Below, one piece after another: positions 1 through 64,000 of a stretch of DNA of 64,000 nucleotides. The notes under the pieces were generated by a model. The model had not been told where the DNA came from, did no database searches, and saw only the letters and a program-made list of their open reading frames with translations. Position 1 is the stretch's first letter. Each line of letters opens with the position of its first letter. This DNA is from an uncultured Bacteroidales bacterium. GTDB taxonomy: Bacteria > Bacteroidota > Bacteroidia > Bacteroidales > Paludibacteraceae. The position numbers and the translations under genes were made by a program. Where the stretch lies: positions 124,001 through 188,000 of the forward strand of contig ONEZ01000006.1 in assembly GCA_900316995.1 (NCBI GenBank), written 5' to 3'.

Positions 1-1950
1 CTCCTCCTTTACTACATCAATTTCTCTTTGATTATAATGATTCCTAATGTGTTTTCCTGGTGCCGTTTTTATAGCTAACATCACATCCTTTTTATCACTG
101 TTTTCTGTCATGATAAGTAATTGCCCTCCATAAAAACGTTGGTTGCAGAAGTTTATAATAGTAGGATGACAGCGGTAATGCTCCCGTAATAGGGTTTGCG
201 GCGCAGATGAAATTATGTTGCAAATAGATTGTAAAAAACTATTTGTCACGCAGTTATAATCCTTAGATACGTTGAATTCCTTGAATATGGCATCATATTT
301 TAAGATGTCATCATGTGTAGTTACGTTTGGAAGCTGCAATGTGTCTCCAACAATAACTGCATTCTTAGCACATGTTAGGGCTAATATTCCTGTGTCTATT
401 GAGACTTGAGATGCCTCATCCATAATGACATAGTCATATATTTGGTTGGGGATTGTTATTCTAGCTGAGAATGTCGTGCTTAGTATAACAGGGTATTCTT
501 TGCAAAATTTATACGAGTCTGAGACAATTTCTTTTACGCTGCTAATTAGCGACCTTTTTTTGTTGTTGTATTTGCGATGTAAAGCCCCCTTCAGTAGTGT
601 TAGTGAGCTTGATACTAATTTATTTGATAGTTCACTTGTGTTATATGAGTTTAGTTTTTTTTCTGTTCTTTCTATTGATGATGTGAGTTCCTGAAGACGT
701 GTTTTGTAATAGAGAGCTTGTAATTGAATGATTGTAGGTTGTAGGTCATGTATGTCAGCCGGAGGCTCAATTCCATAAAGATATTTCATTGAGAAATTCA
801 TCCATCGCCATTTGATATTATTTGTGATTTTCTTAAGGAACCCTGCGTTTTGGTGTTCATTGTTTTCTGCTGATGTATGATAGTACATCCACAATCTCAT
901 TAATTTCTTTGCTCTGACTTTACGTGTGAGAGTGTATAAATCCGGACTTATTTGATAATCTACTAGGAAATGTTGATGCTCAAGGTTTACAGTTGTTAGT
1001 TCCTGCTTGTATGAAGAGAGTGCTTCTTGTAATGCAAATGCCTTATCCAGCTTAATAAGTATAGATTTTATATCTTTTCCCTTTTTGTCTTTTTCTGCAT
1101 AAGTGATTCCCCAAGATTTTAATTCATCTGGAATAGGAGGCTGGTTAGCTATAAAATTCTCTTTGTTTTCTTTTTTCCCTAATGGAGCGATGAGAAAATC
1201 AAGGCCGTATTTTTTCATTTTCTCCAAAACATTTGCAGTTGCAGAATTGTTGTTGGAGACAATTATTACATTCTTACCCTGTAAGACAATGTTTGCAACA
1301 ATATTGAGAATAGTTTGGGTTTTTCCTGTTCCAGGAGGGCCTTGTATAATACTTATTTGGTTCTCAAAAGCTGCTTTAACTGCTTTCTTTTGGTTTGCAT
1401 TACATCCAAATGGGAAAATAAGATTAGGAACTATGTAAGTACGTGGTTTGTGTTTTTGTGGCGACAGGTACGGCGCAGCAGCTGTCTCATTATCAATGAA
1501 ATCAATATTATTGTAAATTGAAGAAAGAATTCCATCGCTGTCGTCACTTTTACCTAATTCATTTGTCTGCGATATTCGCTTAAGATACTCAAATATGTTG
1601 TTTGCAGCCTTGTCTTCAAGACATGATTCTTTTACAATAATGGAACCGTGTAAATAGTCTTTTGTAGAACCATTTGAGTATTTAATTCTCCAATGTGTCC
1701 GTTTCCCATGGCTAAAAGACATAAGGTCTGTTATGTTATACTTTTTACATCCATTGATGTATACTATGCAATGTTTAGGGTTATGCCATACTGCGTTCTG
1801 TAGAATTACTACGTCTGCAGGGTTATAGCGATAAAATATTCTGCCGTCAATGAATTTAACGGCATAGCTTCTATTATTCTCAAGATAAATTTTATCTATC
1901 TTGAGAGCTTTGGGCTCGCCCTTTATAATAATAAATTGGTTATTCGTCAT
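1..1950 (-). CDS. Superfamily 1 (DNA2/UPF1-like) helicase, C-terminus beyond window
   Basis: I translated this strand directly: 650 codons are open from an ATG at the right end to the window edge, so the C-terminus is missing. Walker A is GPPGTGKT at about residues 204-211. The Walker B region is MDEASQVS at about 510-517, motif III is VGDTLQLPN near 535, and REHYRCHP lies near 590. This set is typical of the AAA_11/AAA_12 helicases (COG1112 type). About 200 residues without a recognised domain precede the ATPase, and a helical insert splits the two RecA-like halves. Base composition is AT-rich compared with menA next door, consistent with transfer. In this family the C-terminus often carries a nuclease (PLD or Vsr-like), for example in Mokosh-type defence proteins, but that part is not visible here. 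The helicase call is firm; a defence role is inference. Confidence 0.85.
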   Translation of the reverse strand, partial: MTNNQFIIIKGEPKALKIDKIYLENNRSYAVKFIDGRIFYRYNPADVVILQNAVWHNPKHCIVYINGCKKYNITDLMSFSHGKRTHWRIKYSNGSTKDYLHGSIIVKESCLEDKAANNIFEYLKRISQTNELGKSDDSDGILSSIYNNIDFIDNETAAAPYLSPQKHKPRTYIVPNLIFPFGCNANQKKAVKAAFENQISIIQGPPGTGKTQTILNIVANIVLQGKNVIIVSNNNSATANVLEKMKKYGLDFLIAPLGKKENKENFIANQPPIPDELKSWGITYAEKDKKGKDIKSILIKLDKAFALQEALSSYKQELTTVNLEHQHFLVDYQISPDLYTLTRKVRAKKLMRLWMYYHTSAENNEHQNAGFLKKITNNIKWRWMNFSMKYLYGIEPPADIHDLQPTIIQLQALYYKTRLQELTSSIERTEKKLNSYNTSELSNKLVSSSLTLLKGALHRKYNNKKRSLISSVKEIVSDSYKFCKEYPVILSTTFSARITIPNQIYDYVIMDEASQVSIDTGILALTCAKNAVIVGDTLQLPNVTTHDDILKYDAIFKEFNVSKDYNCVTNSFLQSICNIISSAPQTLLREHYRCHPTIINFCNQRFYGGQLLIMTENSDKKDVMLAIKTAPGKHIRNHYNQREIDVVKEE

Positions 1951-2055
1951 CACTAACTAGTATCTTCTCAATTCCATCCTTCTTTTATGCATTCTTTCAT
2001 ATAGAACTGCATTCCCCAAAACCAGTGCAAGTTATGAAAAATTTATTTATCGGCA

Positions 2056-2086
2056 TTGACATTAGCAAAGAAAAGTTGTAACTTTG
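2056..2086 (+). promoter_or_regulatory. Promoter of menA (Bacteroidota type)
   Basis: TTG, then a 20 bp spacer, then TAACTTTG, matching the Bacteroidota housekeeping consensus. The -7 box ends 20 bp before the menA ATG, so the leader would be very short. Confidence 0.75.
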
Positions 2087-2105
2087 GTGTCTATTATTCG
2101 TGAAA

Positions 2106-2990
2106 ATGACCGAGATACGTCAAAATAGCTTGAAGGCGTGGGTGCTGGCGGCAAGGCCAAAGACACTCTCGGGTGCGGTGACGCCTGTGCTCATTGGCGG
2201 GGCGCTGGCGCTGAGGCAGATGGGCGCAGATTTCAACGTAGTGCCGTTTGTGCTCTGCGTGCTCTTTGCGCTGATAATGCAGATTGACGCCAATCTCATA
2301 AATGATTATTATGACTTTAAGAAGGGCACAGACCGTACAGACAGGCTTGGCCCTGAGCGAGCCTGCCAGCAGGGGTGGATAACGCTCCCGTGCATGCTCA
2401 GAGGAATTATCCTGACCACAGTGCTGGCCTGCGCGGTGGGTGCGCCGCTCGTATATTACGGAGGATGGTGGATGCTGGCCGTAGGGGTGCTCTGTGTGAT
2501 TTGCTGCGCTTCTTACACGCTTTTTTTGTCATATTATGGCTACGGCGATGTACTGGTTCTGCTGTTCTTTGGAATAGTGCCAGTAGTGTTCACCTACTGG
2601 TGCGTGGTGGGAATAGAGAACCTGTCAATGCTTGCAGAAGCCATTATGGCGGGCGTGGGAATGGGTCTTGCCACAGACTGTCTGCTTATGGTCAATAACT
2701 ACCGCGATGTTAACCAGGATGCCATAAGCGGCAAACGTACATTTGTGGTGAGGTTTGGTGCGCGTGCTGGAGAACTGGCCTACCTTTGGCTGGGCATACT
2801 TGCCGTGGTGGCAGTGGCTGCCGTTGCTAAACAGTGGGCGCTGCTAATGCTGCCATATCTGCTGCTTCACTCATTCACATACAGAGATCTGCTGAGGCTT
2901 GACGGCGCGGAACTGAACAAAGTGCTTGGCCACACAGCACGTAATATCCTGGTGTTTGGAATCCTGGCATCGGCGGCCGTTATTCTTTAA
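2106..2990 (+). CDS. menA: 1,4-dihydroxy-2-naphthoate prenyltransferase MenA
   Basis: Integral-membrane UbiA-family prenyltransferase that attaches the polyprenyl tail to dihydroxynaphthoate in menaquinone synthesis. The two Asp-rich motifs that bind Mg2+-diphosphate are visible: NDYYDFKKGTDRTD near residue 65 and NNYRDVNQD near 200. Multiple hydrophobic segments follow. I chose the ATG over a GTG two codons upstream because the decayed second copy at 12.0 kb keeps the ATG but not the GTG. It overlaps the convergent PfkB gene by 11 bp. Its product would serve the NQR complex at the right end of the window, together with MenG at 53.6 kb. GC content is visibly higher than in the flanking island genes. 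Confidence 0.95.
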   Translation: MTEIRQNSLKAWVLAARPKTLSGAVTPVLIGGALALRQMGADFNVVPFVLCVLFALIMQIDANLINDYYDFKKGTDRTDRLGPERACQQGWITLPCMLRGIILTTVLACAVGAPLVYYGGWWMLAVGVLCVICCASYTLFLSYYGYGDVLVLLFFGIVPVVFTYWCVVGIENLSMLAEAIMAGVGMGLATDCLLMVNNYRDVNQDAISGKRTFVVRFGARAGELAYLWLGILAVVAVAAVAKQWALLMLPYLLLHSFTYRDLLRLDGAELNKVLGHTARNILVFGILASAAVIL

Positions 2991-3873
2991 GCTGCTCTGC
3001 TAACTCCTGACTTATATTGTTGCCCTCTTGTACGCATACGTCACGGCTAAAACGAATAGCCATTGCAATACGTTCTTCCTCTTTCTCAATGCCTTTGACG
3101 CAGGCGTATAAGTATCCAGCGTTAAAGTTGTCACCTGCGCCCACGGTGCTAACTGTCTTTAAGGGTGGAATATTGTAGATATTGTGGCTCTCTGAAGTAA
3201 ATACATGTATGGCTTCAGCGCCTGCGGTTACAATAACGTTTTTGCACAGCGGACTGATTTTATTGTAAATCTTAGTCGCATCATTTAGTCCGTACAAATA
3301 ATTAAAATCTTCTGTAGAACCGCGTACAATTGAGGCGAGACTCATGTTCTTCTCTATATTCTGCATCACAAAGGGCAAATCTTTTATGTGGGATTTCCGG
3401 AAGTTTATGTCATAGTATATAAAGGCTCCGGCATTGTGAGCCTCTTTTAGCATCGCGCTAACTTTAGGCCTAATGGCAGGGTTTATTGCAAAAAAAGAGC
3501 CAAAAAGTACAGTGTCGTCTGACGTAAAACTTGGCAGGGCGGTGTCTAACGTTATGGCGGCGTGGTCCTTGTAAAAGATATAATCCGCATCGTTGTTCTC
3601 ATCCAAAAAAGCTAGTGACACGTGTGATTTTGTTCCTTCATGGCGATAAACGTATTTGTCAGAGACCCCGTTCTTTTGCATGTAGTTGCAAGTTATATCG
3701 CCGATGTAATCATCGCCCGTCTCAGTGATCATGGCACAGGCTATGCCCGCCCGGCCAAGAGAAATAATGCTGTTGAACGTTGAACCGCCAGGGGTGGCAG
3801 TTATTGGCATGTTGTTCTTGAACAGAATGTCAAAAACTGTTTCTCCTATGCCTATGACACGTTTTTTATTCAT
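2980..3873 (-). CDS. PfkB-family carbohydrate kinase
   Basis: Ribokinase/PfkB fold sugar or nucleoside kinase of 297 residues, the usual family length. The N-terminal signature is seen as TPGGSTFNSIISLGRAG near residues 27-43. The C-terminal signature holding the catalytic Asp is STVGAGDNFNAGYLYA near 240-255. The substrate cannot be told from sequence; fructokinase- or adenosine kinase-like are both possible. It is a single gene with its own promoter, convergent with menA and overlapping its 3' end. Confidence 0.9.
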   Translation of the reverse strand: MNKKRVIGIGETVFDILFKNNMPITATPGGSTFNSIISLGRAGIACAMITETGDDYIGDITCNYMQKNGVSDKYVYRHEGTKSHVSLAFLDENNDADYIFYKDHAAITLDTALPSFTSDDTVLFGSFFAINPAIRPKVSAMLKEAHNAGAFIYYDINFRKSHIKDLPFVMQNIEKNMSLASIVRGSTEDFNYLYGLNDATKIYNKISPLCKNVIVTAGAEAIHVFTSESHNIYNIPPLKTVSTVGAGDNFNAGYLYACVKGIEKEEERIAMAIRFSRDVCVQEGNNISQELAEQLKE

Positions 3874-3896
3874 GGATTATCTGTTTTAACACAATA

Positions 3897-3927
3897 CAAA
3901 AATACTAAAAAAAATTATCTTAAACAA
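3897..3927 (-). promoter_or_regulatory. Promoter of the PfkB kinase gene
   Basis: On the minus strand, TTG, a 20 bp spacer and TATTTTTG lie just upstream of the kinase start, a full Bacteroidota-type promoter. Confidence 0.7.
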
Positions 3928-3961
3928 GTCATTTCAATCACCGTATGGTTGCATTAATGAT

Positions 3962-3969
3962 TATCTTTG
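3962..3969 (+). promoter_or_regulatory. -7 box upstream of the VanX-like gene
   Basis: TATCTTTG lies 15 bp before the start codon. No good -33 element is seen at the expected distance. Confidence 0.45.
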
Positions 3970-3984
3970 CAGAGTATAATTTAA

Positions 3985-4683
3985 ATGAATAATATGAACA
4001 GAATTTTTATTGCCATTGTGGCTGTAGCGTGCCTGATGGTTAGTTGTCAAGAGAAAAGGGAGAACCCTAAGGAGTTTGTAAGGGTGACGGATGTGGTTCC
4101 TGATGCCATCTTAGAGGTGCGTTATTATAGTACGTATAACTTTGTGGGACAGAGGATAGACGGCTACGAGCAGCCCATAGCCATGCTGACACGTGAGGCG
4201 GCAGACTCTCTGAAGGCTGTCAGTGATGATGTGAAAGCTCAGGGCTATCGCCTTAAAATCTACGATGCGTACCGACCGCAGCGTGCCGTAGATCACTTTG
4301 TACGCTGGTCTCAAGACCCTTCAGACTCTATTATGAAGCCGTATTTCTACCCGATGTTTGAAAAGCCTGTGCTTTTTGAGAAGGATTATATCCACTCCAG
4401 GTCAGGACACTCCCGCGGCTCCACTGTTGACCTCACTCTGTTTGACATGAACACAGAGAAGGAACTGGACATGGGCGGCACCTTTGACTGGTTTGGAGAA
4501 GAGAGCCATCCTGATTACAACGCCACCATCACGCCAGAGCAGTACGCAAACAGAATGATACTGCGTGAAGCCATGATGCGCCACGGTTTCCAGCCCCTAT
4601 ACTCAGAGTGGTGGCACTTCACCCTCAGCAACGAACCCTACCCAGACACCTACTTTGACTATCCCGTGCGCTGGGAGGATTAA
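3985..4683 (+). CDS. D-Ala-D-Ala dipeptidase (VanX/DdpX family) lipoprotein
   Basis: Zinc D,D-dipeptidase of peptidase family M15D, 232 residues. The N-terminus is a lipoprotein signal ending in the lipobox LMVSC, so it should be membrane-anchored outside the cytoplasm. VanX landmarks are present: DAYRPQRAVDHF with the transition-state Arg, SGHSRGSTVD with the first zinc His and Asp, and EWWHFT with the catalytic Glu and last zinc His. Periplasmic members process D-Ala-D-Ala released in wall turnover; this one need not confer vancomycin resistance, because vanH and vanA are absent. A decayed partial second copy lies at 12.1 kb. Of two in-frame ATGs I kept the first; both survive in the decayed copy. 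Confidence 0.9.
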   Translation: MNNMNRIFIAIVAVACLMVSCQEKRENPKEFVRVTDVVPDAILEVRYYSTYNFVGQRIDGYEQPIAMLTREAADSLKAVSDDVKAQGYRLKIYDAYRPQRAVDHFVRWSQDPSDSIMKPYFYPMFEKPVLFEKDYIHSRSGHSRGSTVDLTLFDMNTEKELDMGGTFDWFGEESHPDYNATITPEQYANRMILREAMMRHGFQPLYSEWWHFTLSNEPYPDTYFDYPVRWED

Positions 4684-4719
4684 AAGATAACTTAAGAGTA
4701 AATTTGGAGCAAAAAATAT

Positions 4720-4748
4720 TGAGGTATGACAAAATTTGTCATACCTCA
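4720..4748. terminator. Near-perfect palindrome after the VanX-like gene
   Basis: Arms TGAGGTATGACAAA and TTTGTCATACCTCA are separated by one base, a 14 bp inverted repeat 36 bp after the VanX stop codon. It may be a terminator or a dimeric operator; the very short centre fits an operator at least as well. It marks the left edge of the AT-rich island. Confidence 0.45.
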
Positions 4749-5001
4749 GTTTGAATTTTGCAAAATCTTAAGCCTGTTTGTTGGGTGTTGTTGGAAATGC
4801 ACCGTCCAAGTAACAGTATAAGTAATGTGCGGTAAAATGACCCTTAAGATGACCCAATAGAATTTGTTTGATTTCAGTTGGGGCTGTAAGTGCAATGTTT
4901 ATAAAAAGAGTATTTTTCCTTCTTTATTTTGAAAGAAAATAAGTATTTTTGTACATGATTGTGTGAATATGACCTTCACAAAAAGCAACAATTACCCACA
5001 C

Positions 5002-5031
5002 AGAGAGGGGCTCCGAAAGTTGCCCCTCTCT
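5002..5031 (+). promoter_or_regulatory. GC-rich hairpin in the leader of the XRE gene
   Basis: Arms AGAGAGGGGC and GCCCCTCTCT form a 10 bp stem with a 10-base loop, 35 bp before the regulator's start. A -7-like TATTTTTG lies upstream at 4944-4951. The hairpin could be an attenuator or the end of a short leader RNA. The weak T-run after it argues against a simple strong terminator. Confidence 0.45.
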
Positions 5032-5066
5032 CGTGTTTTAGCGATACTTATTGTAGGAATAATTTC

Positions 5067-5276
5067 ATGGAAGACCAGATTCTCATTGATTTAGGTAATA
5101 AAATCCGAGATATTCGCCTAAAAAAGGGCCTTACTCAGGCAGAACTTGCGGATAAATGTGGCTGTAATCGTAATTACATCAGTATGTTGGAACGTGGAGA
5201 GAGGAATCCTTCATACAAGTCGCTGGTAATGATAGCAAATGGCCTTGGTGTGAAAATTCAGAAGTTGGTAGTCTAA
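5067..5276 (+). CDS. XRE-family regulator, controller-protein-like
   Basis: Small helix-turn-helix protein of 69 residues. The HTH reads GLTQAELADKCGCNRNYISM, followed by LERGERNPSYKSL. The short length and RNYIS..ERGxRNPS pattern resemble the controller (C) proteins of restriction-modification systems. The frame is open further upstream, but through the hairpin and with no HTH-like sequence, so I chose the ATG at MEDQIL. It is first in a run of plus-strand genes leading to the PLD/helicase protein and is the likely regulator of that cluster (inference). Confidence 0.8.
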   Translation: MEDQILIDLGNKIRDIRLKKGLTQAELADKCGCNRNYISMLERGERNPSYKSLVMIANGLGVKIQKLVV

Positions 5277-5366
5277 TAAAACGTAGTAATTCTCGGCTTT
5301 GAAGGGGTGAAGTTGTAAGTAAAGATTATCAAGTTAAAAGGCATTTTATTAATTGGATATTGAAAA

Positions 5367-5621
5367 ATGAGGTCGGATTATACTATAATTAGAGTTTTTA
5401 CAACGGATAAGCCTAAAGTAATGGATTTACTATGTGATGCAGATGAATATAAGCTAATTAGAAATCATGTCGATGTTGTTTACTATAATGGCGATAACTT
5501 ATGCCAAGGGAAAGATACGCAACGGCTTGTAAAACAGAATATTAAAACCCTACTTGCTCACAATATAAGGGCTGAGAGTAATCCAAAATTTGTTGATGAT
5601 TGGTTTTTTCTATTAAAATAA
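5367..5621 (+). CDS. Small hypothetical protein of the island
   Basis: An 84-residue reading frame starting MRSDYTIIRVF and ending DDWFFLLK. I do not recognise it. It has no signal peptide or membrane segment, is mixed charged/aromatic and AT-rich like its neighbours. It sits 90 bp after the XRE gene and 104 bp before the Nudix gene, same strand. It may be a small accessory component of the cluster; short length leaves real doubt. Confidence 0.5.
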   Translation: MRSDYTIIRVFTTDKPKVMDLLCDADEYKLIRNHVDVVYYNGDNLCQGKDTQRLVKQNIKTLLAHNIRAESNPKFVDDWFFLLK

Positions 5622-5725
5622 TATTCCAGATAGAAGGACGGGAACAATGTGTTGATTTAGTTTGTTGAAAGATGCTACAACCCGAATATTAAAAGTGATA
5701 CCATGTCTTTATTTCACAAAAGAAA

Positions 5726-6130
5726 ATGAACTCAAATAATCTAAAACATATTAAAGTAGTAGCTGCCATTATCCGAGACGTAGAGGGTAGGGTGTTTGCT
5801 ACTCAGCGTGGGTATGGCAAGTTTAAGGATTACTGGGAGTTTCCAGGCGGGAAGATTGAGGTGGGTGAGAGCCCTGAGGATGCTCTGCATCGTGAAATTA
5901 TGGAGGAGCTTGATACTGAGATAGAAATTGAAGGCCTTTTTGATGCGGTGGAGTGGGATTATCCTGATTTTCATCTCTCTATGAAGTGTTATGCCTGCCA
6001 TGTTGTCAGTGGCTCACTCACTCTTAAGGAGCATGAGTCTGCAAAATGGCTGCTTCCTGCTGAGTTTAATACTGTGAACTGGCTTCCTGCGGATGCCGGG
6101 GTAGTTGAGAAATTGGTGGAGACAAAATAA
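5726..6130 (+). CDS. Nudix hydrolase, MutT-like (8-oxo-dGTP diphosphatase type)
   Basis: 134-residue Nudix protein that would hydrolyse nucleoside diphosphate derivatives to monophosphates. The Nudix box is complete: GGKIEVGESPEDALHREI followed by MEELD, with the metal-binding REIMEE glutamates intact, near residues 38-60. The size and the WEFPGGKIE context are those of the MutT / CTP pyrophosphohydrolase group. Its stop is 19 bp before the helicase start, so the two are probably cotranscribed. Its place in an island beside a nuclease-helicase suggests a role with modified or signalling nucleotides rather than plain housekeeping (inference). Confidence 0.88.
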   Translation: MNSNNLKHIKVVAAIIRDVEGRVFATQRGYGKFKDYWEFPGGKIEVGESPEDALHREIMEELDTEIEIEGLFDAVEWDYPDFHLSMKCYACHVVSGSLTLKEHESAKWLLPAEFNTVNWLPADAGVVEKLVETK

Positions 6131-6149
6131 TGTAGTAGATTCTATTGAA

Positions 6150-9100
6150 ATGAAAATTGGTATATACGAACAGATTATAAATCAGTTGTTTGAACAAAAG
6201 TTGTCATCAATTGATAAAACCCGTTTTTACATTGGAGAGAGGGTTATTGAAAGGAGTGAGGTTGTGAAACTCTTATCAATGTATTTGACAAGTCTGTTTG
6301 AACAAGTGATGAATGATGTTATTGAATTAGATTCTTCTGATGGTGATGATATGGAACACTCATCAGATGCAATAGCAAAGGGTATCAACATCACTAACTC
6401 AATCATTAGTAAACTTGTTAGTGATTTTCATTTGGAATCAGGAAATTTGTTGTCTGCACAAGCAAGAATTTTAACTGCTGTTATTGACAAAACACAATCT
6501 GATTATCCTGATTTAGCTACAAGACTTAAAGAAATAATGCCAATGAAAGGCTTGGTTAATGGGGCATTATTTACTGGCAAAGGAATGAAAATGTACACTG
6601 AATTGCAAAAGGAAATCGCGTCTGCTGACGAAATCCATTTGATGGTGTCATTTATAAAGAAACGTGGTCTCGCTTTAATACTGCCGCAGCTTAAGAGTTT
6701 TACAAATAGAGGTGGTATACTTAAGGTTATAACTACTACGTACATGAAGGCGACTGATTTTGAGGCGGTGAAACAATTATCTACCCTCAAAAATACAGAT
6801 ATAAAAATAACTTATGATGAAGCAGAAGAAAGGTTACATGCTAAAGCATATATATTTATTCGTAATACCGGCTTCAATACTGCTTACATAGGTTCATCAA
6901 ATCTATCCGCTCAGGCTCTTGATACTGGTGTTGAATGGAATGTAAAAGTAACACAGATGGAGCAACCAAGGATGATGAAAACTATTCATTCTGCATTTGA
7001 TGCTGCATGGTATTCTGAAAATTATGAGACATTTGTTGGTGGAGTTGATGATGATAAGCTTAAAATGGCCTTAAGTGAAAGTGTTGATAATGAGATTGAT
7101 TATGCTGAGTTGAGAGGTATAATGAGTCCGTATGATTATCAACAGGAAATCATGGATAAATTAAAGTTTGAGAGAGAGGTCCGTAATCACTGGAGAAATC
7201 TTGTGGTTGCAGCTACAGGAACAGGAAAAACTGTAATGGCAGCTAATGATTATAAGGTATTTTCTGAAAATCATGATAGGGCGCATTTATTGTTTGTTGC
7301 TCATAGAGAAGAAATTTTGCGTCAAAGTTTAGCAACGTTCAGACATGTACTTTGTGATTATAATTTTGGTGAGAAGTGGATTGCAGGCAAAGAACCTGAA
7401 AATTATGAATATGTTTTTGCTTCCAAAGATACATTAAATAATCGCCTGAGTAATTTGCAGTTACCATCTGACTATTATGATTATATTGTTATAGATGAGG
7501 TACATCACGCTACTGCATCATCTTATCGTAGGATTATAAACTATTTCAAGCCAAAAATTCTTTTGGGATTAACTGCAACACCTGAAAGAATGGATGGAGA
7601 TGATATTACTAAAGACTTTGATGGAACGATTTCGGCTGAGATACGTCTTGATGATGCTTTGAATAAGGGTCTGCTTGCCCCATTTCATTACTATGGTATA
7701 ACTGATTCAGTTGACTATACTGAAGTAGCATGGGATAAAGGACATTATGTCTCGTCTGAGTTGTCAAGAATATATACTTATAATGATTCCAGAACAATGA
7801 TGATTTTGAAATCATTGCAGAAGTATATAACTGATATTAGAAATGTTAGAGCGTTGTGTTTCTGTGTTGATCAGGCTCACGCTAAATATATGGCCGCAAA
7901 ATTTACGTTGTGCAATTTGAAGGCGGATGTGCTTACAAGTGAATATTCACAGATGAGAGATGCTCTGCTTCGACGATTGAAAAACAAAGATATTAATTAC
8001 TTGTTTGTAGTAGATATGTTTAATGAGGGGGTTGATATTCCAGAGGTTGATACAATACTTTTTCTTCGTCCAACGGAGAGCTTAACAGTGTTTATTCAGC
8101 AATTTGGAAGAGGATTACGTAAAGCCACAGGGAAAACACATGTTGATATTCTTGATTATGTGGGCAATAGCCGAGTAGAATTTAATTATACGGACCGCAT
8201 GCGCGTCATGCTTGGTCGTACATCAATGAGTGTTCCTGAGGAGATTGAACGTGATTGCCCGCATTTGCCATTTGGATGTCAAATTTTCCTGGAACCCAAA
8301 GCAAAAGAGTATATTTTAAAGAACATAAGAGGCGCAATTCAACGTTTTTCAGTTAGTAAAATTAGTGGGTTAATAAAAGATTTTGATAAGAATTGTACTG
8401 TACCACTAACTCTTACCAACTTTGTTAATATATACCAGATGCCTCTTGATAAATTATACAGAAACACTACATGGAACCAGTTACTTTATGAAACAGGACT
8501 GAACAAAAATAAATCCAGTTACAATGAAGAATTAAAACGTGCTGTATTTAGAAAATGGTCGGCAATTGATTCATATTCCTATCTGAGTTTTATAGAGAAG
8601 TTGGTAAATAGGTCTTTTAAGATAAGTGTAGATGAGTTGGATAATATTGAGAAGAAAGAATTGTTGATGTTCTACTATGATGTGTTTGAGACTGCTGGAC
8701 GATTTCCTTCTTTACAAGCAATGGTTGATAGTTTATCATCTGATAATTGCTTTATAGAAGAGTTGAAGGAGGTTATCCCATTATTACTTAAGAATAATAC
8801 GGCGTATGAAAAAAGTGACAATTCTCAGATATTTGGATTCCCATTAAAGCTACATGGCATATATACCAAGTCACAGATACAGGTTGCAATAGGAACTTCT
8901 ACGCTTGAAAAGAAATCACCTGCTCGTGAAGGCGTTGAACGCAATAAAGAAACTAAAGTAGAGGCCATGTTTGTAGATATTATAAAAAATAGGGAAGAGG
9001 GTTCTACTACAGATTATGATGATAAGGCTCTTTCTCCTGATATTTTTCAGTGGGATACACAAAACAGAGTTAAGCCAGATTCGAATGAGGGACGAGCGTA

Positions 9101-9323
9101 TATTAACAAAGAGAACACAATGTTACTGTTTGTAAGAGAGCAAAAGAATTTTGTGGAGGATAAGGGTAGAACAATGGGATATGTCTATTTAGGTCGAGTT
9201 ACTTTAAAAAATTGGTCATATAATAATTTAGGGAACCGTTATCAGATGCAGATACATTGGAAAATGGTTGAGCCAATTCCTGCAAGTGTAATGCATTATG
9301 CAAGAATGAAAGAGATTATCTAA
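6150..9323 (+). CDS. PLD nuclease-like / DEAD-helicase / DUF3427 protein
   Basis: A protein of 1057 residues with three parts. First, a phospholipase D-like domain: HAKAYIFIRN at about 230 and YIGSSNLS at about 247, with the usual HKD Asp not at its normal place. Second, a superfamily 2 helicase: ATGTGKT at about 355, DEVHH at about 449, GLTATPERM at about 473, and QQFGRGLRKATG near 650. Third, a C-terminal DUF3427-type region containing DIFQWDTQNRV and MGYVYLGRV. I placed the start at MKIGIYEQI; an earlier in-frame ATG lies inside the Nudix gene. The order PLD-ResIII-DUF3427 is known in uncharacterised bacterial proteins resembling restriction enzymes. It probably acts on DNA, and a defence role is inferred from domains, AT-richness and neighbours. 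Confidence 0.88.
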   Translation: MKIGIYEQIINQLFEQKLSSIDKTRFYIGERVIERSEVVKLLSMYLTSLFEQVMNDVIELDSSDGDDMEHSSDAIAKGINITNSIISKLVSDFHLESGNLLSAQARILTAVIDKTQSDYPDLATRLKEIMPMKGLVNGALFTGKGMKMYTELQKEIASADEIHLMVSFIKKRGLALILPQLKSFTNRGGILKVITTTYMKATDFEAVKQLSTLKNTDIKITYDEAEERLHAKAYIFIRNTGFNTAYIGSSNLSAQALDTGVEWNVKVTQMEQPRMMKTIHSAFDAAWYSENYETFVGGVDDDKLKMALSESVDNEIDYAELRGIMSPYDYQQEIMDKLKFEREVRNHWRNLVVAATGTGKTVMAANDYKVFSENHDRAHLLFVAHREEILRQSLATFRHVLCDYNFGEKWIAGKEPENYEYVFASKDTLNNRLSNLQLPSDYYDYIVIDEVHHATASSYRRIINYFKPKILLGLTATPERMDGDDITKDFDGTISAEIRLDDALNKGLLAPFHYYGITDSVDYTEVAWDKGHYVSSELSRIYTYNDSRTMMILKSLQKYITDIRNVRALCFCVDQAHAKYMAAKFTLCNLKADVLTSEYSQMRDALLRRLKNKDINYLFVVDMFNEGVDIPEVDTILFLRPTESLTVFIQQFGRGLRKATGKTHVDILDYVGNSRVEFNYTDRMRVMLGRTSMSVPEEIERDCPHLPFGCQIFLEPKAKEYILKNIRGAIQRFSVSKISGLIKDFDKNCTVPLTLTNFVNIYQMPLDKLYRNTTWNQLLYETGLNKNKSSYNEELKRAVFRKWSAIDSYSYLSFIEKLVNRSFKISVDELDNIEKKELLMFYYDVFETAGRFPSLQAMVDSLSSDNCFIEELKEVIPLLLKNNTAYEKSDNSQIFGFPLKLHGIYTKSQIQVAIGTSTLEKKSPAREGVERNKETKVEAMFVDIIKNREEGSTTDYDDKALSPDIFQWDTQNRVKPDSNEGRAYINKENTMLLFVREQKNFVEDKGRTMGYVYLGRVTLKNWSYNNLGNRYQMQIHWKMVEPIPASVMHYARMKEII

Positions 9324-9331
9324 TTATATCA

Positions 9332-9607
9332 ATGCAACAAGAAGAATACTCGAACCTTTGGAACTTCATTTGTGCATACCTTCCAAATTATTGTAGAAGG
9401 GATGATGTTTTACGAAGTGATATATTGCGCCGCTACATTGATGATGAGTATGTTGCGGAAAGTGATTTACAATGGATTGACGAATATTATGGTTCTGATA
9501 GAAATACTGTCACTAAGGCTTTGTTAGAATTGGAAAAAGGTTTTGTTTCAGAGGCGTTGGAGAATTATTACATTACTGAAAGCTTCAACCTATTGGGCAC
9601 TTTGTAA
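9332..9607 (+). CDS. Small acidic hypothetical protein
   Basis: 91 residues beginning MQQEEYSNLWNFICAYL, rich in Asp and Glu, starting 8 bp after the helicase stop and so almost certainly in the same transcript. I do not recognise the family. It is soluble, with no signal or membrane segment. An acidic small protein next to a DNA enzyme could be an inhibitor, DNA mimic or specificity partner; that is speculation. Confidence 0.6.
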   Translation: MQQEEYSNLWNFICAYLPNYCRRDDVLRSDILRRYIDDEYVAESDLQWIDEYYGSDRNTVTKALLELEKGFVSEALENYYITESFNLLGTL

Positions 9608-9765
9608 TTTTTGACTTTATCTTCGTAGAAAATCCTGTGTTGTTATAAGTATTTGATAATTAGATGATTCTTATCTTCGCGTAAAATCCCAATAAATAGT
9701 AATCCTTTAGACATGTGAAATAATTACGATGGATATCTTGAGTGTGTATGATTTGCAGAAAAACG

Positions 9766-9799
9766 TCTCAAAAGGTAGATTGTATATACCCTTTTGAGA
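9766..9799. terminator. Hairpin between convergent operons
   Basis: Arms TCTCAAAAGG and CCTTTTGAGA form a 10 bp stem with a 14-base loop, midway between the end of the helicase operon and the end of the opposing HNH operon. It is a likely bidirectional terminator. The rest of the roughly 290 bp gap shows nothing I recognise. Confidence 0.5.
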
Positions 9800-9893
9800 T
9801 AGTATCATTTTCTATGAATCTTTTACGACATTTGTTTTTACAGCAGATACAGGCAGAACCAATTCCACCTCATCAACTTCTATTCTCATAAAT

Positions 9894-10628
9894 TCACATT
9901 TTTCTCAGTTCATCCATACAACGCATACAAGTCTCAAAGTGCTCTTTGTTTATGGCGGCTCTTTGATTATCACTCATATCCGATTCGTTCATAAATGTAG
10001 TATAGATAACCAGCATGGCATCCACTTTATCGTGCTCGTGTATGCAATCTTCACTTTTGCAACCTTCGATAGCGCTGCGTGTAAAGCAGAAACCATCGGG
10101 AACACGAATACCATGATCATTGTATTCACCATGCTCTTTATAGTTCTTGTTAATGTCCTCGTTGAGCATGATGGGCATTGGGCGAGGATTCCTAACTAAG
10201 AACAGACCTGCAATCTCATTTGCCGATAGATTGTCCTTATGCAGGCAGCGCTCGTTGTACCGTTGAAGGAAATGGCTAGTATATGCATGTATCTGAGGCA
10301 ACATGATGGTATCGCACTGGGGAGTGTGCTTATACCCCATTCGCATTCCTCTTATAACATAACGCTGTTTTCCACTGAATACGGAGCAGAATGAAGAATA
10401 ATGTGGTTTCTCCACCTCATCGGTATTTTCTGCATAGTAGAATATGACATACTGATTGTTAGTGGCAGGGATCTTGTACTCATCAATGTACCAAGCTGGG
10501 AATGTCCTGGATTTCTTAAATGCTTTGATTGCTTTAGGATACGACTTGTCTATCCTTATCTGCACTTTATGGGCATCAGCAACAAGCCCGTCGTACATTT
10601 CCTTACATGTCATTGATGGCAGTATCAT
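9894..10628 (-). CDS. Hypothetical protein, partner of HNH endonuclease
   Basis: 244 residues, no recognised family, no signal peptide or membrane helices. Visible features are SHFLQRYNERC in the middle, and several Cys/His in the last third (CKSEDCIHEHD and CMRCMDE) that could bind a metal. Its ATG overlaps the stop of the HNH gene by one base (TAATG), so the two are translationally coupled and probably work together. Part of the accessory island. Confidence 0.65.
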   Translation of the reverse strand: MILPSMTCKEMYDGLVADAHKVQIRIDKSYPKAIKAFKKSRTFPAWYIDEYKIPATNNQYVIFYYAENTDEVEKPHYSSFCSVFSGKQRYVIRGMRMGYKHTPQCDTIMLPQIHAYTSHFLQRYNERCLHKDNLSANEIAGLFLVRNPRPMPIMLNEDINKNYKEHGEYNDHGIRVPDGFCFTRSAIEGCKSEDCIHEHDKVDAMLVIYTTFMNESDMSDNQRAAINKEHFETCMRCMDELRKM

Positions 10629-11647
10629 TATTTCGTTTCTCCCTTTAAGATGGATTCGAATATTTTTTCAGGTTCATCGCCAATGTCGAATACTCCCATA
10701 TTTTCATGATAGAAGATGGCATCCTTGTATGTGATCTTTGTAATAGCATGTGTCATGAAACCGATGCTTATGCTAGACATTACCCACAAGCAATCGGGTT
10801 GTGGCATCCCAAATTGTAGGACTGTAGAATCACCATAGTTATTTGTGCTGAATATGGCACCTACTTTTAGATTCGCCATATAAGCTTCAAGAGGATTTCC
10901 AGAGAGTTCTTGCGGACAGCACGGAAAAGCTACAGGATTCTTCCAATCCAGCTGGATTGCATTATGTGTTAGTGATTGAGTTTTAGATGGCTCTTTCACT
11001 TCCTCCATATTTTCTTTATAAGTTGCCAGCTCATCATTACCTCTCATACTTGAAAGTGAGGGGGCATTATATATAGATTCAGCATTAATACTCCGCTCTT
11101 GAAATACCCATTCGCCTAGACTTCCACCCTGTGGCTTTGGGTGCTCTTTTGCCCAATTTGTCAATCTTTCCAGTGATGCACGTGCCTCTTCTTGGGTCAC
11201 AGCTCGCATCCAACTGAAATTTGGGTCTATACTTTCATGTCCTCGCAGAATAGATGGGTCTGCGAGAAATGTTTCAATACTTCCACAGATGTTTTCTATC
11301 CTTGCACGAGTAATGGGATTGTTCAACGTATTCTCTAATCGTGTGAGCCAACGAAGATTTTCAGGGCGATTATTACGACGATTTGTGTCAATATGATCAA
11401 CCACGTGCTGGTCTGTTGGTGGTTCGCCATGAAAGGCAAAGGCAACAATTCTATGCACCCTCTGTCCTGCAATCTCCATATAGCCCGTTTTGTCATTGGG
11501 TTTGCCCAAAGTCCATACGTTATCATCTTTGCGAATTCGTTTACCTTCACGTGGATGCCGCATTACAGCACCGTTGTCACGTACTGAATAATGCTCTTCC
11601 TTGTAGATGCATTCTTTGACTTCGTTGTAATCGTCGATGCTAATCAT
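10628..11647 (-). CDS. HNH endonuclease domain protein
   Basis: 339 residues. The N-terminal third carries an HNH_3-type nuclease: VHRIVAFAFHG followed by VVDHIDTNRRNNRPENLRWL near residues 67-103, with the DH pair and closing Asn/His-type ligands visible. The remaining 200 residues are unrelated to anything I recognise and may recognise the target. Proteins with this HNH form are common in phage and mobile DNA as homing-type nickases, and also in defence loci. It is the first gene of a two-gene minus-strand operon with the 244-residue partner. Confidence 0.8.
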   Translation of the reverse strand: MISIDDYNEVKECIYKEEHYSVRDNGAVMRHPREGKRIRKDDNVWTLGKPNDKTGYMEIAGQRVHRIVAFAFHGEPPTDQHVVDHIDTNRRNNRPENLRWLTRLENTLNNPITRARIENICGSIETFLADPSILRGHESIDPNFSWMRAVTQEEARASLERLTNWAKEHPKPQGGSLGEWVFQERSINAESIYNAPSLSSMRGNDELATYKENMEEVKEPSKTQSLTHNAIQLDWKNPVAFPCCPQELSGNPLEAYMANLKVGAIFSTNNYGDSTVLQFGMPQPDCLWVMSSISIGFMTHAITKITYKDAIFYHENMGVFDIGDEPEKIFESILKGETK

Positions 11648-11782
11648 CTGTATAAATTATGCGTTTCAATCGATGAAATATAGATGCGAAATTAGTAATA
11701 AATGTAGTAATATCCAATGAATAATGCAGTAATTTATATTCAATTAGCAAGAAGATACAATCTTCCGTTAATCAGGGAGTAC

Positions 11783-11811
11783 TAATACTGAAACAGCTCG
11801 TTTCAGTATTA
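11783..11811. promoter_or_regulatory. 12 bp inverted repeat upstream of the HNH operon
   Basis: Arms TAATACTGAAAC and GTTTCAGTATTA flank a 5-base centre, about 135 bp upstream of the HNH gene on its promoter side. It could be an operator, or a terminator for the now-decayed plus-strand material. The surrounding AT-rich DNA shows no further gene until the vsr remnant. Confidence 0.4.
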
Positions 11812-11893
11812 ATAAAGCTTGAAAATTCAATACTATAGCTGAGGATTCCACAATTTCTGTGAAGATAATTTAGGAAAAGACTTCGGAAAAACT

Positions 11894-12034
11894 TTCAATA
11901 ATAGACAGGACTTTTGAAACGGCTGGCAGGTGATAGTGATTTGGGAGTGTCAGCTTAAACCTGCATGGATTGATGAAACTATGCGTGGGGTGGAGGTTCT
12001 GCTTAATAGAAACTTTTTATCGTTGTTTAATTAA
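11894..12034 (+). pseudogene. vsr: Remnant of a Vsr mismatch endonuclease gene
   Basis: Only the C-terminal part survives. The frame reads NGWQVIVIWECQLKPAWIDE and ends LLNRNFLSLFN before a stop. GW.VIVIWECQL is the signature of very-short-patch-repair endonucleases, which normally sit beside C5-cytosine methyltransferases. A TGA interrupts the frame nine codons before WEC, no start is available upstream, and the N-terminal catalytic core is missing. Its stop is one base before the ATG of the menA remnant. This shows that a restriction-modification or Vsr-bearing cluster once occupied this side of the island. Confidence 0.75.
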
Positions 12035-12035
12035 A

Positions 12036-12136
12036 ATGAGTGATATACAGTAAAATAGCATAAAGGCGTGGGTGCTGGCGGCAAGGCCTAAGACGCTGTC
12101 GGGTGCAGTGATGCCTGTGCTTATTGGAGGCTCGCT
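12036..12136 (+). pseudogene. menA: Scar: 5' fragment of a second menA copy
   Basis: About 101 bases align without gaps to the start of menA, with about 17 differences by my count. Codon 6 has become TAA. Most later changes are at third codon positions (CCA/CCT, ACA/ACG, GCG/GCA, GGC/GGA), so this copy diverged while still under selection and decayed later. The fragment breaks off after 33 codons and joins directly to a vanX start. Confidence 0.9.
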
Positions 12137-12262
12137 ATGAATAATATGAACAGAATTTATAGCACGTATAATTTTGTGGGGCAGAGGATTGACGGCTATG
12201 AGCAACCTATCGCCATGCTTACTCGTGAGGTGGCGGACTCCCTGAAGGCTGTGAGCGACGAT
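12137..12262 (+). pseudogene. Scar: internally deleted second vanX copy
   Basis: It opens with ATGAATAATATGAACAGAAT exactly as the intact VanX-like gene, then jumps to the codons for STYNFVGQRIDGYEQP and continues to KAVSDD before losing similarity. About 16 differences in 105 bases by my count, nearly all synonymous. Residues from about 7 to 43 and everything after about 87 are deleted. Together with the menA scar it represents a menA-to-vanX block reduced to about 230 bp. Confidence 0.9.
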
Positions 12263-12310
12263 GGAACATAGTGGAGCATAGTGTCTGGATTTGTTTTTAG
12301 CAATAAAAAG

Positions 12311-13888
12311 TTATAAGATTTTTGTTACTTCAATCGCCTGCGCCTCATGAATATCCATCATGGCATTGATGAAATATATGGTTTTGTAGTGTCGTATCTC
12401 ATCAACAGGGATATGTCGTTCTGTTATCACTCCATTGTCGATAAGACGTTGACGGCAAGTGCCATGTAGTAGTGCATCGGTGGGGGTGAACATATTGCCT
12501 TCATAATCTTCGAATACGAGATTACAATAACTAGCATCGGTTATCATCCCGTTACGAACAATGATGACATCGTCGGTGTGGGCTTGCTTAACAAGATGTG
12601 CCAACTGGCGACGGTCAACACTTTTATAAGTGTAGCGGATGGTGGTGTCGTAAACAAGGGCAACACTCTTTCGATATTTGGGTGTGTAGGGAGTGAATTC
12701 AATGGCACGAATGACATCGGTATATTCAATGCGGCATTTGAATCGCCCTTTTTTTGCTTTCTCCGGAATCTCAAGATGTAGTTCTGGCATCGGCTTGTCG
12801 TAAATATCCTTAATGGTCTTTTCCATTCGTTTAAGATGATATGACAAATACATGGGTTGCCCGTTATTGATGCAGATCACTTCTGAAAAGGCTGGTTTTC
12901 TGAGTGGAAGATATATCTTTTCAATCACTTCATGGTATTCGCTATATGCATCACTCATCGCTGTGATTCCACCACCGCTACGATAGAATTTCTGCCCGGC
13001 AGAGTCCTGTTCTATATATCTGATAATCACACTGCTATCAAATGAGGCTCCATCAAAATAACCAAACACCCCAGTATAAAATCCGCGTGGATCTTCTTCC
13101 GCCTCTCTTATCAGTTGTATAGTGCGTGGTTTGGGTGCGCCCGATATACTTCCTGCTGGGAGCATGGACAGGATGATTTTTCCGAGGTTGCGTTGCCAAT
13201 CCTTTGGTAAGATGCCTGTTATCTCACTACTTATCTGAAGTATATGTGCCCGGTCGCTGTGAATCTCGGTGGCGTATCGATAGCGTTCTACATGGACATT
13301 CTCGGCAAACATACTCAAGTCGTTCCTCATCAGATCTACCACAGTGGCATGCTCTGCACTTTCTTTCTTGTTGGCAAGGATAAGGTCTTTTGCGTGAGGG
13401 ATATCGGCATTGATAGTTCCTTTCATCGGATGAGTGGATATCTTACCGTCGTGGCTGATGGTCACAAAACATTCGGGCGAGAAACAAACGAAACGATCAG
13501 GGATGCAGAGCGAATAGCGGGCATCGGTCATATAGAAAAGATCTTCCAAACCCAATGTGGTTTGAACAGGTGTCTTCAGTGTGAGATTTGTCAAAAACGA
13601 ATTGCCCTGATGTAGCCCTTTCTCCACGATATCAAAACGTTGTTTGTATCTGTCGAATGGCTCTGCCTGGAATGTGAATGTCTCGTTATTCCCCTGAAAC
13701 AGGTCTTTGTTTACATTTGAAGCCGACGGAATATCAAAAAGAATATCGGTTTGATGTCGCGGTTCTTCAGTAATAATAAACTCGGTACATTCAAAATTTG
13801 CAACAAAAAGAAATTCCTTTTGTTGTGCTGCAAGATGTGAGATGCGTTCAGTAGCATCGTTTACGTTGTAAAATGTGGAATATGCCAT
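12311..13888 (-). CDS. pabB: Aminodeoxychorismate synthase I / lyase fusion (PabB-PabC)
   Basis: 525 residues. Residues 1 to about 330 are a chorismate-binding synthase: HPMKGTI carries the PabB lysine, followed by SMLPAGSISGAPKPRT and SGGGITAMSDAYSEY. Residues from about 335 on are a class IV PLP lyase related to PabC: YTYKSVDRRQL with the likely PLP lysine, and NGMITDASYCNLVFED. It would convert chorismate and ammonia to 4-aminobenzoate for folate. No glutamine amidotransferase (PabA) gene is in the window. A -7 box TACGTTTG and a small GGACACA hairpin precede it on the minus strand. Confidence 0.9.
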   Translation of the reverse strand: MAYSTFYNVNDATERISHLAAQQKEFLFVANFECTEFIITEEPRHQTDILFDIPSASNVNKDLFQGNNETFTFQAEPFDRYKQRFDIVEKGLHQGNSFLTNLTLKTPVQTTLGLEDLFYMTDARYSLCIPDRFVCFSPECFVTISHDGKISTHPMKGTINADIPHAKDLILANKKESAEHATVVDLMRNDLSMFAENVHVERYRYATEIHSDRAHILQISSEITGILPKDWQRNLGKIILSMLPAGSISGAPKPRTIQLIREAEEDPRGFYTGVFGYFDGASFDSSVIIRYIEQDSAGQKFYRSGGGITAMSDAYSEYHEVIEKIYLPLRKPAFSEVICINNGQPMYLSYHLKRMEKTIKDIYDKPMPELHLEIPEKAKKGRFKCRIEYTDVIRAIEFTPYTPKYRKSVALVYDTTIRYTYKSVDRRQLAHLVKQAHTDDVIIVRNGMITDASYCNLVFEDYEGNMFTPTDALLHGTCRQRLIDNGVITERHIPVDEIRHYKTIYFINAMMDIHEAQAIEVTKIL

Positions 13889-13978
13889 GAATCCTGATAA
13901 TTAAGATAAAAAAGCATCGGGATTCTTGTGCATCTGATAACGCACATGATACGGACACAGTTGTGTGTCCTCATAATG

Positions 13979-13986
13979 CAAACGTA
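13979..13986 (-). promoter_or_regulatory. -7 box of pabB
   Basis: TACGTTTG on the minus strand, 90 bp before pabB. A hairpin with 7 bp arms GGACACA/TGTGTCC at 13953-13970 lies in the leader. No clear -33 element. Confidence 0.4.
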
Positions 13987-14074
13987 AAGTTAGTGATTTT
14001 CTGTTTCATTACCGTATAAAGTGATGAAAAAGATAAAAAAAAATGGTTTATTACATCCCGATATGAACAAAGAA

Positions 14075-14110
14075 AAAATAGCGTGTGGTATTTGCACCAC
14101 ACGCTATTTT
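14075..14110 (-). terminator. Terminator of dnaK
   Basis: Perfect 15 bp stem (AAAATAGCGTGTGGT arms) with a 6-base loop and a T-run on the minus strand, 20 bp after the dnaK stop. Confidence 0.85.
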
Positions 14111-14129
14111 CTTATTATATAATTATTAA

Positions 14130-16070
14130 TTACTTAACCTCTTCAAAGTCTGCATCCTGGACGTTGTCGCCATTGCTGCTGTTTGATGAGCTTGAGCTGC
14201 CATTGCCGCCTGCGTTAGCTCCGCCGTTGAACGGGCCTTGCTGTCCGCCTTGTGCGCCGCCCTGGGCGTTGGCTGCATTGTACATATCCTGGCTTGCTGC
14301 GTGGAGTACATCCTCAAGACCCTTGATAGCTGAATCAATAGCATCTAAGTTCTGGTTCTTGTGAGCCTCTTTCAAGGTGGCAAGAGCAGACTCAATTGAG
14401 CTCTTCTTGTCAGCTGGAAGCTTGTCACCAAGGTCCTTCAGCTGCTTCTCTGTCTGGAATATCATAGCGTCAGCCTTGTTCAGCTTGTCAGCACGCTCTT
14501 TCTCTTTCTTATCAGCCTCTGCATTAGCCTCAGCCTCTGCCTTCATACGCTTGATTTCGTCCTCGCTCAAGCCAGATGAAGCCTCAATACGAATCTTCTG
14601 CTCCTTGCCTGTGGCCTTATCGCGGGCTGAAACGTTAAGAATACCGTTGGCATCGATGTCAAATGTAACCTCAATTTGTGGCACACCACGTGGAGCGGCT
14701 GGTATTCCGTCAAGGTTGAACATACCTATCTGTTTGTTGTCACGAGCCATTGGACGCTCACCCTGTAGTACATTAATTTGTACTGAAGGCTGGTTATCGC
14801 TGGCTGTTGAGAACACCTCAGACTTACGTGTAGGTATTGTGGTGTTAGCGTCAATAAGTTTGGTCATTACGCCACCCATTGTCTCAATACCAAGTGAAAG
14901 TGGGGTTACATCAAGCAGAAGCACGTCTTTAACATCGCCGGTAAGAACACCGCCCTGAATAGCTGCACCTACTGCTACCACCTCATCTGGGTTCACACCC
15001 TTTGAAGGCTCCTTGCCAAATATCTCTTTAACCTTAGCCTGGATGGCTGGGATACGAGATGAACCACCTACAAGAATAACCTCATCAATGTCTGAGTTGC
15101 TGAAACCAGCGTCGCTCATAGCCTTACGGCATGGTTCTACAGTGGCCTGGATAAGTTTGTCAGCAAGCTGCTCAAACTTAGCACGTGTAAGAGTCTTTAC
15201 AAGGTGTTTTGGCACACCGTTAACTGGCATAATGTATGGCAGGTTAATCTCTGTTGATGTTGAACTTGAAAGCTCTATCTTAGCCTTCTCAGCAGCCTCT
15301 TTCAAACGCTGAAGCGCCATTGGGTCTTTTCTAAGGTCTATGCCCTCATCGTTCTGGAACTCCTGAGCAAGCCAGTCAATGATAACCTGGTCAAAGTCAT
15401 CACCGCCAAGGTGGGTGTCGCCATTGGTTGACTTAACCTCAAACACACCGTCACCAAGCTCAAGGATTGAAATATCAAATGTACCGCCACCAAGGTCAAA
15501 CACTGCAATCTTCATATCCTTCTGAGTCTTGTCAAGACCGTATGCAAGTGCGGCTGCAGTTGGCTCATTTACAATACGTTTTACTGTAAGACCAGCAATC
15601 TCACCAGCCTCTTTTGTGGCTTGACGCTGAGCATCGCTGAAGTATGCAGGAACTGTGATTACAGCCTCTTTAACTTCCTGACCAAGATAATCCTCTGCGG
15701 TTTTCTTCATTTTCTGAAGTATCATGGCTGAAATCTCCTGTGGTGTATATAGGCGGCCGTCGATGTTTACACGAGGTGTGTTATTTTCACCACGGTCAAC
15801 CTGATAAGGAACTCTCTGAATCTCTTTAAGTGTCTGGTCGTATGTCTCGCCCATGAAACGCTTGATAGAGAAGATAGTCTTTTTAGGATTTGTGATTGCC
15901 TGACGTTTTGCAGGGTCACCTACCTTACGCTCGCCGCCATCAATGAATGCCACGATAGACGGGGTTGTACGTTTTCCTTCGCTGTTGGCGATAACGACTG
16001 GGTCGTTACCTTCCATGACTGATACACAAGAGTTTGTAGTACCAAGGTCTATACCAATAATTTTTCCCAT
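14130..16070 (-). CDS. dnaK: Hsp70 chaperone DnaK
   Basis: 646-residue Hsp70, normal length. It begins [18 protein letters not shown] (phosphate loop 1), with [15 protein letters not shown] and [11 protein letters not shown] in the ATPase domain, the substrate-binding domain after about residue 390, and a Gly/Asn/Ser-rich tail ending in DADFEEVK. The upstream frame adds 15 residues, but MGKIIGID is the conserved start. No dnaJ or grpE adjoins it. A sigma-54-like element shared with htpG lies about 67 bp upstream, and a strong hairpin terminator follows. Confidence 0.98.
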
Positions 16071-16136
16071 AATTCTTATATTTTTAATTGTTATTAATTC
16101 TTTTTCAGAGTTCACACGGAACTTCGCCTTATACGT

Positions 16137-16154
16137 ATCAATTTCCGTGCCAAA
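16137..16154 (-). promoter_or_regulatory. Sigma-54-like element upstream of dnaK
   Basis: On the minus strand: TTTGGCACGGAAATTGAT. This fits TGGCAC-N5-TTGCW at the -24 GG and in spacing, with GA instead of GC at -12. The same core stands before htpG. It predicts a leader of about 55 bases. Confidence 0.55.
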
Positions 16155-16195
16155 CTTTATTAAACCAATAGTACTGACATTTTGTCAAAAAGTTG

Positions 16196-16203
16196 TATTT
16201 TTG
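16196..16203 (+). promoter_or_regulatory. -7 box of the S9-like gene
   Basis: TATTTTTG, 55 bp before the start; the -33 is poor. Between them lie short tandem CAACTGT/CAACTAT repeats (16229-16257). Confidence 0.4.
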
Positions 16204-16258
16204 CAACTGAAGTTGTTTAATCAGAGTTATAACTGTCAACTATCAACTGTCAACTATC

Positions 16259-17989
16259 ATGAGTATTCTAATATTATTAACATTTCTTCTCCCCCTCCCA
16301 GACGGAAATTACGCTGCCCTGAGCGGGGACAGTACAGCCATTGTGGCAGGCAAATCCAAGACCGCTCTTACAGAGAGGGTGGTTGAGTTCTCAAAAATGA
16401 GGATAAATCCACTCAAAAAAGTGGCTGATTTCCAGTTTTCCCCTGATGTGTCACGCATACTGTTTACTCGTGCAGAGGGCGACACCGCTTTAAGCCCTTT
16501 TTACATATATAAAATAGAGAGCCGCCGATGTGACCGTCTCAGTGATAATCCAGACCAGAAGGCGCCTGTGTTCAGTCCTGACGGCAAGAAGATAGCGTAT
16601 GTGCGTGGTAATAACGTAATTATCAAGCGTCTGGAGTATAATACTGAGGTTCAGGTGACTCAAGACGGCTCAGATAGCATATATAATGGTGTGCGCAGCC
16701 GTGATATGCGTGAAGCCTTTGGGGCTGAGGCTCTTATGGTATGGGCGCCAGGTTCTGATTATCTGGTCTTTAGCAAAAATGAGCGTCTCTATATGTACAG
16801 TATGCAGTACAAGTGGACCAAGGAGGTTAAAATGCCAGACCCCGATGCCGCCTATATAACAGCAGTGGAGTGGACTTCTGACCCTGAAATGTTTGGCGTT
16901 CTGTACCTTAACCGTGAACAGACCAAACTGCGTATGGCAAAGATTAACGCAGCTACTTTTGTGGCAAAACGTGTTTATGAATACACAGACCCTAAGTTTG
17001 TACTGCCAGAGTGTGCCACTTTCCTTAAATTTGCCGACAAAACTCAGAGTTTTATGCTGCTAAAGCCTGAAAATGACAGGGTGCAGCTCTGCCTCTTCTC
17101 TCCACTTGGAAAGTTTGTCAAGCAGATTACCAATGCCACCGCCGATGTCACCACTGTACATAGGTATGATCTTACGGCACGCCGCATCTGGTATCAGACC
17201 TTTGACGGTGCTGTACGCAGTGAGTGTCAGATACTTTCAGACGGGAGCAAGCCTGTAACCATATCATCAGAGTCTGTGCAGAAAGATGGCAGGGAGTATG
17301 GGCGTTCAGGAGATTTGAACTACTATGTGGTAAAACCTGACAATATGTCAAAATCCACCCCGCTTGTAATGTATGTGGCTGATTTTGAATCTGATGCCAA
17401 TGTGGCGTTTGAAAATGCCATGAAAGAGCGTGGTGTTATGACAGCTGTGGTGAAGTGCCGTGGCACACAGGGGCAGGGTGTTCAGTTTGAACAGGCCGCC
17501 TATTTAGATATGCTGAATGTCCCTGCTCAAGATTACGCCCAGGCGGCAATATCCATTGCGGAGAAATATGGTATAGAGAAGTCAAATATCTCTATTGCTG
17601 GTGAAGATTTGAACGCTGGAGTTGCACTATCAGCCATTTTTAAGGCAGACAGCCCGTTTAAGGCTGCCGTGGCAGTATCGCCAGTGACAGATTTGAGAGA
17701 ATACAATCCGGTTGTAACTCAGCGTTTTATGCGTACCGCAGGTGCTACTTCAGCATATAGATTAAATAGTGCGGTGGATAATGCTTCCAAATTAGAAAAA
17801 AAATTGTTAATTTTGCATTCAACAGCAGATGATGTCACTCCGCTAAGCAATACAGAGGCTTTGTGTAATGTGTTGGTAAATAGTGGAATCCAGTTTGATA
17901 TGCAGATATTCTTCAGTGGTGGTAGAAATATGACATCGGGGCTTGGAAATAACTATCTGATAACTAAATTTTATAATTTTATAAAATAA
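16259..17989 (+). CDS. S9 (DPP IV-like) peptidase homologue lacking catalytic residues
   Basis: 576 residues: a short hydrophobic start, a WD/beta-propeller-like region containing PVFSPDGKKIAYVRGNNVI, and an alpha/beta-hydrolase domain at the C-terminus. The nucleophile elbow, normally GWSYGG, reads AGEDLNAGV, so the Ser is gone. The acid is retained in HSTADDVTPLSN. The place of the catalytic His (DRNH in relatives) reads GRNMTSG. By sequence it cannot be a serine peptidase, although the fold appears intact and the frame is open, so it is probably a binding or regulatory pseudoenzyme. It is also shorter than the usual ~700 residues of DPP IV. A nucleotidyltransferase gene starts 1 bp after its stop. 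Confidence 0.75.
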   Translation: MSILILLTFLLPLPDGNYAALSGDSTAIVAGKSKTALTERVVEFSKMRINPLKKVADFQFSPDVSRILFTRAEGDTALSPFYIYKIESRRCDRLSDNPDQKAPVFSPDGKKIAYVRGNNVIIKRLEYNTEVQVTQDGSDSIYNGVRSRDMREAFGAEALMVWAPGSDYLVFSKNERLYMYSMQYKWTKEVKMPDPDAAYITAVEWTSDPEMFGVLYLNREQTKLRMAKINAATFVAKRVYEYTDPKFVLPECATFLKFADKTQSFMLLKPENDRVQLCLFSPLGKFVKQITNATADVTTVHRYDLTARRIWYQTFDGAVRSECQILSDGSKPVTISSESVQKDGREYGRSGDLNYYVVKPDNMSKSTPLVMYVADFESDANVAFENAMKERGVMTAVVKCRGTQGQGVQFEQAAYLDMLNVPAQDYAQAAISIAEKYGIEKSNISIAGEDLNAGVALSAIFKADSPFKAAVAVSPVTDLREYNPVVTQRFMRTAGATSAYRLNSAVDNASKLEKKLLILHSTADDVTPLSNTEALCNVLVNSGIQFDMQIFFSGGRNMTSGLGNNYLITKFYNFIK

Positions 17990-17990
17990 G

Positions 17991-18896
17991 ATGAAACCAA
18001 CACTTTATGTTATGGCAGCCGGTATGGGCAGCCGCTATGGTGGTCTTAAGCAGATGGACGGCATTGGTCCTAACAATGAGACTATTATAGATTATTCAAT
18101 ATTTGATGCCATCAGAGCAGGTTTTGGCAAGGTGGTGTTTGTAATACGCCATGATTTTGCTGATGACTTTAAGAAAGTGGTAATTGCCAAGTTTGCTGAT
18201 AAGATACCAGTAGATGTTGTATATCAGGAGCTTAACAAACTGCCAGAGGGCTTCACTGTGAATCCGGAACGTAAGAAACCGTGGGGTACAAACCATGCTG
18301 TGCTCATGGGTAAGGATGTGGTTAAGGAGCCGTTTGCCGTTATAAACGGTGATGATTTCTACGGGCAGGAGTCATTCCAGATTCTATGTGACGAACTTGT
18401 TAGCATGAATGGCAAAAAAGGCGAGTACTGCATGGTGGGATTTCCCGTAAAGAACACATTGTCAGAGAGTGGCACGGTGTCACGTGGTGTCTGCCAAAAA
18501 GACAGCAATGGTTATTTGACATCTATCGTGGAGCATACTAAGATAGAGGAGAACGGTGGTGTTATTGTAAACCACAACGATGACGGAACTGACACTATGG
18601 TGGCTCCTGAAACCCTTGTGTCTATGAACATGTGGGGCTTTACTCCTGATTATTTCAAATATTCTGAAGATTTCTTCAGAGAGTTTCTAAAGGAGAACGA
18701 AAAGAGTCTTAAGGCTGAGTTCTACATACCAACCATGGTTGACCACCTTATTAAGACAGGTGAAGCTAAAGTCAAGGTACTTAGCACGTCGAGCAAATGG
18801 TTCGGCGTTACATACGCAGCCGACAAACCAACAGTGTTATTGCAGATTAACTCCTTGATTTCCAAGGGTAAGTATCCTAAAAAACTTTGGGAATAA
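17991..18896 (+). CDS. Sugar-phosphate nucleotidyltransferase
   Basis: 301-residue NTP_transferase-fold protein. It starts MKPTLYVMAAGMGSRYGGLK, the nucleotide-binding loop of this family (Rossmann-like GMGSRYGG), with INGDDFYG near residue 117 as the metal-binding Asp motif. It would join an NTP and a sugar phosphate to give an NDP-sugar; which sugar is not visible. It is translationally linked to the S9-like gene ahead (one base between). Confidence 0.85.
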   Translation: MKPTLYVMAAGMGSRYGGLKQMDGIGPNNETIIDYSIFDAIRAGFGKVVFVIRHDFADDFKKVVIAKFADKIPVDVVYQELNKLPEGFTVNPERKKPWGTNHAVLMGKDVVKEPFAVINGDDFYGQESFQILCDELVSMNGKKGEYCMVGFPVKNTLSESGTVSRGVCQKDSNGYLTSIVEHTKIEENGGVIVNHNDDGTDTMVAPETLVSMNMWGFTPDYFKYSEDFFREFLKENEKSLKAEFYIPTMVDHLIKTGEAKVKVLSTSSKWFGVTYAADKPTVLLQINSLISKGKYPKKLWE

Positions 18897-18973
18897 TCAA
18901 CTCTACGTCAACTTTATTCACACTTCGTGTTCATCAACACGTCAATTTTCAATTTTCAACTCCCAATTGACCT

Positions 18974-19411
18974 ATGGGACCCTACCACTACTGGCTGATA
19001 GCCTCCGCATTTCTTATCTTGCTTGAGCTTGTTACGGCAGGCTTTGGTGTAATATGCTTTGCAATAGGCACCCTTGTTGCAACTCTGCTCGCATATATAG
19101 GCTTAGGCCTTGAGTACCAGATTACAGCATTTATTGTGGGCTCTATTCTCGCCCTCATATTTGTCCGCCCATTTGCTCTGAAATGGTTGAATAAAAACAA
19201 GAATGAGCAAGTGAAGACAAACGCCGATGCCGTTATTGGCCGTAAGGCTGTGGTTACGGAGGATATTAACCATGCCGCTGGTACAGGCCGTGTACGTATT
19301 GACGGTGATGACTGGAAAGCAGTTTCCGCCACAGATGCAGTGATAAAGAAAGGAACCGAAGTTAAGGTCATTGATAGAGAAAGTCTTATAGTAAAAGTGT
19401 CGTCACTCTGA
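18974..19411 (+). CDS. NfeD-family membrane protein
   Basis: 145 residues with two to three hydrophobic segments in the first 75 and a C-terminal OB-fold-like domain (IGRKAVVTEDINHAAGTGRV, then DDWKAVS). This is the short NfeD form that partners with SPFH proteins; the stomatin-like gene follows 42 bp later. The pair is thought to organise membrane microdomains. Confidence 0.88.
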   Translation: MGPYHYWLIASAFLILLELVTAGFGVICFAIGTLVATLLAYIGLGLEYQITAFIVGSILALIFVRPFALKWLNKNKNEQVKTNADAVIGRKAVVTEDINHAAGTGRVRIDGDDWKAVSATDAVIKKGTEVKVIDRESLIVKVSSL

Positions 19412-19453
19412 GCATAGCGAATAGTCTCAACTCTCAATTCTCAACTAAATATT

Positions 19454-20413
19454 ATGTACGGAACAATTGTTTTAATTGTGATAGCCATAGTGGTTATTGC
19501 ATACGTGCTTAAAGGCATAAAAATTATTTCTCAGTCTGAAACTATGATTATTGAGCGTCTGGGGCGTTATCATCGTACGCTCAACGCCGGTATTAACGTT
19601 ATTCTGCCTATAGTGGAGCGTGGCAAGGAGACCGCCACACGCCGTGGTGACGGCCGTATAGTAATGAATAGCAAGATTGACTTGCGTGAGCAGGTGTTTG
19701 ATTTTGACAAACAGAGTGTTATCACAAAAGATAACGTTATGACAGAGATAAATGCTTTGCTATATTTCCAGATTGTGGACCCTGTAAAGTCTGTTTATGA
19801 GATTCAGAACCTGCCAATGGCAATAGAGAAACTCACACAGACCACACTGCGTAACGTAGTAGGTGAGCTTGAACTTGATGAAACACTAACATCGCGTGAC
19901 ACAATCAACTCCAAACTACGTTCCGTGCTTGACGATGCCACCAATAAGTGGGGTGTTAAGGTTAATCGTGTTGAGCTTCAGGATATTACGCCTCCGCAAA
20001 GCATACGTATAGCTATGGAGAAACAGATGCAGGCAGAGCGTGACCGCCGTGCTGAAATTCTAAAGGCTGAGGGTGAAAAGCAGTCTGCCATACTTAAATC
20101 TGAGGGTGAGAAATCAGCAGAGATAAATGCTGCTGAGGCTGAAAAGCAGGCCCGCATATTGCGTGCTGAAGGTCAAGCGCAGGCGCAGATTCTACAGGCT
20201 GAGGCTGAAGCAGAGGCTATACGCAAGGTTACAGACTCTGTGGCAGCCGTAAAGGGTGCCGATCCGGTTAATTACCTATTGGCTATCAAGTATATAGATG
20301 GCCTGAAAGAGATGGCTCAAGGTAATGACAGTAAAACAGTGTATATACCATACGAGGCTACTGGTGTGCTTGGATCACTTGGAACCCTCAAGGAGATGTT
20401 TAAGAACAGTTGA
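19454..20413 (+). CDS. SPFH/Band 7 (stomatin/paraslipin-like) protein
   Basis: 319 residues: one N-terminal membrane helix, a Band 7 domain (ERLGRYHRTLNAGINVILP, then DNVMTEINALLYFQIVDP) and a coiled-coil rich in AEGEKQ-type repeats near residues 195-270. Such proteins oligomerise into large cage-like membrane assemblies. Paired with NfeD upstream. Confidence 0.92.
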   Translation: MYGTIVLIVIAIVVIAYVLKGIKIISQSETMIIERLGRYHRTLNAGINVILPIVERGKETATRRGDGRIVMNSKIDLREQVFDFDKQSVITKDNVMTEINALLYFQIVDPVKSVYEIQNLPMAIEKLTQTTLRNVVGELELDETLTSRDTINSKLRSVLDDATNKWGVKVNRVELQDITPPQSIRIAMEKQMQAERDRRAEILKAEGEKQSAILKSEGEKSAEINAAEAEKQARILRAEGQAQAQILQAEAEAEAIRKVTDSVAAVKGADPVNYLLAIKYIDGLKEMAQGNDSKTVYIPYEATGVLGSLGTLKEMFKNS

Positions 20414-20531
20414 CAACCTTTGGTGTAACCGTATTGTAACTCCTTTGCAAAAGTTTAGAAAAGAAGCTGTAACGCTTTTGAGATTGCAAGCGATTGCGAA
20501 AAAAAATGTCAGTTGATTTTACAAAAAAATC

Positions 20532-20562
20532 TTTGTCAGTAACGTATATGGCTCTACATTTG
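20532..20562 (+). promoter_or_regulatory. Strong promoter before a small ORF / RNA
   Basis: TTTG, 19 bp spacer, TACATTTG: one of the best promoter matches in the window, yet no large gene follows before the terminator at 20.76 kb. Confidence 0.75.
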
Positions 20563-20631
20563 CAGTGTCTTCAGTGAACAAACAAAGAGAGTTGGTTCAT
20601 GAATGAAGAACTTAGATGTTTAACCTGTTAA

Positions 20632-20721
20632 ATGTTTAAAGCTATGTACAATTATGAAATTAATTATCGTGGTAAGGAAGACACAATGATTTTCGACCTT
20701 ATCTTCGCTAAACGTAAATAA
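20632..20721 (+). CDS. Possible 29-residue protein in a short transcript
   Basis: Reads MFKAMYNYEINYRGKEDTMI and ends DLIFAKRK; an inner ATG would give 25 residues. It is basic with aromatic residues. It lies about 60 bases after the predicted transcription start of a strong promoter and is followed by two small hairpins and a good terminator. The unit could be a small-protein gene, a dual-function RNA or a noncoding RNA. No homology is known to me. Confidence 0.4.
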   Translation: MFKAMYNYEINYRGKEDTMIFDLIFAKRK

Positions 20722-20763
20722 AGAGGGGTGAATCGCCCCCGAATTATTTCGGAGCGAAAAGTA

Positions 20764-20796
20764 AAGCCGGCAACTTAAAGTTTCCGGCTTTTTTTG
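20764..20796 (+). terminator. Terminator of the short transcript
   Basis: Stem AAGCCGG/CCGGCTT with inner pairing AACTT/AAGTT, then TTTTTTTG. Two smaller hairpins precede it (GGGG..CCCC and CGAA..TTCG, 20724-20755). Confidence 0.8.
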
Positions 20797-20833
20797 TGTC
20801 TGATAACTATAAAATAGTTATATTTGCACACCT

Positions 20834-22543
20834 ATGAAAAAAATCACAAAAGTTACCGCCTTAATTGGTGTGCTTATGGTATACACTATATGTCTGAGTG
20901 CGCAGACATGCCGCTCAGAGCGTGAGATTACCGTAAATGTAACACCAAGTAACAGCTACGCATATTCAGAGAGCGTATGCCTTGGCTCTGACTACATAGG
21001 GCACGGAATTGAGGTGAAGGCTCCTAAAAATGACACTGTGTGCCGCTGGGAGGTTGACTGTGATGACTTCACCCTTAATCTAAAGGTGTGCAAACCCGCT
21101 GAAAATCATATTTTTGCCACTATCTGTGAGGATGATGTTTACACTAAAAACGGCTTTAATGAGTCAAAAAGAGGTGAGTACACCCGCTCACTTAAAACCA
21201 AATGTGGTTGTGACAGTATTGTGACTCTTCATCTTGATGTGGTATCTCTCACGGTAACATCGCTGTTTGATAAATTTTGCGTCAATGAGCCGTATAACGG
21301 GCGTGGATACACTAACATACGCGCCACCAAGGATACCGTGCTTGAGACAAAGACCACGCAGCAAGGGTGCCCGGCTACCATACTTGTTTATCTTACAGCC
21401 TGTTTACCTGAAGAAACGCTCATTCTGGATACAGCTGAACGAGGGAAACGCTACCAAAAATACGGATATGACTTTATGCCGTTTAATGACACTTTGGCAG
21501 TCCTGAAACTTAAAACCGTTGGCGGTTGTGACAGTACTGTGAATCTTCGACTCTCAGTATACCATGACTATTACATTGAGCAGGAGTCTTCCATCTGCCG
21601 TGGTGACAGCATATTCTGGGAGAAGGCGTGGTACAAGGAGAAGGGAGTGCATGAGAAGAAGTACAAGACTGTGATGGGGCTTGACAGTATTCATGTGTTG
21701 AAGCTTGGCTATTATCCTGATTATCTGATAAATGAGAAACACACTGTTCCAGTCGGGGAGCCGTATGAATGGCACGGCAAAACGCTTATTGGCAAGGGTA
21801 TATACTATGATTCTCTTAAAACAGTCAAACATCAGTGTGACAGTGTGTTTGTACTTGATTTGAGGGAGTGTGTGCCATACTATTTCAATGAGGAGCATAG
21901 CATTTGCCACGGCGATGTGTATGACTGGCATAATCAGAAACTAACAGAAAAGGGCGTGTATTATGACAAGAATATAACCTTTGATGAGTGTGACAGCATA
22001 TATGAATTGCATCTTACGGTATGGGAAACACCTGATTTTGATGTTGTTGTAAGTGATGATTATGAGCAGGTGGGAGAGACTGACATTCGTCAGAGGGTGG
22101 AGGTGGCAAACGTGCATGGCGGTGAGTCTCCGTATTTGTGCAGCCTTGACGCCGCATCGTATAGTGATGAGTTCCAGTTCTGGTTCACCAACTATATGCG
22201 AGGAGACCATATCTTCCGTGTTATGGATTCTAATGAATGTGTCACAGAAAAAACTGTATTCTACAAGGGCGTGCGTGTGCCGCTTATTATTCCGGCGTTT
22301 TTCACTCCTGACGGTAAGGGGGAGAATGAAACATGGGTAATAAAGAATCTATGGTTCTATTCACGTTCCACAGTTGAGATATTTGACCGCTACGGCAAGC
22401 GTGTGGCATCATATAGTGCAGAAGAAAACTCTTGGGACGGCACTTATAACGGCCATCAAATGCCGTCAGATGACTATTGGTATGTTATACGCATAGCTGA
22501 AACCGGTGAAAAGATTTCGGGTCACTTTATACTCAGACGATGA
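20834..22543 (+). CDS. Repeat-rich surface protein with gliding-type C-terminal (T9SS) domain
   Basis: 569 residues with a signal peptide (MKKITKVTALIGVLMVYTIC..). The body holds about six repeats of about 40 residues with the pattern IC..D.Y...G...KG.Y......CDSI..L.L.V. The last 90 residues form a CHU_C/gliding-motility C-terminal domain: PAFFTPDGKGENETWVI, VEIFDRYGKRV and WDGTYNGHQMPSDDYWYVI. That domain is a T9SS sorting signal of type B in Bacteroidota. The protein is therefore predicted to be secreted and perhaps surface-bound. The next gene overlaps by 4 bp (ATGA) and shares the repeat. A TATATTTG -7 box lies 8 bp before the start. Confidence 0.8.
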   Translation: MKKITKVTALIGVLMVYTICLSAQTCRSEREITVNVTPSNSYAYSESVCLGSDYIGHGIEVKAPKNDTVCRWEVDCDDFTLNLKVCKPAENHIFATICEDDVYTKNGFNESKRGEYTRSLKTKCGCDSIVTLHLDVVSLTVTSLFDKFCVNEPYNGRGYTNIRATKDTVLETKTTQQGCPATILVYLTACLPEETLILDTAERGKRYQKYGYDFMPFNDTLAVLKLKTVGGCDSTVNLRLSVYHDYYIEQESSICRGDSIFWEKAWYKEKGVHEKKYKTVMGLDSIHVLKLGYYPDYLINEKHTVPVGEPYEWHGKTLIGKGIYYDSLKTVKHQCDSVFVLDLRECVPYYFNEEHSICHGDVYDWHNQKLTEKGVYYDKNITFDECDSIYELHLTVWETPDFDVVVSDDYEQVGETDIRQRVEVANVHGGESPYLCSLDAASYSDEFQFWFTNYMRGDHIFRVMDSNECVTEKTVFYKGVRVPLIIPAFFTPDGKGENETWVIKNLWFYSRSTVEIFDRYGKRVASYSAEENSWDGTYNGHQMPSDDYWYVIRIAETGEKISGHFILRR

Positions 22544-24777
22544 AAAAACTTCTACTCTTCATATCATATCTGCTCGTGTGCAGCATCTGTGCCGCTAATG
22601 ATTGCGGTACAGCCATACCACTCACAGTAGGAACGGAGTGTACATACAATAAGTACAGCACATCCACAGGTAAAGGTAAGGCGTGTGCTTCAGACTGCGG
22701 CTGGGCCGACATGAAATACCGCGAGGTTTGGTTTACCGCCAATATTCCATCCACAGGCCGTCTTGCCATTGCTACGCAAGGTAGTTACATAGATGGTTTT
22801 ATGTCAATATACAGAGGCTCATGCGGTAATCTTATACCATACAGATGTTCTTCCAACGGCCGTTTGCCAGAGATTCTTGAAGTTCCTGACTTGCCAGCTG
22901 GTGAACAAATTTACATTAGGGTGGCGCTTGAGAGTGATGCTCAGGTGGGTATATGTGTTTATCAACTTGAAAATATTGAAAAGCCAAAATGCTCTGTGGC
23001 GGCTGCAGCGGCAGACTATTGTGGTAACGCCACACTTATACAGTCGCCAGACGGCTATTGCGGAAACACAAGTTCCCAGTATAGTGTTGATGCGCCAGGT
23101 AATTTGCAGAACGTCTTTTGCGGTTCCATAGAGAACAACTCATGGCTACAGTTTGTTGCGGCGGAGAGCGAGGCGAGCCTTAATATCTTTGTAAATAATT
23201 GCAGACGAGGCATTGGCATACAGATGAGAATATATGGCACTGATGACTGCATCCACTTTAATCCATACTCAAACTGCTGGAATCCTGCTATAGAAACAAA
23301 CGGTGTGCTTACCGCCAGGAATCTTACGCCAGGCAAGCGTTATTACCTTATGATTGACGGTTATGCGGGCGATGTGTGTGACTACACCATATCAGGCGGA
23401 AAAGGTGTGGAAATGCCTCAGACTTTCATTGAAGACAACATCTGTAAGGGTAAAAGATACACTAAGTATGGTTTTGACGTGGGTGAACCTGGTGTGTATC
23501 GCCGGAAACTGAAAGGTCCTACGGGCAAAGACAGCCTTGTGGTGCTTTCACTCTCTGCCATTGACCCCGTTTACACCTACTTGAAAGGTTCTATCTACGC
23601 CTGTGAGCGTTATACTGAGAACGGTTTTAATGTGAATACTGCAGGCAAACACTATATTACAAGAACCTCAGCACAAGGGTGCGACAGTATTGTGGAGCTT
23701 GATCTTGAAGTAAAGAACCAGAAAGAACAGTACATTTACGCCTCAATATGTAGTGGTGAGGTATATGACCAGAATGGTTTCAAGGAGTCTGATAAGGGCG
23801 TTTACACTAAACGTCTGAAAACGGCGCTTGGCTGCGACAGTATTGTCACTCTCAATCTGGATGTAACTTCAACTATAGATATTACTGTCACAGGTAAAAC
23901 AGACCTTTGTAAGGGGGATGAGACAGTGCTCACTGCATCAGGTGGTAGTTACTATAAGTGGTATGATGCAGACGGCAATGAGATAGGTGAGGGAGAGAGT
24001 GTTACCGTAAAGCCTTACGCATCAACCTCATATAAAGTGGTTACAAGCGCTGAACACAAGTGCCCTTCATCTGTTACAGACTGTCAGGGTAACACATATC
24101 GTGTGGTAAGGATAGGGGAGCAGTGCTGGATGGCGGAGAACTTGCGTTGCACTAAATATGACACGGAGAGCCCGCTTGCAGGATATGAACTTCCAAAGGT
24201 GGTGGAGAACCGTTATATGGGCTATTCTCCGGCATACTATCTTATTCCAATGGACGAGGCGTGGTATTCTGTTCGTGACACAGAAGTTAAAAAAACACTG
24301 ACACACCTATACAACTGGGGTGCGGCTATGGGTTTAACAGAGAAGGGTTCTCATGAAAGTAATGTATATATGGATGTGACTGAAGATGAGACTTTTCAGG
24401 GTATCTGTCCTAACGGCTGGCATGTGCCATCACTTTTTGATTATTATGATCTTGTGATGTCTGTTGGGTTGCCTGATAATGATGCCACCGCCCTGCGTGC
24501 TAAGAATAACTGGTATCGCGGTACGTATATGGGTGAAAAGACTATAGACGGTCTTGATACATACAGCTTTTCATTGTATCCTGGTGGCGTGTATAATCTA
24601 TATGGTGATGGGGTCTTGGAGATGGTTGGTTACGAGGCCTTCCTGTGGTGCTGCGGCCCTGCAAGTGGAGAAAGTGCAACCTATATACTTGCAAAGTGTA
24701 ATAATGGCGCCATGCTGTATAGTGAATATGGTTCTGGAAAATATACGGCTCGTAGTGTACGCTGCGTAAAAAATTGA
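22540..24777 (+). CDS. Secreted protein with shared repeats and FISUMP domain
   Basis: 745 residues with signal peptide MKKLLLFISYLLVCSICA. N-terminal 300 residues look like two pre-peptidase-like beta domains (WFTANIPSTGRLAIATQG; SWLQFVAAESEASLNIF). Three copies follow of the same ~42-residue CDSI repeat as in the previous gene, then an Ig-like unit (LCKGDETVLTASGGSYYKWY). The C-terminus is a Fib_succ_major (FISUMP) domain: QGNTYRVVRIGEQCWMAENL, then GICPNGWHVPS. No T9SS tail is seen here. Overlapping start and shared repeats indicate that the two proteins act together at the cell surface (inference). Confidence 0.78.
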   Translation: MKKLLLFISYLLVCSICAANDCGTAIPLTVGTECTYNKYSTSTGKGKACASDCGWADMKYREVWFTANIPSTGRLAIATQGSYIDGFMSIYRGSCGNLIPYRCSSNGRLPEILEVPDLPAGEQIYIRVALESDAQVGICVYQLENIEKPKCSVAAAAADYCGNATLIQSPDGYCGNTSSQYSVDAPGNLQNVFCGSIENNSWLQFVAAESEASLNIFVNNCRRGIGIQMRIYGTDDCIHFNPYSNCWNPAIETNGVLTARNLTPGKRYYLMIDGYAGDVCDYTISGGKGVEMPQTFIEDNICKGKRYTKYGFDVGEPGVYRRKLKGPTGKDSLVVLSLSAIDPVYTYLKGSIYACERYTENGFNVNTAGKHYITRTSAQGCDSIVELDLEVKNQKEQYIYASICSGEVYDQNGFKESDKGVYTKRLKTALGCDSIVTLNLDVTSTIDITVTGKTDLCKGDETVLTASGGSYYKWYDADGNEIGEGESVTVKPYASTSYKVVTSAEHKCPSSVTDCQGNTYRVVRIGEQCWMAENLRCTKYDTESPLAGYELPKVVENRYMGYSPAYYLIPMDEAWYSVRDTEVKKTLTHLYNWGAAMGLTEKGSHESNVYMDVTEDETFQGICPNGWHVPSLFDYYDLVMSVGLPDNDATALRAKNNWYRGTYMGEKTIDGLDTYSFSLYPGGVYNLYGDGVLEMVGYEAFLWCCGPASGESATYILAKCNNGAMLYSEYGSGKYTARSVRCVKN

Positions 24778-24809
24778 CCTTTTTAAGCGTGTAGTTGAAA
24801 GTATTTTGT

Positions 24810-24817
24810 TATCTTTG
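24810..24817 (+). promoter_or_regulatory. -7 box upstream of MFS transporter
   Basis: TATCTTTG, 71 bp before the MFS start; -33 element unclear. Confidence 0.4.
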
Positions 24818-24888
24818 TATGCTAAGTTTAGCAAACTTAAAGAGATATCAAAATAAATTTTACTTAAAAAACTTAAAATCAGAAACTT

Positions 24889-26334
24889 ATGTTAGAAGGT
24901 CAGAAAAAGATGAGCACATGGTTCTACGCATTGCTCTCCCTTCCAGCCACAGCCATGGGATTTGGCTTGTCGGTTCAAATTTCAGCTCTTAGCTGGATTC
25001 TTTCAACAAAGTACGGTCTTAGCATCGGCGATATAGGTATCGTATGGGCAGCCGGACCTATTGCTGGTATTATAGCACAGCCTATCGTGGGTCTTGTAAG
25101 TGACAAACTATGGTTCATGGGTGGCCGTCGTCGTCCTTGGATTGTGCTTGGCGGTGTTCTTACCGGTTTAATGCTTCTTGCACTTCCAAACCTTGAGATT
25201 GTTCAAAAGATTTTAGGTATGGAAGGTCCTGCAGGTCTGCTTCCTATAGCAGTGTGCGTGGCTCTTACTCTTGACCTTTCAATTAACGTAAGTTTCAATC
25301 CTACACGTTCACTTGTTGCAGACTGCACCACTCAGGAGCAGCGCAGTAAGGGTTACACTTGGATGCAGACAGTATCTGGAACATTTGGTGTGCTGGCATA
25401 TCTGGTTGCTGTAATCTGGGGTAATGAGGCTCTTATCTACGTGGGTATGGTAATTGCCGTTCTATTTACTGTATGCCCTATATTCTTTATTGAGGAGCCA
25501 AGAGAACTTAAGGTTGAGGATAACTCAAGCAGTGCTAAGAAATCTAATGAAGGTGTCTCTTTCAAGGATATAAATAATGCAATCCTACCACTGTACGGCT
25601 TCCTTCTATATGGTGTGTGGGTTATAGTTGCAAAGCTTAGCGGAGTGAATGTAGAAGGCTTCCATGAATACATGGGGCTTAACACTATGGAGTGGATTTG
25701 TATTATCATTGAGGTTGTGGCACTGCTGCTTGTACTCTCTAACGCCCTGAAGGCCGATGAAGACACTCATGAGTTCCAAAAAATCCTGCTTGCACACTCT
25801 TTCACATGGTGGGGTGTTCAGACCATGAACATCTATATGTTCTTCTATGTTTCCACTGTTATAACAGGTCTTGCAGAGGATTCAATGCAGACTGTAAACT
25901 CCATGGCGTTCCTTGTACGTGACCTTATTGGCGCCATCCTGCCAGTGCTCGTACTTAATGAGATTGCAAAACGTAAAGGTATGACTCACACTCATACGGG
26001 TGCTATTCTTGCAATGGCCCTTGGTTACGCTATCATCTACTTCTTTGGTGCTAATATTTACACATTCTTTGTGGCTTTGGTTATAGTTGGTATTGGCTGG
26101 GCTTCACTTGTATCTCTGCCATTCGCTATTATGAGTTCACGTGTAAACCAGACAAGAATGGGACTTTACATGGGTATCTTTAACCTGTCAGTGGTACTTC
26201 CGCAGCTTGTGGCTTCATTCAAGATGGGTGAGGTTGTGGATGCGGCTGCTGATAAGTCAATCATCTTTGCTATATGCGCCATCTGTCTCCTTATCTCAGG
26301 TGTGCTTTGGATATTTGTTAAAGAGAAGAAGTAA
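24889..26334 (+). CDS. MFS sugar transporter (SLC45/sucrose-porter type)
   Basis: 481 residues, about 12 membrane segments. The loop DKLWFMGGRRRPWIVLG between helices 2 and 3 is the hallmark of the glycoside/sucrose proton symporter branch of the major facilitator superfamily. A charged cytoplasmic loop (EEPRELKVEDNSSSAKK) splits the two halves. The likely role is uptake of a disaccharide or oligosaccharide with H+ or Na+. It is a single gene, with a shared hairpin terminator downstream. Confidence 0.85.
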   Translation: MLEGQKKMSTWFYALLSLPATAMGFGLSVQISALSWILSTKYGLSIGDIGIVWAAGPIAGIIAQPIVGLVSDKLWFMGGRRRPWIVLGGVLTGLMLLALPNLEIVQKILGMEGPAGLLPIAVCVALTLDLSINVSFNPTRSLVADCTTQEQRSKGYTWMQTVSGTFGVLAYLVAVIWGNEALIYVGMVIAVLFTVCPIFFIEEPRELKVEDNSSSAKKSNEGVSFKDINNAILPLYGFLLYGVWVIVAKLSGVNVEGFHEYMGLNTMEWICIIIEVVALLLVLSNALKADEDTHEFQKILLAHSFTWWGVQTMNIYMFFYVSTVITGLAEDSMQTVNSMAFLVRDLIGAILPVLVLNEIAKRKGMTHTHTGAILAMALGYAIIYFFGANIYTFFVALVIVGIGWASLVSLPFAIMSSRVNQTRMGLYMGIFNLSVVLPQLVASFKMGEVVDAAADKSIIFAICAICLLISGVLWIFVKEKK

Positions 26335-26372
26335 CGGGAACGTCACTCTGAGCGTAAGCGAATAACATTAAG

Positions 26373-26405
26373 AAGGCTGCAATCAATATTTGCAGCCTTT
26401 TTTAT
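26373..26405. terminator. Bidirectional terminator
   Basis: AAGGCTGCAA/TTGCAGCCTT stem with a 7-base loop and T-run on the plus strand; it abuts the stop codon of the opposing glycosyltransferase gene. Confidence 0.85.
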
Positions 26406-27241
26406 GCTCCCGCCTTTACCCTTATTGTAGCCTTTGTTATAAAACGCACTATAGCCCTCGCTATAGGGTTTTTGCTGTGGCGGCGGTAGTAGATGTCCAT
26501 CGATTTGTAGAACGCCTCTATAATCTTAGGAGATGCCTTATCGGTGCATTTGCCTTTTAGGTGTACCACGGTTACATCTCCGCAGTAATAGTTCCTATAG
26601 CCGGCATCAAGCACAGATACGGAGAGATCTATATCTTCACCATACATAAAGTAATCTTCACAGAGTAGGGTGGTGTCTCCAAGCACGGCTCTGTTAAGTA
26701 GCATAAAGGCTCCGGCAAGCACAGATGTGTAGCCTGTCTCATTCTCTGATAGCGTGACATTATAGTATGATGCAAAAAGCCTGCTTTCAGGCATCAGCGA
26801 TGCCAATCCTGTAATTTTGCAGAATGTGTTCCAAAGTGTGGGTTTGTTACGCTTGCTCTCTGGCAGAAAAACGCCATCGCCGTTAATCATTCTTACGCCT
26901 AATGCACCCATGTCTGGCTTGGACTCTGCAAATTCAAGCACACGTCTCAGTGTGTCTTCACTAATGAAGACATCGGGGTTAAGAAGAAGAACGTATTTGC
27001 CTGAGGCTTTACGTATGGCAATATTGTTAGCCTTGGCAAAACCTAAATTTTCAGTACTGTAGATATATTCAACATTGGGATATGTGTCACGCACAGCTTC
27101 CTCAGAACCGTCAGCAGAGGCGTTATCCACCACAATAACCTCCACGTCCATGCCTTCAGAAGCCTTGCCCAAATACTCAAGGCACTTTAACAGGTACTGT
27201 TTGGCGTTGTATGTGACTATTACTACAGTTAACTGGCGCAT
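26402..27241 (-). CDS. Family 2 glycosyltransferase (rhamnosyltransferase-like)
   Basis: 279 residues. GT-A fold motifs: VVIVTYNAKQYLLKCLEYL at the start, VVDNASADGSEE, LLLNPDVFISEDT (DxD-like NPD), and GEDIDLSVSVLDAGYRNYY near residue 210. It resembles WbbL/RfbF-type rhamnosyltransferases that add a sugar to a cell-surface glycan; the sugar is unknown. It lies 3 bp after a HAD-hydrolase gene on the same strand. Confidence 0.88.
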   Translation of the reverse strand: MRQLTVVIVTYNAKQYLLKCLEYLGKASEGMDVEVIVVDNASADGSEEAVRDTYPNVEYIYSTENLGFAKANNIAIRKASGKYVLLLNPDVFISEDTLRRVLEFAESKPDMGALGVRMINGDGVFLPESKRNKPTLWNTFCKITGLASLMPESRLFASYYNVTLSENETGYTSVLAGAFMLLNRAVLGDTTLLCEDYFMYGEDIDLSVSVLDAGYRNYYCGDVTVVHLKGKCTDKASPKIIEAFYKSMDIYYRRHSKNPIARAIVRFITKATIRVKAGA

Positions 27242-27244
27242 ATA

Positions 27245-27682
27245 TCAGTAATCTGAGCCTTGAAGTCTCTCTCCAAGCCTGATTAGGAAGTTTTTCTTAG
27301 GCTTGTATGACATGAACTCATTGTTATACGTAGGTTTGGTGTGGCCGCAGAGTATGGCATAGACCACTCCCCAGTCTGGCAGGCCGCCTAAATTACGGTC
27401 GTCTATATAGACATCGGCGTTAATCTTGCGTGACACCTCTTTTTCATCCATAACCTCTCCTGGGTAGTTGGCGTTCACGGCGTAAAACTCAAGCCCGCGT
27501 TCCTTGCAATACTCCACAGCCTCATCAAGAGTTTTGCCATGGCGGTATGTCCACAGGATAATGTTACAACGATGCTCCTTCTGGAGCTTGATAAGGGTCT
27601 CAATGGCAAATGGAATAGGTTTGCCTATCTTAGGGTACTCGTGAGTTACTATTGTACCGTCAAAATCTACTGCGATGGTCAT
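27245..27682 (-). CDS. Small HAD-superfamily hydrolase (BT0820-like)
   Basis: 145 residues. It starts MTIAVDFDGTIVTHEYP, giving the DxD nucleophile pair, with ILWTYRHGKTLDEA (motif II Thr) and INADVYIDDRNLGG (motif III Asp pair). There is no cap domain. Bacteroidota carry many of these uncharacterised phosphatases. It is grouped with the glycosyltransferase by tight spacing. Confidence 0.85.
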   Translation of the reverse strand: MTIAVDFDGTIVTHEYPKIGKPIPFAIETLIKLQKEHRCNIILWTYRHGKTLDEAVEYCKERGLEFYAVNANYPGEVMDEKEVSRKINADVYIDDRNLGGLPDWGVVYAILCGHTKPTYNNEFMSYKPKKNFLIRLGERLQGSDY

Positions 27683-27685
27683 ACT

Positions 27686-27733
27686 GAGTTTAGGAGTTTA
27701 GGAGTTCAGGAGTTTAGGAGTTTAGGAGTTATA
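27686..27733. repeat. Six tandem 8-bp repeats (GAGTTTAG)
   Basis: Five units GAGTTTAG (one GAGTTCAG) and a degenerate sixth, directly followed by an AACTGTCAACTG element. It overlaps the 3' end of the neighbouring membrane-protein gene, so copy-number changes would alter that C-terminus. Confidence 0.85.
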
Positions 27734-28171
27734 ACTGTCAACTGCTTGGAAATACCTGTTAATCTTTGATTTAGTGGGTTTGAGAAGAATTAGGGAAACA
27801 AACACTATCAAGTAGGCAAAAAGGCATGAACGGTCGCGCAAGAACTCTCCATGTTCGCCAAATTTGCATATTGAAGCGTATCCTGTAAACGCCACAATGC
27901 CAGCTACAGACAAAATAGCCATAGGTATTGCATTCCACTTGAAATAGTAGTCAAGATCAACCTGTTTTTTCAGTTTGAAGGTGTTCAGACCAACTGACAA
28001 AGGTACGCACACAAGAAGTGTACCCACTACCAAGTAACTTATAATCAACGACACCTCAGGGGTGATAAATCCGAACCAAAGCGGATATATGTGCGCCAGC
28101 ACCAGTCCTATGATAAAAACGGCGTATATAGCATAGTATATAGCCAAAAGTTTGTTCTGTACCTCTTTCAT
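27722..28171 (-). CDS. Hypothetical four-helix membrane protein
   Basis: 149 residues with four hydrophobic segments (near 8-28, 38-60, 82-100 and 115-132) and no recognised motif. Its ATG overlaps the recR stop by 4 bp (ATGA), so it is coupled to recR. Function unknown. Its final codons lie in the 8-bp tandem repeat. Confidence 0.75.
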
Positions 28172-28776
28172 ATCTTATATTCAGTTCTGTCTATTATTGA
28201 ACGTCCAAGTGTAAGTGAATCAGAGTATTGTAACTCGTCTCCCACTGAAATGCCGCGTGCTATTGCTGTGATTTTCACATTCATATCCTTCAGCTTGCGG
28301 GCTATGTAGTATGAAGTGGTGTCACCCTCCATCGTTGGGCTCAGTGCCATTATAACCTCTTTTATCTCCCCCGATGCAACCCTCTCCACAAGGCTCTGTA
28401 TTTCAAGGTCTGAGGGCTTCACGCCATCCATAGGGCTTATCACGCCGCCTAAGACGTGATATAAGCCTGTATATTGCTGTGTGTCCTCCACAAGCATAAC
28501 CTCTTTTATGGTCTCAACCACACATACTGTGGTGGCGTCACGCTTGGGGTTTGAACATATCTGGCATACATCGCTGTCAGAAATATTCCGGCAAATCTTG
28601 CAGTACTTTATCTCATTCTTCATCAGCAATATAGACTGGGCAAAGTCATTGACTTGCTGCTCATCCTGCTTTAGCAGGTGCAGAGCAAGCCTCAGAGCGC
28701 TCTTTTTGCCAACTCCAGGCAGCTTTGAGAGCTGATTTACTGCATTTTCAAGCAAAAAAGAGGGATATGACTGCAT
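28168..28776 (-). CDS. recR: Recombination protein RecR
   Basis: 202 residues. Helix-hairpin-helix near the N-terminus ([20 protein letters not shown]), a Cys4 zinc finger (CKICRN, then CQICSN) and a Toprim domain ([16 protein letters not shown]). RecR acts with RecFO to load RecA at gaps. I chose MQSYPSF as the start; the frame extends 10 codons further without family similarity. A minus-strand TACCTTTG -7 box lies about 28 bp upstream. Confidence 0.96.
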
Positions 28777-28892
28777 TTTTATTATCTTTGCACGAAACGA
28801 CAGCAAAGGTAACTAATATTAATTGAAAATTAAAAATTGAAAGTTGAAAATTATTGAAACTCAATTTTCAATGTGTCATTTATAATAGGTTT

Positions 28893-29489
28893 ATGATAAT
28901 AAAGTCTGCAACATTCGTGAAGAGTAGCCCTGCCGTGGCACAGTGTCCAAATACAAACACACCAGAATACGCTTTTATTGGGCGTTCAAATGTGGGTAAA
29001 TCATCTCTGATTAATACTCTTACAGGAATTAAGGGGCTTGCTCTTACAGGCTCCACACCAGGTAAAACGCTGCTTATTAACCATTTTCTTGTAAACGGAG
29101 ATTGGCACATAGTGGATTTGCCTGGCTACGGTTTTGCCCAAAGAGGCAAGAAGCAGAGAGAGGAGCTGCGCCGCATGATAGAGGGTTACATACTTGGCCG
29201 TGAGCAGCTTACAAATCTCTTTCTTTTAATTGACAGCCGTCTTGAGCCGCAGCAGATAGACCTTGAGTTCATAGAGTGGCTTGGTGAGAACGGCGTACCG
29301 TTCAGCATAGTGTTCACCAAGGCAGACAAACTCACAAAAACAGCCCTCAATACAAACATAGAGAACTACAAGGCTCGCCTAAAAGAAGATTGGGAGCAGC
29401 TGCCCCCAATTTTTATCACATCTTCCCAGACCCGTGACGGCCGCGATGAAATCCTCAATTACATTGAGCAAATCAACTCATCGTTGTAA
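28893..29489 (+). CDS. engB: Ribosome-biogenesis GTPase EngB (YsxC/YihA)
   Basis: 198 residues. GTPase motifs: G1 [13 protein letters not shown]3 DLPGYGFA, G4 TKADK, G5-like ITSSQTRDG. EngB is needed for 50S subunit assembly. The start was set at MIIKSATFV; the 13 codons upstream are AT-rich intergenic sequence made of short ATTGAAAATT-like repeats. Convergent overlap of 12 bp with the GNAT gene. Confidence 0.95.
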
Positions 29490-30002
29490 TACAACGCACA
29501 TCATAACCACATCGGCGTAGCCTTCAGGGGTTTTAATCCAGCGGGGTAGGAGGGCGGTGCGCTGGTAGCCCGCCTTGGTGAAGAGAGCCTCCGTTTCTGC
29601 ATTGGAAGCAGGAATATGGCAGTAGAGCTGGTTAAGGTGCAGAAAATTCAACCCATAGTCAGTTATAAGCTCCACAGCCTGCAGACCATAGCCAGCACGG
29701 CGATGTGAAGCGTCAATATAGACGCCCACCTCCGCACGGCTGTTATGATGGTCATAATCAAACAAATCCACAACACCGAGCCTCTCTTTGTCTCCCACGC
29801 GCTCAATAATCAGCTTTATAAAACCATGCTCATAGATGGTCTTAGGCGCTGAGGCTATGTACTGCTTGAGGTCATAGCGGGAGTAGGGCGCAACAGTATT
29901 GCCTGTGAACCACATAGATGCGTCATTCTCCCACTTGTAGAGAACATCCAAATCCTCAGGCTCAAGAGCACGAAGGCTAATATTGGTGTTATGCAAAAAC
30001 AC
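29478..30002 (-). CDS. GNAT-family N-acetyltransferase
   Basis: 174 residues of the RimJ/RimL-type acetyltransferase_3 fold: [20 protein letters not shown] at the start, and the acetyl-CoA loop [15 protein letters not shown] near residue 98-112. Substrate unknown; a spermidine, protein or small-molecule amine are options. Confidence 0.85.
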
Positions 30003-30065
30003 GTTATGAGTTGAAAATTGAAAGTTGAAAGTTAAAAGTTAATGGAATATCTGTTGCAAAAGTAA

Positions 30066-30136
30066 GCGTCTCCACCCGCGGAGACGTATAGCGGGAGGGA
30101 CCCATAGGGTCACAGACCCGTATGGGAGGGCCGAAT
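30066..30136. repeat. GC-rich intergenic hairpins
   Basis: CGTCTCC/GGAGACG stem with a 6-base loop, then a second imperfect hairpin (GACCCATA.../...TATGGGAGG). A similar GC-rich patch with GGGACCC-type arms lies at 52612-52670. The rest of this 250 bp gap holds AGTTGAAAATTGAAAG-type tandem repeats. Confidence 0.5.
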
Positions 30137-30252
30137 TACTCAGCAAATGAGAGCAGAAGCAAAACTTGTTTTGATTATGCCGAATGCAGCGAGTAATCAC
30201 CGTAGGTAGTGCCCACAAAGGGGCTGAGCCTTACGTTGTAACAGATATTCCA

Positions 30253-30759
30253 TTAATTGCATTTAAACTCGTACTTCACCTCGCTGAGCTCTGCATTCGC
30301 CTTCTCAATCTTCTTTTTGAGATCCTCCTTGAATTGAGCGAACTCAGTGCTGAGGCGCTCATCAGAGAGAGCGAGAATTTGAACAGCAAGGATGCCTGCG
30401 TTCATGGCACCATTGATGCCAACAGTGGCCACAGGTATTCCAGGAGGCATTTGAACAATAGAGAGCAAAGAGTCAAGCCCCTCAATAGAAGACTTGATAG
30501 GCACGCCAATTACAGGCACGGTAGTCATTGAGGCAATGACACCGCCAAGGTGCGCAGCCATACCCGCAGCTGCTATAATAACTTTAATACCACGCTTTTG
30601 AGCGTTCTTGGCAAACTCCTCAACCGCCTCAGGAGTGCGGTGAGCGGATAGGGCGTTCATCTCAAAAGGCACTTTGAAGTCATTAAGCACCTTAGCCGCC
30701 TTCTCCATGATAGGCAGGTCACTTGTACTGCCCATGATAACTGATACTACAGGATTCAT
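30253..30759 (-). CDS. purE: N5-carboxyaminoimidazole ribonucleotide mutase PurE
   Basis: 168 residues, class I PurE. Substrate-loop motifs: IMGSTSDLPIMEKA, SAHRTPE with the catalytic His, IAAAGMAAHLGGV, and GVPIKSSIEG. It acts in de novo purine synthesis. The start is at MNPVVSVIMG; upstream codons run into CAACTGT repeats. The C-terminal 30 residues form a charged helix. Confidence 0.96.
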   Translation of the reverse strand: MNPVVSVIMGSTSDLPIMEKAAKVLNDFKVPFEMNALSAHRTPEAVEEFAKNAQKRGIKVIIAAAGMAAHLGGVIASMTTVPVIGVPIKSSIEGLDSLLSIVQMPPGIPVATVGINGAMNAGILAVQILALSDERLSTEFAQFKEDLKKKIEKANAELSEVKYEFKCN

Positions 30760-30775
30760 ATTAATGAATGAAATA

Positions 30776-30842
30776 ATTGTCAACTGTCCACTGTCAACTG
30801 TCAAATGTCAACTGTCCACTGTCAATTGTCCACTGTCAACTG
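30776..30842. repeat. Short tandem AACTGTC repeats
   Basis: About eight imperfect copies of a 7-8 base unit (TCAACTG / TCCACTG / TCAAATG) between purE and the next gene. Related blocks are at 16229-16257, 48530-48567, 51550-51585, 52699-52737 and 58419-58453. Confidence 0.8.
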
Positions 30843-31922
30843 AATTGGATAGTGGTCAGACATAGGCTGTTTGTCTATGCTGAACTCACAAGGTTTAATA
30901 TTGTCTGATATAAAGATATAGTCAATTCTGAATTTGTATAGCCCCTCATGGAATGTGAAACCTGTATTGGGAAATGATGACATAAGCAGGAAACTGTCAT
31001 TCAAGTGGCTTTTCATGGTGCGGTAAACGTACGATGCGGGAATGTCATTCATGTCACCGCATACAATCATATTGCGGTTAATCTTATCCACCTCAAAGGC
31101 CACTTTCTCTGCCTCGTTGCAGCGCTCAAGGCTGGCTGTCACCAGCTTGTTATACACTCTTGAAATAATGCCTTTGGCGCTTTTGTCTTTAGGCTTGGAG
31201 TTTGTATAGTCTATCACAAGGTCTTTCTCTTGTTCTGTGAGCTGATTTGACTTTAAGTAGCAGTTGACCACATTATAAACCTTGCCTTTTATGTTGATGG
31301 CTGATATTATGGCTCCGTGGTACGGGACGTCAAATTTAATTGAACGCTGCTCTAAAATGGGATACTTGGAAAATGTGGCAATGCCCTTGCTCACACGGCT
31401 GTTATGGCTGAGAATCTCAATGTGGCAGTATGGGTAGCCACTTAGTTTCTCTTTAATGTATGCGAGGGTGTAGGTTCCGCTGTTATGGTATAGGAACTCT
31501 TGCAGGCACACCACATCGCTGCCAGTGGCAACTATATAGTCAAGCATCTTATTTGCCTCATCAATCCCTTTTTCTGTCTCAAACCAGCTGAACAGATGCA
31601 CGTTGTAGCTAAGAAACTTCACCCCGTCAGGGTTATGGACAGTTTCAAATTTGGGCAAGCTACAGTATGTACGTAGCATGTTGGGGGTGGACACGGCAAG
31701 CATGAGTATGCAGAAAGAGGCTATAATCCACCGTTTGCGCATAAGCCAGTATATGGTCAGAAAGAATATTATTACCACAAATGTGGAGAAGAATATGGTG
31801 AGCGGGCAGAGCATATAGAGCGTGGTTGACGGCCTCACGTATGACATAATGTCTGTGAGCAGCAGGAGAAAACCTGTGGCAACCGTCAGTATGCCTATTA
31901 AAACTCTTATGAATGTTCTCAT
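30822..31922 (-). CDS. Membrane-anchored endonuclease/exonuclease/phosphatase family protein
   Basis: 366 residues. Three hydrophobic segments in the first 85 residues, then an EEP (DNase I-like) domain: FLSYNVHLFS, VVCLQEFLY (metal Glu), CGDMNDIPASYVYR, FRIDYIFIS and SDHYPIQL (catalytic Asp-His). All catalytic elements are present, so it is probably an active phosphodiesterase or phosphatase facing the periplasm. It overlaps the rhomboid gene by 4 bp. Confidence 0.88.
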   Translation of the reverse strand: MRTFIRVLIGILTVATGFLLLLTDIMSYVRPSTTLYMLCPLTIFFSTFVVIIFFLTIYWLMRKRWIIASFCILMLAVSTPNMLRTYCSLPKFETVHNPDGVKFLSYNVHLFSWFETEKGIDEANKMLDYIVATGSDVVCLQEFLYHNSGTYTLAYIKEKLSGYPYCHIEILSHNSRVSKGIATFSKYPILEQRSIKFDVPYHGAIISAINIKGKVYNVVNCYLKSNQLTEQEKDLVIDYTNSKPKDKSAKGIISRVYNKLVTASLERCNEAEKVAFEVDKINRNMIVCGDMNDIPASYVYRTMKSHLNDSFLLMSSFPNTGFTFHEGLYKFRIDYIFISDNIKPCEFSIDKQPMSDHYPIQLTVDN

Positions 31923-32815
31923 TTGTGGCTAATGTCAAAAAGTTCTTTTTTCTCCTCGGCAGTGAGTGCCGCATAGCCTGATTTCTTGATTTTCTCTAAA
32001 ATTTCATCAATGCGTGCGTTATTACTCTTGCGTGTTTCATTGTTATACTGGTTCCACTCTGCATCGGTGGCTTTCCCGCCAGGACGAACTGTCATCTTTG
32101 GCTTGTGTGCACCACGGAAGCTTATGTTTGATAGCCAGCCTATTATTGCGTTTATGGGGGCGCAGATGTCAATGCCTTTCTTGTTTATGAGCAGAGCGAA
32201 TATGCAACCGGCAATAGCACCGCCTATGTGAGCCATGCTACCACCTGGATTTGTGGCTCCAATGCCTAAAAGGTCAATAAGAAGGAACGCTAAGCCAAGG
32301 TATTTTAGTTTTATATTGCCAATAAAAGCCAGATGTATCTCACGGTTTGGGTCTGTTACCACAGGGGCGAACAGAATGGCCATGACAGAGGCGGAGGCTC
32401 CCAAAAGGTATGAGAAGTTCACTGCGGGTGAGAAGTATGCAAACACGTTATAACCAAGCATATATACCAGTGCGCCAAAGATGCCGCCTATAATGTAGAG
32501 GCTGGTAAGCTGTTTCTGGCTGTAGTAGCTAAGAAAGAATTTGCCAAACCAGTAAAGCGCCAGTACGTTGAATATCAGGTGTATAAAACCTGTGTGCAGA
32601 AACATGTAGGTAATTATGCTCCAAGGCTGGTGTATGAATTTCCACCCCGATGCCGGCATCATCAGTGTCTGTACCCATGATGTGGGCACGGCAGAAAGCG
32701 TACAAACCAATATTGTGACGCTCATTACTAAGAACACCGCCACATTTATGTAGAGCAGACGGGTAAGGTAGCTCCCGTCCTTAAAACTTTCTTTTAACTC
32801 ACCCCATATTGCCAT
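31919..32815 (-). CDS. Rhomboid-family intramembrane protease
   Basis: 298 residues with about six membrane segments. Active site: Ser in LLGASASVMA and His in SMAHIGGAIAG. The usual GxSG reads GASA here, while His is kept. Before it, FLHTGFIHLIFNVLALYWFG is the family's helix-2 signature. A charged cytoplasmic tail of about 80 residues follows. It lies in tandem with a second rhomboid gene, overlapping it by 17 bp. Confidence 0.88.
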   Translation of the reverse strand: MAIWGELKESFKDGSYLTRLLYINVAVFLVMSVTILVCTLSAVPTSWVQTLMMPASGWKFIHQPWSIITYMFLHTGFIHLIFNVLALYWFGKFFLSYYSQKQLTSLYIIGGIFGALVYMLGYNVFAYFSPAVNFSYLLGASASVMAILFAPVVTDPNREIHLAFIGNIKLKYLGLAFLLIDLLGIGATNPGGSMAHIGGAIAGCIFALLINKKGIDICAPINAIIGWLSNISFRGAHKPKMTVRPGGKATDAEWNQYNNETRKSNNARIDEILEKIKKSGYAALTAEEKKELFDISHK

Positions 32816-33569
32816 CTTGTCTCCTCCAAATTAAAAGTAAAATAAGACCGAAAAGCAGACCGCCAAGGTGAGCAAAGTGTGCTACGTTGTCACCAGAGAA
32901 TGACTGTACGCCTAAGAACAACTCCACCAGTGCGTATATCCCCACAAATATAGGAGCTTTTATTGGAATTGGTATGAACAGCAGGAATATCTCCGCCTGA
33001 GGGAATAGCATGGCAAATGCAAGCAGCAGACCAAACACGCAGCCGCTTGCGCCCACGGTCACAGGTTTGTTCAGAATCAATCTTTTAAGATCTAAAATTT
33101 CGTCTATAGGGTATTGGGCGCCACTTTGAAAATCAAAGAATTGCTGCAGAGGCGTGATGTCTCGAGTGTTTACGTAAGTGTTAAGTGCGTCAATAACAGG
33201 GTGGAGCGTATATGCCCACGTGGCCTCTTGCACCACTGCCGCACCTACACCTGTAACAAAATAGAATACCAGAAAACGCCTTGTGCCTAACGCCTCCTCT
33301 ATGGCTCTGCCAAACATCCAGAGTCCGAACATATTGAAGAATATGTGGGTGAACCCGGATGTGTCATGCAGGAACATATACGTGAGGAACTGCACAGGGT
33401 TAAACGCCTCCGCACCTACATAGTGCAGACCAAGCAGGTTTATAACATCAATGCCTGCAAACTTAGGGAGCGCTATAGAAGCCAGAAAGCACAGGCAGTT
33501 TATTATAATAAGATTCTTGGTTGCTGGTGGCGTGTATGTATTAAATCCGAATGCCATGTCTGTTCTCAA
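32799..33569 (-). CDS. Rhomboid-family intramembrane protease (second copy)
   Basis: 256 residues. Active-site GASGCVFG with the Ser, and AHFAHLGGLLFG with the His. FLHDTSGFTHIFFNMFGLWM marks helix 2. A periplasmic or loop insert of about 50 residues (TLHPVIDALNTYVNTRDITP) precedes the Ser helix. An inner ATG four codons later (MAFGFNTY) is a plausible alternative start. A minus-strand TAAATTTG -7 box at 33583-33590 lies just upstream. It is first of the three-gene rhomboid-rhomboid-EEP operon. Confidence 0.9.
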   Translation of the reverse strand: MRTDMAFGFNTYTPPATKNLIIINCLCFLASIALPKFAGIDVINLLGLHYVGAEAFNPVQFLTYMFLHDTSGFTHIFFNMFGLWMFGRAIEEALGTRRFLVFYFVTGVGAAVVQEATWAYTLHPVIDALNTYVNTRDITPLQQFFDFQSGAQYPIDEILDLKRLILNKPVTVGASGCVFGLLLAFAMLFPQAEIFLLFIPIPIKAPIFVGIYALVELFLGVQSFSGDNVAHFAHLGGLLFGLILLLIWRRQDGNMG

Positions 33570-33601
33570 AATGTTTAAGGTGCAAATTTAGGTAAAAAAT
33601 A

Positions 33602-33632
33602 TTGCAAGTATAGATAATTGTAACTAAATTTG
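33602..33632 (+). promoter_or_regulatory. Promoter of the HU gene
   Basis: TTG, 20 bp spacer, TAAATTTG: full Bacteroidota-type promoter 24 bp before the start. Confidence 0.75.
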
Positions 33633-33656
33633 CGTTAGTTTTTAAAAATCAGCACT

Positions 33657-33929
33657 ATGAATAAGTCAGATTTAACTGCGGCCATTGCCGCCAACTCAGG
33701 ATTGTCAAAGATAGATGCCAAAAAAGCGCTTGATGCTTTTGTAAAGGTGGTGTCATATCAGCTAAAAAGGGGCGAGAAAATTTCAATTACGGGGTTTGGC
33801 TCATTCCAAACTGTGCAACGTAAGGCAAGGAAAGGTGTGAATCCTGCCACACAGGATAGAATGGAGATAGCCGCAAAAAAGAGCGTTAAATTCAAGGCAG
33901 GTGCTGAGCTTGCTGATAAAATACAGTAG
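33657..33929 (+). CDS. HU-family DNA-binding protein
   Basis: 90 residues, standard length. GFGSFQTVQRKARKGVNPAT carries the DNA-binding arm signature, and MNKSDLTAAIA the dimer helix. It bends and compacts DNA. argS starts 11 bp after its stop, so the two probably share a transcript. Confidence 0.95.
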   Translation: MNKSDLTAAIAANSGLSKIDAKKALDAFVKVVSYQLKRGEKISITGFGSFQTVQRKARKGVNPATQDRMEIAAKKSVKFKAGAELADKIQ

Positions 33930-33940
33930 AAAACAGAATT

Positions 33941-35731
33941 ATGGAAGAACAGATTTTAAGCAGTATAATACAGGCCGTTAAGAGTCTGTATGGGGCGGAT
34001 GTTGAGCAATCTCTGCTCTCATTAGGTAAGACCAAGAAGGAGTTTACGGGCGATCTTACCTTGGTGGTGTTTCCGCTACTGAAGATTTCAAGGCAGAAAC
34101 CGGAGGATACTGCTGAGGCTATAGGAGCGTATCTGAAACAGAATTGTGCACAGGTGGCTGATTATAATGTAATTAAAGGTTTCCTAAATCTTTCACTTGC
34201 ACAAGCCTGCTGGGTTGATACCCTTAAATCTATAGATTCAGACAAAAACTTTGGCTTTAAGCCTGTTACGGAGAACTCTCCGCTCTATATGGTGGAGTAC
34301 TCATCTCCAAATACAAACAAACCTCTTCACCTGGGGCATCTGCGTAATAACCTGCTTGGTTACAGCCTTTCCAAAATATTGGAGGCGAACGGCTATAAGG
34401 TTGTAAAAACCAATATAGTAAATGACCGTGGCATACATATATGCAAATCTATGATAGCATGGCTGCGTCATGGTAACGGAGCCACCCCTGAGAGCACAGG
34501 TATAAAGGGAGACCATCTGGTGGGTGACTACTACGTGGCCTTTGACAAGGACTATAAGGCTGAAGTAGCTGCACTTCTGGCTGAGAATCCTGGCATGACA
34601 GAGGATGAGGCAAAAGCCAATGCGCCTATTATGAAGGAGGCTCAGGAAATGCTACGTAAATGGGAGGCGGGCGATGCTGAGGTTCGTGCGCTCTGGCAGA
34701 AGATGAACAGTTGGGTGTATGCAGGCTTTGATGAGACATACAAGCGTATGGGTGTGGGTTTTGACAAAATATACTATGAGTCAGACACTTATCTGGTGGG
34801 TAAGGAGAAGGTTCTTGAGGGCCTGGAGAAAGGTATATTCTACCGTCGTGCAGACGGCTCTGTTTGGGCTGACCTTACAAAAGACGGTCTTGATGAGAAA
34901 CTTTTGCTCCGCTCAGACGGCACATCGGTGTACATGACACAGGATATAGGTACCGCCACACTTCGTTTCTCAGACTACAAGATAGACAAGATGATATACG
35001 TGGTTGGAAATGAGCAGAACTACCACTTCCAGGTGCTTTCACTGCTGCTTGATAAACTTGGCTTCTCATTTGGTAAGGATTTGGTACACTTCTCATACGG
35101 TATGGTGGAGCTTCCGGAGGGAAAAATGAAGAGCCGTGAGGGTACTGTGGTGGATTCAGACGACCTTATGGATGAAATGGTGACCACCGCCACACAAATA
35201 TCAAAGGAGCTGGGCAAACTTGACGGTCTTACAGAGCAGGAGATTGCAGAGACCTGCGAAATGATAGGTATGGGAGCACTGAAATACTTCCTTCTAAAAG
35301 TTGACCCACGCAAGAACATGGTGTTCAATCCTAAGGAGTCAATTGATTTTAACGGCAATACTGGAGCGTTCATTCAGTACACACATGCACGTATAAAATC
35401 ACTCCTGCGCAAGGCTGCCGATGCCGGAATCCTGTCAGATGCGCTTGACCGCAATTTGCAGATAAGTGATAAGGAGGCTGGCCTGGTTCAGACACTCGCC
35501 GCTTTCCCTGCCGCTGTGTCACAGGCTGGAGTTGATTATAGCCCAAGCCAGATAGCAAACTATATTTATGATTTGGTAAAGCAGTATAACCAGTTCTACC
35601 ATGATTTTCAGATACTTAAAGAAGAAAATGAGGCGTTGCGCTCATTCCGCCTTGTGCTCTCTGAAAATGTGGCAAAGGTTATTGCCAAAGGTATGGGGCT
35701 GCTTGGTATTCAGGTGCCTGAAAAAATGTGA
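33941..35731 (+). CDS. argS: Arginyl-tRNA synthetase
   Basis: 596 residues, class I synthetase. HIGH motif as HLGH in SSPNTNKPLHLGHLRNN. The KMSKS equivalent is EGKMKSREG, a form seen in many ArgRS. The C-terminal DALR anticodon-binding domain starts near 470. The last 22 bp overlap the convergent HD-domain gene. Confidence 0.97.
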   Translation: MEEQILSSIIQAVKSLYGADVEQSLLSLGKTKKEFTGDLTLVVFPLLKISRQKPEDTAEAIGAYLKQNCAQVADYNVIKGFLNLSLAQACWVDTLKSIDSDKNFGFKPVTENSPLYMVEYSSPNTNKPLHLGHLRNNLLGYSLSKILEANGYKVVKTNIVNDRGIHICKSMIAWLRHGNGATPESTGIKGDHLVGDYYVAFDKDYKAEVAALLAENPGMTEDEAKANAPIMKEAQEMLRKWEAGDAEVRALWQKMNSWVYAGFDETYKRMGVGFDKIYYESDTYLVGKEKVLEGLEKGIFYRRADGSVWADLTKDGLDEKLLLRSDGTSVYMTQDIGTATLRFSDYKIDKMIYVVGNEQNYHFQVLSLLLDKLGFSFGKDLVHFSYGMVELPEGKMKSREGTVVDSDDLMDEMVTTATQISKELGKLDGLTEQEIAETCEMIGMGALKYFLLKVDPRKNMVFNPKESIDFNGNTGAFIQYTHARIKSLLRKAADAGILSDALDRNLQISDKEAGLVQTLAAFPAAVSQAGVDYSPSQIANYIYDLVKQYNQFYHDFQILKEENEALRSFRLVLSENVAKVIAKGMGLLGIQVPEKM

Positions 35732-36276
35732 TTCCATTCACGGAACCGCATTAAGGTGTCATCACCCCATTTTTGCATTGATTTTTCAACTTGCTCCACA
35801 CTTTTACAGGTGTGGAGTTTTGTTTTAGAGTAGAATTTGTCAGAATAGCATATAAGTTTTTCCTCTATGCTCTCAGGAGTGTAGATTCTGCCCTCTGGAA
35901 GAGGCAGGTTTTGAGACTTGATGTATTCAGCTGTCAGTCCTGTGCCAGTGTGGCGCTCTGCTACGTATGAATATTCATCAAGCCCTATTGAGCGTAACAT
36001 ATCCGCTCCAAGATAGCCGTGGCAGATGTATGGATATGTGCCGTGGCAGCATATTCCTGCTGCATCAGTCTTTATAATGCCAATGTCATGCAGCATGGCG
36101 GCTCTATACACAAAGTGCGGGTCTGATTTTATCTCAGGATGCCGCATCAAAATATTTACAGCATGGTCCGCAACCAGCTTACTGTGCGTCACCAGAATGT
36201 TATAGAGCTCACTCCCCTTAGTGTAGAACCTCTCAATAACATTTAATGCCCATATATAATCATTATCCATTCTCAA
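35710..36276 (-). CDS. HD-domain phosphohydrolase
   Basis: 188 residues. Metal ligands: THSKLVADHA (first His), AAMLHDIGI (HD pair) and ERHTGTG (distal His). This small HDIG-type protein is widespread in Bacteroidota and unassigned; substrates could be nucleotides or phosphorylated metabolites. MDNDYIW, two codons in, is an equally good start. Confidence 0.85.
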   Translation of the reverse strand: MRMDNDYIWALNVIERFYTKGSELYNILVTHSKLVADHAVNILMRHPEIKSDPHFVYRAAMLHDIGIIKTDAAGICCHGTYPYICHGYLGADMLRSIGLDEYSYVAERHTGTGLTAEYIKSQNLPLPEGRIYTPESIEEKLICYSDKFYSKTKLHTCKSVEQVEKSMQKWGDDTLMRFREWNHIFSGT

Positions 36277-36314
36277 TTGTCAATTACATCTTAGCTAAGC
36301 TACTCTGTGATTAT

Positions 36315-37970
36315 TCACTGCGCTCGGCTCCCGCTTGCTTCGTAATTGTTAATGACCTTCAGCGCTTTCTTAATAGTTTCATCACTTTGGTTAAAGATGG
36401 GGTAGAAACCATCGTCGCCCAGGATTGTACGTGCTATGTAAGATTGCAGTATATTTTCAACTGGCACGCGGCACTCCTCAAACTCCTGCTCAGTAAACTC
36501 CACATTCTTATCTTTAAGATACTTTTTGAACTCACTGAGATAGTTACTCTGCATAATGTGTTTCTGCATTGCCTGCCAGCTCTTTATCTTGCTAAGTTCC
36601 TTACGGTTATGGTCTGCATACTGGAATGAGAAACTGTATAGGTGACTACCAAGTGAGAGATTCTTGTAAAACTTATTATACACAGTGGTGTCATGTGCCA
36701 CAAAATAGTCTGGCATGATGCCGCCGCCGCCATAAACCTTGCGCCCGTATTTTGTATAGAATACAAGTGAGTCTGCAAGTGTGATACTGTCAGATGCAAA
36801 GAACTCTCCACGGTCATATCTTTCTATAATGTCCTTCTCATATTCATCTATTTTGCCCTGCTTGTATGGCTTTTGGATGCAACGGCCTGAAGGAGTGTGG
36901 TAGCGTGAAGTGGTAAGTCTTATCTCAGAGCCGTCTGTGAGAGGAATCTGCTGCTGTACAAGACCCTTGCCAAACGAACGACGCCCTACTATTACGCCCC
37001 TGTCCAAATCCTGAATGGCACCTGAGAATATCTCACTTGCTGAGGCTGAAAATTCATTGATAAGTACACATACCTTAAAGCTCTTGAAGTGTCCGGTGCC
37101 GTCAGCAAATACATTGTTGCGTGGAGAGTGAAGCCCCTCAGTATATACTATAAGTTCACCCCTCTCCAGAAATTCATTAACCATCTGTATTACAGCATAC
37201 AGGTAGCCGCCACCATTGTAGCGTAAGTCTATGATGAACTCTTTTGCACCCTTGTTCCTCAGGTCTGTAAGCCCCGTCATAAACTCCTCGTATGTGTTAG
37301 CGCCAAAACGGCTTATCTTCATGTAGCCTACGGCAGGCGCTATCATGTAGTATATGTCAACGCTGTTTACAGGTATGTCGTCCCTTACTATTTTGAAGGG
37401 GATAAGTTCTGAAATTCCGGCACGGCGTATTTTCACGTTCACGCTTGTACCTTTCTTACCTCTCAGGTTTTTTAGCACCTTGTTGTTTGTTATTTCAGAA
37501 CCAGTGAATGAACTATCGTTAACCTCCACTATGCGGTCGCCAGGACGTATTCCCAACTTCTCTGACGGACCTCCTGCAATAACATCAACTACCATGACGG
37601 TATCATTTTGAATGTTAAACTGCACGCCTATTCCGCTAAAAGAGCCGTCAAGATCTTCATGAGACTCCTCCACCTCAGATGCTGGTACGTAAGCGGAATG
37701 GGGGTCAAGATTGTGCATTATGTCTGGAAGAATGTCATCTGTGAGGTTGTCAACATCTATATTATCAACGTATGACTGGTCTATAAGAGACAGAATGGCG
37801 TTAAGTTTGCCAAATTTGGCAGACGGGCCGCCGTATGCTCTTACAGGTGTAGCCTCCTGCTGAGTTACAGGGTAGGCGGAATAACTCATTTGTTTGCCTA
37901 TAATAATGCCGATAATTAATGCAATAGCGGCAAAAACCGCAATGATGATAGGTGTAATGATTCTTTTCAT
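36315..37970 (-). CDS. S41 C-terminal processing peptidase (CtpA/Prc type)
   Basis: 551 residues. An N-terminal signal anchor, then a PDZ domain (GIGVQFNIQNDTVMVVDV, GIRPGDRIVEVND) near 95-180 and the S41 core. The catalytic Ser lies in NEFSASASEIFSGA and the Lys in VGRRSFGKGLVQQ. It cleaves proteins from their C-termini in the periplasm. The C-terminal 150 residues are characteristic of the Bacteroidota branch. It is 3 bp downstream of the dCMP deaminase gene, in a three-gene run with the antiporter. Confidence 0.93.
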   Translation of the reverse strand: MKRIITPIIIAVFAAIALIIGIIIGKQMSYSAYPVTQQEATPVRAYGGPSAKFGKLNAILSLIDQSYVDNIDVDNLTDDILPDIMHNLDPHSAYVPASEVEESHEDLDGSFSGIGVQFNIQNDTVMVVDVIAGGPSEKLGIRPGDRIVEVNDSSFTGSEITNNKVLKNLRGKKGTSVNVKIRRAGISELIPFKIVRDDIPVNSVDIYYMIAPAVGYMKISRFGANTYEEFMTGLTDLRNKGAKEFIIDLRYNGGGYLYAVIQMVNEFLERGELIVYTEGLHSPRNNVFADGTGHFKSFKVCVLINEFSASASEIFSGAIQDLDRGVIVGRRSFGKGLVQQQIPLTDGSEIRLTTSRYHTPSGRCIQKPYKQGKIDEYEKDIIERYDRGEFFASDSITLADSLVFYTKYGRKVYGGGGIMPDYFVAHDTTVYNKFYKNLSLGSHLYSFSFQYADHNRKELSKIKSWQAMQKHIMQSNYLSEFKKYLKDKNVEFTEQEFEECRVPVENILQSYIARTILGDDGFYPIFNQSDETIKKALKVINNYEASGSRAQ

Positions 37971-37973
37971 AAT

Positions 37974-38393
37974 TCAATTTTCAATTTTAACTACCTCCAC
38001 ACCAGCTCTTTTCAGAAGCTCAATTCCATCAGTGTTATGGTAAGTGTCAGCATATACCACACGTTTTATGCCTGCTTGGATTATTAGTTTTGCGCATTCT
38101 ATGCATGGCGATGTGGTCACATACATGGTACCTCCCTCACTGCTGTTATGTGAGCGCGCCACTTTGGTTATGGCGTTGGCCTCGGCATGCAGCACGTAAG
38201 GTTTGGTCAGGCCGGTAGCCTCATCTTCACATACGTTCTCAAAACCCACTGGCGTTCCATTATATCCATCAGATATAATCATGTTGTCTTTGACAAGGAG
38301 AGCGCCAACCTGACGGCGTACACAGTATGAGTTCTGCGCCCATACCTTTGCCATCTCCATGTAACGTTTGTCAAATTTTTCAGGATTAGCCAT
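37974..38393 (-). CDS. Deoxycytidylate deaminase family protein
   Basis: 139 residues. Zinc deaminase motifs: HAEANAITK (His and catalytic Glu) and SPCIECAKLI (two Cys). The VRRQVGALLVKD start matches ComEB/dCMP deaminases that feed dUMP synthesis. Standard length. Confidence 0.93.
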   Translation of the reverse strand: MANPEKFDKRYMEMAKVWAQNSYCVRRQVGALLVKDNMIISDGYNGTPVGFENVCEDEATGLTKPYVLHAEANAITKVARSHNSSEGGTMYVTTSPCIECAKLIIQAGIKRVVYADTYHNTDGIELLKRAGVEVVKIEN

Positions 38394-38396
38394 ATT

Positions 38397-39356
38397 TTAG
38401 AATAACAAAATTATATAGGCTATATAGCCTGTAAGTATAATAGCCCCGGCGATGCGACCAAGCGAGCTATAGCGTGCATCGGGGTATTGTTTCTTTAGAA
38501 TCATTCTCCTGAACGGGAAAATTCCAATTATAAGAGCCACCGCAAAAGCAATCATACAGAGCAAATCCACCTTGAATGCGGTGAATGAGTAGTTTGATAT
38601 AGGGTGTATGGTGGCCGATGTGCCCAATACAAACAATATGTTGAAAATGTTAGAGCCAATTATGTTGCCAATGGCTATATCAGCGTCTTTTTTGGCTGCC
38701 GCTATTATTGAAGTCACCAGCTCAGGTACGCTTGTGCCAAACGCCACTATTGTTATGGCGATAACCCTCTCTGAAATGCCCCAGTTGCGTGCAATGCCGC
38801 TTGCGCCCTCAATAAGAAGGTCAGAACCCCAAGCTAACGCCGCAATGGATGCGGCAGTAATTAAAAATGCTACAAATATATTATATTTTGGCTCTGGAAT
38901 CACCTCAGTCGCAGGCTTAGGTGTTTGCGTTATACAAAAGATTGTGTGACACACAATGAGTAGCAGGAACATTATACCCTCATAACGTGATATCATCCCG
39001 TCTTTCATAACGGCAAAGAGCATAACGCTAATCATAATGAGAAACGGCATGTCACGTGTAAATGACACCTTTTGTACAGCCAGCGGCAGTATGAGTGCTG
39101 TGAGCCCTAATATGAGACCTATGTTTGCTATGTTAGAGCCAATCACGTTGCCAAGGCTTATCTCCGGATGGCCTGTAATAGCCGCCTCCAGACTTACTAT
39201 CAACTCAGGCGCCGATGTGCCGAACGCCACAATGGTCATACCCACTATAAGTGGTGAAATTTTAAGCCTGTTTGCAATGTCAACCGCTCCGTTTACCAGA
39301 TAATCACCTCCTGCAAGCAGAAGAAACAATCCCCCTATGGTATATAAGTAGTCCAT
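38397..39356 (-). CDS. Calcium/sodium antiporter (CaCA family, YrbG-like)
   Basis: 319 residues, about ten membrane helices. The two inverted alpha-repeats with ion-binding Glu are clear: AFGTSAPELIVSLEAAITG near residue 45 and AFGTSVPELVTSIIAAAKK near 200. It exchanges Ca2+ for Na+. First in a run with dCMP deaminase and S41 protease, with 3 bp between genes. Confidence 0.93.
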   Translation of the reverse strand: MDYLYTIGGLFLLLAGGDYLVNGAVDIANRLKISPLIVGMTIVAFGTSAPELIVSLEAAITGHPEISLGNVIGSNIANIGLILGLTALILPLAVQKVSFTRDMPFLIMISVMLFAVMKDGMISRYEGIMFLLLIVCHTIFCITQTPKPATEVIPEPKYNIFVAFLITAASIAALAWGSDLLIEGASGIARNWGISERVIAITIVAFGTSVPELVTSIIAAAKKDADIAIGNIIGSNIFNILFVLGTSATIHPISNYSFTAFKVDLLCMIAFAVALIIGIFPFRRMILKKQYPDARYSSLGRIAGAIILTGYIAYIILLF

Positions 39357-39381
39357 CTCTTTCTTTACTGTTATTAAGGTG

Positions 39382-39410
39382 CAAAGTTATGTTTTTTTTC
39401 ACTAACTTTG
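39382..39410. promoter_or_regulatory. Back-to-back -7 boxes for antiporter and apbE
   Basis: TAACTTTG on the minus strand at 39382-39389 and TAACTTTG on the plus strand at 39403-39410, only 13 bp apart. The two promoters must overlap, so their activities may interfere with each other. Confidence 0.55.
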
Positions 39411-39431
39411 CTGTTCAAACATAATGTATTT

Positions 39432-40427
39432 ATGAAAAAACTGATAATCTGTGTAGTTTTGTCACTGGTTGTAATGTTTGTTACGCAGGCATGTGTTAGA
39501 ACCAAGGCTCTTCAAACAAATGTGGGCAAGGAGTTTGGCACGTATTACTCATTCAAATATAAGGCGTATGAAAATTACGGTGAGCAGTTTGACTCTCTGT
39601 TTGCGCAAATAAACAGCAGTCTTTCCACTTTTGATCCTCAGTCTGTTATTTCACGCATAAACAGAAATGACACAACCACTGCCACCGATGCCTACTTTGA
39701 CACCGTATTTCACTACTCTGAATATGTGAACCATGCTACAGACGGTGCGTTTGACATTACTGTGGCGCCTCTCGTTAATTATTGGGGGTTTGGTTACGAG
39801 CCAAATTCGCAGTCAGCAGAGAGAACACAGGCCCAGATAGACAGCATACGTGAATTTGTAGGTTTTGATAAAATATCACTACGCGGCGGCAGGCTCTATA
39901 AAGCTGACAGTCGCACCAAACTTGACGCCAGCGCTGTGGCCAAAGGCTATGCCTGTGATGTTATGGCGGCATTTCTTGATAGTGAGGGCGTTACTGATTA
40001 TTTAATAGACATAGGCGGTGAAATGGTCGCAAGAGGAATAAACCACGGAGGCGTGCCATGGCGTGTAGGTATTGTAAGTCCCGTTGAAGACACCACTCAG
40101 GTGAGCAATGACGTAGAGTTTATTCTGCCTCTTAAAGATTGTGCTATTGCCACATCGGGGAACTACCGCCAGTATTACATCACCAAGGAGCGTAAGGTGT
40201 CACACACAATAGATCCTGTTACGGGTTATCCAGTCAACCATAAGTTGCTAAGTGCCAGTGTGCTTGCTCCTAAGTGTGCCATCGCTGACGCATACGCTAC
40301 TGCTTTTATGGTAATTGGTGACACCACACGTATTAAGAATATAATAAAAGCCTCAAAGTATGACCTTGAGGCTTATCTCATTGTAGATAGTGCAGGAGTG
40401 CACAAACAGATAAGAATTATCCATTAA
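39432..40427 (+). CDS. apbE: FAD:protein FMN transferase ApbE
   Basis: 331 residues with a lipoprotein signal ([15 protein letters not shown]). ApbE hallmarks: [42 protein letters not shown], and [12 protein letters not shown] plus the downstream metal site. It covalently attaches FMN to Thr in NqrB and NqrC-type targets; those targets are encoded at 61-63 kb, each with the right motif. The start is the ATG at MKKLII, because the longer frame begins inside the -7 box. It overlaps the convergent rho tail by 11 bp. Confidence 0.95.
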
Positions 40428-41847
40428 TAGATACAAGGAACTCTTCGTTATCCTTAGTCATTGCAAGACGCTCCTTTAAGAACTCCATCGCCTCCACCGA
40501 TGTCATGTCAGAGAGGTGACGGCGCACAATCCACATACGCTGTAGTGTGTTCTCATCAAGAAGAAGATCATCACGGCGTGTACCGGATGCCATAATGTCA
40601 ATGGCAGGGAATATGCGGCGGTTGGAGAGCTTGCGGTCAAGCTGTAATTCCATATTACCGGTGCCCTTAAACTCCTCAAAAATAACATCATCCATCTTGG
40701 AACCAGTCTCAGTAAGAGCCGTGGCTATGATAGTGAGGCTGCCTCCGTTCTCTATGTTACGGGCGGCGCCAAAGAAACGTTTAGGCTTATGCAGAGCATT
40801 GGAATCCACACCGCCAGAGAGAATCTTGCCTGAAGCAGGAGCTGTTGTGTTATAAGCTCTTGCCAGACGTGTTATTGAGTCAAGCAGAATAACCACATCA
40901 TGGCCGCACTCCACAAGGCGCTTGGCCTTTTCATGCACAATGGTGGCAACCTTAACGTGCTTTTCGGCAGGTTCGTCAAATGTGGAGCTTATGACCTCCG
41001 CCTTTACGCTGCGTGCCATGTCTGTAACCTCCTCAGGACGCTCGTCAATAAGCAGAATTATCATGTAAACCTCCGGGTGGTTTTCAAGTATGCAGTTTGC
41101 CAACTCTTTAAGAAGCACGGTTTTACCTGTCTTAGGTTGCGCTACAATAAGTCCACGCTGACCTTTGCCAATGGGGCAGAATAGGTCCATTATTCTGGTT
41201 GACATTGATGTATGCGGACCACCGTTAATGGTGAATTTCTCCTCTGGAAAGAGTGGGGTGAGGTGCTCAAATGGTACGCGGTCACGCACTTTTGAGGGCT
41301 CGCAGCCGTTAATTTTGTTTACACGTACAAGTGCAAAATATTTCTCACCGTCTTTTGGCGGACGTATAGGACCCTCAATAGTGTCACCTATCTGAAGTCC
41401 AAATAGTTTAATCTGTGATTGTGAGACATATACGTCATCAGGCGATGCGCAGTAGTCATACTCTGGAGAGCGCAGGAATCCGTATCCGTCACTCACTATT
41501 TCAAGCACTCCCATACCTGTTATAAGGTCTCCAAATTCATACGGACGCTCATTCTCCTTCTGCAGCGTATGATTGTGTTGCTGTGCAGGCTCTGGAGTCT
41601 CAACTGTTTCAGCCTGAACTTCACTTTTCCTCCTGCGAGTACGTTTAACCGGAGCGCTCTCCACATCAGCAGCTGGAGCGCCGTCTGTTATAACTTGCTC
41701 AGGCTCCTCAATGTCAATCTTTTTGAGTGTGGTTGATTTCCTGACCGCTCTTGCGGGTGCGTCCATAAGACTCTCATTAATAATCTCACCGGTTTCTACG
41801 GAACGCTTGATACGTGTGCGTTTCCTTTTAACTTCTTCTTCAGCCAT
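40417..41847 (-). CDS. rho: Transcription termination factor Rho
   Basis: 476 residues. A basic, disordered N-terminal 100 residues ([14 protein letters not shown]..), then the cold-shock-like RNA-binding domain ([20 protein letters not shown]) and the RecA-type ATPase: Walker [15 protein letters not shown], Walker [17 protein letters not shown]. The conserved C-terminus is complete. The N-terminal extension is a common, shorter variant of the Bacteroidota insert. Confidence 0.97.
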
Positions 41848-41990
41848 AAAAATGGAATGTTAATTCCTCAAAAAATAAGTGATTATTGTAAGTAAGAAAT
41901 GAATACAAAGACGGATAGTAGTGCTTTCCCGCTCTGTTTATGGTGCAAAGATACATCTTTTTCAAATAATATCAAAATATTAGAGTAAAA

Positions 41991-42779
41991 TTATCTCCAG
42001 TCATCAAGAACAAGAGACTCTTCCACTTTAGATTCAATGCGATTGGGTAGTGAAGGGAAAAAATCAATGCCTGTGATAATCTCAATATCCTCCACACAAC
42101 GTGCGTATGTGACAAGTTTCCTATGTCCTGCCTCGTTTTTCATAAAGTAGCCTATAGCAGTATAGCCGTTCTTCCCCGATGTACGCCTAAGTATCACCTT
42201 GAAGAAACCAGCTGGCACAGCCACTTTATTCTCTCCTATAGTTTTGTGGTTATTTGCCATTACAGGGCCGCACACCACGTAAACGGTGCCGTATTTGCTT
42301 GCCCAATCACGAACTTTCTCCTCCAGTATGCGCCAGTCTCCTCCGTTAAGGTTGTTGTTCTGCGGGCAGATGTTTGAAAGGTAGAAACTCTCTATCATTG
42401 CCTGACGGCTCCATTTCATATCACCCGCAGGAGCCATGTGGCCTCGGTCATACCCGCTACCGGTATAGTCTGAGGATACAGCCGTGGCACCTTTTACCAG
42501 TGGGTCTGGTATAAAATCACCGCTCCTTTTCACAGTTCCGTTTGCTTTGTCGGCAGTGAGTGAGTACGCCACCCAGTTAGGTATAAGCAGGTCTGAATTG
42601 TAGCTTACCGTATAACCTGCATGTTTTATAATCTGCTCCTTGCAGCCTTTTATTTTGCCTGGAATTTCAAGGCTCTCTGCCGTACAGAGTAAAGAGGATA
42701 GCAGCAGAAGTGATGTTAAAAGGTGCTTTTTCAATGTAAACGTATGATTAAATGTTACTTGTATAGCAGAAATATACAT
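41991..42779 (-). CDS. Secreted DNA/RNA non-specific endonuclease
   Basis: About 262 residues. The beta-beta-alpha-metal active site is DYTGSGYDRGHMAPAGDMK (the DRGH motif with catalytic His), and the metal-binding Asn lies in NICPQNNNLNGGDW. A hydrophobic signal segment (KKHLLTSLLLLSSLLCTAES) implies export. The start is uncertain: the ATG chosen overlaps the upstream gene by 25 bp, and a TTG at 42734 would give a cleaner signal peptide. It may scavenge nucleic acids. Confidence 0.85.
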   Translation of the reverse strand: MYISAIQVTFNHTFTLKKHLLTSLLLLSSLLCTAESLEIPGKIKGCKEQIIKHAGYTVSYNSDLLIPNWVAYSLTADKANGTVKRSGDFIPDPLVKGATAVSSDYTGSGYDRGHMAPAGDMKWSRQAMIESFYLSNICPQNNNLNGGDWRILEEKVRDWASKYGTVYVVCGPVMANNHKTIGENKVAVPAGFFKVILRRTSGKNGYTAIGYFMKNEAGHRKLVTYARCVEDIEIITGIDFFPSLPNRIESKVEESLVLDDWR

Positions 42780-43456
42780 GGGATCTTGTCCAGCTTTGGC
42801 ATGGATTTTTTCCACTCGGCTATGCTTTTTGTGCGTATGCTTTCATCTGCGGTGGTTATGCCGTATGCTATGCATAGTTTGGTGGCTGGTTGGCAGTAGC
42901 GTATGAGTTGCTCCAGCAGTTTGTTGTTCCTGTATGGTGTCTCTATAAAGATTTGTGTCTGGCTCTCCGTATATATACGCGTCTCCATCTTTTTGAGCGT
43001 TTTTTGACGCTCGTTTTCATCTATAGGCAGGTAGCCGGTAAAGGCAAAGCTCTGCCCGTTAAACCCCGATGCCATAACAGAGAGCAGTATTGATGACGGA
43101 CCAACAAGCGGAACCACCTTATATCCGCGTTTTTGCGCAATGGCTACAACGTCGGCACCAGGGTCTGCCACCGCAGGACATCCAGCCTCAGATATAATAC
43201 CTACATCGGCCCCGTCTTTTATAGGGTCTAAATAGGAACCTACCATTGTGATGTCTGTGTGCTGGTTAAGGGTGTAGAAAGAGAGTGAATCAATGTCAAT
43301 CTGCTTGTCAACCAACTTGAGAAAACGGCGGGCGGTACGCACATCCTCCACTATAAAGTGCTTTATCTCTTTTATTATTTGTGTGTTACCAGCTGGGAGC
43401 ACGCTTTCTAATGCGCACTCTCCAAGTGTGTTTGGTATGAGGTATAGTGTTGCCAT
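42755..43456 (-). CDS. RsmI-like SAM-dependent methyltransferase
   Basis: 233 residues of the tetrapyrrole methylase fold: GIISEAGCPAVADPGADVVA and VPLVGPSSILLSVMASGFNG with the SAM loops, as in RsmI (16S rRNA C1402 2'-O-methylase). Bacteroidota usually carry a true RsmI plus this divergent paralogue, so the exact target is unsure. The start is MATLYLIPN; seven upstream codons are not conserved. Confidence 0.85.
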   Translation of the reverse strand: MATLYLIPNTLGECALESVLPAGNTQIIKEIKHFIVEDVRTARRFLKLVDKQIDIDSLSFYTLNQHTDITMVGSYLDPIKDGADVGIISEAGCPAVADPGADVVAIAQKRGYKVVPLVGPSSILLSVMASGFNGQSFAFTGYLPIDENERQKTLKKMETRIYTESQTQIFIETPYRNNKLLEQLIRYCQPATKLCIAYGITTADESIRTKSIAEWKKSMPKLDKIPCIFLLYK

Positions 43457-43488
43457 CTGATTGCAATATCGTTTCATTTTGTTTTAAG

Positions 43489-43521
43489 CAAAAAAATCGG
43501 AGCCCAAGGGGGTTCCGATTC
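43489..43521 (-). terminator. Terminator of rplU-rpmA
   Basis: On the minus strand, AATCGGA/TCCGATT stem with GC-rich centre followed by TTTTTTT. Confidence 0.85.
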
Positions 43522-43544
43522 TTTTAATGCTATCATTCAGGTGG

Positions 43545-43802
43545 TTATGCCTGTGCCTGTACAGATACGTATGACTTGTCGTCTCTCTTTTTACGGAAAA
43601 CTACAATGCCGTCAATAAGGGCGAAAAGAGTGTGATCCTTACCCATGCCTACGTTCTCACCTGGGTGGTGAACTGTACCGCGCTGACGAACTAAAATGTT
43701 GCCTGCCTTAGCGAACTGACCGCCAAAGATTTTGATACCAAGTCGTTTGCTTTCTGACTCACGACCGTTGTTTGAACTACCTTGACCTTTTTTGTGTGCC
43801 AT
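43545..43802 (-). CDS. rpmA: 50S ribosomal protein L27
   Basis: 85 residues, starting [20 protein letters not shown], the conserved L27 N-terminus that reaches the peptidyl transferase centre. 16 bp after rplU and ending 24 bp before a hairpin terminator. Confidence 0.98.
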
Positions 43803-43818
43803 TTCTTTGCCCTTTCAT

Positions 43819-44130
43819 TTAAGCTACAACATCCTTAATAACTATCTCTGTAAAGCACTGACGGTGTCCGTTTCTTACACGATAACCTTTACGGCGACGT
43901 TTTTTGAACACAATCACTTTCTCTCCCTTTACGTGTGACACAACCTCGGCAACAACCTTGGCTCCGTCAACAGTAGGAGTACCAACATTAACTTTTCCGT
44001 CAGCGTCAACAAGCAGAACCTTGTCAAACTCCACTTTTGCGCCACGGTCCTCGTTAAGACGATGAACAAACAGCTTCTGGTCTTTCTCCACTTTGAACTG
44101 CTGTCCAGCGATTTCAACAATAGCGTACAT
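43819..44130 (-). CDS. rplU: 50S ribosomal protein L21
   Basis: 103 residues, with [18 protein letters not shown] at the start and [15 protein letters not shown] near the end, both standard for L21. First gene of the rplU-rpmA operon, with its own full promoter. Confidence 0.98.
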
Positions 44131-44219
44131 AATATAAAATGGTTTTATAGGTACATTCCTGAGGTGCGTCCTAAACGGAACGTCTTATCATACCTGTTGG
44201 AATTTCAGATTTAGGTGCG

Positions 44220-44250
44220 CAAAATTACTACATTTTTCAAATATGGCAAA
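44220..44250 (-). promoter_or_regulatory. Promoter of rplU-rpmA
   Basis: On the minus strand: TTTG, 19 bp spacer, TAATTTTG, about 90 bp before rplU. The leader between them may hold an L21-responsive structure (CCTGAGG and GGAACG arms), not resolved. Confidence 0.7.
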
Positions 44251-44315
44251 GAAAAGCACACTTTTTTTTAAGAAAGTTACTATCTTTGCAACACAAAAAC
44301 ATATACTTTAGCATT

Positions 44316-45116
44316 ATGAAAAAAATATTTACACTTCTGTTGGCGTTTGCCGCTGCTTCTGCGTCATTCGCAGAGATGAAATGGGGCGTTGATGCAGGTT
44401 ATGACCATAACTGGTTAATCTCCAGCTCGTCACTTCAGATAACATCGTCCGACGGGCAGACGGTTTATGAGCAGAAATCAAGTAAGGCGACACTGAATCT
44501 TGACGGATTCCATGTGTCTGCAATGTTTGGCTATAATATTGAGGCTATCCCAGGGCTCTTCCTTAATGCTGGTTTAGGCTATCAGTTTGCTACTGGTGCT
44601 GTAAGGCCGGATCAGGTGTCTTCACTCATTTTTGATTTGAACAAGGATATATCAGTGGAGATTGAGAAATGCTCTAAGATAACTTATAAGATGCATAACT
44701 TGCAGATACCAATTAGAATAGGCTATGAATATACATTTGATAATGGCGTAGGAGTTATGGTGCAGGCAGGACCTCTGCTTAATTTTGGTCTTGACTGGCA
44801 GCTTATTGGTGAAACCGCAACTGGGTATGTTGCCACACTGCATCAGCTAAGTGGCAAGTTTGTAGGTAAGCAGGGTGATAACGCCACTACAAGAAGAGAT
44901 AGTGACTGGGCTCACTATAATGTATTTGATATTGCTCTTGGCGGCTCAGTGGGTGTAAGCTACAAATGGGTGTATTTTAATATTGGCTGCGATGCCGGAC
45001 TCTTGAATATATGCAAGCACCCGTCATATACCATGAACATTGATGGCAAACGTTATGATACAGACAACATGTCACGTAACGTGCAACTAAAAATGTCAGT
45101 AGGTGCAAGATTTTAA
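44316..45116 (+). CDS. Outer-membrane beta-barrel protein (PorT/OmpW-like)
   Basis: 266 residues: signal peptide MKKIFTLLLAFAAASASFA, then alternating amphipathic strands with aromatic ends (GLFLNAGLGYQFATG, IPIRIGYEYTFDNGVGVMVQ, FNIGCDAGLLN) and a terminal Phe, typical of an eight-strand barrel. The start is the ATG after a TATCTTTG -7 box at 44281. Specific function unknown. The last 14 bp overlap the methyltransferase gene. Confidence 0.8.
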   Translation: MKKIFTLLLAFAAASASFAEMKWGVDAGYDHNWLISSSSLQITSSDGQTVYEQKSSKATLNLDGFHVSAMFGYNIEAIPGLFLNAGLGYQFATGAVRPDQVSSLIFDLNKDISVEIEKCSKITYKMHNLQIPIRIGYEYTFDNGVGVMVQAGPLLNFGLDWQLIGETATGYVATLHQLSGKFVGKQGDNATTRRDSDWAHYNVFDIALGGSVGVSYKWVYFNIGCDAGLLNICKHPSYTMNIDGKRYDTDNMSRNVQLKMSVGARF

Positions 45117-46386
45117 AATAATAATAGAGCAGCAGCTTGGTGCTGACGCTGATAAATTCTTTGAGGCTCTGCAGGAGCCTCAAAGCGTATCTGTACGTGT
45201 AAACAGCAAGGTTGACGCCGCAGATCTGACTGTTCTGCAAGGTGCAACATCCATACCTTACTGCTCATCGGGTTACTCTTTGCCAAGCCGCCCTGATTTC
45301 ACACTTGACCCCATGCTTCATGGTGGAGCGTACTATGTGCAGGAGGCTTCAAGCATGTATCTTGAGCAGATTGTAAAGAAATATGTGGACGGTGCGGTGC
45401 GGTGTCTTGACCTGTGTGCGGCTCCAGGAGGCAAATCCACACACCTTGCTCAATTGCTCAGTCCGGACAGCCTGCTTATTTGCAATGAGGTAATGCCTCA
45501 ACGCGCTAATGTTCTCACTGAAAATATAACGAAATGGGGAAACTCCAACACCATTGTTACCAATAATAAACCGTCTGATTTCAAGCGGTTTGGTGGCTGG
45601 TTTGATGTTGTTGTGGCAGATGTGCCATGCTCTGGTGAAGGTATGTTCCGCAAAGAGCCCAAAGCTGTTGAAGATTGGAGTCTTGACCTTGTTAAGATGT
45701 GTGCTGACAGGCAACGCAACATATTGGAGGATATTTGGGGCTCTCTACGTGAGGGCGGGCTTTTTGTTTATAGTACTTGTACTTTCAACCACTTTGAGGA
45801 TGAAGATAATGTGGATTGGATAGCCAGAGAACTTGGCGCTGAGATTCTGGAGCAGCGGCATTTTTATTTTCATCAGACACTTGGTGAGGGCTTTTATATA
45901 GCCGCATTAAGAAAAACATCGAGGTGTGAATCCTCTTTGCGTATAAAAACTGGTAAGGATAGTAGTAAAGAACGGTTAAAAACACCATTCACACAGGCTT
46001 TGCATTGTGCTGAAAAGTACAGCCTTGTGGAGTTTGCGGGTGGAATAAACTCAGTACCGGCGCAACGCAGAGATGAGTTCCGCTATGTGGCGGATAACCT
46101 TAGGACTCTTGCTTGTGGTACTGCTCTCTGCACGTTTAAGGGCAGGGATGAGATACCAGCGCATGCGCTTGCTGTTTCCAAAGCTCTTAATAAAAATGCG
46201 GTTGAATGCCACGATGCTGATTTTGTTACGGCTATACAGTATCTTAAACGTGAGGCTGTAATAATTAACGGGGTGACAAAGGGTTATGTACTTATTTGTT
46301 ATAAGGGCCTGCCTCTTGGATGGGTGAAAAACTTAGGTACAAGATGTAATAACCTGTATCCTGAATATTGGAGAATAAGAAAATAG
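45103..46386 (+). CDS. rRNA (cytosine-C5) methyltransferase, RsmF/NOL1 family
   Basis: 427 residues starting at a GTG inside the previous gene's end. SAM site DLCAAPGGKSTHLA near 105; catalytic Cys in PCSGEGMFR near 178 and the second Cys in YSTCTFN near 228. The C-terminal PUA-like region near 290-427 (KREAVIINGVTKGYVLICYK) matches YebU/RsmF proteins that modify 16S rRNA in the A-site region. Confidence 0.9.
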   Translation: MQDFKIIIEQQLGADADKFFEALQEPQSVSVRVNSKVDAADLTVLQGATSIPYCSSGYSLPSRPDFTLDPMLHGGAYYVQEASSMYLEQIVKKYVDGAVRCLDLCAAPGGKSTHLAQLLSPDSLLICNEVMPQRANVLTENITKWGNSNTIVTNNKPSDFKRFGGWFDVVVADVPCSGEGMFRKEPKAVEDWSLDLVKMCADRQRNILEDIWGSLREGGLFVYSTCTFNHFEDEDNVDWIARELGAEILEQRHFYFHQTLGEGFYIAALRKTSRCESSLRIKTGKDSSKERLKTPFTQALHCAEKYSLVEFAGGINSVPAQRRDEFRYVADNLRTLACGTALCTFKGRDEIPAHALAVSKALNKNAVECHDADFVTAIQYLKREAVIINGVTKGYVLICYKGLPLGWVKNLGTRCNNLYPEYWRIRK

Positions 46387-46444
46387 GAGAGTGACTTTTT
46401 AGAAACCCTCCTATTCCCTGTTTATATTTATATAGTTGAGTGTT

Positions 46445-48499
46445 TTAGAGTAGGTTTACACTACGTTTCACAAACTCACTCAGAGCCTCGCCTTTCAACA
46501 TTCCGTTGGCGAGCAGTGCAAGGTCAATAAGCTGGCGTACCTTAGGCTCTTCTGCAGCAAACTGAGAGTAAATATCTGTTTTCTGCTTCTCAAGTTCGCT
46601 CTCACGTGCCTCCTGTGTCTTGATGATGTCTTTCTCAACTTCTGGCTTCTCATCTTCTTTCAAATCCTTATGTTTAGCCTTAAGCTCCTCAACCTGTTTT
46701 TTGCATGCGGCAATTTCTGTGTTAAGCGGCTCTATCTTGGCATCGAGGGCTGCGCTCTCTTTCTCCAGTATCTCTTTGATTAGCTTGTGGTCTGTATTGA
46801 GCACAAGGTTGTAAGAGTCTGGCATGTCGCCATAGAAGCTCATCATTCCGCCTTGCAGTTTTGACATCTCTTTCATACGGCGCATAAACTCATTTTGTGT
46901 TATGAGTATAGGCTGTGCGTCTGCTCCCATAGCGCTCAGACTGACTATGTAGTCTGACTTGGCGGTTTTTGGAGTTTGTGCGGAGAATATCTTTGTCATT
47001 GCGGTCTGCTGGTCTTGTGTGAGTTCCACCTTGGCTGCATCATCTTTAACTATCAGGCGGTCAATGGTGTCTGAATCCACACGTACATAGCGTGTCTTTT
47101 CATTTTTCTGCTCCAGTTTAGATGCAAGATGTACGTCAAGCTGGTCATTAAAGAGTAGTACGCTGTAACCCTTAGCCTTGGCAGCCTCAATATAGCTGTA
47201 CTGTGAATCTTTGTCGGCAGCGTAAAGCATAATCAGATTACCGTCCTTGTCGGTCTGGTTGGTCTCAATAAGCTTTTTGTATTCATCGTATGTATAATGG
47301 TCACCGTCTGTAGTGGTAAACAGGTTAAACCCAAGGGCACGGTCATAGAACTTGTCCTCTGTAAGCATACCATAGCTTATGAATATCTTTAGGCTCTCCC
47401 ATTTCTGCTCAAACTCCTTGCGGTCTTTCTTGAATATGTCCATAAGGCTGTCTGACACTTTCTTGGTTATGTGAGCGGAGATTTTCTTTACGTTGCTATC
47501 GCTCTGAAGGTATGAACGGCTTACGTTCAAAGGTATGTCTGGAGAGTCTATTACACCATGCAGAAGTGTTAAAAAGTCTGGTACGATACCCTCTACACTG
47601 TCTGTGACAAACACTTGGTTGCAGTAAAGCTGTATTTTGTTCTTTTGCAGCTCAATAGTGTTTTTAACCTTAGGAAAGTATAGGATACCTGTAAGGTTGA
47701 ACGGGTAATCTACATTAAGGTGTATATGGAACAAAGGCTCTTCTGAATAAGGATAAAGCTCACGATAAAATGCTGTGTAGTCCTCTTCTTTTAAGTCTGA
47801 AGGTTTCTTTATCCAAGCCGGCGATGTGTTATTTATCACATTATCTTCGGCTGTCTCCACCTCTTTGCCGTCTTTCCACTCCTTCTTTTTGCCAAAGACA
47901 ATAGGCACTGGCAGGAACTTGCAGTATTTGGTGAGCAGCTCCTGTATTTTGCTGTCTTCAAGGAACTCTTTGCTCTCGTCATCTATGTGTAGCACTATGT
48001 CTGTTCCTATCTCGGCTTTGTCGCAGTCTTCAAGTTCAAAACTTGGGTTGCCATCACAGCTCCAGTGTACGGCTTGTGCACCCTCTTTGTATGATTTTGT
48101 GAAAATCTCAACCTTCTTGCTTACCATAAAGGCTGAGTAGAAACCAAGTCCAAAGTGGCCGATAATGGCGTTAGCGTTGTCTTTGTACTTGTCAAGGAAC
48201 TCCCCGGCGCCAGAAAATGCTATCTGGTTAATGTACTTGTCTATCTCATCGGCGGTCATACCTATACCGCTATCTGATATGGTGAGAGTCCCTGCGCTCT
48301 TATCAGCTTTTACATATACTTTAGGGTCTTTAAGCTCTCCTTTATATTCTCCTACGCTGCTAAGAGTCTTTAATTTTTGTGTAGCGTCAACTGCATTTGA
48401 CACTAATTCTCTTAAAAAAATCTCATGATCTGAGTAGAGAAATTTTTTGATAACCGGAAATATGTTCTCCGATGTTACCCCAATGTTTCCTTGTTGCAT
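46445..48499 (-). CDS. htpG: Hsp90 chaperone HtpG
   Basis: 684 residues. GHKL ATPase motifs: FLRELVSNAVDATQKL, SDSGIGMTADEID and GHFGLGFYSAFMVS; the middle domain contains GIVPDFLTLLHGVIDSPDIP. A charged coiled-coil insertion near residues 590-640 (KKQVEELKAKHKDLKEDEKP) is typical of Bacteroidota HtpG. Its upstream region carries the same sigma-54-like core as dnaK. Confidence 0.97.
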   Translation of the reverse strand: MQQGNIGVTSENIFPVIKKFLYSDHEIFLRELVSNAVDATQKLKTLSSVGEYKGELKDPKVYVKADKSAGTLTISDSGIGMTADEIDKYINQIAFSGAGEFLDKYKDNANAIIGHFGLGFYSAFMVSKKVEIFTKSYKEGAQAVHWSCDGNPSFELEDCDKAEIGTDIVLHIDDESKEFLEDSKIQELLTKYCKFLPVPIVFGKKKEWKDGKEVETAEDNVINNTSPAWIKKPSDLKEEDYTAFYRELYPYSEEPLFHIHLNVDYPFNLTGILYFPKVKNTIELQKNKIQLYCNQVFVTDSVEGIVPDFLTLLHGVIDSPDIPLNVSRSYLQSDSNVKKISAHITKKVSDSLMDIFKKDRKEFEQKWESLKIFISYGMLTEDKFYDRALGFNLFTTTDGDHYTYDEYKKLIETNQTDKDGNLIMLYAADKDSQYSYIEAAKAKGYSVLLFNDQLDVHLASKLEQKNEKTRYVRVDSDTIDRLIVKDDAAKVELTQDQQTAMTKIFSAQTPKTAKSDYIVSLSAMGADAQPILITQNEFMRRMKEMSKLQGGMMSFYGDMPDSYNLVLNTDHKLIKEILEKESAALDAKIEPLNTEIAACKKQVEELKAKHKDLKEDEKPEVEKDIIKTQEARESELEKQKTDIYSQFAAEEPKVRQLIDLALLANGMLKGEALSEFVKRSVNLL

Positions 48500-48565
48500 A
48501 TCTTTATATATTGTTAAATTATTTAATCGGTCAACTGTCCATTGTCAACTGTCCATTGTCCATTG

Positions 48566-48583
48566 AACAAATTCCGTGCCAAT
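48566..48583 (-). promoter_or_regulatory. Sigma-54-like element upstream of htpG
   Basis: On the minus strand: ATTGGCACGGAATTTGTT, about 67 bp before htpG. It shares TTGGCACGGAA-W-TTG with the dnaK upstream element; the -12 position is GT rather than GC. Confidence 0.55.
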
Positions 48584-48652
48584 GGGGTGCGTCTGCCATC
48601 TTGGCATAGTATGTGATAATTTTGCAGAATATATTGCATCGTGGTTTGCTAA

Positions 48653-48668
48653 TAATTTTGTAACTTTG
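48653..48668 (+). promoter_or_regulatory. Twin -7 boxes upstream of serS
   Basis: Two consecutive matches to TAnnTTTG (TAATTTTG then TAACTTTG), 23 bp before the start; the -33 is weak. Confidence 0.45.
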
Positions 48669-48691
48669 CATTCTCAAAAATAAAGGGTTAT

Positions 48692-49963
48692 ATGCTTACA
48701 CTAAAGTACATTACAGAAAACTTTGAGGATGCAGTGACACGTCTTCAGAAAAAACATTTTGAAGGTAGGGAGATTCTCTCTCAAGTAGTTGGTTTAGATG
48801 ATGATAGAAAGAAGACTCAGGCTCAGCTTGACGCTACTTTGAATCAGATAAAAACACAGTCTGCCAAAGTGGGTGAGTTGTTTAAGAAGGGTATGCAGCA
48901 GGAGGCAGGCCAAATAAGAGAAGAGGTTGCAAAACTGAAGACTGTGACTTCTGACCTTGAGCAGAGAATGAAAGATGATATTGATAAGATAACAAACCTG
49001 CTTCTTTCTGTGCCAAATGTACCTAATGACACTGTTCCAGAGGGTTTTGGCGCTGATGATAACAAAGTGGAGCGTATGGGAGGCGATATCCCTGAACTTG
49101 GAGCTGACGCTCTTCCTCATTGGGAGCTTGCCAAAAAGTATGACCTGATAGATTTTGACCTTGGTGTTAAGATTACTGGTGCTGGTTTTCCTGTGTATAA
49201 AGGTTATGGAGCCAGATTACAGCGTGCTCTTATAAACTTCTTCCTTGATGAGGCCCGTGCGGCAGGTTATACAGAGATAATGCCTCCAACTGTGGTTAAT
49301 GAGGCATCGGGGTACGGTACTGGTCAGTTACCTGACAAAGAGGGGCAGATGTACCATTGTGACCTTGATAATCTCTATCTCATACCTACTGCTGAGGTGC
49401 CAGTGACCAATATTTACCGCGATGTTATCCTTAACGAGAAGGATCTTCCAATAAAGAACTGCGCTTATACACAGTGCTTCCGTCGTGAGGCTGGCAGCTA
49501 TGGAAAGGATGTTCGTGGCTTGAATCGTCTGCATGAGTTCTCAAAAATTGAGATAGTACGTATTGACACTCCTGAACACTCTTATCAGAGTCTTGATGAA
49601 ATGATTGCACATGTGGAGAGCCTTGTTCAGAAACTGGAACTGCCATACCGTATTCTGCGCCTTTGTGGTGGCGATATGTCATTCACATCATCAATAACTT
49701 TTGATTTTGAAGTCTTCTCTGCCGCCCAGAAACGTTGGCTTGAGGTGAGCTCTGTGTCAAATTTTGAAAGTTATCAGGCAAACCGCTTGAAATGCCGTTA
49801 TAAGGGTGCTGATAAAAAGACACAGCTTTGCCACACACTGAACGGTAGCGCTCTTGCACTGCCTCGTATTGTTGCAGCTCTTCTTGAGAATAATCAAACT
49901 CCAGAGGGAATACGCATACCTAAGGCATTGCAGCCGTATATGGGTACTGATATTATTAAATGA
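48692..49963 (+). CDS. serS: Seryl-tRNA synthetase
   Basis: 423 residues, class II synthetase. An N-terminal long coiled-coil arm (residues 30-100) for the tRNA-Ser variable loop, motif 2 FRREAGSYGKDVRGLNRLHE near 262, and motif 3 LNGSALALPRIVAALLENNQ near 385. Single gene with its own promoter. Confidence 0.98.
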   Translation: MLTLKYITENFEDAVTRLQKKHFEGREILSQVVGLDDDRKKTQAQLDATLNQIKTQSAKVGELFKKGMQQEAGQIREEVAKLKTVTSDLEQRMKDDIDKITNLLLSVPNVPNDTVPEGFGADDNKVERMGGDIPELGADALPHWELAKKYDLIDFDLGVKITGAGFPVYKGYGARLQRALINFFLDEARAAGYTEIMPPTVVNEASGYGTGQLPDKEGQMYHCDLDNLYLIPTAEVPVTNIYRDVILNEKDLPIKNCAYTQCFRREAGSYGKDVRGLNRLHEFSKIEIVRIDTPEHSYQSLDEMIAHVESLVQKLELPYRILRLCGGDMSFTSSITFDFEVFSAAQKRWLEVSSVSNFESYQANRLKCRYKGADKKTQLCHTLNGSALALPRIVAALLENNQTPEGIRIPKALQPYMGTDIIK

Positions 49964-49996
49964 TTTTATTATTTTTCAAAAAAATATCGTACTTTA

Positions 49997-50028
49997 TTTG
50001 GTAGTGTGTAATATTTGCACTACTTTTG
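49997..50028 (+). promoter_or_regulatory. Promoter of tRNA-Arg
   Basis: TTTG, 20 bp spacer, TACTTTTG, 21 bp before the tRNA. Confidence 0.75.
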
Positions 50029-50049
50029 CAGTCGCAAAACAAAATTGCT

Positions 50050-50123
50050 GGTTCCGTAGCTCAACTGAATAGAGTATCACACTACGGATGTGAGGGTTCC
50101 GGGTTTGAATCCCGGCGGGATCA
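50050..50123 (+). tRNA. tRNA-Arg (anticodon ACG)
   Basis: I folded it by eye: acceptor GGTTCCG/CGGGATC (two G-U pairs), D-stem GCTC/GAGT, anticodon stem TCACA/TGTGA with loop CTACGGA, T-stem CCGGG/CCCGG with loop TTTGAAT. 74 bases with A as discriminator; CCA is not encoded. The ACG anticodon would need A-to-I editing to read CGU/CGC. Confidence 0.93.
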
Positions 50124-50130
50124 CGAAAAT

Positions 50131-50187
50131 AAAAGGAACGCAAAAATTGAGAGCTCGCTCTCATATTTGAAGTTCCTTTTATTTTTG
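50131..50187 (+). terminator. Hairpin after tRNA-Arg
   Basis: AAAAGGAAC/GTTCCTTTT outer stem enclosing GAGAGC-TC-GCTCTC, followed by ATTTTTG. The layout repeats after tRNA-Pro. Confidence 0.75.
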
Positions 50188-50252
50188 TTAGATGGCTTGC
50201 GCCAGCAGTAGGGATATTTAATTCCGGCACATTTCCAAGCAAGCCATCTAAC
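50187..50252. repeat. Post-tRNA element, copy 1
   Basis: A 14 bp inverted repeat (GTTAGATGGCTTGC / GCAAGCCATCTAAC) encloses GCCAGCAGTAGGGATATTTA and a second small stem GGGAT-ATTTA-ATTCC. The 37-base core starting ATGGCTTGC recurs 96 bp later with two changes. Another hairpin, AAAATGCAC/GTGCATTTT (50254-50276), separates the copies. Confidence 0.8.
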
Positions 50253-50287
50253 AAAATGCACGTTCAGTGCATTTTGTGATAAGTTTT

Positions 50288-50324
50288 ATGGCTTGCGCCA
50301 GCAGCAGGGATATTTAATCCCGGC
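50288..50324. repeat. Post-tRNA element, copy 2
   Basis: Same core as copy 1, with the inner stem now perfect (GGGAT-ATTTA-ATCCC) and the outer arms TTATGGC/GCCATAA. It stands 30 bp before the Rieske-like gene. Confidence 0.8.
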
Positions 50325-50353
50325 CATAAGCCGCATTTTTAATTTTTTTGATT

Positions 50354-50827
50354 ATGAAAAGAATTCTTTTTATATCCACTGTTTTTTTAGCAACGCTCCT
50401 CTCTGGATGCAACAATAAGGTGGATAACACAAGCGTGCCATACGCTGTAGTTAATTTTCAAATAGACGTTTCCATGGCTGGTTCTGACAACCAACTGCGT
50501 GAGGGCATGGCAGGTAATAGCAAGGTATTTGATGAACTGCACCCGGCTGCTTGCTCTGCCGGTTATGGAAGCTACGGAGTGAGTGGAGTGGTGGTGGTTC
50601 GTGCAATAGATGATAAGCTATATGCATTTGACCTCTGCTGCCCGCATGAGGGTAAGAGGGATATCCGCCTTACCGTTGACGGATTTTTTGCCACATGCGG
50701 TAACTGCGGCTCCTCTTTTGAAATAGGGAACGGTACTGGTTATGTTAATAAAGGACCGTCTAAGCAACCATTGAAAAGATATAATGTCTATGGTTCGTAT
50801 GGTGAGTTATACAGAGTTGGTAATTAA
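50354..50827 (+). CDS. Rieske-like iron-sulfur lipoprotein
   Basis: 157 residues with lipobox LLSGC. The C-terminal half looks like a Rieske [2Fe-2S] fold: CCPHEG supplies Cys and His, and CGNCGSSFEIGNGTGYVNKG supplies the second pair. In classical Rieske proteins the last ligand is His (CxxH); here it is Cys (CxxC), giving a possible 3-Cys/1-His set. Small lipoproteins of this sort are common in Bacteroidota and uncharacterised. The start is the ATG at MKRILF rather than a TTG two codons earlier. Confidence 0.75.
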   Translation: MKRILFISTVFLATLLSGCNNKVDNTSVPYAVVNFQIDVSMAGSDNQLREGMAGNSKVFDELHPAACSAGYGSYGVSGVVVVRAIDDKLYAFDLCCPHEGKRDIRLTVDGFFATCGNCGSSFEIGNGTGYVNKGPSKQPLKRYNVYGSYGELYRVGN

Positions 50828-50914
50828 TGTGTTGCTAAATCGTTTGTTGTTGATTCTGTGATTTTTGTGAAAAAATAGAGCGGTTTTGTTTGCTGAAAAT
50901 TGGTGAAAATATTG

Positions 50915-50922
50915 TAATTTTG
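50915..50922 (+). promoter_or_regulatory. -7 box of adk
   Basis: TAATTTTG with TTTG 22 bp upstream, slightly long spacing, 34 bp before the start. Confidence 0.45.
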
Positions 50923-50956
50923 ACCGAAATTTTTGCTTTAAAACAAGACATATGTT

Positions 50957-51547
50957 ATGTTAAATGTTGTTATTTTTGGTGCTCCAGGCTCTGGTAAAGG
51001 TACTCAGAGTGAGTTTATTGAGAAAAAGTATGGTCTGGTTCACCTCTCCACAGGTGATATACTGAGAGCTGAAATTGCAAAGGGCTCTGAGATTGGCAAG
51101 ATTGCTGACGGACTTATAAGCAGGGGTGAGTTTATTCCAGATGACCTGATGATAAGCATCCTTAATGGGACTCTTGACAAATATCCCACTGCAAAGGGCT
51201 TTATTTTTGACGGCTTCCCACGCACTGTGGCTCAAGCAGAGGCTCTTGACAGTATGCTCAAACGCAGAAACATAAGGGTTACACTTATGCTTAATATAGA
51301 TGTGGAGACCAACGAGCTTGTTAAGCGTCTGCTTAACCGTGGCAAGACATCTGGCCGTAGCGATGACAACCTGAAAACCATTCATCAGCGTATTCAGGTG
51401 TATGAGACTAAGACGCTGCCTGTCATACAGTTCTATGATCGTCAGAACAAACATCACCGTATAAAAGGTACTGGCACTATGGAGCAGGTCTTTGAAGATA
51501 TTTGCAAGGAGATAGACTCTGTTTATCCAGCTAAGGCGAATGTTTAA
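50957..51547 (+). CDS. adk: Adenylate kinase
   Basis: 196 residues. P-loop [16 protein letters not shown] site [23 protein letters not shown], and the short LID without zinc Cys ([18 protein letters not shown]). It interconverts ADP with ATP and AMP. obg follows after 44 bp of CAACTGT repeats. Confidence 0.97.
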
Positions 51548-51591
51548 TCAGAGAACTGTCAACTGTCAACTATCAACTGTTAACTAAAAAA

Positions 51592-52584
51592 GTGGCTGAA
51601 TCCAATTTTGTAGATTACGTAAAGATTTTCTGTCGCTCTGGTAAGGGCGGCGCGGGTTCTACGCATCTACACAGAGAGAAGTTTGTCCCCAAAGGCGGCC
51701 CCGATGGAGGAGATGGCGGACGCGGCGGCCATATATATATTAAAGGTAATCGTAACTACTGGACCCTTCTTCACTTAAAGTATGCGCGTCATATATTTGC
51801 AGGTCACGGAGAGAGTGGAGGTAAAAACCGCAGTTTTGGTGCCGACGGGGAGGATAAGACAATAGAGGTGCCTCTTGGCACTGTGGCTTACGATGCTGAT
51901 ACTCGTGAGTTCCTTTGTGAGATTACAGAGCATGATCAGCAGCTAATACTGCTTAAAGGAGGCAGAGGAGGGCAGGGTAATTGGCATTTCCGAACTTCAA
52001 CGCTTCAAACTCCAAGGTTTGCACAGCCTGGCGAGCCAGGAATAGAACGTGCAGTGGTTCTGGAACTTAAGGTTTTGGCAGACGTCGGTCTTGTAGGATT
52101 TCCAAATGCGGGCAAATCAACGCTACTCTCAACTGTTTCAGCAGCCAAACCTAAAATAGCTGACTATCCATTTACTACACTTGAGCCAAACTTGGGCATC
52201 GTGTCATATCGTGACAATCGCTCATTTGTAATGGCAGACATACCTGGGATTATAGAGGGCGCTCATGAGGGCAAAGGCATAGGCCTACGCTTTCTGCGTC
52301 ATATAGAGCGCAACGCAGCATTGCTTTTTATGGTTCCAGCCACATCAGAGAATGTGAAGCAGGATTATGACATACTGCTTAACGAACTTGTACAGTATAA
52401 TCCTGAACTACTTGACAAAAAACGTGTTCTTGCCGTCACCAAGTGTGACCTTGTTACAGAAGAAGAGGAGAGAAAACTTGCGTCCTCTCTCCCTAAAGAT
52501 ATTCCTACTGTATTTATCTCCTCAGTATCAGGCAAGGGTATTGACACCCTGAAAGACCTGCTTTGGAACTCCATCAATTGTTGA
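51592..52584 (+). CDS. obg: GTPase Obg/CgtA
   Basis: 330 residues starting at GTG ([13 protein letters not shown]..); no ATG alternative preserves the conserved N-terminus. Gly-rich Obg domain ([19 protein letters not shown]), G1 [13 protein letters not shown]3 [15 protein letters not shown]4 TKCD. No long C-terminal OCT domain, so shorter than many homologues. Involved in 50S assembly and stress control. Confidence 0.96.
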
Positions 52585-52737
52585 TGCTCCATTTCATTTT
52601 TTGTTATTACCCTTGGCGGTCCTCCCCACTTACGTGGGTCCCCTCCCTTTTCGGGAGCCAATGCCGCTACGGGCAACAACAAAAAACTTCCATTTCGCAT
52701 CAACTCTCAATTCTCAACTCTCAATTCTCAACTGTGG

Positions 52738-53454
52738 TTAGTTCCTCCTTCCGAAGAGTCTCAAGAGGTAGAGGAACATATTGATGAAATCAAGATAGAG
52801 TGAAAGTGACCCTAACAGTGCTATCTTCTGGCTTGTCTCATTCACGTCTGTTCCGTACTCGTGGAGCATTGTCTTGATTTTCTGCGCATCGTAGGCAGTG
52901 AGGGCGGCAAAAACAATCACACCTATAATAGATACAATAAACTCAAGCATACTGCTTTTTAAGAATATGTTCACCACTGAGGCTATAATAAGTCCTATTA
53001 CTGCCATAATGGCGAATCTGCCTATGCCACTCAAATCTTTCTTTGTGGTGGAGCCTATCATTGCCATAGCTGCAAACATTCCGGCTGAAATAAAGAATGT
53101 AGTGGCTATTGACTCTGAAGTGTAAACCACAAATATGGAGCTTAGTAACACTCCGTTTAGAATGGAATATACAGCAAACATTATTCCAGCTGTCTGGAAT
53201 GATAGTGTGTTGATTTTGGCTGTTAAAACCATTACTAATACAAATTCAGCAATAGCAATGCCCCAGAAAACAAATTGATTGCTAAATATAACTGATAGAA
53301 TAGCCTGGGAACCAGCTACATAGTATGATGTCAACCCTGTAATTGCCAAGGCAAGCGACATCCATGCATAGACATTGCGCATAAGTTTGCGCTCAGCTGT
53401 TGCGCTCTCAGTTGGGAAAGCGTAACTGTCACTGTTTTGAAAAATGTTGCTCAT
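52738..53454 (-). CDS. Bax inhibitor-1 / YccA family membrane protein
   Basis: 238 residues with seven hydrophobic segments. The C-terminal YDAQKIKTMLHEYG with the two acidic residues near the last helices, and LYLDFINMFLYLLRLFGRRN at the end, are family signatures. Related proteins are pH-sensitive calcium leak channels or protease (FtsH) modulators. Single gene. Confidence 0.92.
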   Translation of the reverse strand: MSNIFQNSDSYAFPTESATAERKLMRNVYAWMSLALAITGLTSYYVAGSQAILSVIFSNQFVFWGIAIAEFVLVMVLTAKINTLSFQTAGIMFAVYSILNGVLLSSIFVVYTSESIATTFFISAGMFAAMAMIGSTTKKDLSGIGRFAIMAVIGLIIASVVNIFLKSSMLEFIVSIIGVIVFAALTAYDAQKIKTMLHEYGTDVNETSQKIALLGSLSLYLDFINMFLYLLRLFGRRN

Positions 53455-53629
53455 AGTTTTTCTGTAAGTTAATATATTTTAAGAATGTTAAAAAGTTGCT
53501 GTTGCCAGCCTCTTCGGTTACAAAAGTATAAATTTTTTTTGATTTGTCTGATTTTTTCCATACATTTGAAGTCCGTATTGTGCGGAAGTGCACACTAATG
53601 TATTGTTTTTGAAATAAAAATGCTGACTG

Positions 53630-54322
53630 ATGGGTGTTGAAAAAGGAAATATTGGCGCTCTTTTTAATAGAATAGCAGGCAGTTATGATAAACTGAACCA
53701 TCTGCTCTCGCTTGGCATAGACAGGCGGTGGCGCAGACGGGCAGTGGACAATCTTAAATATTCAGGTAAAGTGCTTGATGTGGCAATAGGTACAGCTGAT
53801 CTTGCTCTTGAGATTATGCATAAAGGCAAGGCGGATATGGTTACAGGCATAGACCTCTCCGATGAGATGATGCGTATTGGGGCTGAAAAAGTTGAGAGGC
53901 TTGGATATGGCGGAAAGATAGTATTTGAGAAGGGGAACGCCCTTGATATAAGCTACCCCGATGCAAGTTTTGACACCGTGACATGCGCCTTTGGGGTGCG
54001 GAATTTCTCAGATCTTGATAAAGGACTTTCAGAAATGTACAGAGTGATGAAATCTGGCGGGCAACTTTGCATAATTGAGCTCTCATACCCTGAGAATAAA
54101 CTGGTGGCTGCGCTCTATGATTTCTATTTTTCAAGGATATTGCCAAAGATTGGTGGGGCGCTGTCTAAAGACAAACCGGCTTATACCTATTTGAATAAGT
54201 CTGTGAAGCACTTTATATGGGGAGAGAAGATGAAGGAGAGGCTGCAGGCTGCCGGTTTTAAGTATGTGGGGTACAGGCCTATGACATTTGGCATAGCCAC
54301 CCTGTACATGGCGGGGAAGTAA
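53630..54322 (+). CDS. menG: Demethylmenaquinone methyltransferase MenG/UbiE
   Basis: 230 residues. SAM site VLDVAIGTADLALEI, FDTVTCAFGVRNFSDLDKGL, and the UbiE signature AYTYLNKSVKHF near the end. It performs the last step of menaquinone synthesis, methylating demethylmenaquinone. It pairs functionally with MenA at the other end of the window. Confidence 0.95.
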   Translation: MGVEKGNIGALFNRIAGSYDKLNHLLSLGIDRRWRRRAVDNLKYSGKVLDVAIGTADLALEIMHKGKADMVTGIDLSDEMMRIGAEKVERLGYGGKIVFEKGNALDISYPDASFDTVTCAFGVRNFSDLDKGLSEMYRVMKSGGQLCIIELSYPENKLVAALYDFYFSRILPKIGGALSKDKPAYTYLNKSVKHFIWGEKMKERLQAAGFKYVGYRPMTFGIATLYMAGK

Positions 54323-54368
54323 AGGAATATTTTTAATTCACTTAATATTAACTTAAAAACAAAAAACT

Positions 54369-56798
54369 ATGAAAAGACTTTCACTTCTTGCTGTAAGCAT
54401 GCTGCTTACATGCACTCTTTTCGCGGCTGACATCTTCCTTCGTGGAACTGTCAACGGTTGGGGAGCCAGTGATGATTTCAAGTTTGCAACATCAGACAAT
54501 GTTGTTTACACTTTGGAGAAATCTTTTGATTTATCTGGAGAGTTCAAATTTGCTGGCGCAGACTGGACTGTTGGCCCCGACTATGGTTCTGACGGCACTG
54601 CTGTTGCTACTGAAACTCCTCTTAATTTGAAAGCGGCAGGTGGTAACTTTAAATGTGGGACTGGTAAATCCTATGAAGTTACTAAGATTGTTCTTAACCT
54701 TTCTGACATGACTGCCATTATTTATGGCAAGGGTGGTGAACTTGAGATTACATCTCGTACTGTGGTAGGTGAGGACACTGATATCTTTGGTAATGCATGG
54801 GATCCGGAAAACACTGCCAATGATATGGTTAAAGAGGGCAATGTGTGGATAATCACCAAAGAAAACATCTCCTTGTCGTCAGATGTTACTAATGGATATG
54901 AATATAAGATTGTGGCAAACCATAAATGGGGTATCGATGATTTCCCAGAAAAGGGTAACGATTCGTTCTCAGTGTCAGAGTCAGGTGTTTATGATGTTAA
55001 ATTTGAATATGATGAGACAACTAACACAGGTAAAGCCTACGCTACCAAGAAATCTGAGCCTACCACATTTGACTCTTACATACTTGTAGGTGATGCCGCT
55101 CTGTTTGTTTTTGACTGGAAGCCATCTCCAATGGGTACTGATATGTTCACACTTGAGACAACAGACGGTATCCACTATACTAAAACTGTGAATGGTGTGC
55201 CTCTAAACGTTACAGGTACATTTGCTTACGGATTCTCTAAGAATGGTAGCACTACAGACATTCTCTTTAAGGATAAGAGCAAAACTGTTACCATAGAGGA
55301 GGCTGCTACATATAACATAACTGTAGCTCTTACAGTTGCTCCTGGTGAGGAACCGGATGCCAAGGCAGAACTTACTAAGGTCACCCCAGGCACCACCTAT
55401 TATATTACCGGAAACGGTGATGCGGAAACAGACTGGTGCTGTGGTGAATCTTGGAATCCAGCTGGTTGCGCTATGGAGTCAGGCTACTTTACCCGTGATC
55501 TTCCTGCAGGAGAGTATAAGTTTAAGATAACTCAGGGTGACTGGGTGAAACAGTCATGGGGCTATGATGCAGTTGATGCTGCTCAGTCAACAGCTGGATA
55601 CACATCTGATGCAGATGGAAATGTAGTGTTCACTCTTGAAACACTCTCTGCAGTAGCTGTTAAATTTGACGGTTCCAAGATTGCTCTTCAATGGACTGCA
55701 AAGGATGAGCCTGTTCCAGGCTTTGACACATGGACACTTGTAGGTGATATGCCTCCATTCCCGGCTGCATGGACTGTTGAACCTGCATTTGATCTTCAGA
55801 CAACAGACGGTGTTGTTTACACATTGGTTGCTGATGATGTAGACATGGCAGTGGATAAGTTCCAGTACGGTTTCAGAAAGAACCATACAGAGGAATATGC
55901 TCCACTTGCAGAGAAGTACACTGCAAATCTTACAGAGGGTACAGGAAACTATAAGGTTGAGATTGCTCTTGACTTCACCGATGCAGCAGATCCAAAGGTT
56001 GAAGTACAGTTCACAAAGATTCCAGAACCTGTGGTTACAGGTATTACAGTTAACGTAACTGTTCCAGATGGTACACCTGCATGCTTCTTCTATGGTGATA
56101 TGTCAGGCAATACCTTTGTAGAGATGACTAAGGTTGACGATACACACTACACAACCAAGTTTGAGGACAAAGAGTCTATAGGCTGGGGCTATCTGTTCTG
56201 CTGGGAGTCAGGCAACTTTAGTACCAAGAATACAGGTGGTGACTTCACAGATGAACCAGTGGATGGTGTTATTAATGTAGAAGTAGTTGGTTGGGAGACT
56301 GAGCCGGGTACTGAGTACAAGTACACCACATACACAGACTGGAAGGTTAAGAGCGACTGGAACGGTGACTGGGATACTGCAGAGTGGCTGACACTCACTA
56401 ACGTATCTGACGGCGTGTTTGAAGGCGAGGCCGCTTGGGGTACAGGTCCTGGCGTTAACCTTGGAAGCGAGAGCGGTCCGGTTAAGAAAGACTGGTATCC
56501 AGCTGGTGATCCTGCACTTACAATAGAGGAGGGTCTGGCGGTTGGTCAAGCTGTTAAGATCACCCTTACAGTTGTAGATGATGAGAACGTAACTATTAAC
56601 GTTGCAGATGCTAATCCTACAAGTGCTGACGAGGCTGTTGAGGATGCTATCTATGCAAACAATGGTACAGTTTACTGCAATGCTCCATTTGAGATTTACA
56701 ATCTGGTAGGTCAGAATGTAACATCTCAGAACGGAACTCTCAACGGTGTATTCATTGTTAAGACTGCTAATATGGTTAAAACCGTATTGGTTAAGTAA
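54369..56798 (+). CDS. Large repeat-containing T9SS cargo protein
   Basis: 809 residues: signal peptide MKRLSLLAVSMLLTCTLFA, then several beta-sandwich modules. Two modules of ~115 residues begin similarly (SYILVGDAALFVFDWKPSPM and TWTLVGDMPPFPAAWTVEPA) and share TTDG..YT; the first, IFLRGTVNGWG, resembles starch-binding/SusE-F-like modules. The last 50 residues (FEIYNLVGQNV, LNGVFIVKTANMVKTVLVK) are a type A T9SS sorting domain. So it is predicted to be secreted through the outer membrane; binding of glycans is a guess. Strong terminator downstream. Confidence 0.8.
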   Translation: MKRLSLLAVSMLLTCTLFAADIFLRGTVNGWGASDDFKFATSDNVVYTLEKSFDLSGEFKFAGADWTVGPDYGSDGTAVATETPLNLKAAGGNFKCGTGKSYEVTKIVLNLSDMTAIIYGKGGELEITSRTVVGEDTDIFGNAWDPENTANDMVKEGNVWIITKENISLSSDVTNGYEYKIVANHKWGIDDFPEKGNDSFSVSESGVYDVKFEYDETTNTGKAYATKKSEPTTFDSYILVGDAALFVFDWKPSPMGTDMFTLETTDGIHYTKTVNGVPLNVTGTFAYGFSKNGSTTDILFKDKSKTVTIEEAATYNITVALTVAPGEEPDAKAELTKVTPGTTYYITGNGDAETDWCCGESWNPAGCAMESGYFTRDLPAGEYKFKITQGDWVKQSWGYDAVDAAQSTAGYTSDADGNVVFTLETLSAVAVKFDGSKIALQWTAKDEPVPGFDTWTLVGDMPPFPAAWTVEPAFDLQTTDGVVYTLVADDVDMAVDKFQYGFRKNHTEEYAPLAEKYTANLTEGTGNYKVEIALDFTDAADPKVEVQFTKIPEPVVTGITVNVTVPDGTPACFFYGDMSGNTFVEMTKVDDTHYTTKFEDKESIGWGYLFCWESGNFSTKNTGGDFTDEPVDGVINVEVVGWETEPGTEYKYTTYTDWKVKSDWNGDWDTAEWLTLTNVSDGVFEGEAAWGTGPGVNLGSESGPVKKDWYPAGDPALTIEEGLAVGQAVKITLTVVDDENVTINVADANPTSADEAVEDAIYANNGTVYCNAPFEIYNLVGQNVTSQNGTLNGVFIVKTANMVKTVLVK

Positions 56799-56822
56799 AT
56801 ATGACGTCAGAATGACGAAATG

Positions 56823-56851
56823 AAAAAAAGCGGCTTCGGCCGCTTTTTTTT
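56823..56851 (+). terminator. Terminator of the T9SS cargo gene
   Basis: AAAAAAGCGGC-TTCG-GCCGCTTTTTT: strong stem with a stable tetraloop and U-run. Confidence 0.92.
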
Positions 56852-56862
56852 GTGCTCAAAAT

Positions 56863-56893
56863 TTTGTGGAGTCAAAATTATGGTGTATCTTTG
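56863..56893 (+). promoter_or_regulatory. Promoter of tRNA-Pro
   Basis: TTTG, 19 bp spacer, TATCTTTG, 19 bp before the tRNA. Confidence 0.8.
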
Positions 56894-56912
56894 CACCGCT
56901 TTTGAGAAGCAA

Positions 56913-56987
56913 CGGGATGTAGCGCAGTCCGGTTAGCGCACCTGCTTTGGGAGCAGGGGGTCCCAGGTTCGAATCCTGGTATCCCGA
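56913..56987 (+). tRNA. tRNA-Pro (anticodon TGG)
   Basis: Folded by eye: acceptor CGGGATG/TATCCCG, D-stem GCGC/GCGC, anticodon stem CCTGC/GCAGG with loop TTTGGGA, T-stem CCAGG/CCTGG with loop TTCGAAT. 75 bases; CCA not encoded. Confidence 0.95.
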
Positions 56988-56993
56988 CAAAAC

Positions 56994-57024
56994 AAAAGGA
57001 GTTCACGATGAGTGAACTCCTTTT
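56994..57024 (+). terminator. Hairpin after tRNA-Pro
   Basis: 13 bp stem AAAAGGAGTTCAC/GTGAACTCCTTTT with loop GATGA, then ATTG. Same AAAAGGA..TCCTTTT layout as after tRNA-Arg. Further on are AAGAGC/GCTCTT (57043-57056) and GGTTTGC-TATAAC-GCAAACC (57086-57105) hairpins. Confidence 0.75.
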
Positions 57025-57123
57025 ATTGTATACGACCGCGTTAAGAGCTTGCTCTTATAAGCGGGAGTGTAAAATAAAGGAGAGAGGTTTGCTATAACGC
57101 AAACCTCTCCTTTTGTTTTAAGT

Positions 57124-57164
57124 CAGCCCGCGGCAGCGTCTCAGGATATGTAATCCTGGTGTCC
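57124..57164. repeat. Post-tRNA element, diverged copy 3
   Basis: CAGCCCGCGGCAGCGTCTC followed by AGGAT-ATGTA-ATCCT-GG. It matches the layout of the two elements behind tRNA-Arg, with both sides of the stem changed (GGGAT/ATCCC to AGGAT/ATCCT). Confidence 0.6.
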
Positions 57165-57167
57165 AAT

Positions 57168-57893
57168 TTATTTGGATGAAAAATAATACCCATATCCCTG
57201 CCTTGTAACAAGATGCTTGTTGTATGGCTCAATCTTCTTACGCAGACGCGTTATGTTGACGTCAATGGTGCGGTCAGACATCTCGCTGTCTCCATTCCAT
57301 ATAGCTTCAATAAGCTGCTCTCTGGTAAATACAGTATCTTTTTTTCTTAAGAATAGCGCAAGCAGCTCAAACTCTTTTTTTGTGAGGTTTATCTCATTAG
57401 AGTCAATAGTGGCTGTTTTGTTTGACATATTGAGAACAAGAGTCTCGAATGAAGTTACAGCTTCGTCCTCCTCAGGCTTTTCAATCTCAGGCTCGTCAAC
57501 GGTATTGTTAGCTGTAACAACGTAAGATGTTCGTTTAATCACGGCCTTAACACGTGCTATAACCTCATTTATTGAGAAGGGCTTTGATATATAGTCATCA
57601 GCCCCGATGTCAAATCCGCGGAGTTTGTCAGTTTCTGTATCTTTAGCAGTAAGGTAGATGATAGGCGTGTTCTTGGTCTGCTCATTGCTTTTTATCATGG
57701 CGCCGAGCTTGAACCCTGAAATTTCACCCATCATAACATCAAGCAGGAATAGGCGGTACTTTGTGAGGTCTTCTTTAAGCGCCTCTTCAGCACTATATGC
57801 CACATCTACCAAATAGCCAGCCTGTTCCAGATTGTACTGGAGGATTTCACACAAATCCTCTTCATCATCTACTACAAGAATCTTATCAATCAT
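57168..57893 (-). CDS. rprY: OmpR-family response regulator, RprY-like, without adjacent kinase
   Basis: 241 residues. Receiver domain: DKILVVDDEEDL (acid pocket), FLLDVMMGE (phospho-Asp), YLTAKDTETDKLRGF (Thr) and ADDYISKPF (Lys). An acidic linker precedes a winged-helix domain (LTKKEFELLALFLRKKDTVF; DVNITRLRKKI). The start is MIDKILVVDD. It matches Bacteroidota RprY; in Porphyromonas gingivalis the orphan RprY has been connected with sodium stress and the nqr genes, and here nqrA lies 2 kb away. No histidine kinase is in the vicinity. Confidence 0.88.
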   Translation of the reverse strand: MIDKILVVDDEEDLCEILQYNLEQAGYLVDVAYSAEEALKEDLTKYRLFLLDVMMGEISGFKLGAMIKSNEQTKNTPIIYLTAKDTETDKLRGFDIGADDYISKPFSINEVIARVKAVIKRTSYVVTANNTVDEPEIEKPEEDEAVTSFETLVLNMSNKTATIDSNEINLTKKEFELLALFLRKKDTVFTREQLIEAIWNGDSEMSDRTIDVNITRLRKKIEPYNKHLVTRQGYGYYFSSK

Positions 57894-57910
57894 ATTTTTA
57901 GTTTTATTCT

Positions 57911-57977
57911 CGTCATGTTGAGCATGGCGAAACATCTCATATTTAACACGAGATCCTTCGTTTCACTCAGGATGACG
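57911..57977. repeat. Palindromic intergenic repeat (CGTCATGTTGAGC... type)
   Basis: Imperfect inverted repeat: CGTCATGTTGAGCATGGCGA and its counterpart ending CACTCAGGATGACG around an AT-rich centre with ATCTC/GAGAT. Half-copies (CGTCACTCTGAGC..GCGAATA) lie at 19401-19422 and 26341-26363. REP-like. Confidence 0.7.
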
Positions 57978-58004
57978 TAGTCATGCATTTGCAAATTTAG
58001 CAAA

Positions 58005-58376
58005 TTATTCTTTAAAAACAAAATAAACAGCCAAAATTAGACATGCGAACGCTGCTATATGGTTCCAGTGCAAGGTCTGGTTTTTGAAAACAAACAGAGC
58101 AAAGAATGTAAATACAGTTATGGAGATAACCTCTTGTATTATCTTTAGTTGCATAAGAGAGAACACTCCTCCGTTGCCCTCAAAGCCTATTCGGTTAGCA
58201 GGTACTTGGCAAGCGTACTCAGGCAGTGCAAGCATCCATGACATAAGTATTACAATGTAAAGCGGAGTGTTGTCTGTAAACACATTCATCTGCTGCAGCT
58301 TCAAATGTCCGTACCACGCAAATGTCATAAAGACGTTTGATACAAATAATAGTAGAATTGTAGATATTCCGTTCAT
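58005..58376 (-). CDS. DMT-superfamily protein, DUF486
   Basis: 123 residues with four membrane segments; FAWYGHLK and ALPEYACQVPANRIGF are DUF486 signatures. Half-size relative of drug/metabolite transporters, function unknown. Single gene between rprY and the plug gene. Confidence 0.88.
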   Translation of the reverse strand: MNGISTILLLFVSNVFMTFAWYGHLKLQQMNVFTDNTPLYIVILMSWMLALPEYACQVPANRIGFEGNGGVFSLMQLKIIQEVISITVFTFFALFVFKNQTLHWNHIAAFACLILAVYFVFKE

Positions 58377-58449
58377 ATTTTAATGTTTATTCGGTGATTC
58401 GGTGAATCGGTGAATCGTTAACTGTCAACTGTCAACTGTCAACTGTCAA

Positions 58450-59724
58450 CTATTTAAAGAATCCAATCCAGTATCCTATAAGCTCGTCATATAGGCTGCC
58501 AAACGGCCTGTAGTAAACGTACACGGCATACTCGTTTGATGTTTGCCAGAAGTTGCCTTCAAATGGCGACAGGTCTGCTGTGGTGTAGTGGTCTGGCACG
58601 TAAGCGTAGAGAAAGTTATAACCGCCTTGTTTGAGCAGCAAGGCTTTCTCGTATGCACGGGTCTCATAATTATAGCTCATTTGTGATGACTGGTCAAGTC
58701 TGTATTCTGTAAGTTCACCAAGTATGTGCACCTTCCCGTCAAGGAATGGCGTCTCTACGGGTAATGTGAAATGTACAAATGCGTAGTCAGCTGTTACATC
58801 GGGGTCTGGATTACCTTGAAGGTTCACTTTATAGCGGCCTGATATTGTCTGCCAAGGTTCATATTGTAGTTTTGAACGGTTTTTAGAGGGGTAGAGTGTT
58901 ATGTGGTAGAACGGCTTGAAGTATTCAAATCGCTCCACATTGTGGTCCAGCACATACTTGGAGGCAATGTCAAATGTTCTATACTCATTGCCGGCGTTGA
59001 ATATAAGGTCACGGTTCATCTTATAGTTCACACTACGCTGCTCGTAGAATGTAGGAGCATCTATAACCGCCACATTATCAGTGCGGTTGTTTTGGCACAC
59101 TATAACCTTAAGCTCTTGCGATGGCTGGCTTATGTCATAGTTCGGGTATCTGACGCTTATGTTCACCTGTTGGTGGCTTTTTTCCACATCTATGTCTGTT
59201 CTGGCGGTGATATTACACCCCACGCTCACCACGCTCTCCACCACCATAAACCTTGCTGTAAGTACAGGGTGGTCTGTGTCGTCGGTGTCATATACTGCTA
59301 TCACATAGTTTCCTGATATGGTGGGCGCCGCCTCTTCATTGGGGAACGTGAACTCATAGTGGGTATATGGCACAAAAGTGTTAATGGATGTTTCATAATT
59401 GTTAAGATAGCTGCCTGTGAACCCTGATATATATTGGCTCTCAGACAAGTCATCAGGCTGCCACTGTGAGTTGCAGTGTAATATTCGGTAACTGAATGTG
59501 TTGATTTCTGGTGAAAGGTCATCAAACTTCAGTGTCACAAACTCCGTGCCTCCTAATTCAAACATAGGGTACAGAGGTGTTCTGGCATAGTTCTGAATCT
59601 GTACAGAGTGTATGTTTGGGTTTAGTGAGCGGGTGTATAGCACAGGCTTGCCATTGCTGCTGTCAAAGGCAAAAACAGATGCTGCGGCTAAAAGCGCAAC
59701 TGTAAGTGTAATAAAGTGTTTCAT
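58450..59724 (-). CDS. T9SS plug protein (DUF5103 family)
   Basis: 424 residues with signal peptide MKHFITLTVALLAAASVFA. LNPNIHSVQI, YRILHCNSQWQPDDLSESQY and GCNITARTDIDVEKSHQQVN are features of DUF5103. In Flavobacterium johnsoniae a member (Plug) closes the periplasmic side of the SprA translocon. This supports an active T9SS, which the sorting domains at 20.8 and 54.4 kb need. A minus-strand TATCTTTG -7 box at 59741-59748 precedes it, back to back with nqrA. Confidence 0.85.
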   Translation of the reverse strand: MKHFITLTVALLAAASVFAFDSSNGKPVLYTRSLNPNIHSVQIQNYARTPLYPMFELGGTEFVTLKFDDLSPEINTFSYRILHCNSQWQPDDLSESQYISGFTGSYLNNYETSINTFVPYTHYEFTFPNEEAAPTISGNYVIAVYDTDDTDHPVLTARFMVVESVVSVGCNITARTDIDVEKSHQQVNISVRYPNYDISQPSQELKVIVCQNNRTDNVAVIDAPTFYEQRSVNYKMNRDLIFNAGNEYRTFDIASKYVLDHNVERFEYFKPFYHITLYPSKNRSKLQYEPWQTISGRYKVNLQGNPDPDVTADYAFVHFTLPVETPFLDGKVHILGELTEYRLDQSSQMSYNYETRAYEKALLLKQGGYNFLYAYVPDHYTTADLSPFEGNFWQTSNEYAVYVYYRPFGSLYDELIGYWIGFFK

Positions 59725-59785
59725 AGTTAAAATTAGACTGCAAAGATAACATTAAAAGTTTAAAGTTTATTTAAAATATTTTTTG

Positions 59786-59793
59786 TAATTTTG
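59786..59793 (+). promoter_or_regulatory. -7 box of the nqr operon
   Basis: TAATTTTG, 54 bp before nqrA; no clear -33, which would fit an activator-dependent promoter (inference). Confidence 0.45.
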
Positions 59794-59847
59794 CGTCGCT
59801 TATTGCGTTACCGGGCATATTAAAGAATTTCCAATATATTTATAAAT

Positions 59848-61200
59848 ATGGCAGATGTAATAAAACTTAAAAAAGGACTTGACCTGCGCCTTGAAGGTAC
59901 AGCGCAGCAAGAGTTCGGTCAGGCATCTCAGGGTGAACTCATTGGGTTTAATCCCAGTGATTTCTACGGGATTGTGCCTAAGCCTGCGTTAAAACCAGGT
60001 GATGCCGTAAAGGTTGGAACTGTTTTGTTCTACAACAAGAAACAGCCTGACGTGAAGATTGTCAGTCCTGTGAGCGGCACACTTGAGGCTATTAACCGTG
60101 GCGACAAGAGAAAAATTCTGAGCATCGTGGTAAAGAACGATTTTAAAGGTACTCAGGAGAAACTGGAGAAACTTAACATTAACGGCAGCGTTGATGAGAT
60201 TAAAAAAGCTCTCAGCGATGCAGGTATGCTCGCTTTCATAAAGCAGCGTCCGTATGATGTTATAGCAAATCCGGCTGACACCCCTAAGTCTATCTTTATT
60301 TCAGCGTTTGATGTTGCGCCTCTTGCTCCTGATTATGATTTCCTTTTCAAGGATTCTCAGTCAGATTTCCAAAACGGTGTGGATGTGCTGTCAAAAATAG
60401 CTCCTGTTTTTGTGGGGGTTAAGAACGGTACCAAGAGTTTTGCAAATGTAAAGAACGCCACTGTTACTGCGTTTGAGGGCAAGTACCCCGCAAGTAATGT
60501 GGGCGTGCATATTAACCACCTTGACCCTATCAATAAGGGCGAGATAGTTTGGACAATAGGTGCGCAGGAGGTTGTTTACATAGGCCGCTACGCATCTAAA
60601 GGCATGCTTGATTTTAGCAAGAATGTTGCTTTGACAGGTTCTGAGGCTTCTGCAAGAGTTTACTTTAAAATGATTCTTGGCCAGCAGCTCTGCCAGGTTC
60701 TTGACGGTAACGTAAGCAAAGGCTCTAAGGCCACTGTGATTTCAGGTAATCCGTTGTCTGGCGTTGAGGTTTCTGCAAAAGATTTCCTGTCCCCGTTTGT
60801 AAACCAGATAACCGTGATGAAGAACGGTGCTGACACTCACGAGTTCATGGGCTGGATTATGCCACGCTTCAAGACATTCTCAAACAGTAACTCCGTATGC
60901 TCTACATTCTTATCAAAACTTTGTTCTAAGTTTAAGTTTGATGTTGACACCCGCATACTTGGTGGTAAACGTAATATGATTATGTCTGGTGAGTATGACA
61001 AGGTACTGCCAATGGATATATATGGTGAATTCCTTATAAAGGCTATCATTGCGTTTGACATTGATAAGATGGAGGCGCTTGGCATATATGAGGTGGCTCC
61101 AGAGGATTTTGCGGCTGCAGAGTGTGTGTGCTCGTCAAAAATGGAGCTTCAGCAGATTGTAAGAGAAGGTCTTGACAAACTGCAAAAAGAAATGTGTTAA
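59848..61200 (+). CDS. nqrA: Na+-translocating NADH:quinone reductase subunit A
   Basis: 450 residues, the usual length. It begins MADVIKLKKGLDLRLEGTAQ, with a typical lipoyl/RnfC-like N-terminal barrel (KIVSPVSGTLEAINRGDKRK) and HEFMGWIMPRFKTFS toward the C-terminus. Soluble cytoplasmic subunit of the six-subunit sodium pump. First gene of nqrABCDE(F) with 18 bp to nqrB. Confidence 0.96.
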   Translation: MADVIKLKKGLDLRLEGTAQQEFGQASQGELIGFNPSDFYGIVPKPALKPGDAVKVGTVLFYNKKQPDVKIVSPVSGTLEAINRGDKRKILSIVVKNDFKGTQEKLEKLNINGSVDEIKKALSDAGMLAFIKQRPYDVIANPADTPKSIFISAFDVAPLAPDYDFLFKDSQSDFQNGVDVLSKIAPVFVGVKNGTKSFANVKNATVTAFEGKYPASNVGVHINHLDPINKGEIVWTIGAQEVVYIGRYASKGMLDFSKNVALTGSEASARVYFKMILGQQLCQVLDGNVSKGSKATVISGNPLSGVEVSAKDFLSPFVNQITVMKNGADTHEFMGWIMPRFKTFSNSNSVCSTFLSKLCSKFKFDVDTRILGGKRNMIMSGEYDKVLPMDIYGEFLIKAIIAFDIDKMEALGIYEVAPEDFAAAECVCSSKMELQQIVREGLDKLQKEMC

Positions 61201-61218
61201 TAAATCAAAAGAAATAAT

Positions 61219-62430
61219 ATGAAAGCGTTAAGAAACTTTATCGATAAGATTAAGCCTACCTTCTCTGAAGGGGGTAAATTATCGATGTTTCGTTCGGTAT
61301 TTGACGGATTTGAAACATTCCTTTTTGTACCTAACGAGACTGCTAAGCCAAGAGGCGCCCATATTCATGATGCGGTTGACAGCAAGCGTATTATGATTAT
61401 GGTGGTTATTGCTTTGATGCCTGCACTGCTTTTTGGCATGTACAATGTGGGCTATCAGCACTATCTTGCAATAGGTCAGGCTGCTGTTGCGGGCTTCTGG
61501 CCAATGTTCTGGTACGGTTTCCTTGCCGTGCTTCCTAAAATCATAGTGACTTACATAGTAGGTCTTGGTATTGAGTTTACCGTGGCACAGTGGAAGGGTG
61601 AAGAAATTCACGAGGGATTCCTTGTCACAGGTATTATTCTGCCTATGGTTGTTCCTGTTGACTGTCCGCTCTGGATTCTTGCAATTGCCACTGCGTTTGC
61701 AGTTATATTCGCTAAAGAGATATTCGGCGGAACAGGTATGAATATAGTGAACGTGGCTCTTATAGCACGTGCGTTTTTGTTCTTTGCCTATCCTTCCAAG
61801 ATGTCAGGTGACTCGGTATGGATTAGAAAAGAGGATATTTGCGGCCTTGGTGCTGGTAATGTGATAGATGGTTTCTCTGGTGCCACACCGCTTGGTCAGG
61901 TTGCCACTTCTGCCACATCGCATCCTGTTATCACAGATGCCGCAGGCAATGCAATCTCTATATGGGATGCCATTTGTGGTTTTATTCCTGGCTCAATAGG
62001 TGAGACAAGTGTAATTGCCATAGCTTTAGGAGCTATCCTTCTTCTTTGCACTGGTATTGCAAGCTGGAAAACAATGTGCTCTGTATTTGTAGGTGGTGCG
62101 CTTACTGCATTCCTGTTTAATATTAGCGGCTCTGAAAACGCAGTTGCTAACCTGCCTTGGTACTATCATCTTGTACTTGGTGGTTTCTGCTTCGGTGCTG
62201 TGTTTATGGCTACAGATCCTGTGACATCGGCTCGTACAGAGGCTGGTAAGTACATCTATGGTTTCCTCATCGGTGTTATGGCAATTCTTATCAGAGTGCT
62301 TAACCCAGGATATCCGGAAGGTATGATGCTTGCAATTCTGCTTATGAACGTATGCGCACCTCTTATTGACTATTGCGTGGTTCAAGTGAATATTTCTAAA
62401 CGTCTTAAACGTGCTAATAAGAAAGGGTGA
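61219..62430 (+). CDS. nqrB: NQR subunit B (flavin-bearing membrane subunit)
   Basis: 403 residues, about ten membrane helices. [11 protein letters not shown] holds the Thr that ApbE flavinylates with FMN (consensus SGAT). It also binds riboflavin and the quinone and contributes to the sodium path. nqrC starts 5 bp later. Confidence 0.97.
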
Positions 62431-62435
62431 TAGAT

Positions 62436-63266
62436 ATGGCTGCAAAAGAATTTAAATGTAAAGTTTGTGGTTATATCCACAAAGGCTCTGCGGCTCCTGA
62501 AAAGTGCCCTGTATGCCAGGCTCCTGCATCGGAGTTTGAAATGATAAAGAAAGGTTTTGACACAAACGGCAACGTATATACAATGGTTTACGCCACTGTA
62601 GTGGTTGTCATTGTGGCATTCCTGCTTGCATTTATATCTGGTGCATTAAAGTCAAGACAAGATGATAATGTGATTCTTGACAAGAAAAAGCAGATCCTAA
62701 GTTCTCTTAACGTTAATGTTAAGGAGTGTGCGGATCCAGCTGCCAAATATGCTGAGTGTGTTAAGGCTGATATTGTTGTTAATGCCTCCGGCGATGTTAT
62801 AGCTGAGAATGGAGGATTTGACATCAATGTGGCTAATGAGAACTCAAAACCTCTTGAAGAACGTCAACTTCCACTCTATATATGTGAGATTGACGGTGCA
62901 AGGAAATATGTGGTGCCAATGCGTGGCGCAGGTCTTTGGGGACCAATCTGGGGCTATATAGCTCTTGATGATGACAAGTCAACCGTGTTTGGCGTATATT
63001 TCAGTCATGAGAGTGAGACTCCTGGTCTTGGTGCTGAGATTACACAGCCTAAGTTCCAGAACCAGTTCCGTAATCAGGAAGACCCAAAACACATCTTCCG
63101 TGACGGCAAGTTTACATCAATAGAGGTGGTTAAACCAGGTCAGACAGCTGAGGATGCTGATTATGTTGACGGTATTTCTGGTGGTACCATGACATCACAG
63201 GGTGTTAACGCCATGCTTAAGCAGGGTATTGGTCAGTATGTTGAATATTTTAATAAGGAGAAATAA
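62436..63266 (+). CDS. nqrC: NQR subunit C with N-terminal rubredoxin-like domain
   Basis: 276 residues. Residues 41-276 are an ordinary NqrC: one membrane helix (about 48-70), then the FMN domain with [11 protein letters not shown], where T251 is the expected flavinylated Thr. Residues 1-36 are an extra rubredoxin-like knuckle, [12 protein letters not shown] and [10 protein letters not shown], with Cys at 8, 11, 24 and 27 in C-x2-C-x12-C-x2-C order, very like the iron site at the end of rubrerythrin. The NqrC N-terminus is cytoplasmic, so the site should face the cytoplasm. The start is an ATG; a GTG three codons earlier overlaps the nqrB stop. The reading frame is continuous, so this is a true fusion. 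Confidence 0.93.
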
Positions 63267-63268
63267 CA

Positions 63269-63889
63269 ATGGGACTACTATCTAAGAAAAGCAAGGAGAC
63301 ATTTGTTACTCCTTTGTTGAATAACAACCCTATAACCATGCAGATTCTGGGTATCTGCTCCGCTCTTGCGGTAACCGCCAAGTTAGAGCCTGCCTTGGTA
63401 ATGGGTCTAAGCGTTACCATTATAGTGGCGCTGTCAAATGTGGTTATATCTCTTCTGCGTAACACAATACCAAGTCGTATAAGAATTATTGTACAATTGG
63501 TGGTAGTGGCTGCTCTTGTTACAATTGTTAGTCAGGTGCTTAAGGCCTTTGCCTACGATGTAAGCGTACAACTATCTGTGTATGTGGGTCTTATAATAAC
63601 CAACTGTATTCTTATGGGACGTTTGGAGGCGTTTGCCATGGGTAATGGTCCGTGGGAGTCTCTTCTTGACGGACTTGGAAACGGTTTTGGATATGCCATG
63701 ATTTTGGTTATTGTTGCGTTTATAAGAGAACTTTTAGGCTCTGGAGCATTGCTTGGTTATCAGGTTATACCACAGTCATTTTATGACATGGGATATTTGA
63801 ACTGCGGTCTTATGCTAATGCCTCCTATGGCTCTTATTATTATCGGCTGTATAATATGGGTTCAGCGTGCAAAGAATCCGGAACTATAA
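63269..63889 (+). CDS. nqrD: NQR subunit D
   Basis: 206 residues, six membrane helices. ILGICSALAVT (Cys30) and TNCILMGRLEAFAM hold the two Cys that with NqrE form the intramembrane [2Fe-2S] centre. 2 bp after nqrC. Confidence 0.97.
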   Translation: MGLLSKKSKETFVTPLLNNNPITMQILGICSALAVTAKLEPALVMGLSVTIIVALSNVVISLLRNTIPSRIRIIVQLVVVAALVTIVSQVLKAFAYDVSVQLSVYVGLIITNCILMGRLEAFAMGNGPWESLLDGLGNGFGYAMILVIVAFIRELLGSGALLGYQVIPQSFYDMGYLNCGLMLMPPMALIIIGCIIWVQRAKNPEL

Positions 63890-63918
63890 GTGTTAACTTT
63901 TAAAAGGTAAAGAAGAAA

Positions 63919-64000
63919 ATGGAAAATCTTTTAAGTCTTTTTGTCAGCTCTATTTTTGCCGACAATATGATTTTTGCATACTTCCTTGGAATGTGTTCGT
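63919..64000 (+). CDS. nqrE: NQR subunit E, cut by the window end
   Basis: Only 27 codons: MENLLSLFVSSIFADNMIFA then YFLGMCS, the conserved NqrE start including Cys26 of the shared iron-sulfur centre. The remainder and nqrF lie outside. Confidence 0.93.
   Translation, partial: MENLLSLFVSSIFADNMIFAYFLGMCS

What the first reader, a model, noticed from the sequence alone, without database searches (positions are those of the whole stretch)
62436..62550. Rubredoxin-like iron site fused to NqrC
The first ~36 residues of NqrC form a complete Cys4 rubredoxin/rubrerythrin-type knuckle ahead of the normal membrane helix and FMN domain. Described NqrC proteins, to my knowledge, begin just before the helix. 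Known topology puts this site in the cytoplasm. It could hand electrons between the sodium pump and a soluble partner (rubrerythrin, flavodiiron protein or NAD(P)H reductase), be a redox or zinc sensor, or only stabilise the complex. An electron branch to peroxide or oxygen reduction would be new for NQR.
Basis: partly seen in the sequence, partly recalled or inferred. Interest (0 to 1): 0.75.

Follow-up and report, generated by a model that had tools for sequence, protein, structure and literature searches.

The report
Sodium pump with a rubredoxin arm
One subunit (NqrC) of this bacterium's sodium-pumping respiratory enzyme carries an extra four-cysteine rubredoxin-like domain at its front end, seen in some of its relatives and, in the genomes tested, almost always together with the gene for reverse rubrerythrin, so the pump likely also passes electrons to that predicted peroxide-removing protein.

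Summary
nqrC (62436-63266, +) encodes a 276-aa NqrC with a complete short-spaced, rubrerythrin-type rubredoxin domain (Rbx, residues 6-35; Cys8, 11, 24, 27; PF21349, E 3e-14) ahead of the normal helix and FMN domain. It is no artefact: the fusion recurs in several Bacteroidales families and in an isolate chromosome, is under purifying selection, and comes and goes (at least 16 changes on a tree of 125 NqrC cores). My searches of the held library found no paper describing it.

Two results bear on function. (1) In 131 distinct NqrC Rbx domains none has the Asn or His that a paper links to the high potential of classical rubrerythrin; they resemble reverse rubrerythrin (revRbr). (2) Among 153 NqrC-bearing genomes, 45 of 46 fused have revRbr against 69 of 107 unfused. 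The link survives a tree-based model (p about 2e-4), though not independent pairs, and is absent for classical rubrerythrin and flavodiiron protein.

Best reading: a cytoplasmic side arm that would take electrons from NADH-reduced NqrF and hand them to revRbr for peroxide or oxygen removal. Metal, potential and electron transfer are untested. A structural metal site, an electron inlet, a sensor, or revRbr merely being the source of the domain remain possible.

The parts
62436..63266 (+). nqrC with N-terminal rubredoxin-like domain, 276 aa
   Evidence: ORF; TIGR01938 over its cut-off; PF04205 and PF21349
62451..62540 (+). Rbx domain (residues 6-35), Cys8/11/24/27, two CxxC pairs 12 residues apart
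   Evidence: PF21349 E 3.1e-14; rubrerythrin E 6.5e-9; 1b71 rmsd 1.3 A
62550..62570 (+). linker (residues 39-45) between the last Rbx strand and the helix, predicted cytoplasmic
   Evidence: no regular structure at 39-45, block pLDDT 77-88; fourth Cys through the conserved Tyr48 position spans 21-35 residues in 171 proteins measured (21 in the window)
62571..62651 (+). transmembrane helix region (residues 46-72) of NqrC
   Evidence: helix 46-90; aligned to V. cholerae NqrC residue 11 onward
62931..63227 (+). FMN_bind domain (residues 166-264), periplasmic in known NQR
   Evidence: Foldseek to 3lwx, TM 0.93 by target length
63186..63188 (+). Thr251, equivalent of V. cholerae NqrC Thr225 (covalent FMN)
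   Evidence: aligned; Thr225 role from PMC12174285 (passages)
59848..61200 (+). nqrA
   Evidence: TIGR01936 over its cut-off
61219..62430 (+). nqrB
   Evidence: TIGR01937 over its cut-off
63269..63889 (+). nqrD
   Evidence: TIGR01939 over its cut-off
63919..64000 (+). start of nqrE (cut by the window; the contig ends 452 bases further on, so nqrF is not seen here)
   Evidence: read; same N-terminus (MENLLSLFVSS) as a member of the NqrD/E cluster

Best explanation
This NqrC carries an added N-terminal four-cysteine rubredoxin-like domain that is predicted to hang in the cytoplasm and likely takes electrons from the NADH-reduced NqrF subunit and hands them to reverse rubrerythrin, which would reduce hydrogen peroxide or oxygen. 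Shown here: the domain, its predicted fold match, its conservation, its patchy spread, its lack of the residues linked to high potential, and its specific co-occurrence with reverse rubrerythrin. From established knowledge of V. cholerae NQR: NqrC hangs in the periplasm on one N-terminal helix, so its N-terminus faces the cytoplasm, where the mobile ferredoxin domain of NqrF swings. Inferred: iron as the metal, a potential near the -110 to +10 mV of comparable domains, reduction by NqrF, and docking to reverse rubrerythrin. The branch would let the cell spend NADH electrons on peroxide at the pump, before Na+ translocation, without needing a soluble rubredoxin.
For: Fusion with reverse rubrerythrin (revRbr): 45 of 46 fused against 69 of 107 unfused genomes (Fisher 3.5e-6). 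Pagel-type model on the NqrC tree: LR 17.15, p 1.9e-4 (6 against 4 rates) and LR 19.6, p 6e-4 (8 against 4); 0 of 60 data sets simulated under independence reach the 6-rate value. Controls on the same 153 genomes: classical rubrerythrin p 0.91 and 0.64, flavodiiron protein p 0.83 and 0.73. In the second set alone, 18 of 18 fused and 22 of 37 unfused have revRbr. Domain order of the two query proteins checked: L002 has PF21349 at 2-31 then PF02915 at 62-174 (reverse), L004 the other way round. Residue type: of 131 distinct NqrC Rbx domains 0 have Asn in CxNC and 0 have His at CxxCxH (124 have Val at the first place); revRbr Rbx alike (0 of 24 loci read), while the window genome's classical rubrerythrin has both. 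PMC6033852 (passages) reports that Asn and His were held responsible for the high potential of D. vulgaris rubrerythrin and gives -110 mV for a short-spaced Rd between an NADH-FAD module and a diiron site. PMC7482061 (passages) gives +10 and -10 mV for two revRbr, says revRbr need electron-transfer partners, and shows a foreign Rd domain plus NADH reductase serving. Constraint: pooled pN/pS 0.133 against 0.200 for the FMN part. Four fused genus-mates (G007, G131, G137, G141; 78-95% complete) show neither a PF00301 rubredoxin nor an FDP at the thresholds used, but have revRbr.
Against: No electron transfer, metal or potential was measured. Independent pairs alone do not reach significance (10 and 12 pairs on supported branches, median p 0.25), though on average 0.0-0.1 of them go the other way; in the family set alone 5 pairs decide nothing. 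The tree is that of NqrC, not of the species, and many genomes are incomplete MAGs. One fused genome (G057, 82% complete) shows no revRbr. 69 unfused genomes have revRbr, so the fusion is not needed for it. No column of NqrA-F changes together with the fusion in 13 independent pairs (P 0.66), so no adapted docking face was found. Fusion and soluble rubredoxin neither replace nor accompany one another (11 of 28 against 25 of 70); the window's genome itself has a rubredoxin. The link could arise because revRbr is the source of the domain.
Confidence: 0.45

Rival explanations
1. Structural or assembly role: the four Cys bind zinc (or iron) only to cap the cytoplasmic end of the mobile NqrC helix and stabilise the complex.
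For: Metal identity cannot be read from sequence; a diverged form with CxxCGQ keeps the four Cys but loses the CGY (L066, L068, L098).
Against: Unfused NQR of close relatives does without it (at least 16 changes on the tree); no other subunit column co-varies; the linker length varies (21-35 residues); a three-module form exists (P0011); it does not explain the specific revRbr link.
Confidence: 0.2
2. Source artefact: the domain was copied from a revRbr gene, so fusions arise only where revRbr exists; the link says where it came from, not what it works with.
For: The Rbx is of revRbr type; a model in which only the gain rate depends on revRbr already fits better (LR 7.7, p 0.005).
Against: NqrC Rbx domains group together apart from revRbr Rbx (2 changes on the quick tree; one clade not rejected, p-AU 0.66), which points to few captures rather than repeated local copying; only 35 columns and 51 rows, so weak.
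Confidence: 0.2
3. Electron inlet: a soluble reductant gives electrons to the Rbx, which feeds NqrD/E or NqrF, so that the pump runs on something other than NADH.
For: Same anatomy; a low-potential Rbx could in principle donate to menaquinone-linked centres (inference).
Against: In V. cholerae the NqrD/E cluster is reached on the cytoplasmic side by the NqrF ferredoxin domain (PMC10643135, passages), so the inlet would have to compete with it; potentials of comparable Rbx (-110 to +10 mV) make it a weak donor; the link is to an electron consumer (revRbr).
Confidence: 0.07
4. Redox or oxygen sensor: oxidation or metal loss at the Rbx gates NqrC movement and slows the pump under air.
For: The site sits at the end of the helix that moves in the cycle (PMC10643135, PMC10739449, passages).
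Against: No direct test available; no co-varying partner residues.
Confidence: 0.08

Closest known systems
NqrC of Na+-NQR (TIGR01938; V. cholerae 7xk3/8a1t, Parabacteroides distasonis 3lwx)
   Same: Operon place, helix, FMN_bind fold, FMN-attachment Thr, over the curated cut-off
   Different: About 40 extra N-terminal residues forming a Cys4 rubredoxin-like domain
Reverse rubrerythrin (N-terminal short Rd + diiron four-helix domain)
   Same: N-terminal Rbx of the same short-spaced, non-Asn/His type
   Different: No diiron four-helix domain; NqrC follows instead
Class F flavodiiron protein FdpF of C. difficile (PMC6033852, passages)
   Same: Short-spaced Rd domain tethered to an NADH-oxidising flavin chain
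   Different: Soluble single chain ending in its own diiron site; here the Rd sits on a membrane ion pump and the consumer would be a separate protein
E. coli flavorubredoxin with its NADH reductase (named in PMC6033852 and PMC7482061, passages)
   Same: Rd domain relays NADH electrons to a diiron centre
   Different: Canonical-size Rd, no ion pump

Membership tests
NqrC (Na+-NQR subunit C) | Over the curated nqrC cut-off | tested here: met
   TIGR01938 205 bits, cut-off 144
NqrC (Na+-NQR subunit C) | Lies between nqrB and nqrD in an nqr operon | tested here: met
NqrC (Na+-NQR subunit C) | Thr that carries FMN covalently | tested here: met
   Thr251 aligned to Thr225; the attachment itself is not testable here
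Rubrerythrin-type rubredoxin domain (PF21349) | Over the gathering score, four Cys in two CxxC pairs 12 residues apart | tested here: met
   52.5 bits, cut-off 26.5; the first motif has this spacing in 178 of 178 motif-bearing proteins
Rubrerythrin-type rubredoxin domain (PF21349) | Binds iron as Fe(SCys)4 | not testable with these tools
   needs the protein
Rubrerythrin / reverse rubrerythrin | Diiron four-helix domain in the same chain | tested here: not met
   no PF02915 or ferritin family among the matches; the rest of the chain is NqrC
High-potential classical rubrerythrin Rd site | Asn in the first CxNC and His after the second CxxC | tested here: not met
   Val10 and Ala29 in the window; Asn 0 of 131, His 0 of 131
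Electron donor of reverse rubrerythrin | Occurs with revRbr beyond shared ancestry | tested here: inconclusive
   rate model p 2e-4 to 6e-4 on the NqrC tree, but independent pairs too few to reach 0.05
Electron donor of reverse rubrerythrin | Reduces revRbr | not testable with these tools
   bench assay needed

The most novel reading that the evidence does not exclude
Na+-NQR in many Bacteroidales is a branch-point enzyme: through a rubredoxin side arm on NqrC it is also the membrane-bound NADH:reverse-rubrerythrin reductase, diverting electrons on the cytoplasmic side to peroxide and oxygen before they drive Na+ pumping, a detachable safety outlet that lineages gain and lose.
Probability: 0.4. 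Interest if true: 0.85.

Novelty: new variant of a known kind. Interest (0 to 1): 0.64.

Why it matters
PMC7482061 (passages) states that the physiological electron donors of revRbr in C. difficile, which has no rubredoxin gene, are unknown. A tethered rubredoxin on a respiratory pump names a concrete candidate donor that can be tested in Bacteroidales, and would add an oxygen-defence branch to an enzyme described as an NADH:quinone reductase. It would also show a modular way to plug a new redox site into NQR without visible change elsewhere in the complex.

Tried and rejected
Flavodiiron protein as the general partner: rejected; the window's genome and four fused genus-mates have no PF19583 match at E 1e-15 and there is no link overall. 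Classical rubrerythrin as the specific partner: no link. Replacement of soluble rubredoxin: no sign (only stand-alone frames under about 110 aa counted, 44 of the 55 genomes with a PF00301 match, two weak 60-aa ones included). A partner gene beside nqr: clustering of genes from 120 fetched loci shows, beyond the nqr genes, no cluster in more than 30 loci; the neighbours were not named or split by fusion state. Co-varying residues in NqrA-F: none (a first run, used a faulty NqrD sorter and only 4 pairs and is discarded). Decayed relics of the domain before unfused nqrC: none seen in the 9 loci printed; the stop-containing extensions are nqrB or intergenic read-through there. Assembly chimera: rejected (see observation check). 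Fusion outside Bacteroidales: 2 fused of 395 genomes in the phylum sample, both of the window's order (diverged forms could be missed); other phyla were not sampled, apart from a capped GTDB scan whose best 80 loci were all Bacteroidota by title.

Rows dropped before counts: of 102 family loci, G026, G035, G011 and G040 failed automatic reading (98 kept); by eye G011 is fused (added) and G026 unfused; G035 is a partial gene; G040 is split at contig ends, Rbx not readable. In one search, 22 duplicate rows and 3 unread loci (L017, L022, L130) were left out. G516 (fused, revRbr present) was searched but is not in the 153-row tree. revRbr Rbx was read in 24 of 30 loci. Presence lists were copied by hand into scripts. 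The 153 rows hold a few near-identical pairs, all within the family set and equal in both traits. The 17 pairs pooled for pN/pS are not independent.

Full report
Observation. The nqrC frame 62436-63266 reads without a stop from the rubredoxin-like domain into NqrC. Pfam finds PF21349 at residues 6-35 (E 3.1e-14) and FMN_bind at 166-264; NCBIfam finds nqrC over its cut-off at residues 44-273. The N-terminal 41 residues alone match rubrerythrins in the PDB, while solved NqrC chains align from residue 50 (V. cholerae) at the earliest. AlphaFold2 on a 91-row alignment gives mean pLDDT 94.8; Foldseek matches NqrC for the body (3lwx, TM 0.93 by target length) and rubrerythrin 1b71 for the N-terminus (1.3 A over 38 columns; E 7e-3, probability 1.00).

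Spread. Of 150 genomes drawn from the window's own family, 142 have some match. A script read NqrC in 98 of 102 fetched loci and found 28 fused; two more were read by eye, giving 29 fused of 100. Within the window's genus some genomes have the fusion (G000, G007, G131, G137, G141) and others do not (e.g. G082, G096, G123). A sample of 393 genomes of the order shows 8 fused in three families and a sample of 395 of the phylum shows 2, both in the same order; diverged forms may be missed at the thresholds used. Among 80 titled GTDB loci, 14 are fused: Paludibacteraceae, Prevotella/Prevotellaceae, Bacteroidaceae (with isolate Bacteroides sp. Marseille-P3684), Parabacteroides, Dysgonomonadaceae, Rikenellaceae (Tidjanibacter, Alistipes) and one unassigned Bacteroidales.

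Gain and loss. On a quick tree of 125 NqrC cores with the added domain cut off (39 fused), the fusion changes state at least 16 times, 11 of them forced by well-supported branches; shuffled labels need 33 on average. A tree of the 35-column Rbx (35 NqrC, 16 revRbr rows) keeps the two apart with two changes and does not reject one NqrC clade (p-AU 0.66). That fits few captures with many losses or transfers of nqrC, but has little power. No relic was seen upstream of the 9 unfused genes printed. One protein (P0011) carries three Rbx modules in a row.

Constraint. The 178 listed proteins with the motif all have the same spacing (the motif search itself asks for the Cys and allows 10-14 residues between the pairs), and a 37-row alignment has V10, G12, Y13, H15, G17, P21, P25, S32 and F34 invariant beside the Cys. 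Pooled over 17 close pairs, pN/pS is 0.133 for the Rbx, 0.227 for the helix, 0.248 for residues 73-150 and 0.200 for the FMN part. The domain therefore looks kept by selection where it is present.

Residue type. Published potentials of short rubredoxin sites span +281 mV (D. vulgaris rubrerythrin), +10/-10 mV (two revRbr) and -110 mV (FdpF, where the site lies between an NADH-FAD module and the diiron centre); one explanation given for the high values is an Asn and a His near the Cys pairs (PMC7482061 and PMC6033852, passages read). That these are the CxNC and CxxCxH places I take from the aligned D. vulgaris sequence and from recall. No NqrC Rbx (0 of 131 distinct) and no revRbr Rbx (0 of 24 loci) has either; the window genome's classical rubrerythrin has both. 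The NqrC Rbx is thus predicted to be of the lower-potential kind, which NqrF could reduce and which could reduce revRbr. This is inference.

Partner. The revRbr query (L002) has the Rbx first and the rubrerythrin domain second; the classical query (L004) the reverse. In the family set, revRbr occurs in 27 of 28 fused and 47 of 70 unfused genomes; soluble rubredoxin 11 of 28 and 25 of 70; FDP 16 of 28 and 51 of 70. In a second set, reached through titled loci and order genomes, revRbr occurs in 18 of 18 fused and 22 of 37 unfused. Joined (153 rows): 45 of 46 against 69 of 107. A Pagel-type two-trait model on the NqrC tree prefers dependence (p 1.9e-4 with 6 rates, 6e-4 with 8), and none of 60 data sets simulated under independence reaches the observed 6-rate ratio; classical rubrerythrin (43 of 46 against 94 of 107) and FDP (30 of 46 against 84 of 107) give nothing. 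Against this: independent pairs reach only a median p of 0.25, the tree is that of NqrC, many genomes are incomplete, and the source explanation is open. The window's genome has revRbr, a classical rubrerythrin and a rubredoxin, but no PF19583 match (the genome is 83% complete).

Mechanism. In V. cholerae NQR, electrons go NADH - FAD - 2Fe-2S (NqrF) - 2Fe-2S (NqrD/E) - FMN (NqrC) - FMN - riboflavin - quinone, and NqrF's ferredoxin domain swings on the cytoplasmic side (PMC10643135, PMC12174285, PMC10739449; passages). NqrC hangs in the periplasm on one N-terminal helix, so an N-terminal extension should lie in the cytoplasm. A Rbx on a linker there could be met by NqrF's ferredoxin domain and by soluble revRbr. 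The lack of co-varying residues in 13 independent pairs fits a loosely tethered module rather than a built-in subunit, and equally means that no docking evidence exists.

Literature. Searches of the held library for NqrC + rubredoxin and NqrC + rubrerythrin give one paper, a clostridial genome analysis in which the words occur apart; 'Na+-translocating NADH' + rubredoxin gives three, seen as a listing only; a search for fused FMN-binding and rubredoxin gives none. Term counts over the main texts of four Prevotella NQR papers and one review show no 'rubre', and the NQR evolution paper has no 'rubredoxin'; of all these I saw passages, not whole texts. Most subscription papers are not in that library.

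Verdict. A real, selected, recurrent new variant of NqrC. The electron-branch idea is refined to revRbr and gains support from co-occurrence, but remains untested at the bench.

Noticed in passing
P0011 (382 aa): NqrC relative with three tandem Rbx modules (Cys motifs at 8, 52, 120; three PF21349 stretches) before the helix; one cluster of 55 member sequences.
   Followed up: partly
P0196, P0189, P0208, P0157, P0185: Some fused NqrC carry a Cys-rich, in P0196 repetitive (CADCTKECKDGKK), C-terminal tail that would lie in the periplasm.
   Followed up: no
L066, L068 (7998-8726), L098 (7280-8125): Diverged N-terminal Cys4 domain with CxxCGQ in place of CGY in Prevotellaceae/Bacteroidaceae NqrC; its metal may differ.
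   Followed up: partly
P0148 (221 aa): A reverse rubrerythrin with two N-terminal Rbx modules.
   Followed up: no
P0152 (354 aa): Fused NqrC whose FMN domain breaks off into a SufBD core C-terminus (PF01458 at 179-313); probably a chimeric contig.
   Followed up: partly
L086 6069-7106, L093 3130-4122: Unfused NqrC frames of 345 and 330 aa in two Prevotellaceae MAGs; the extra length was not examined.
   Followed up: no
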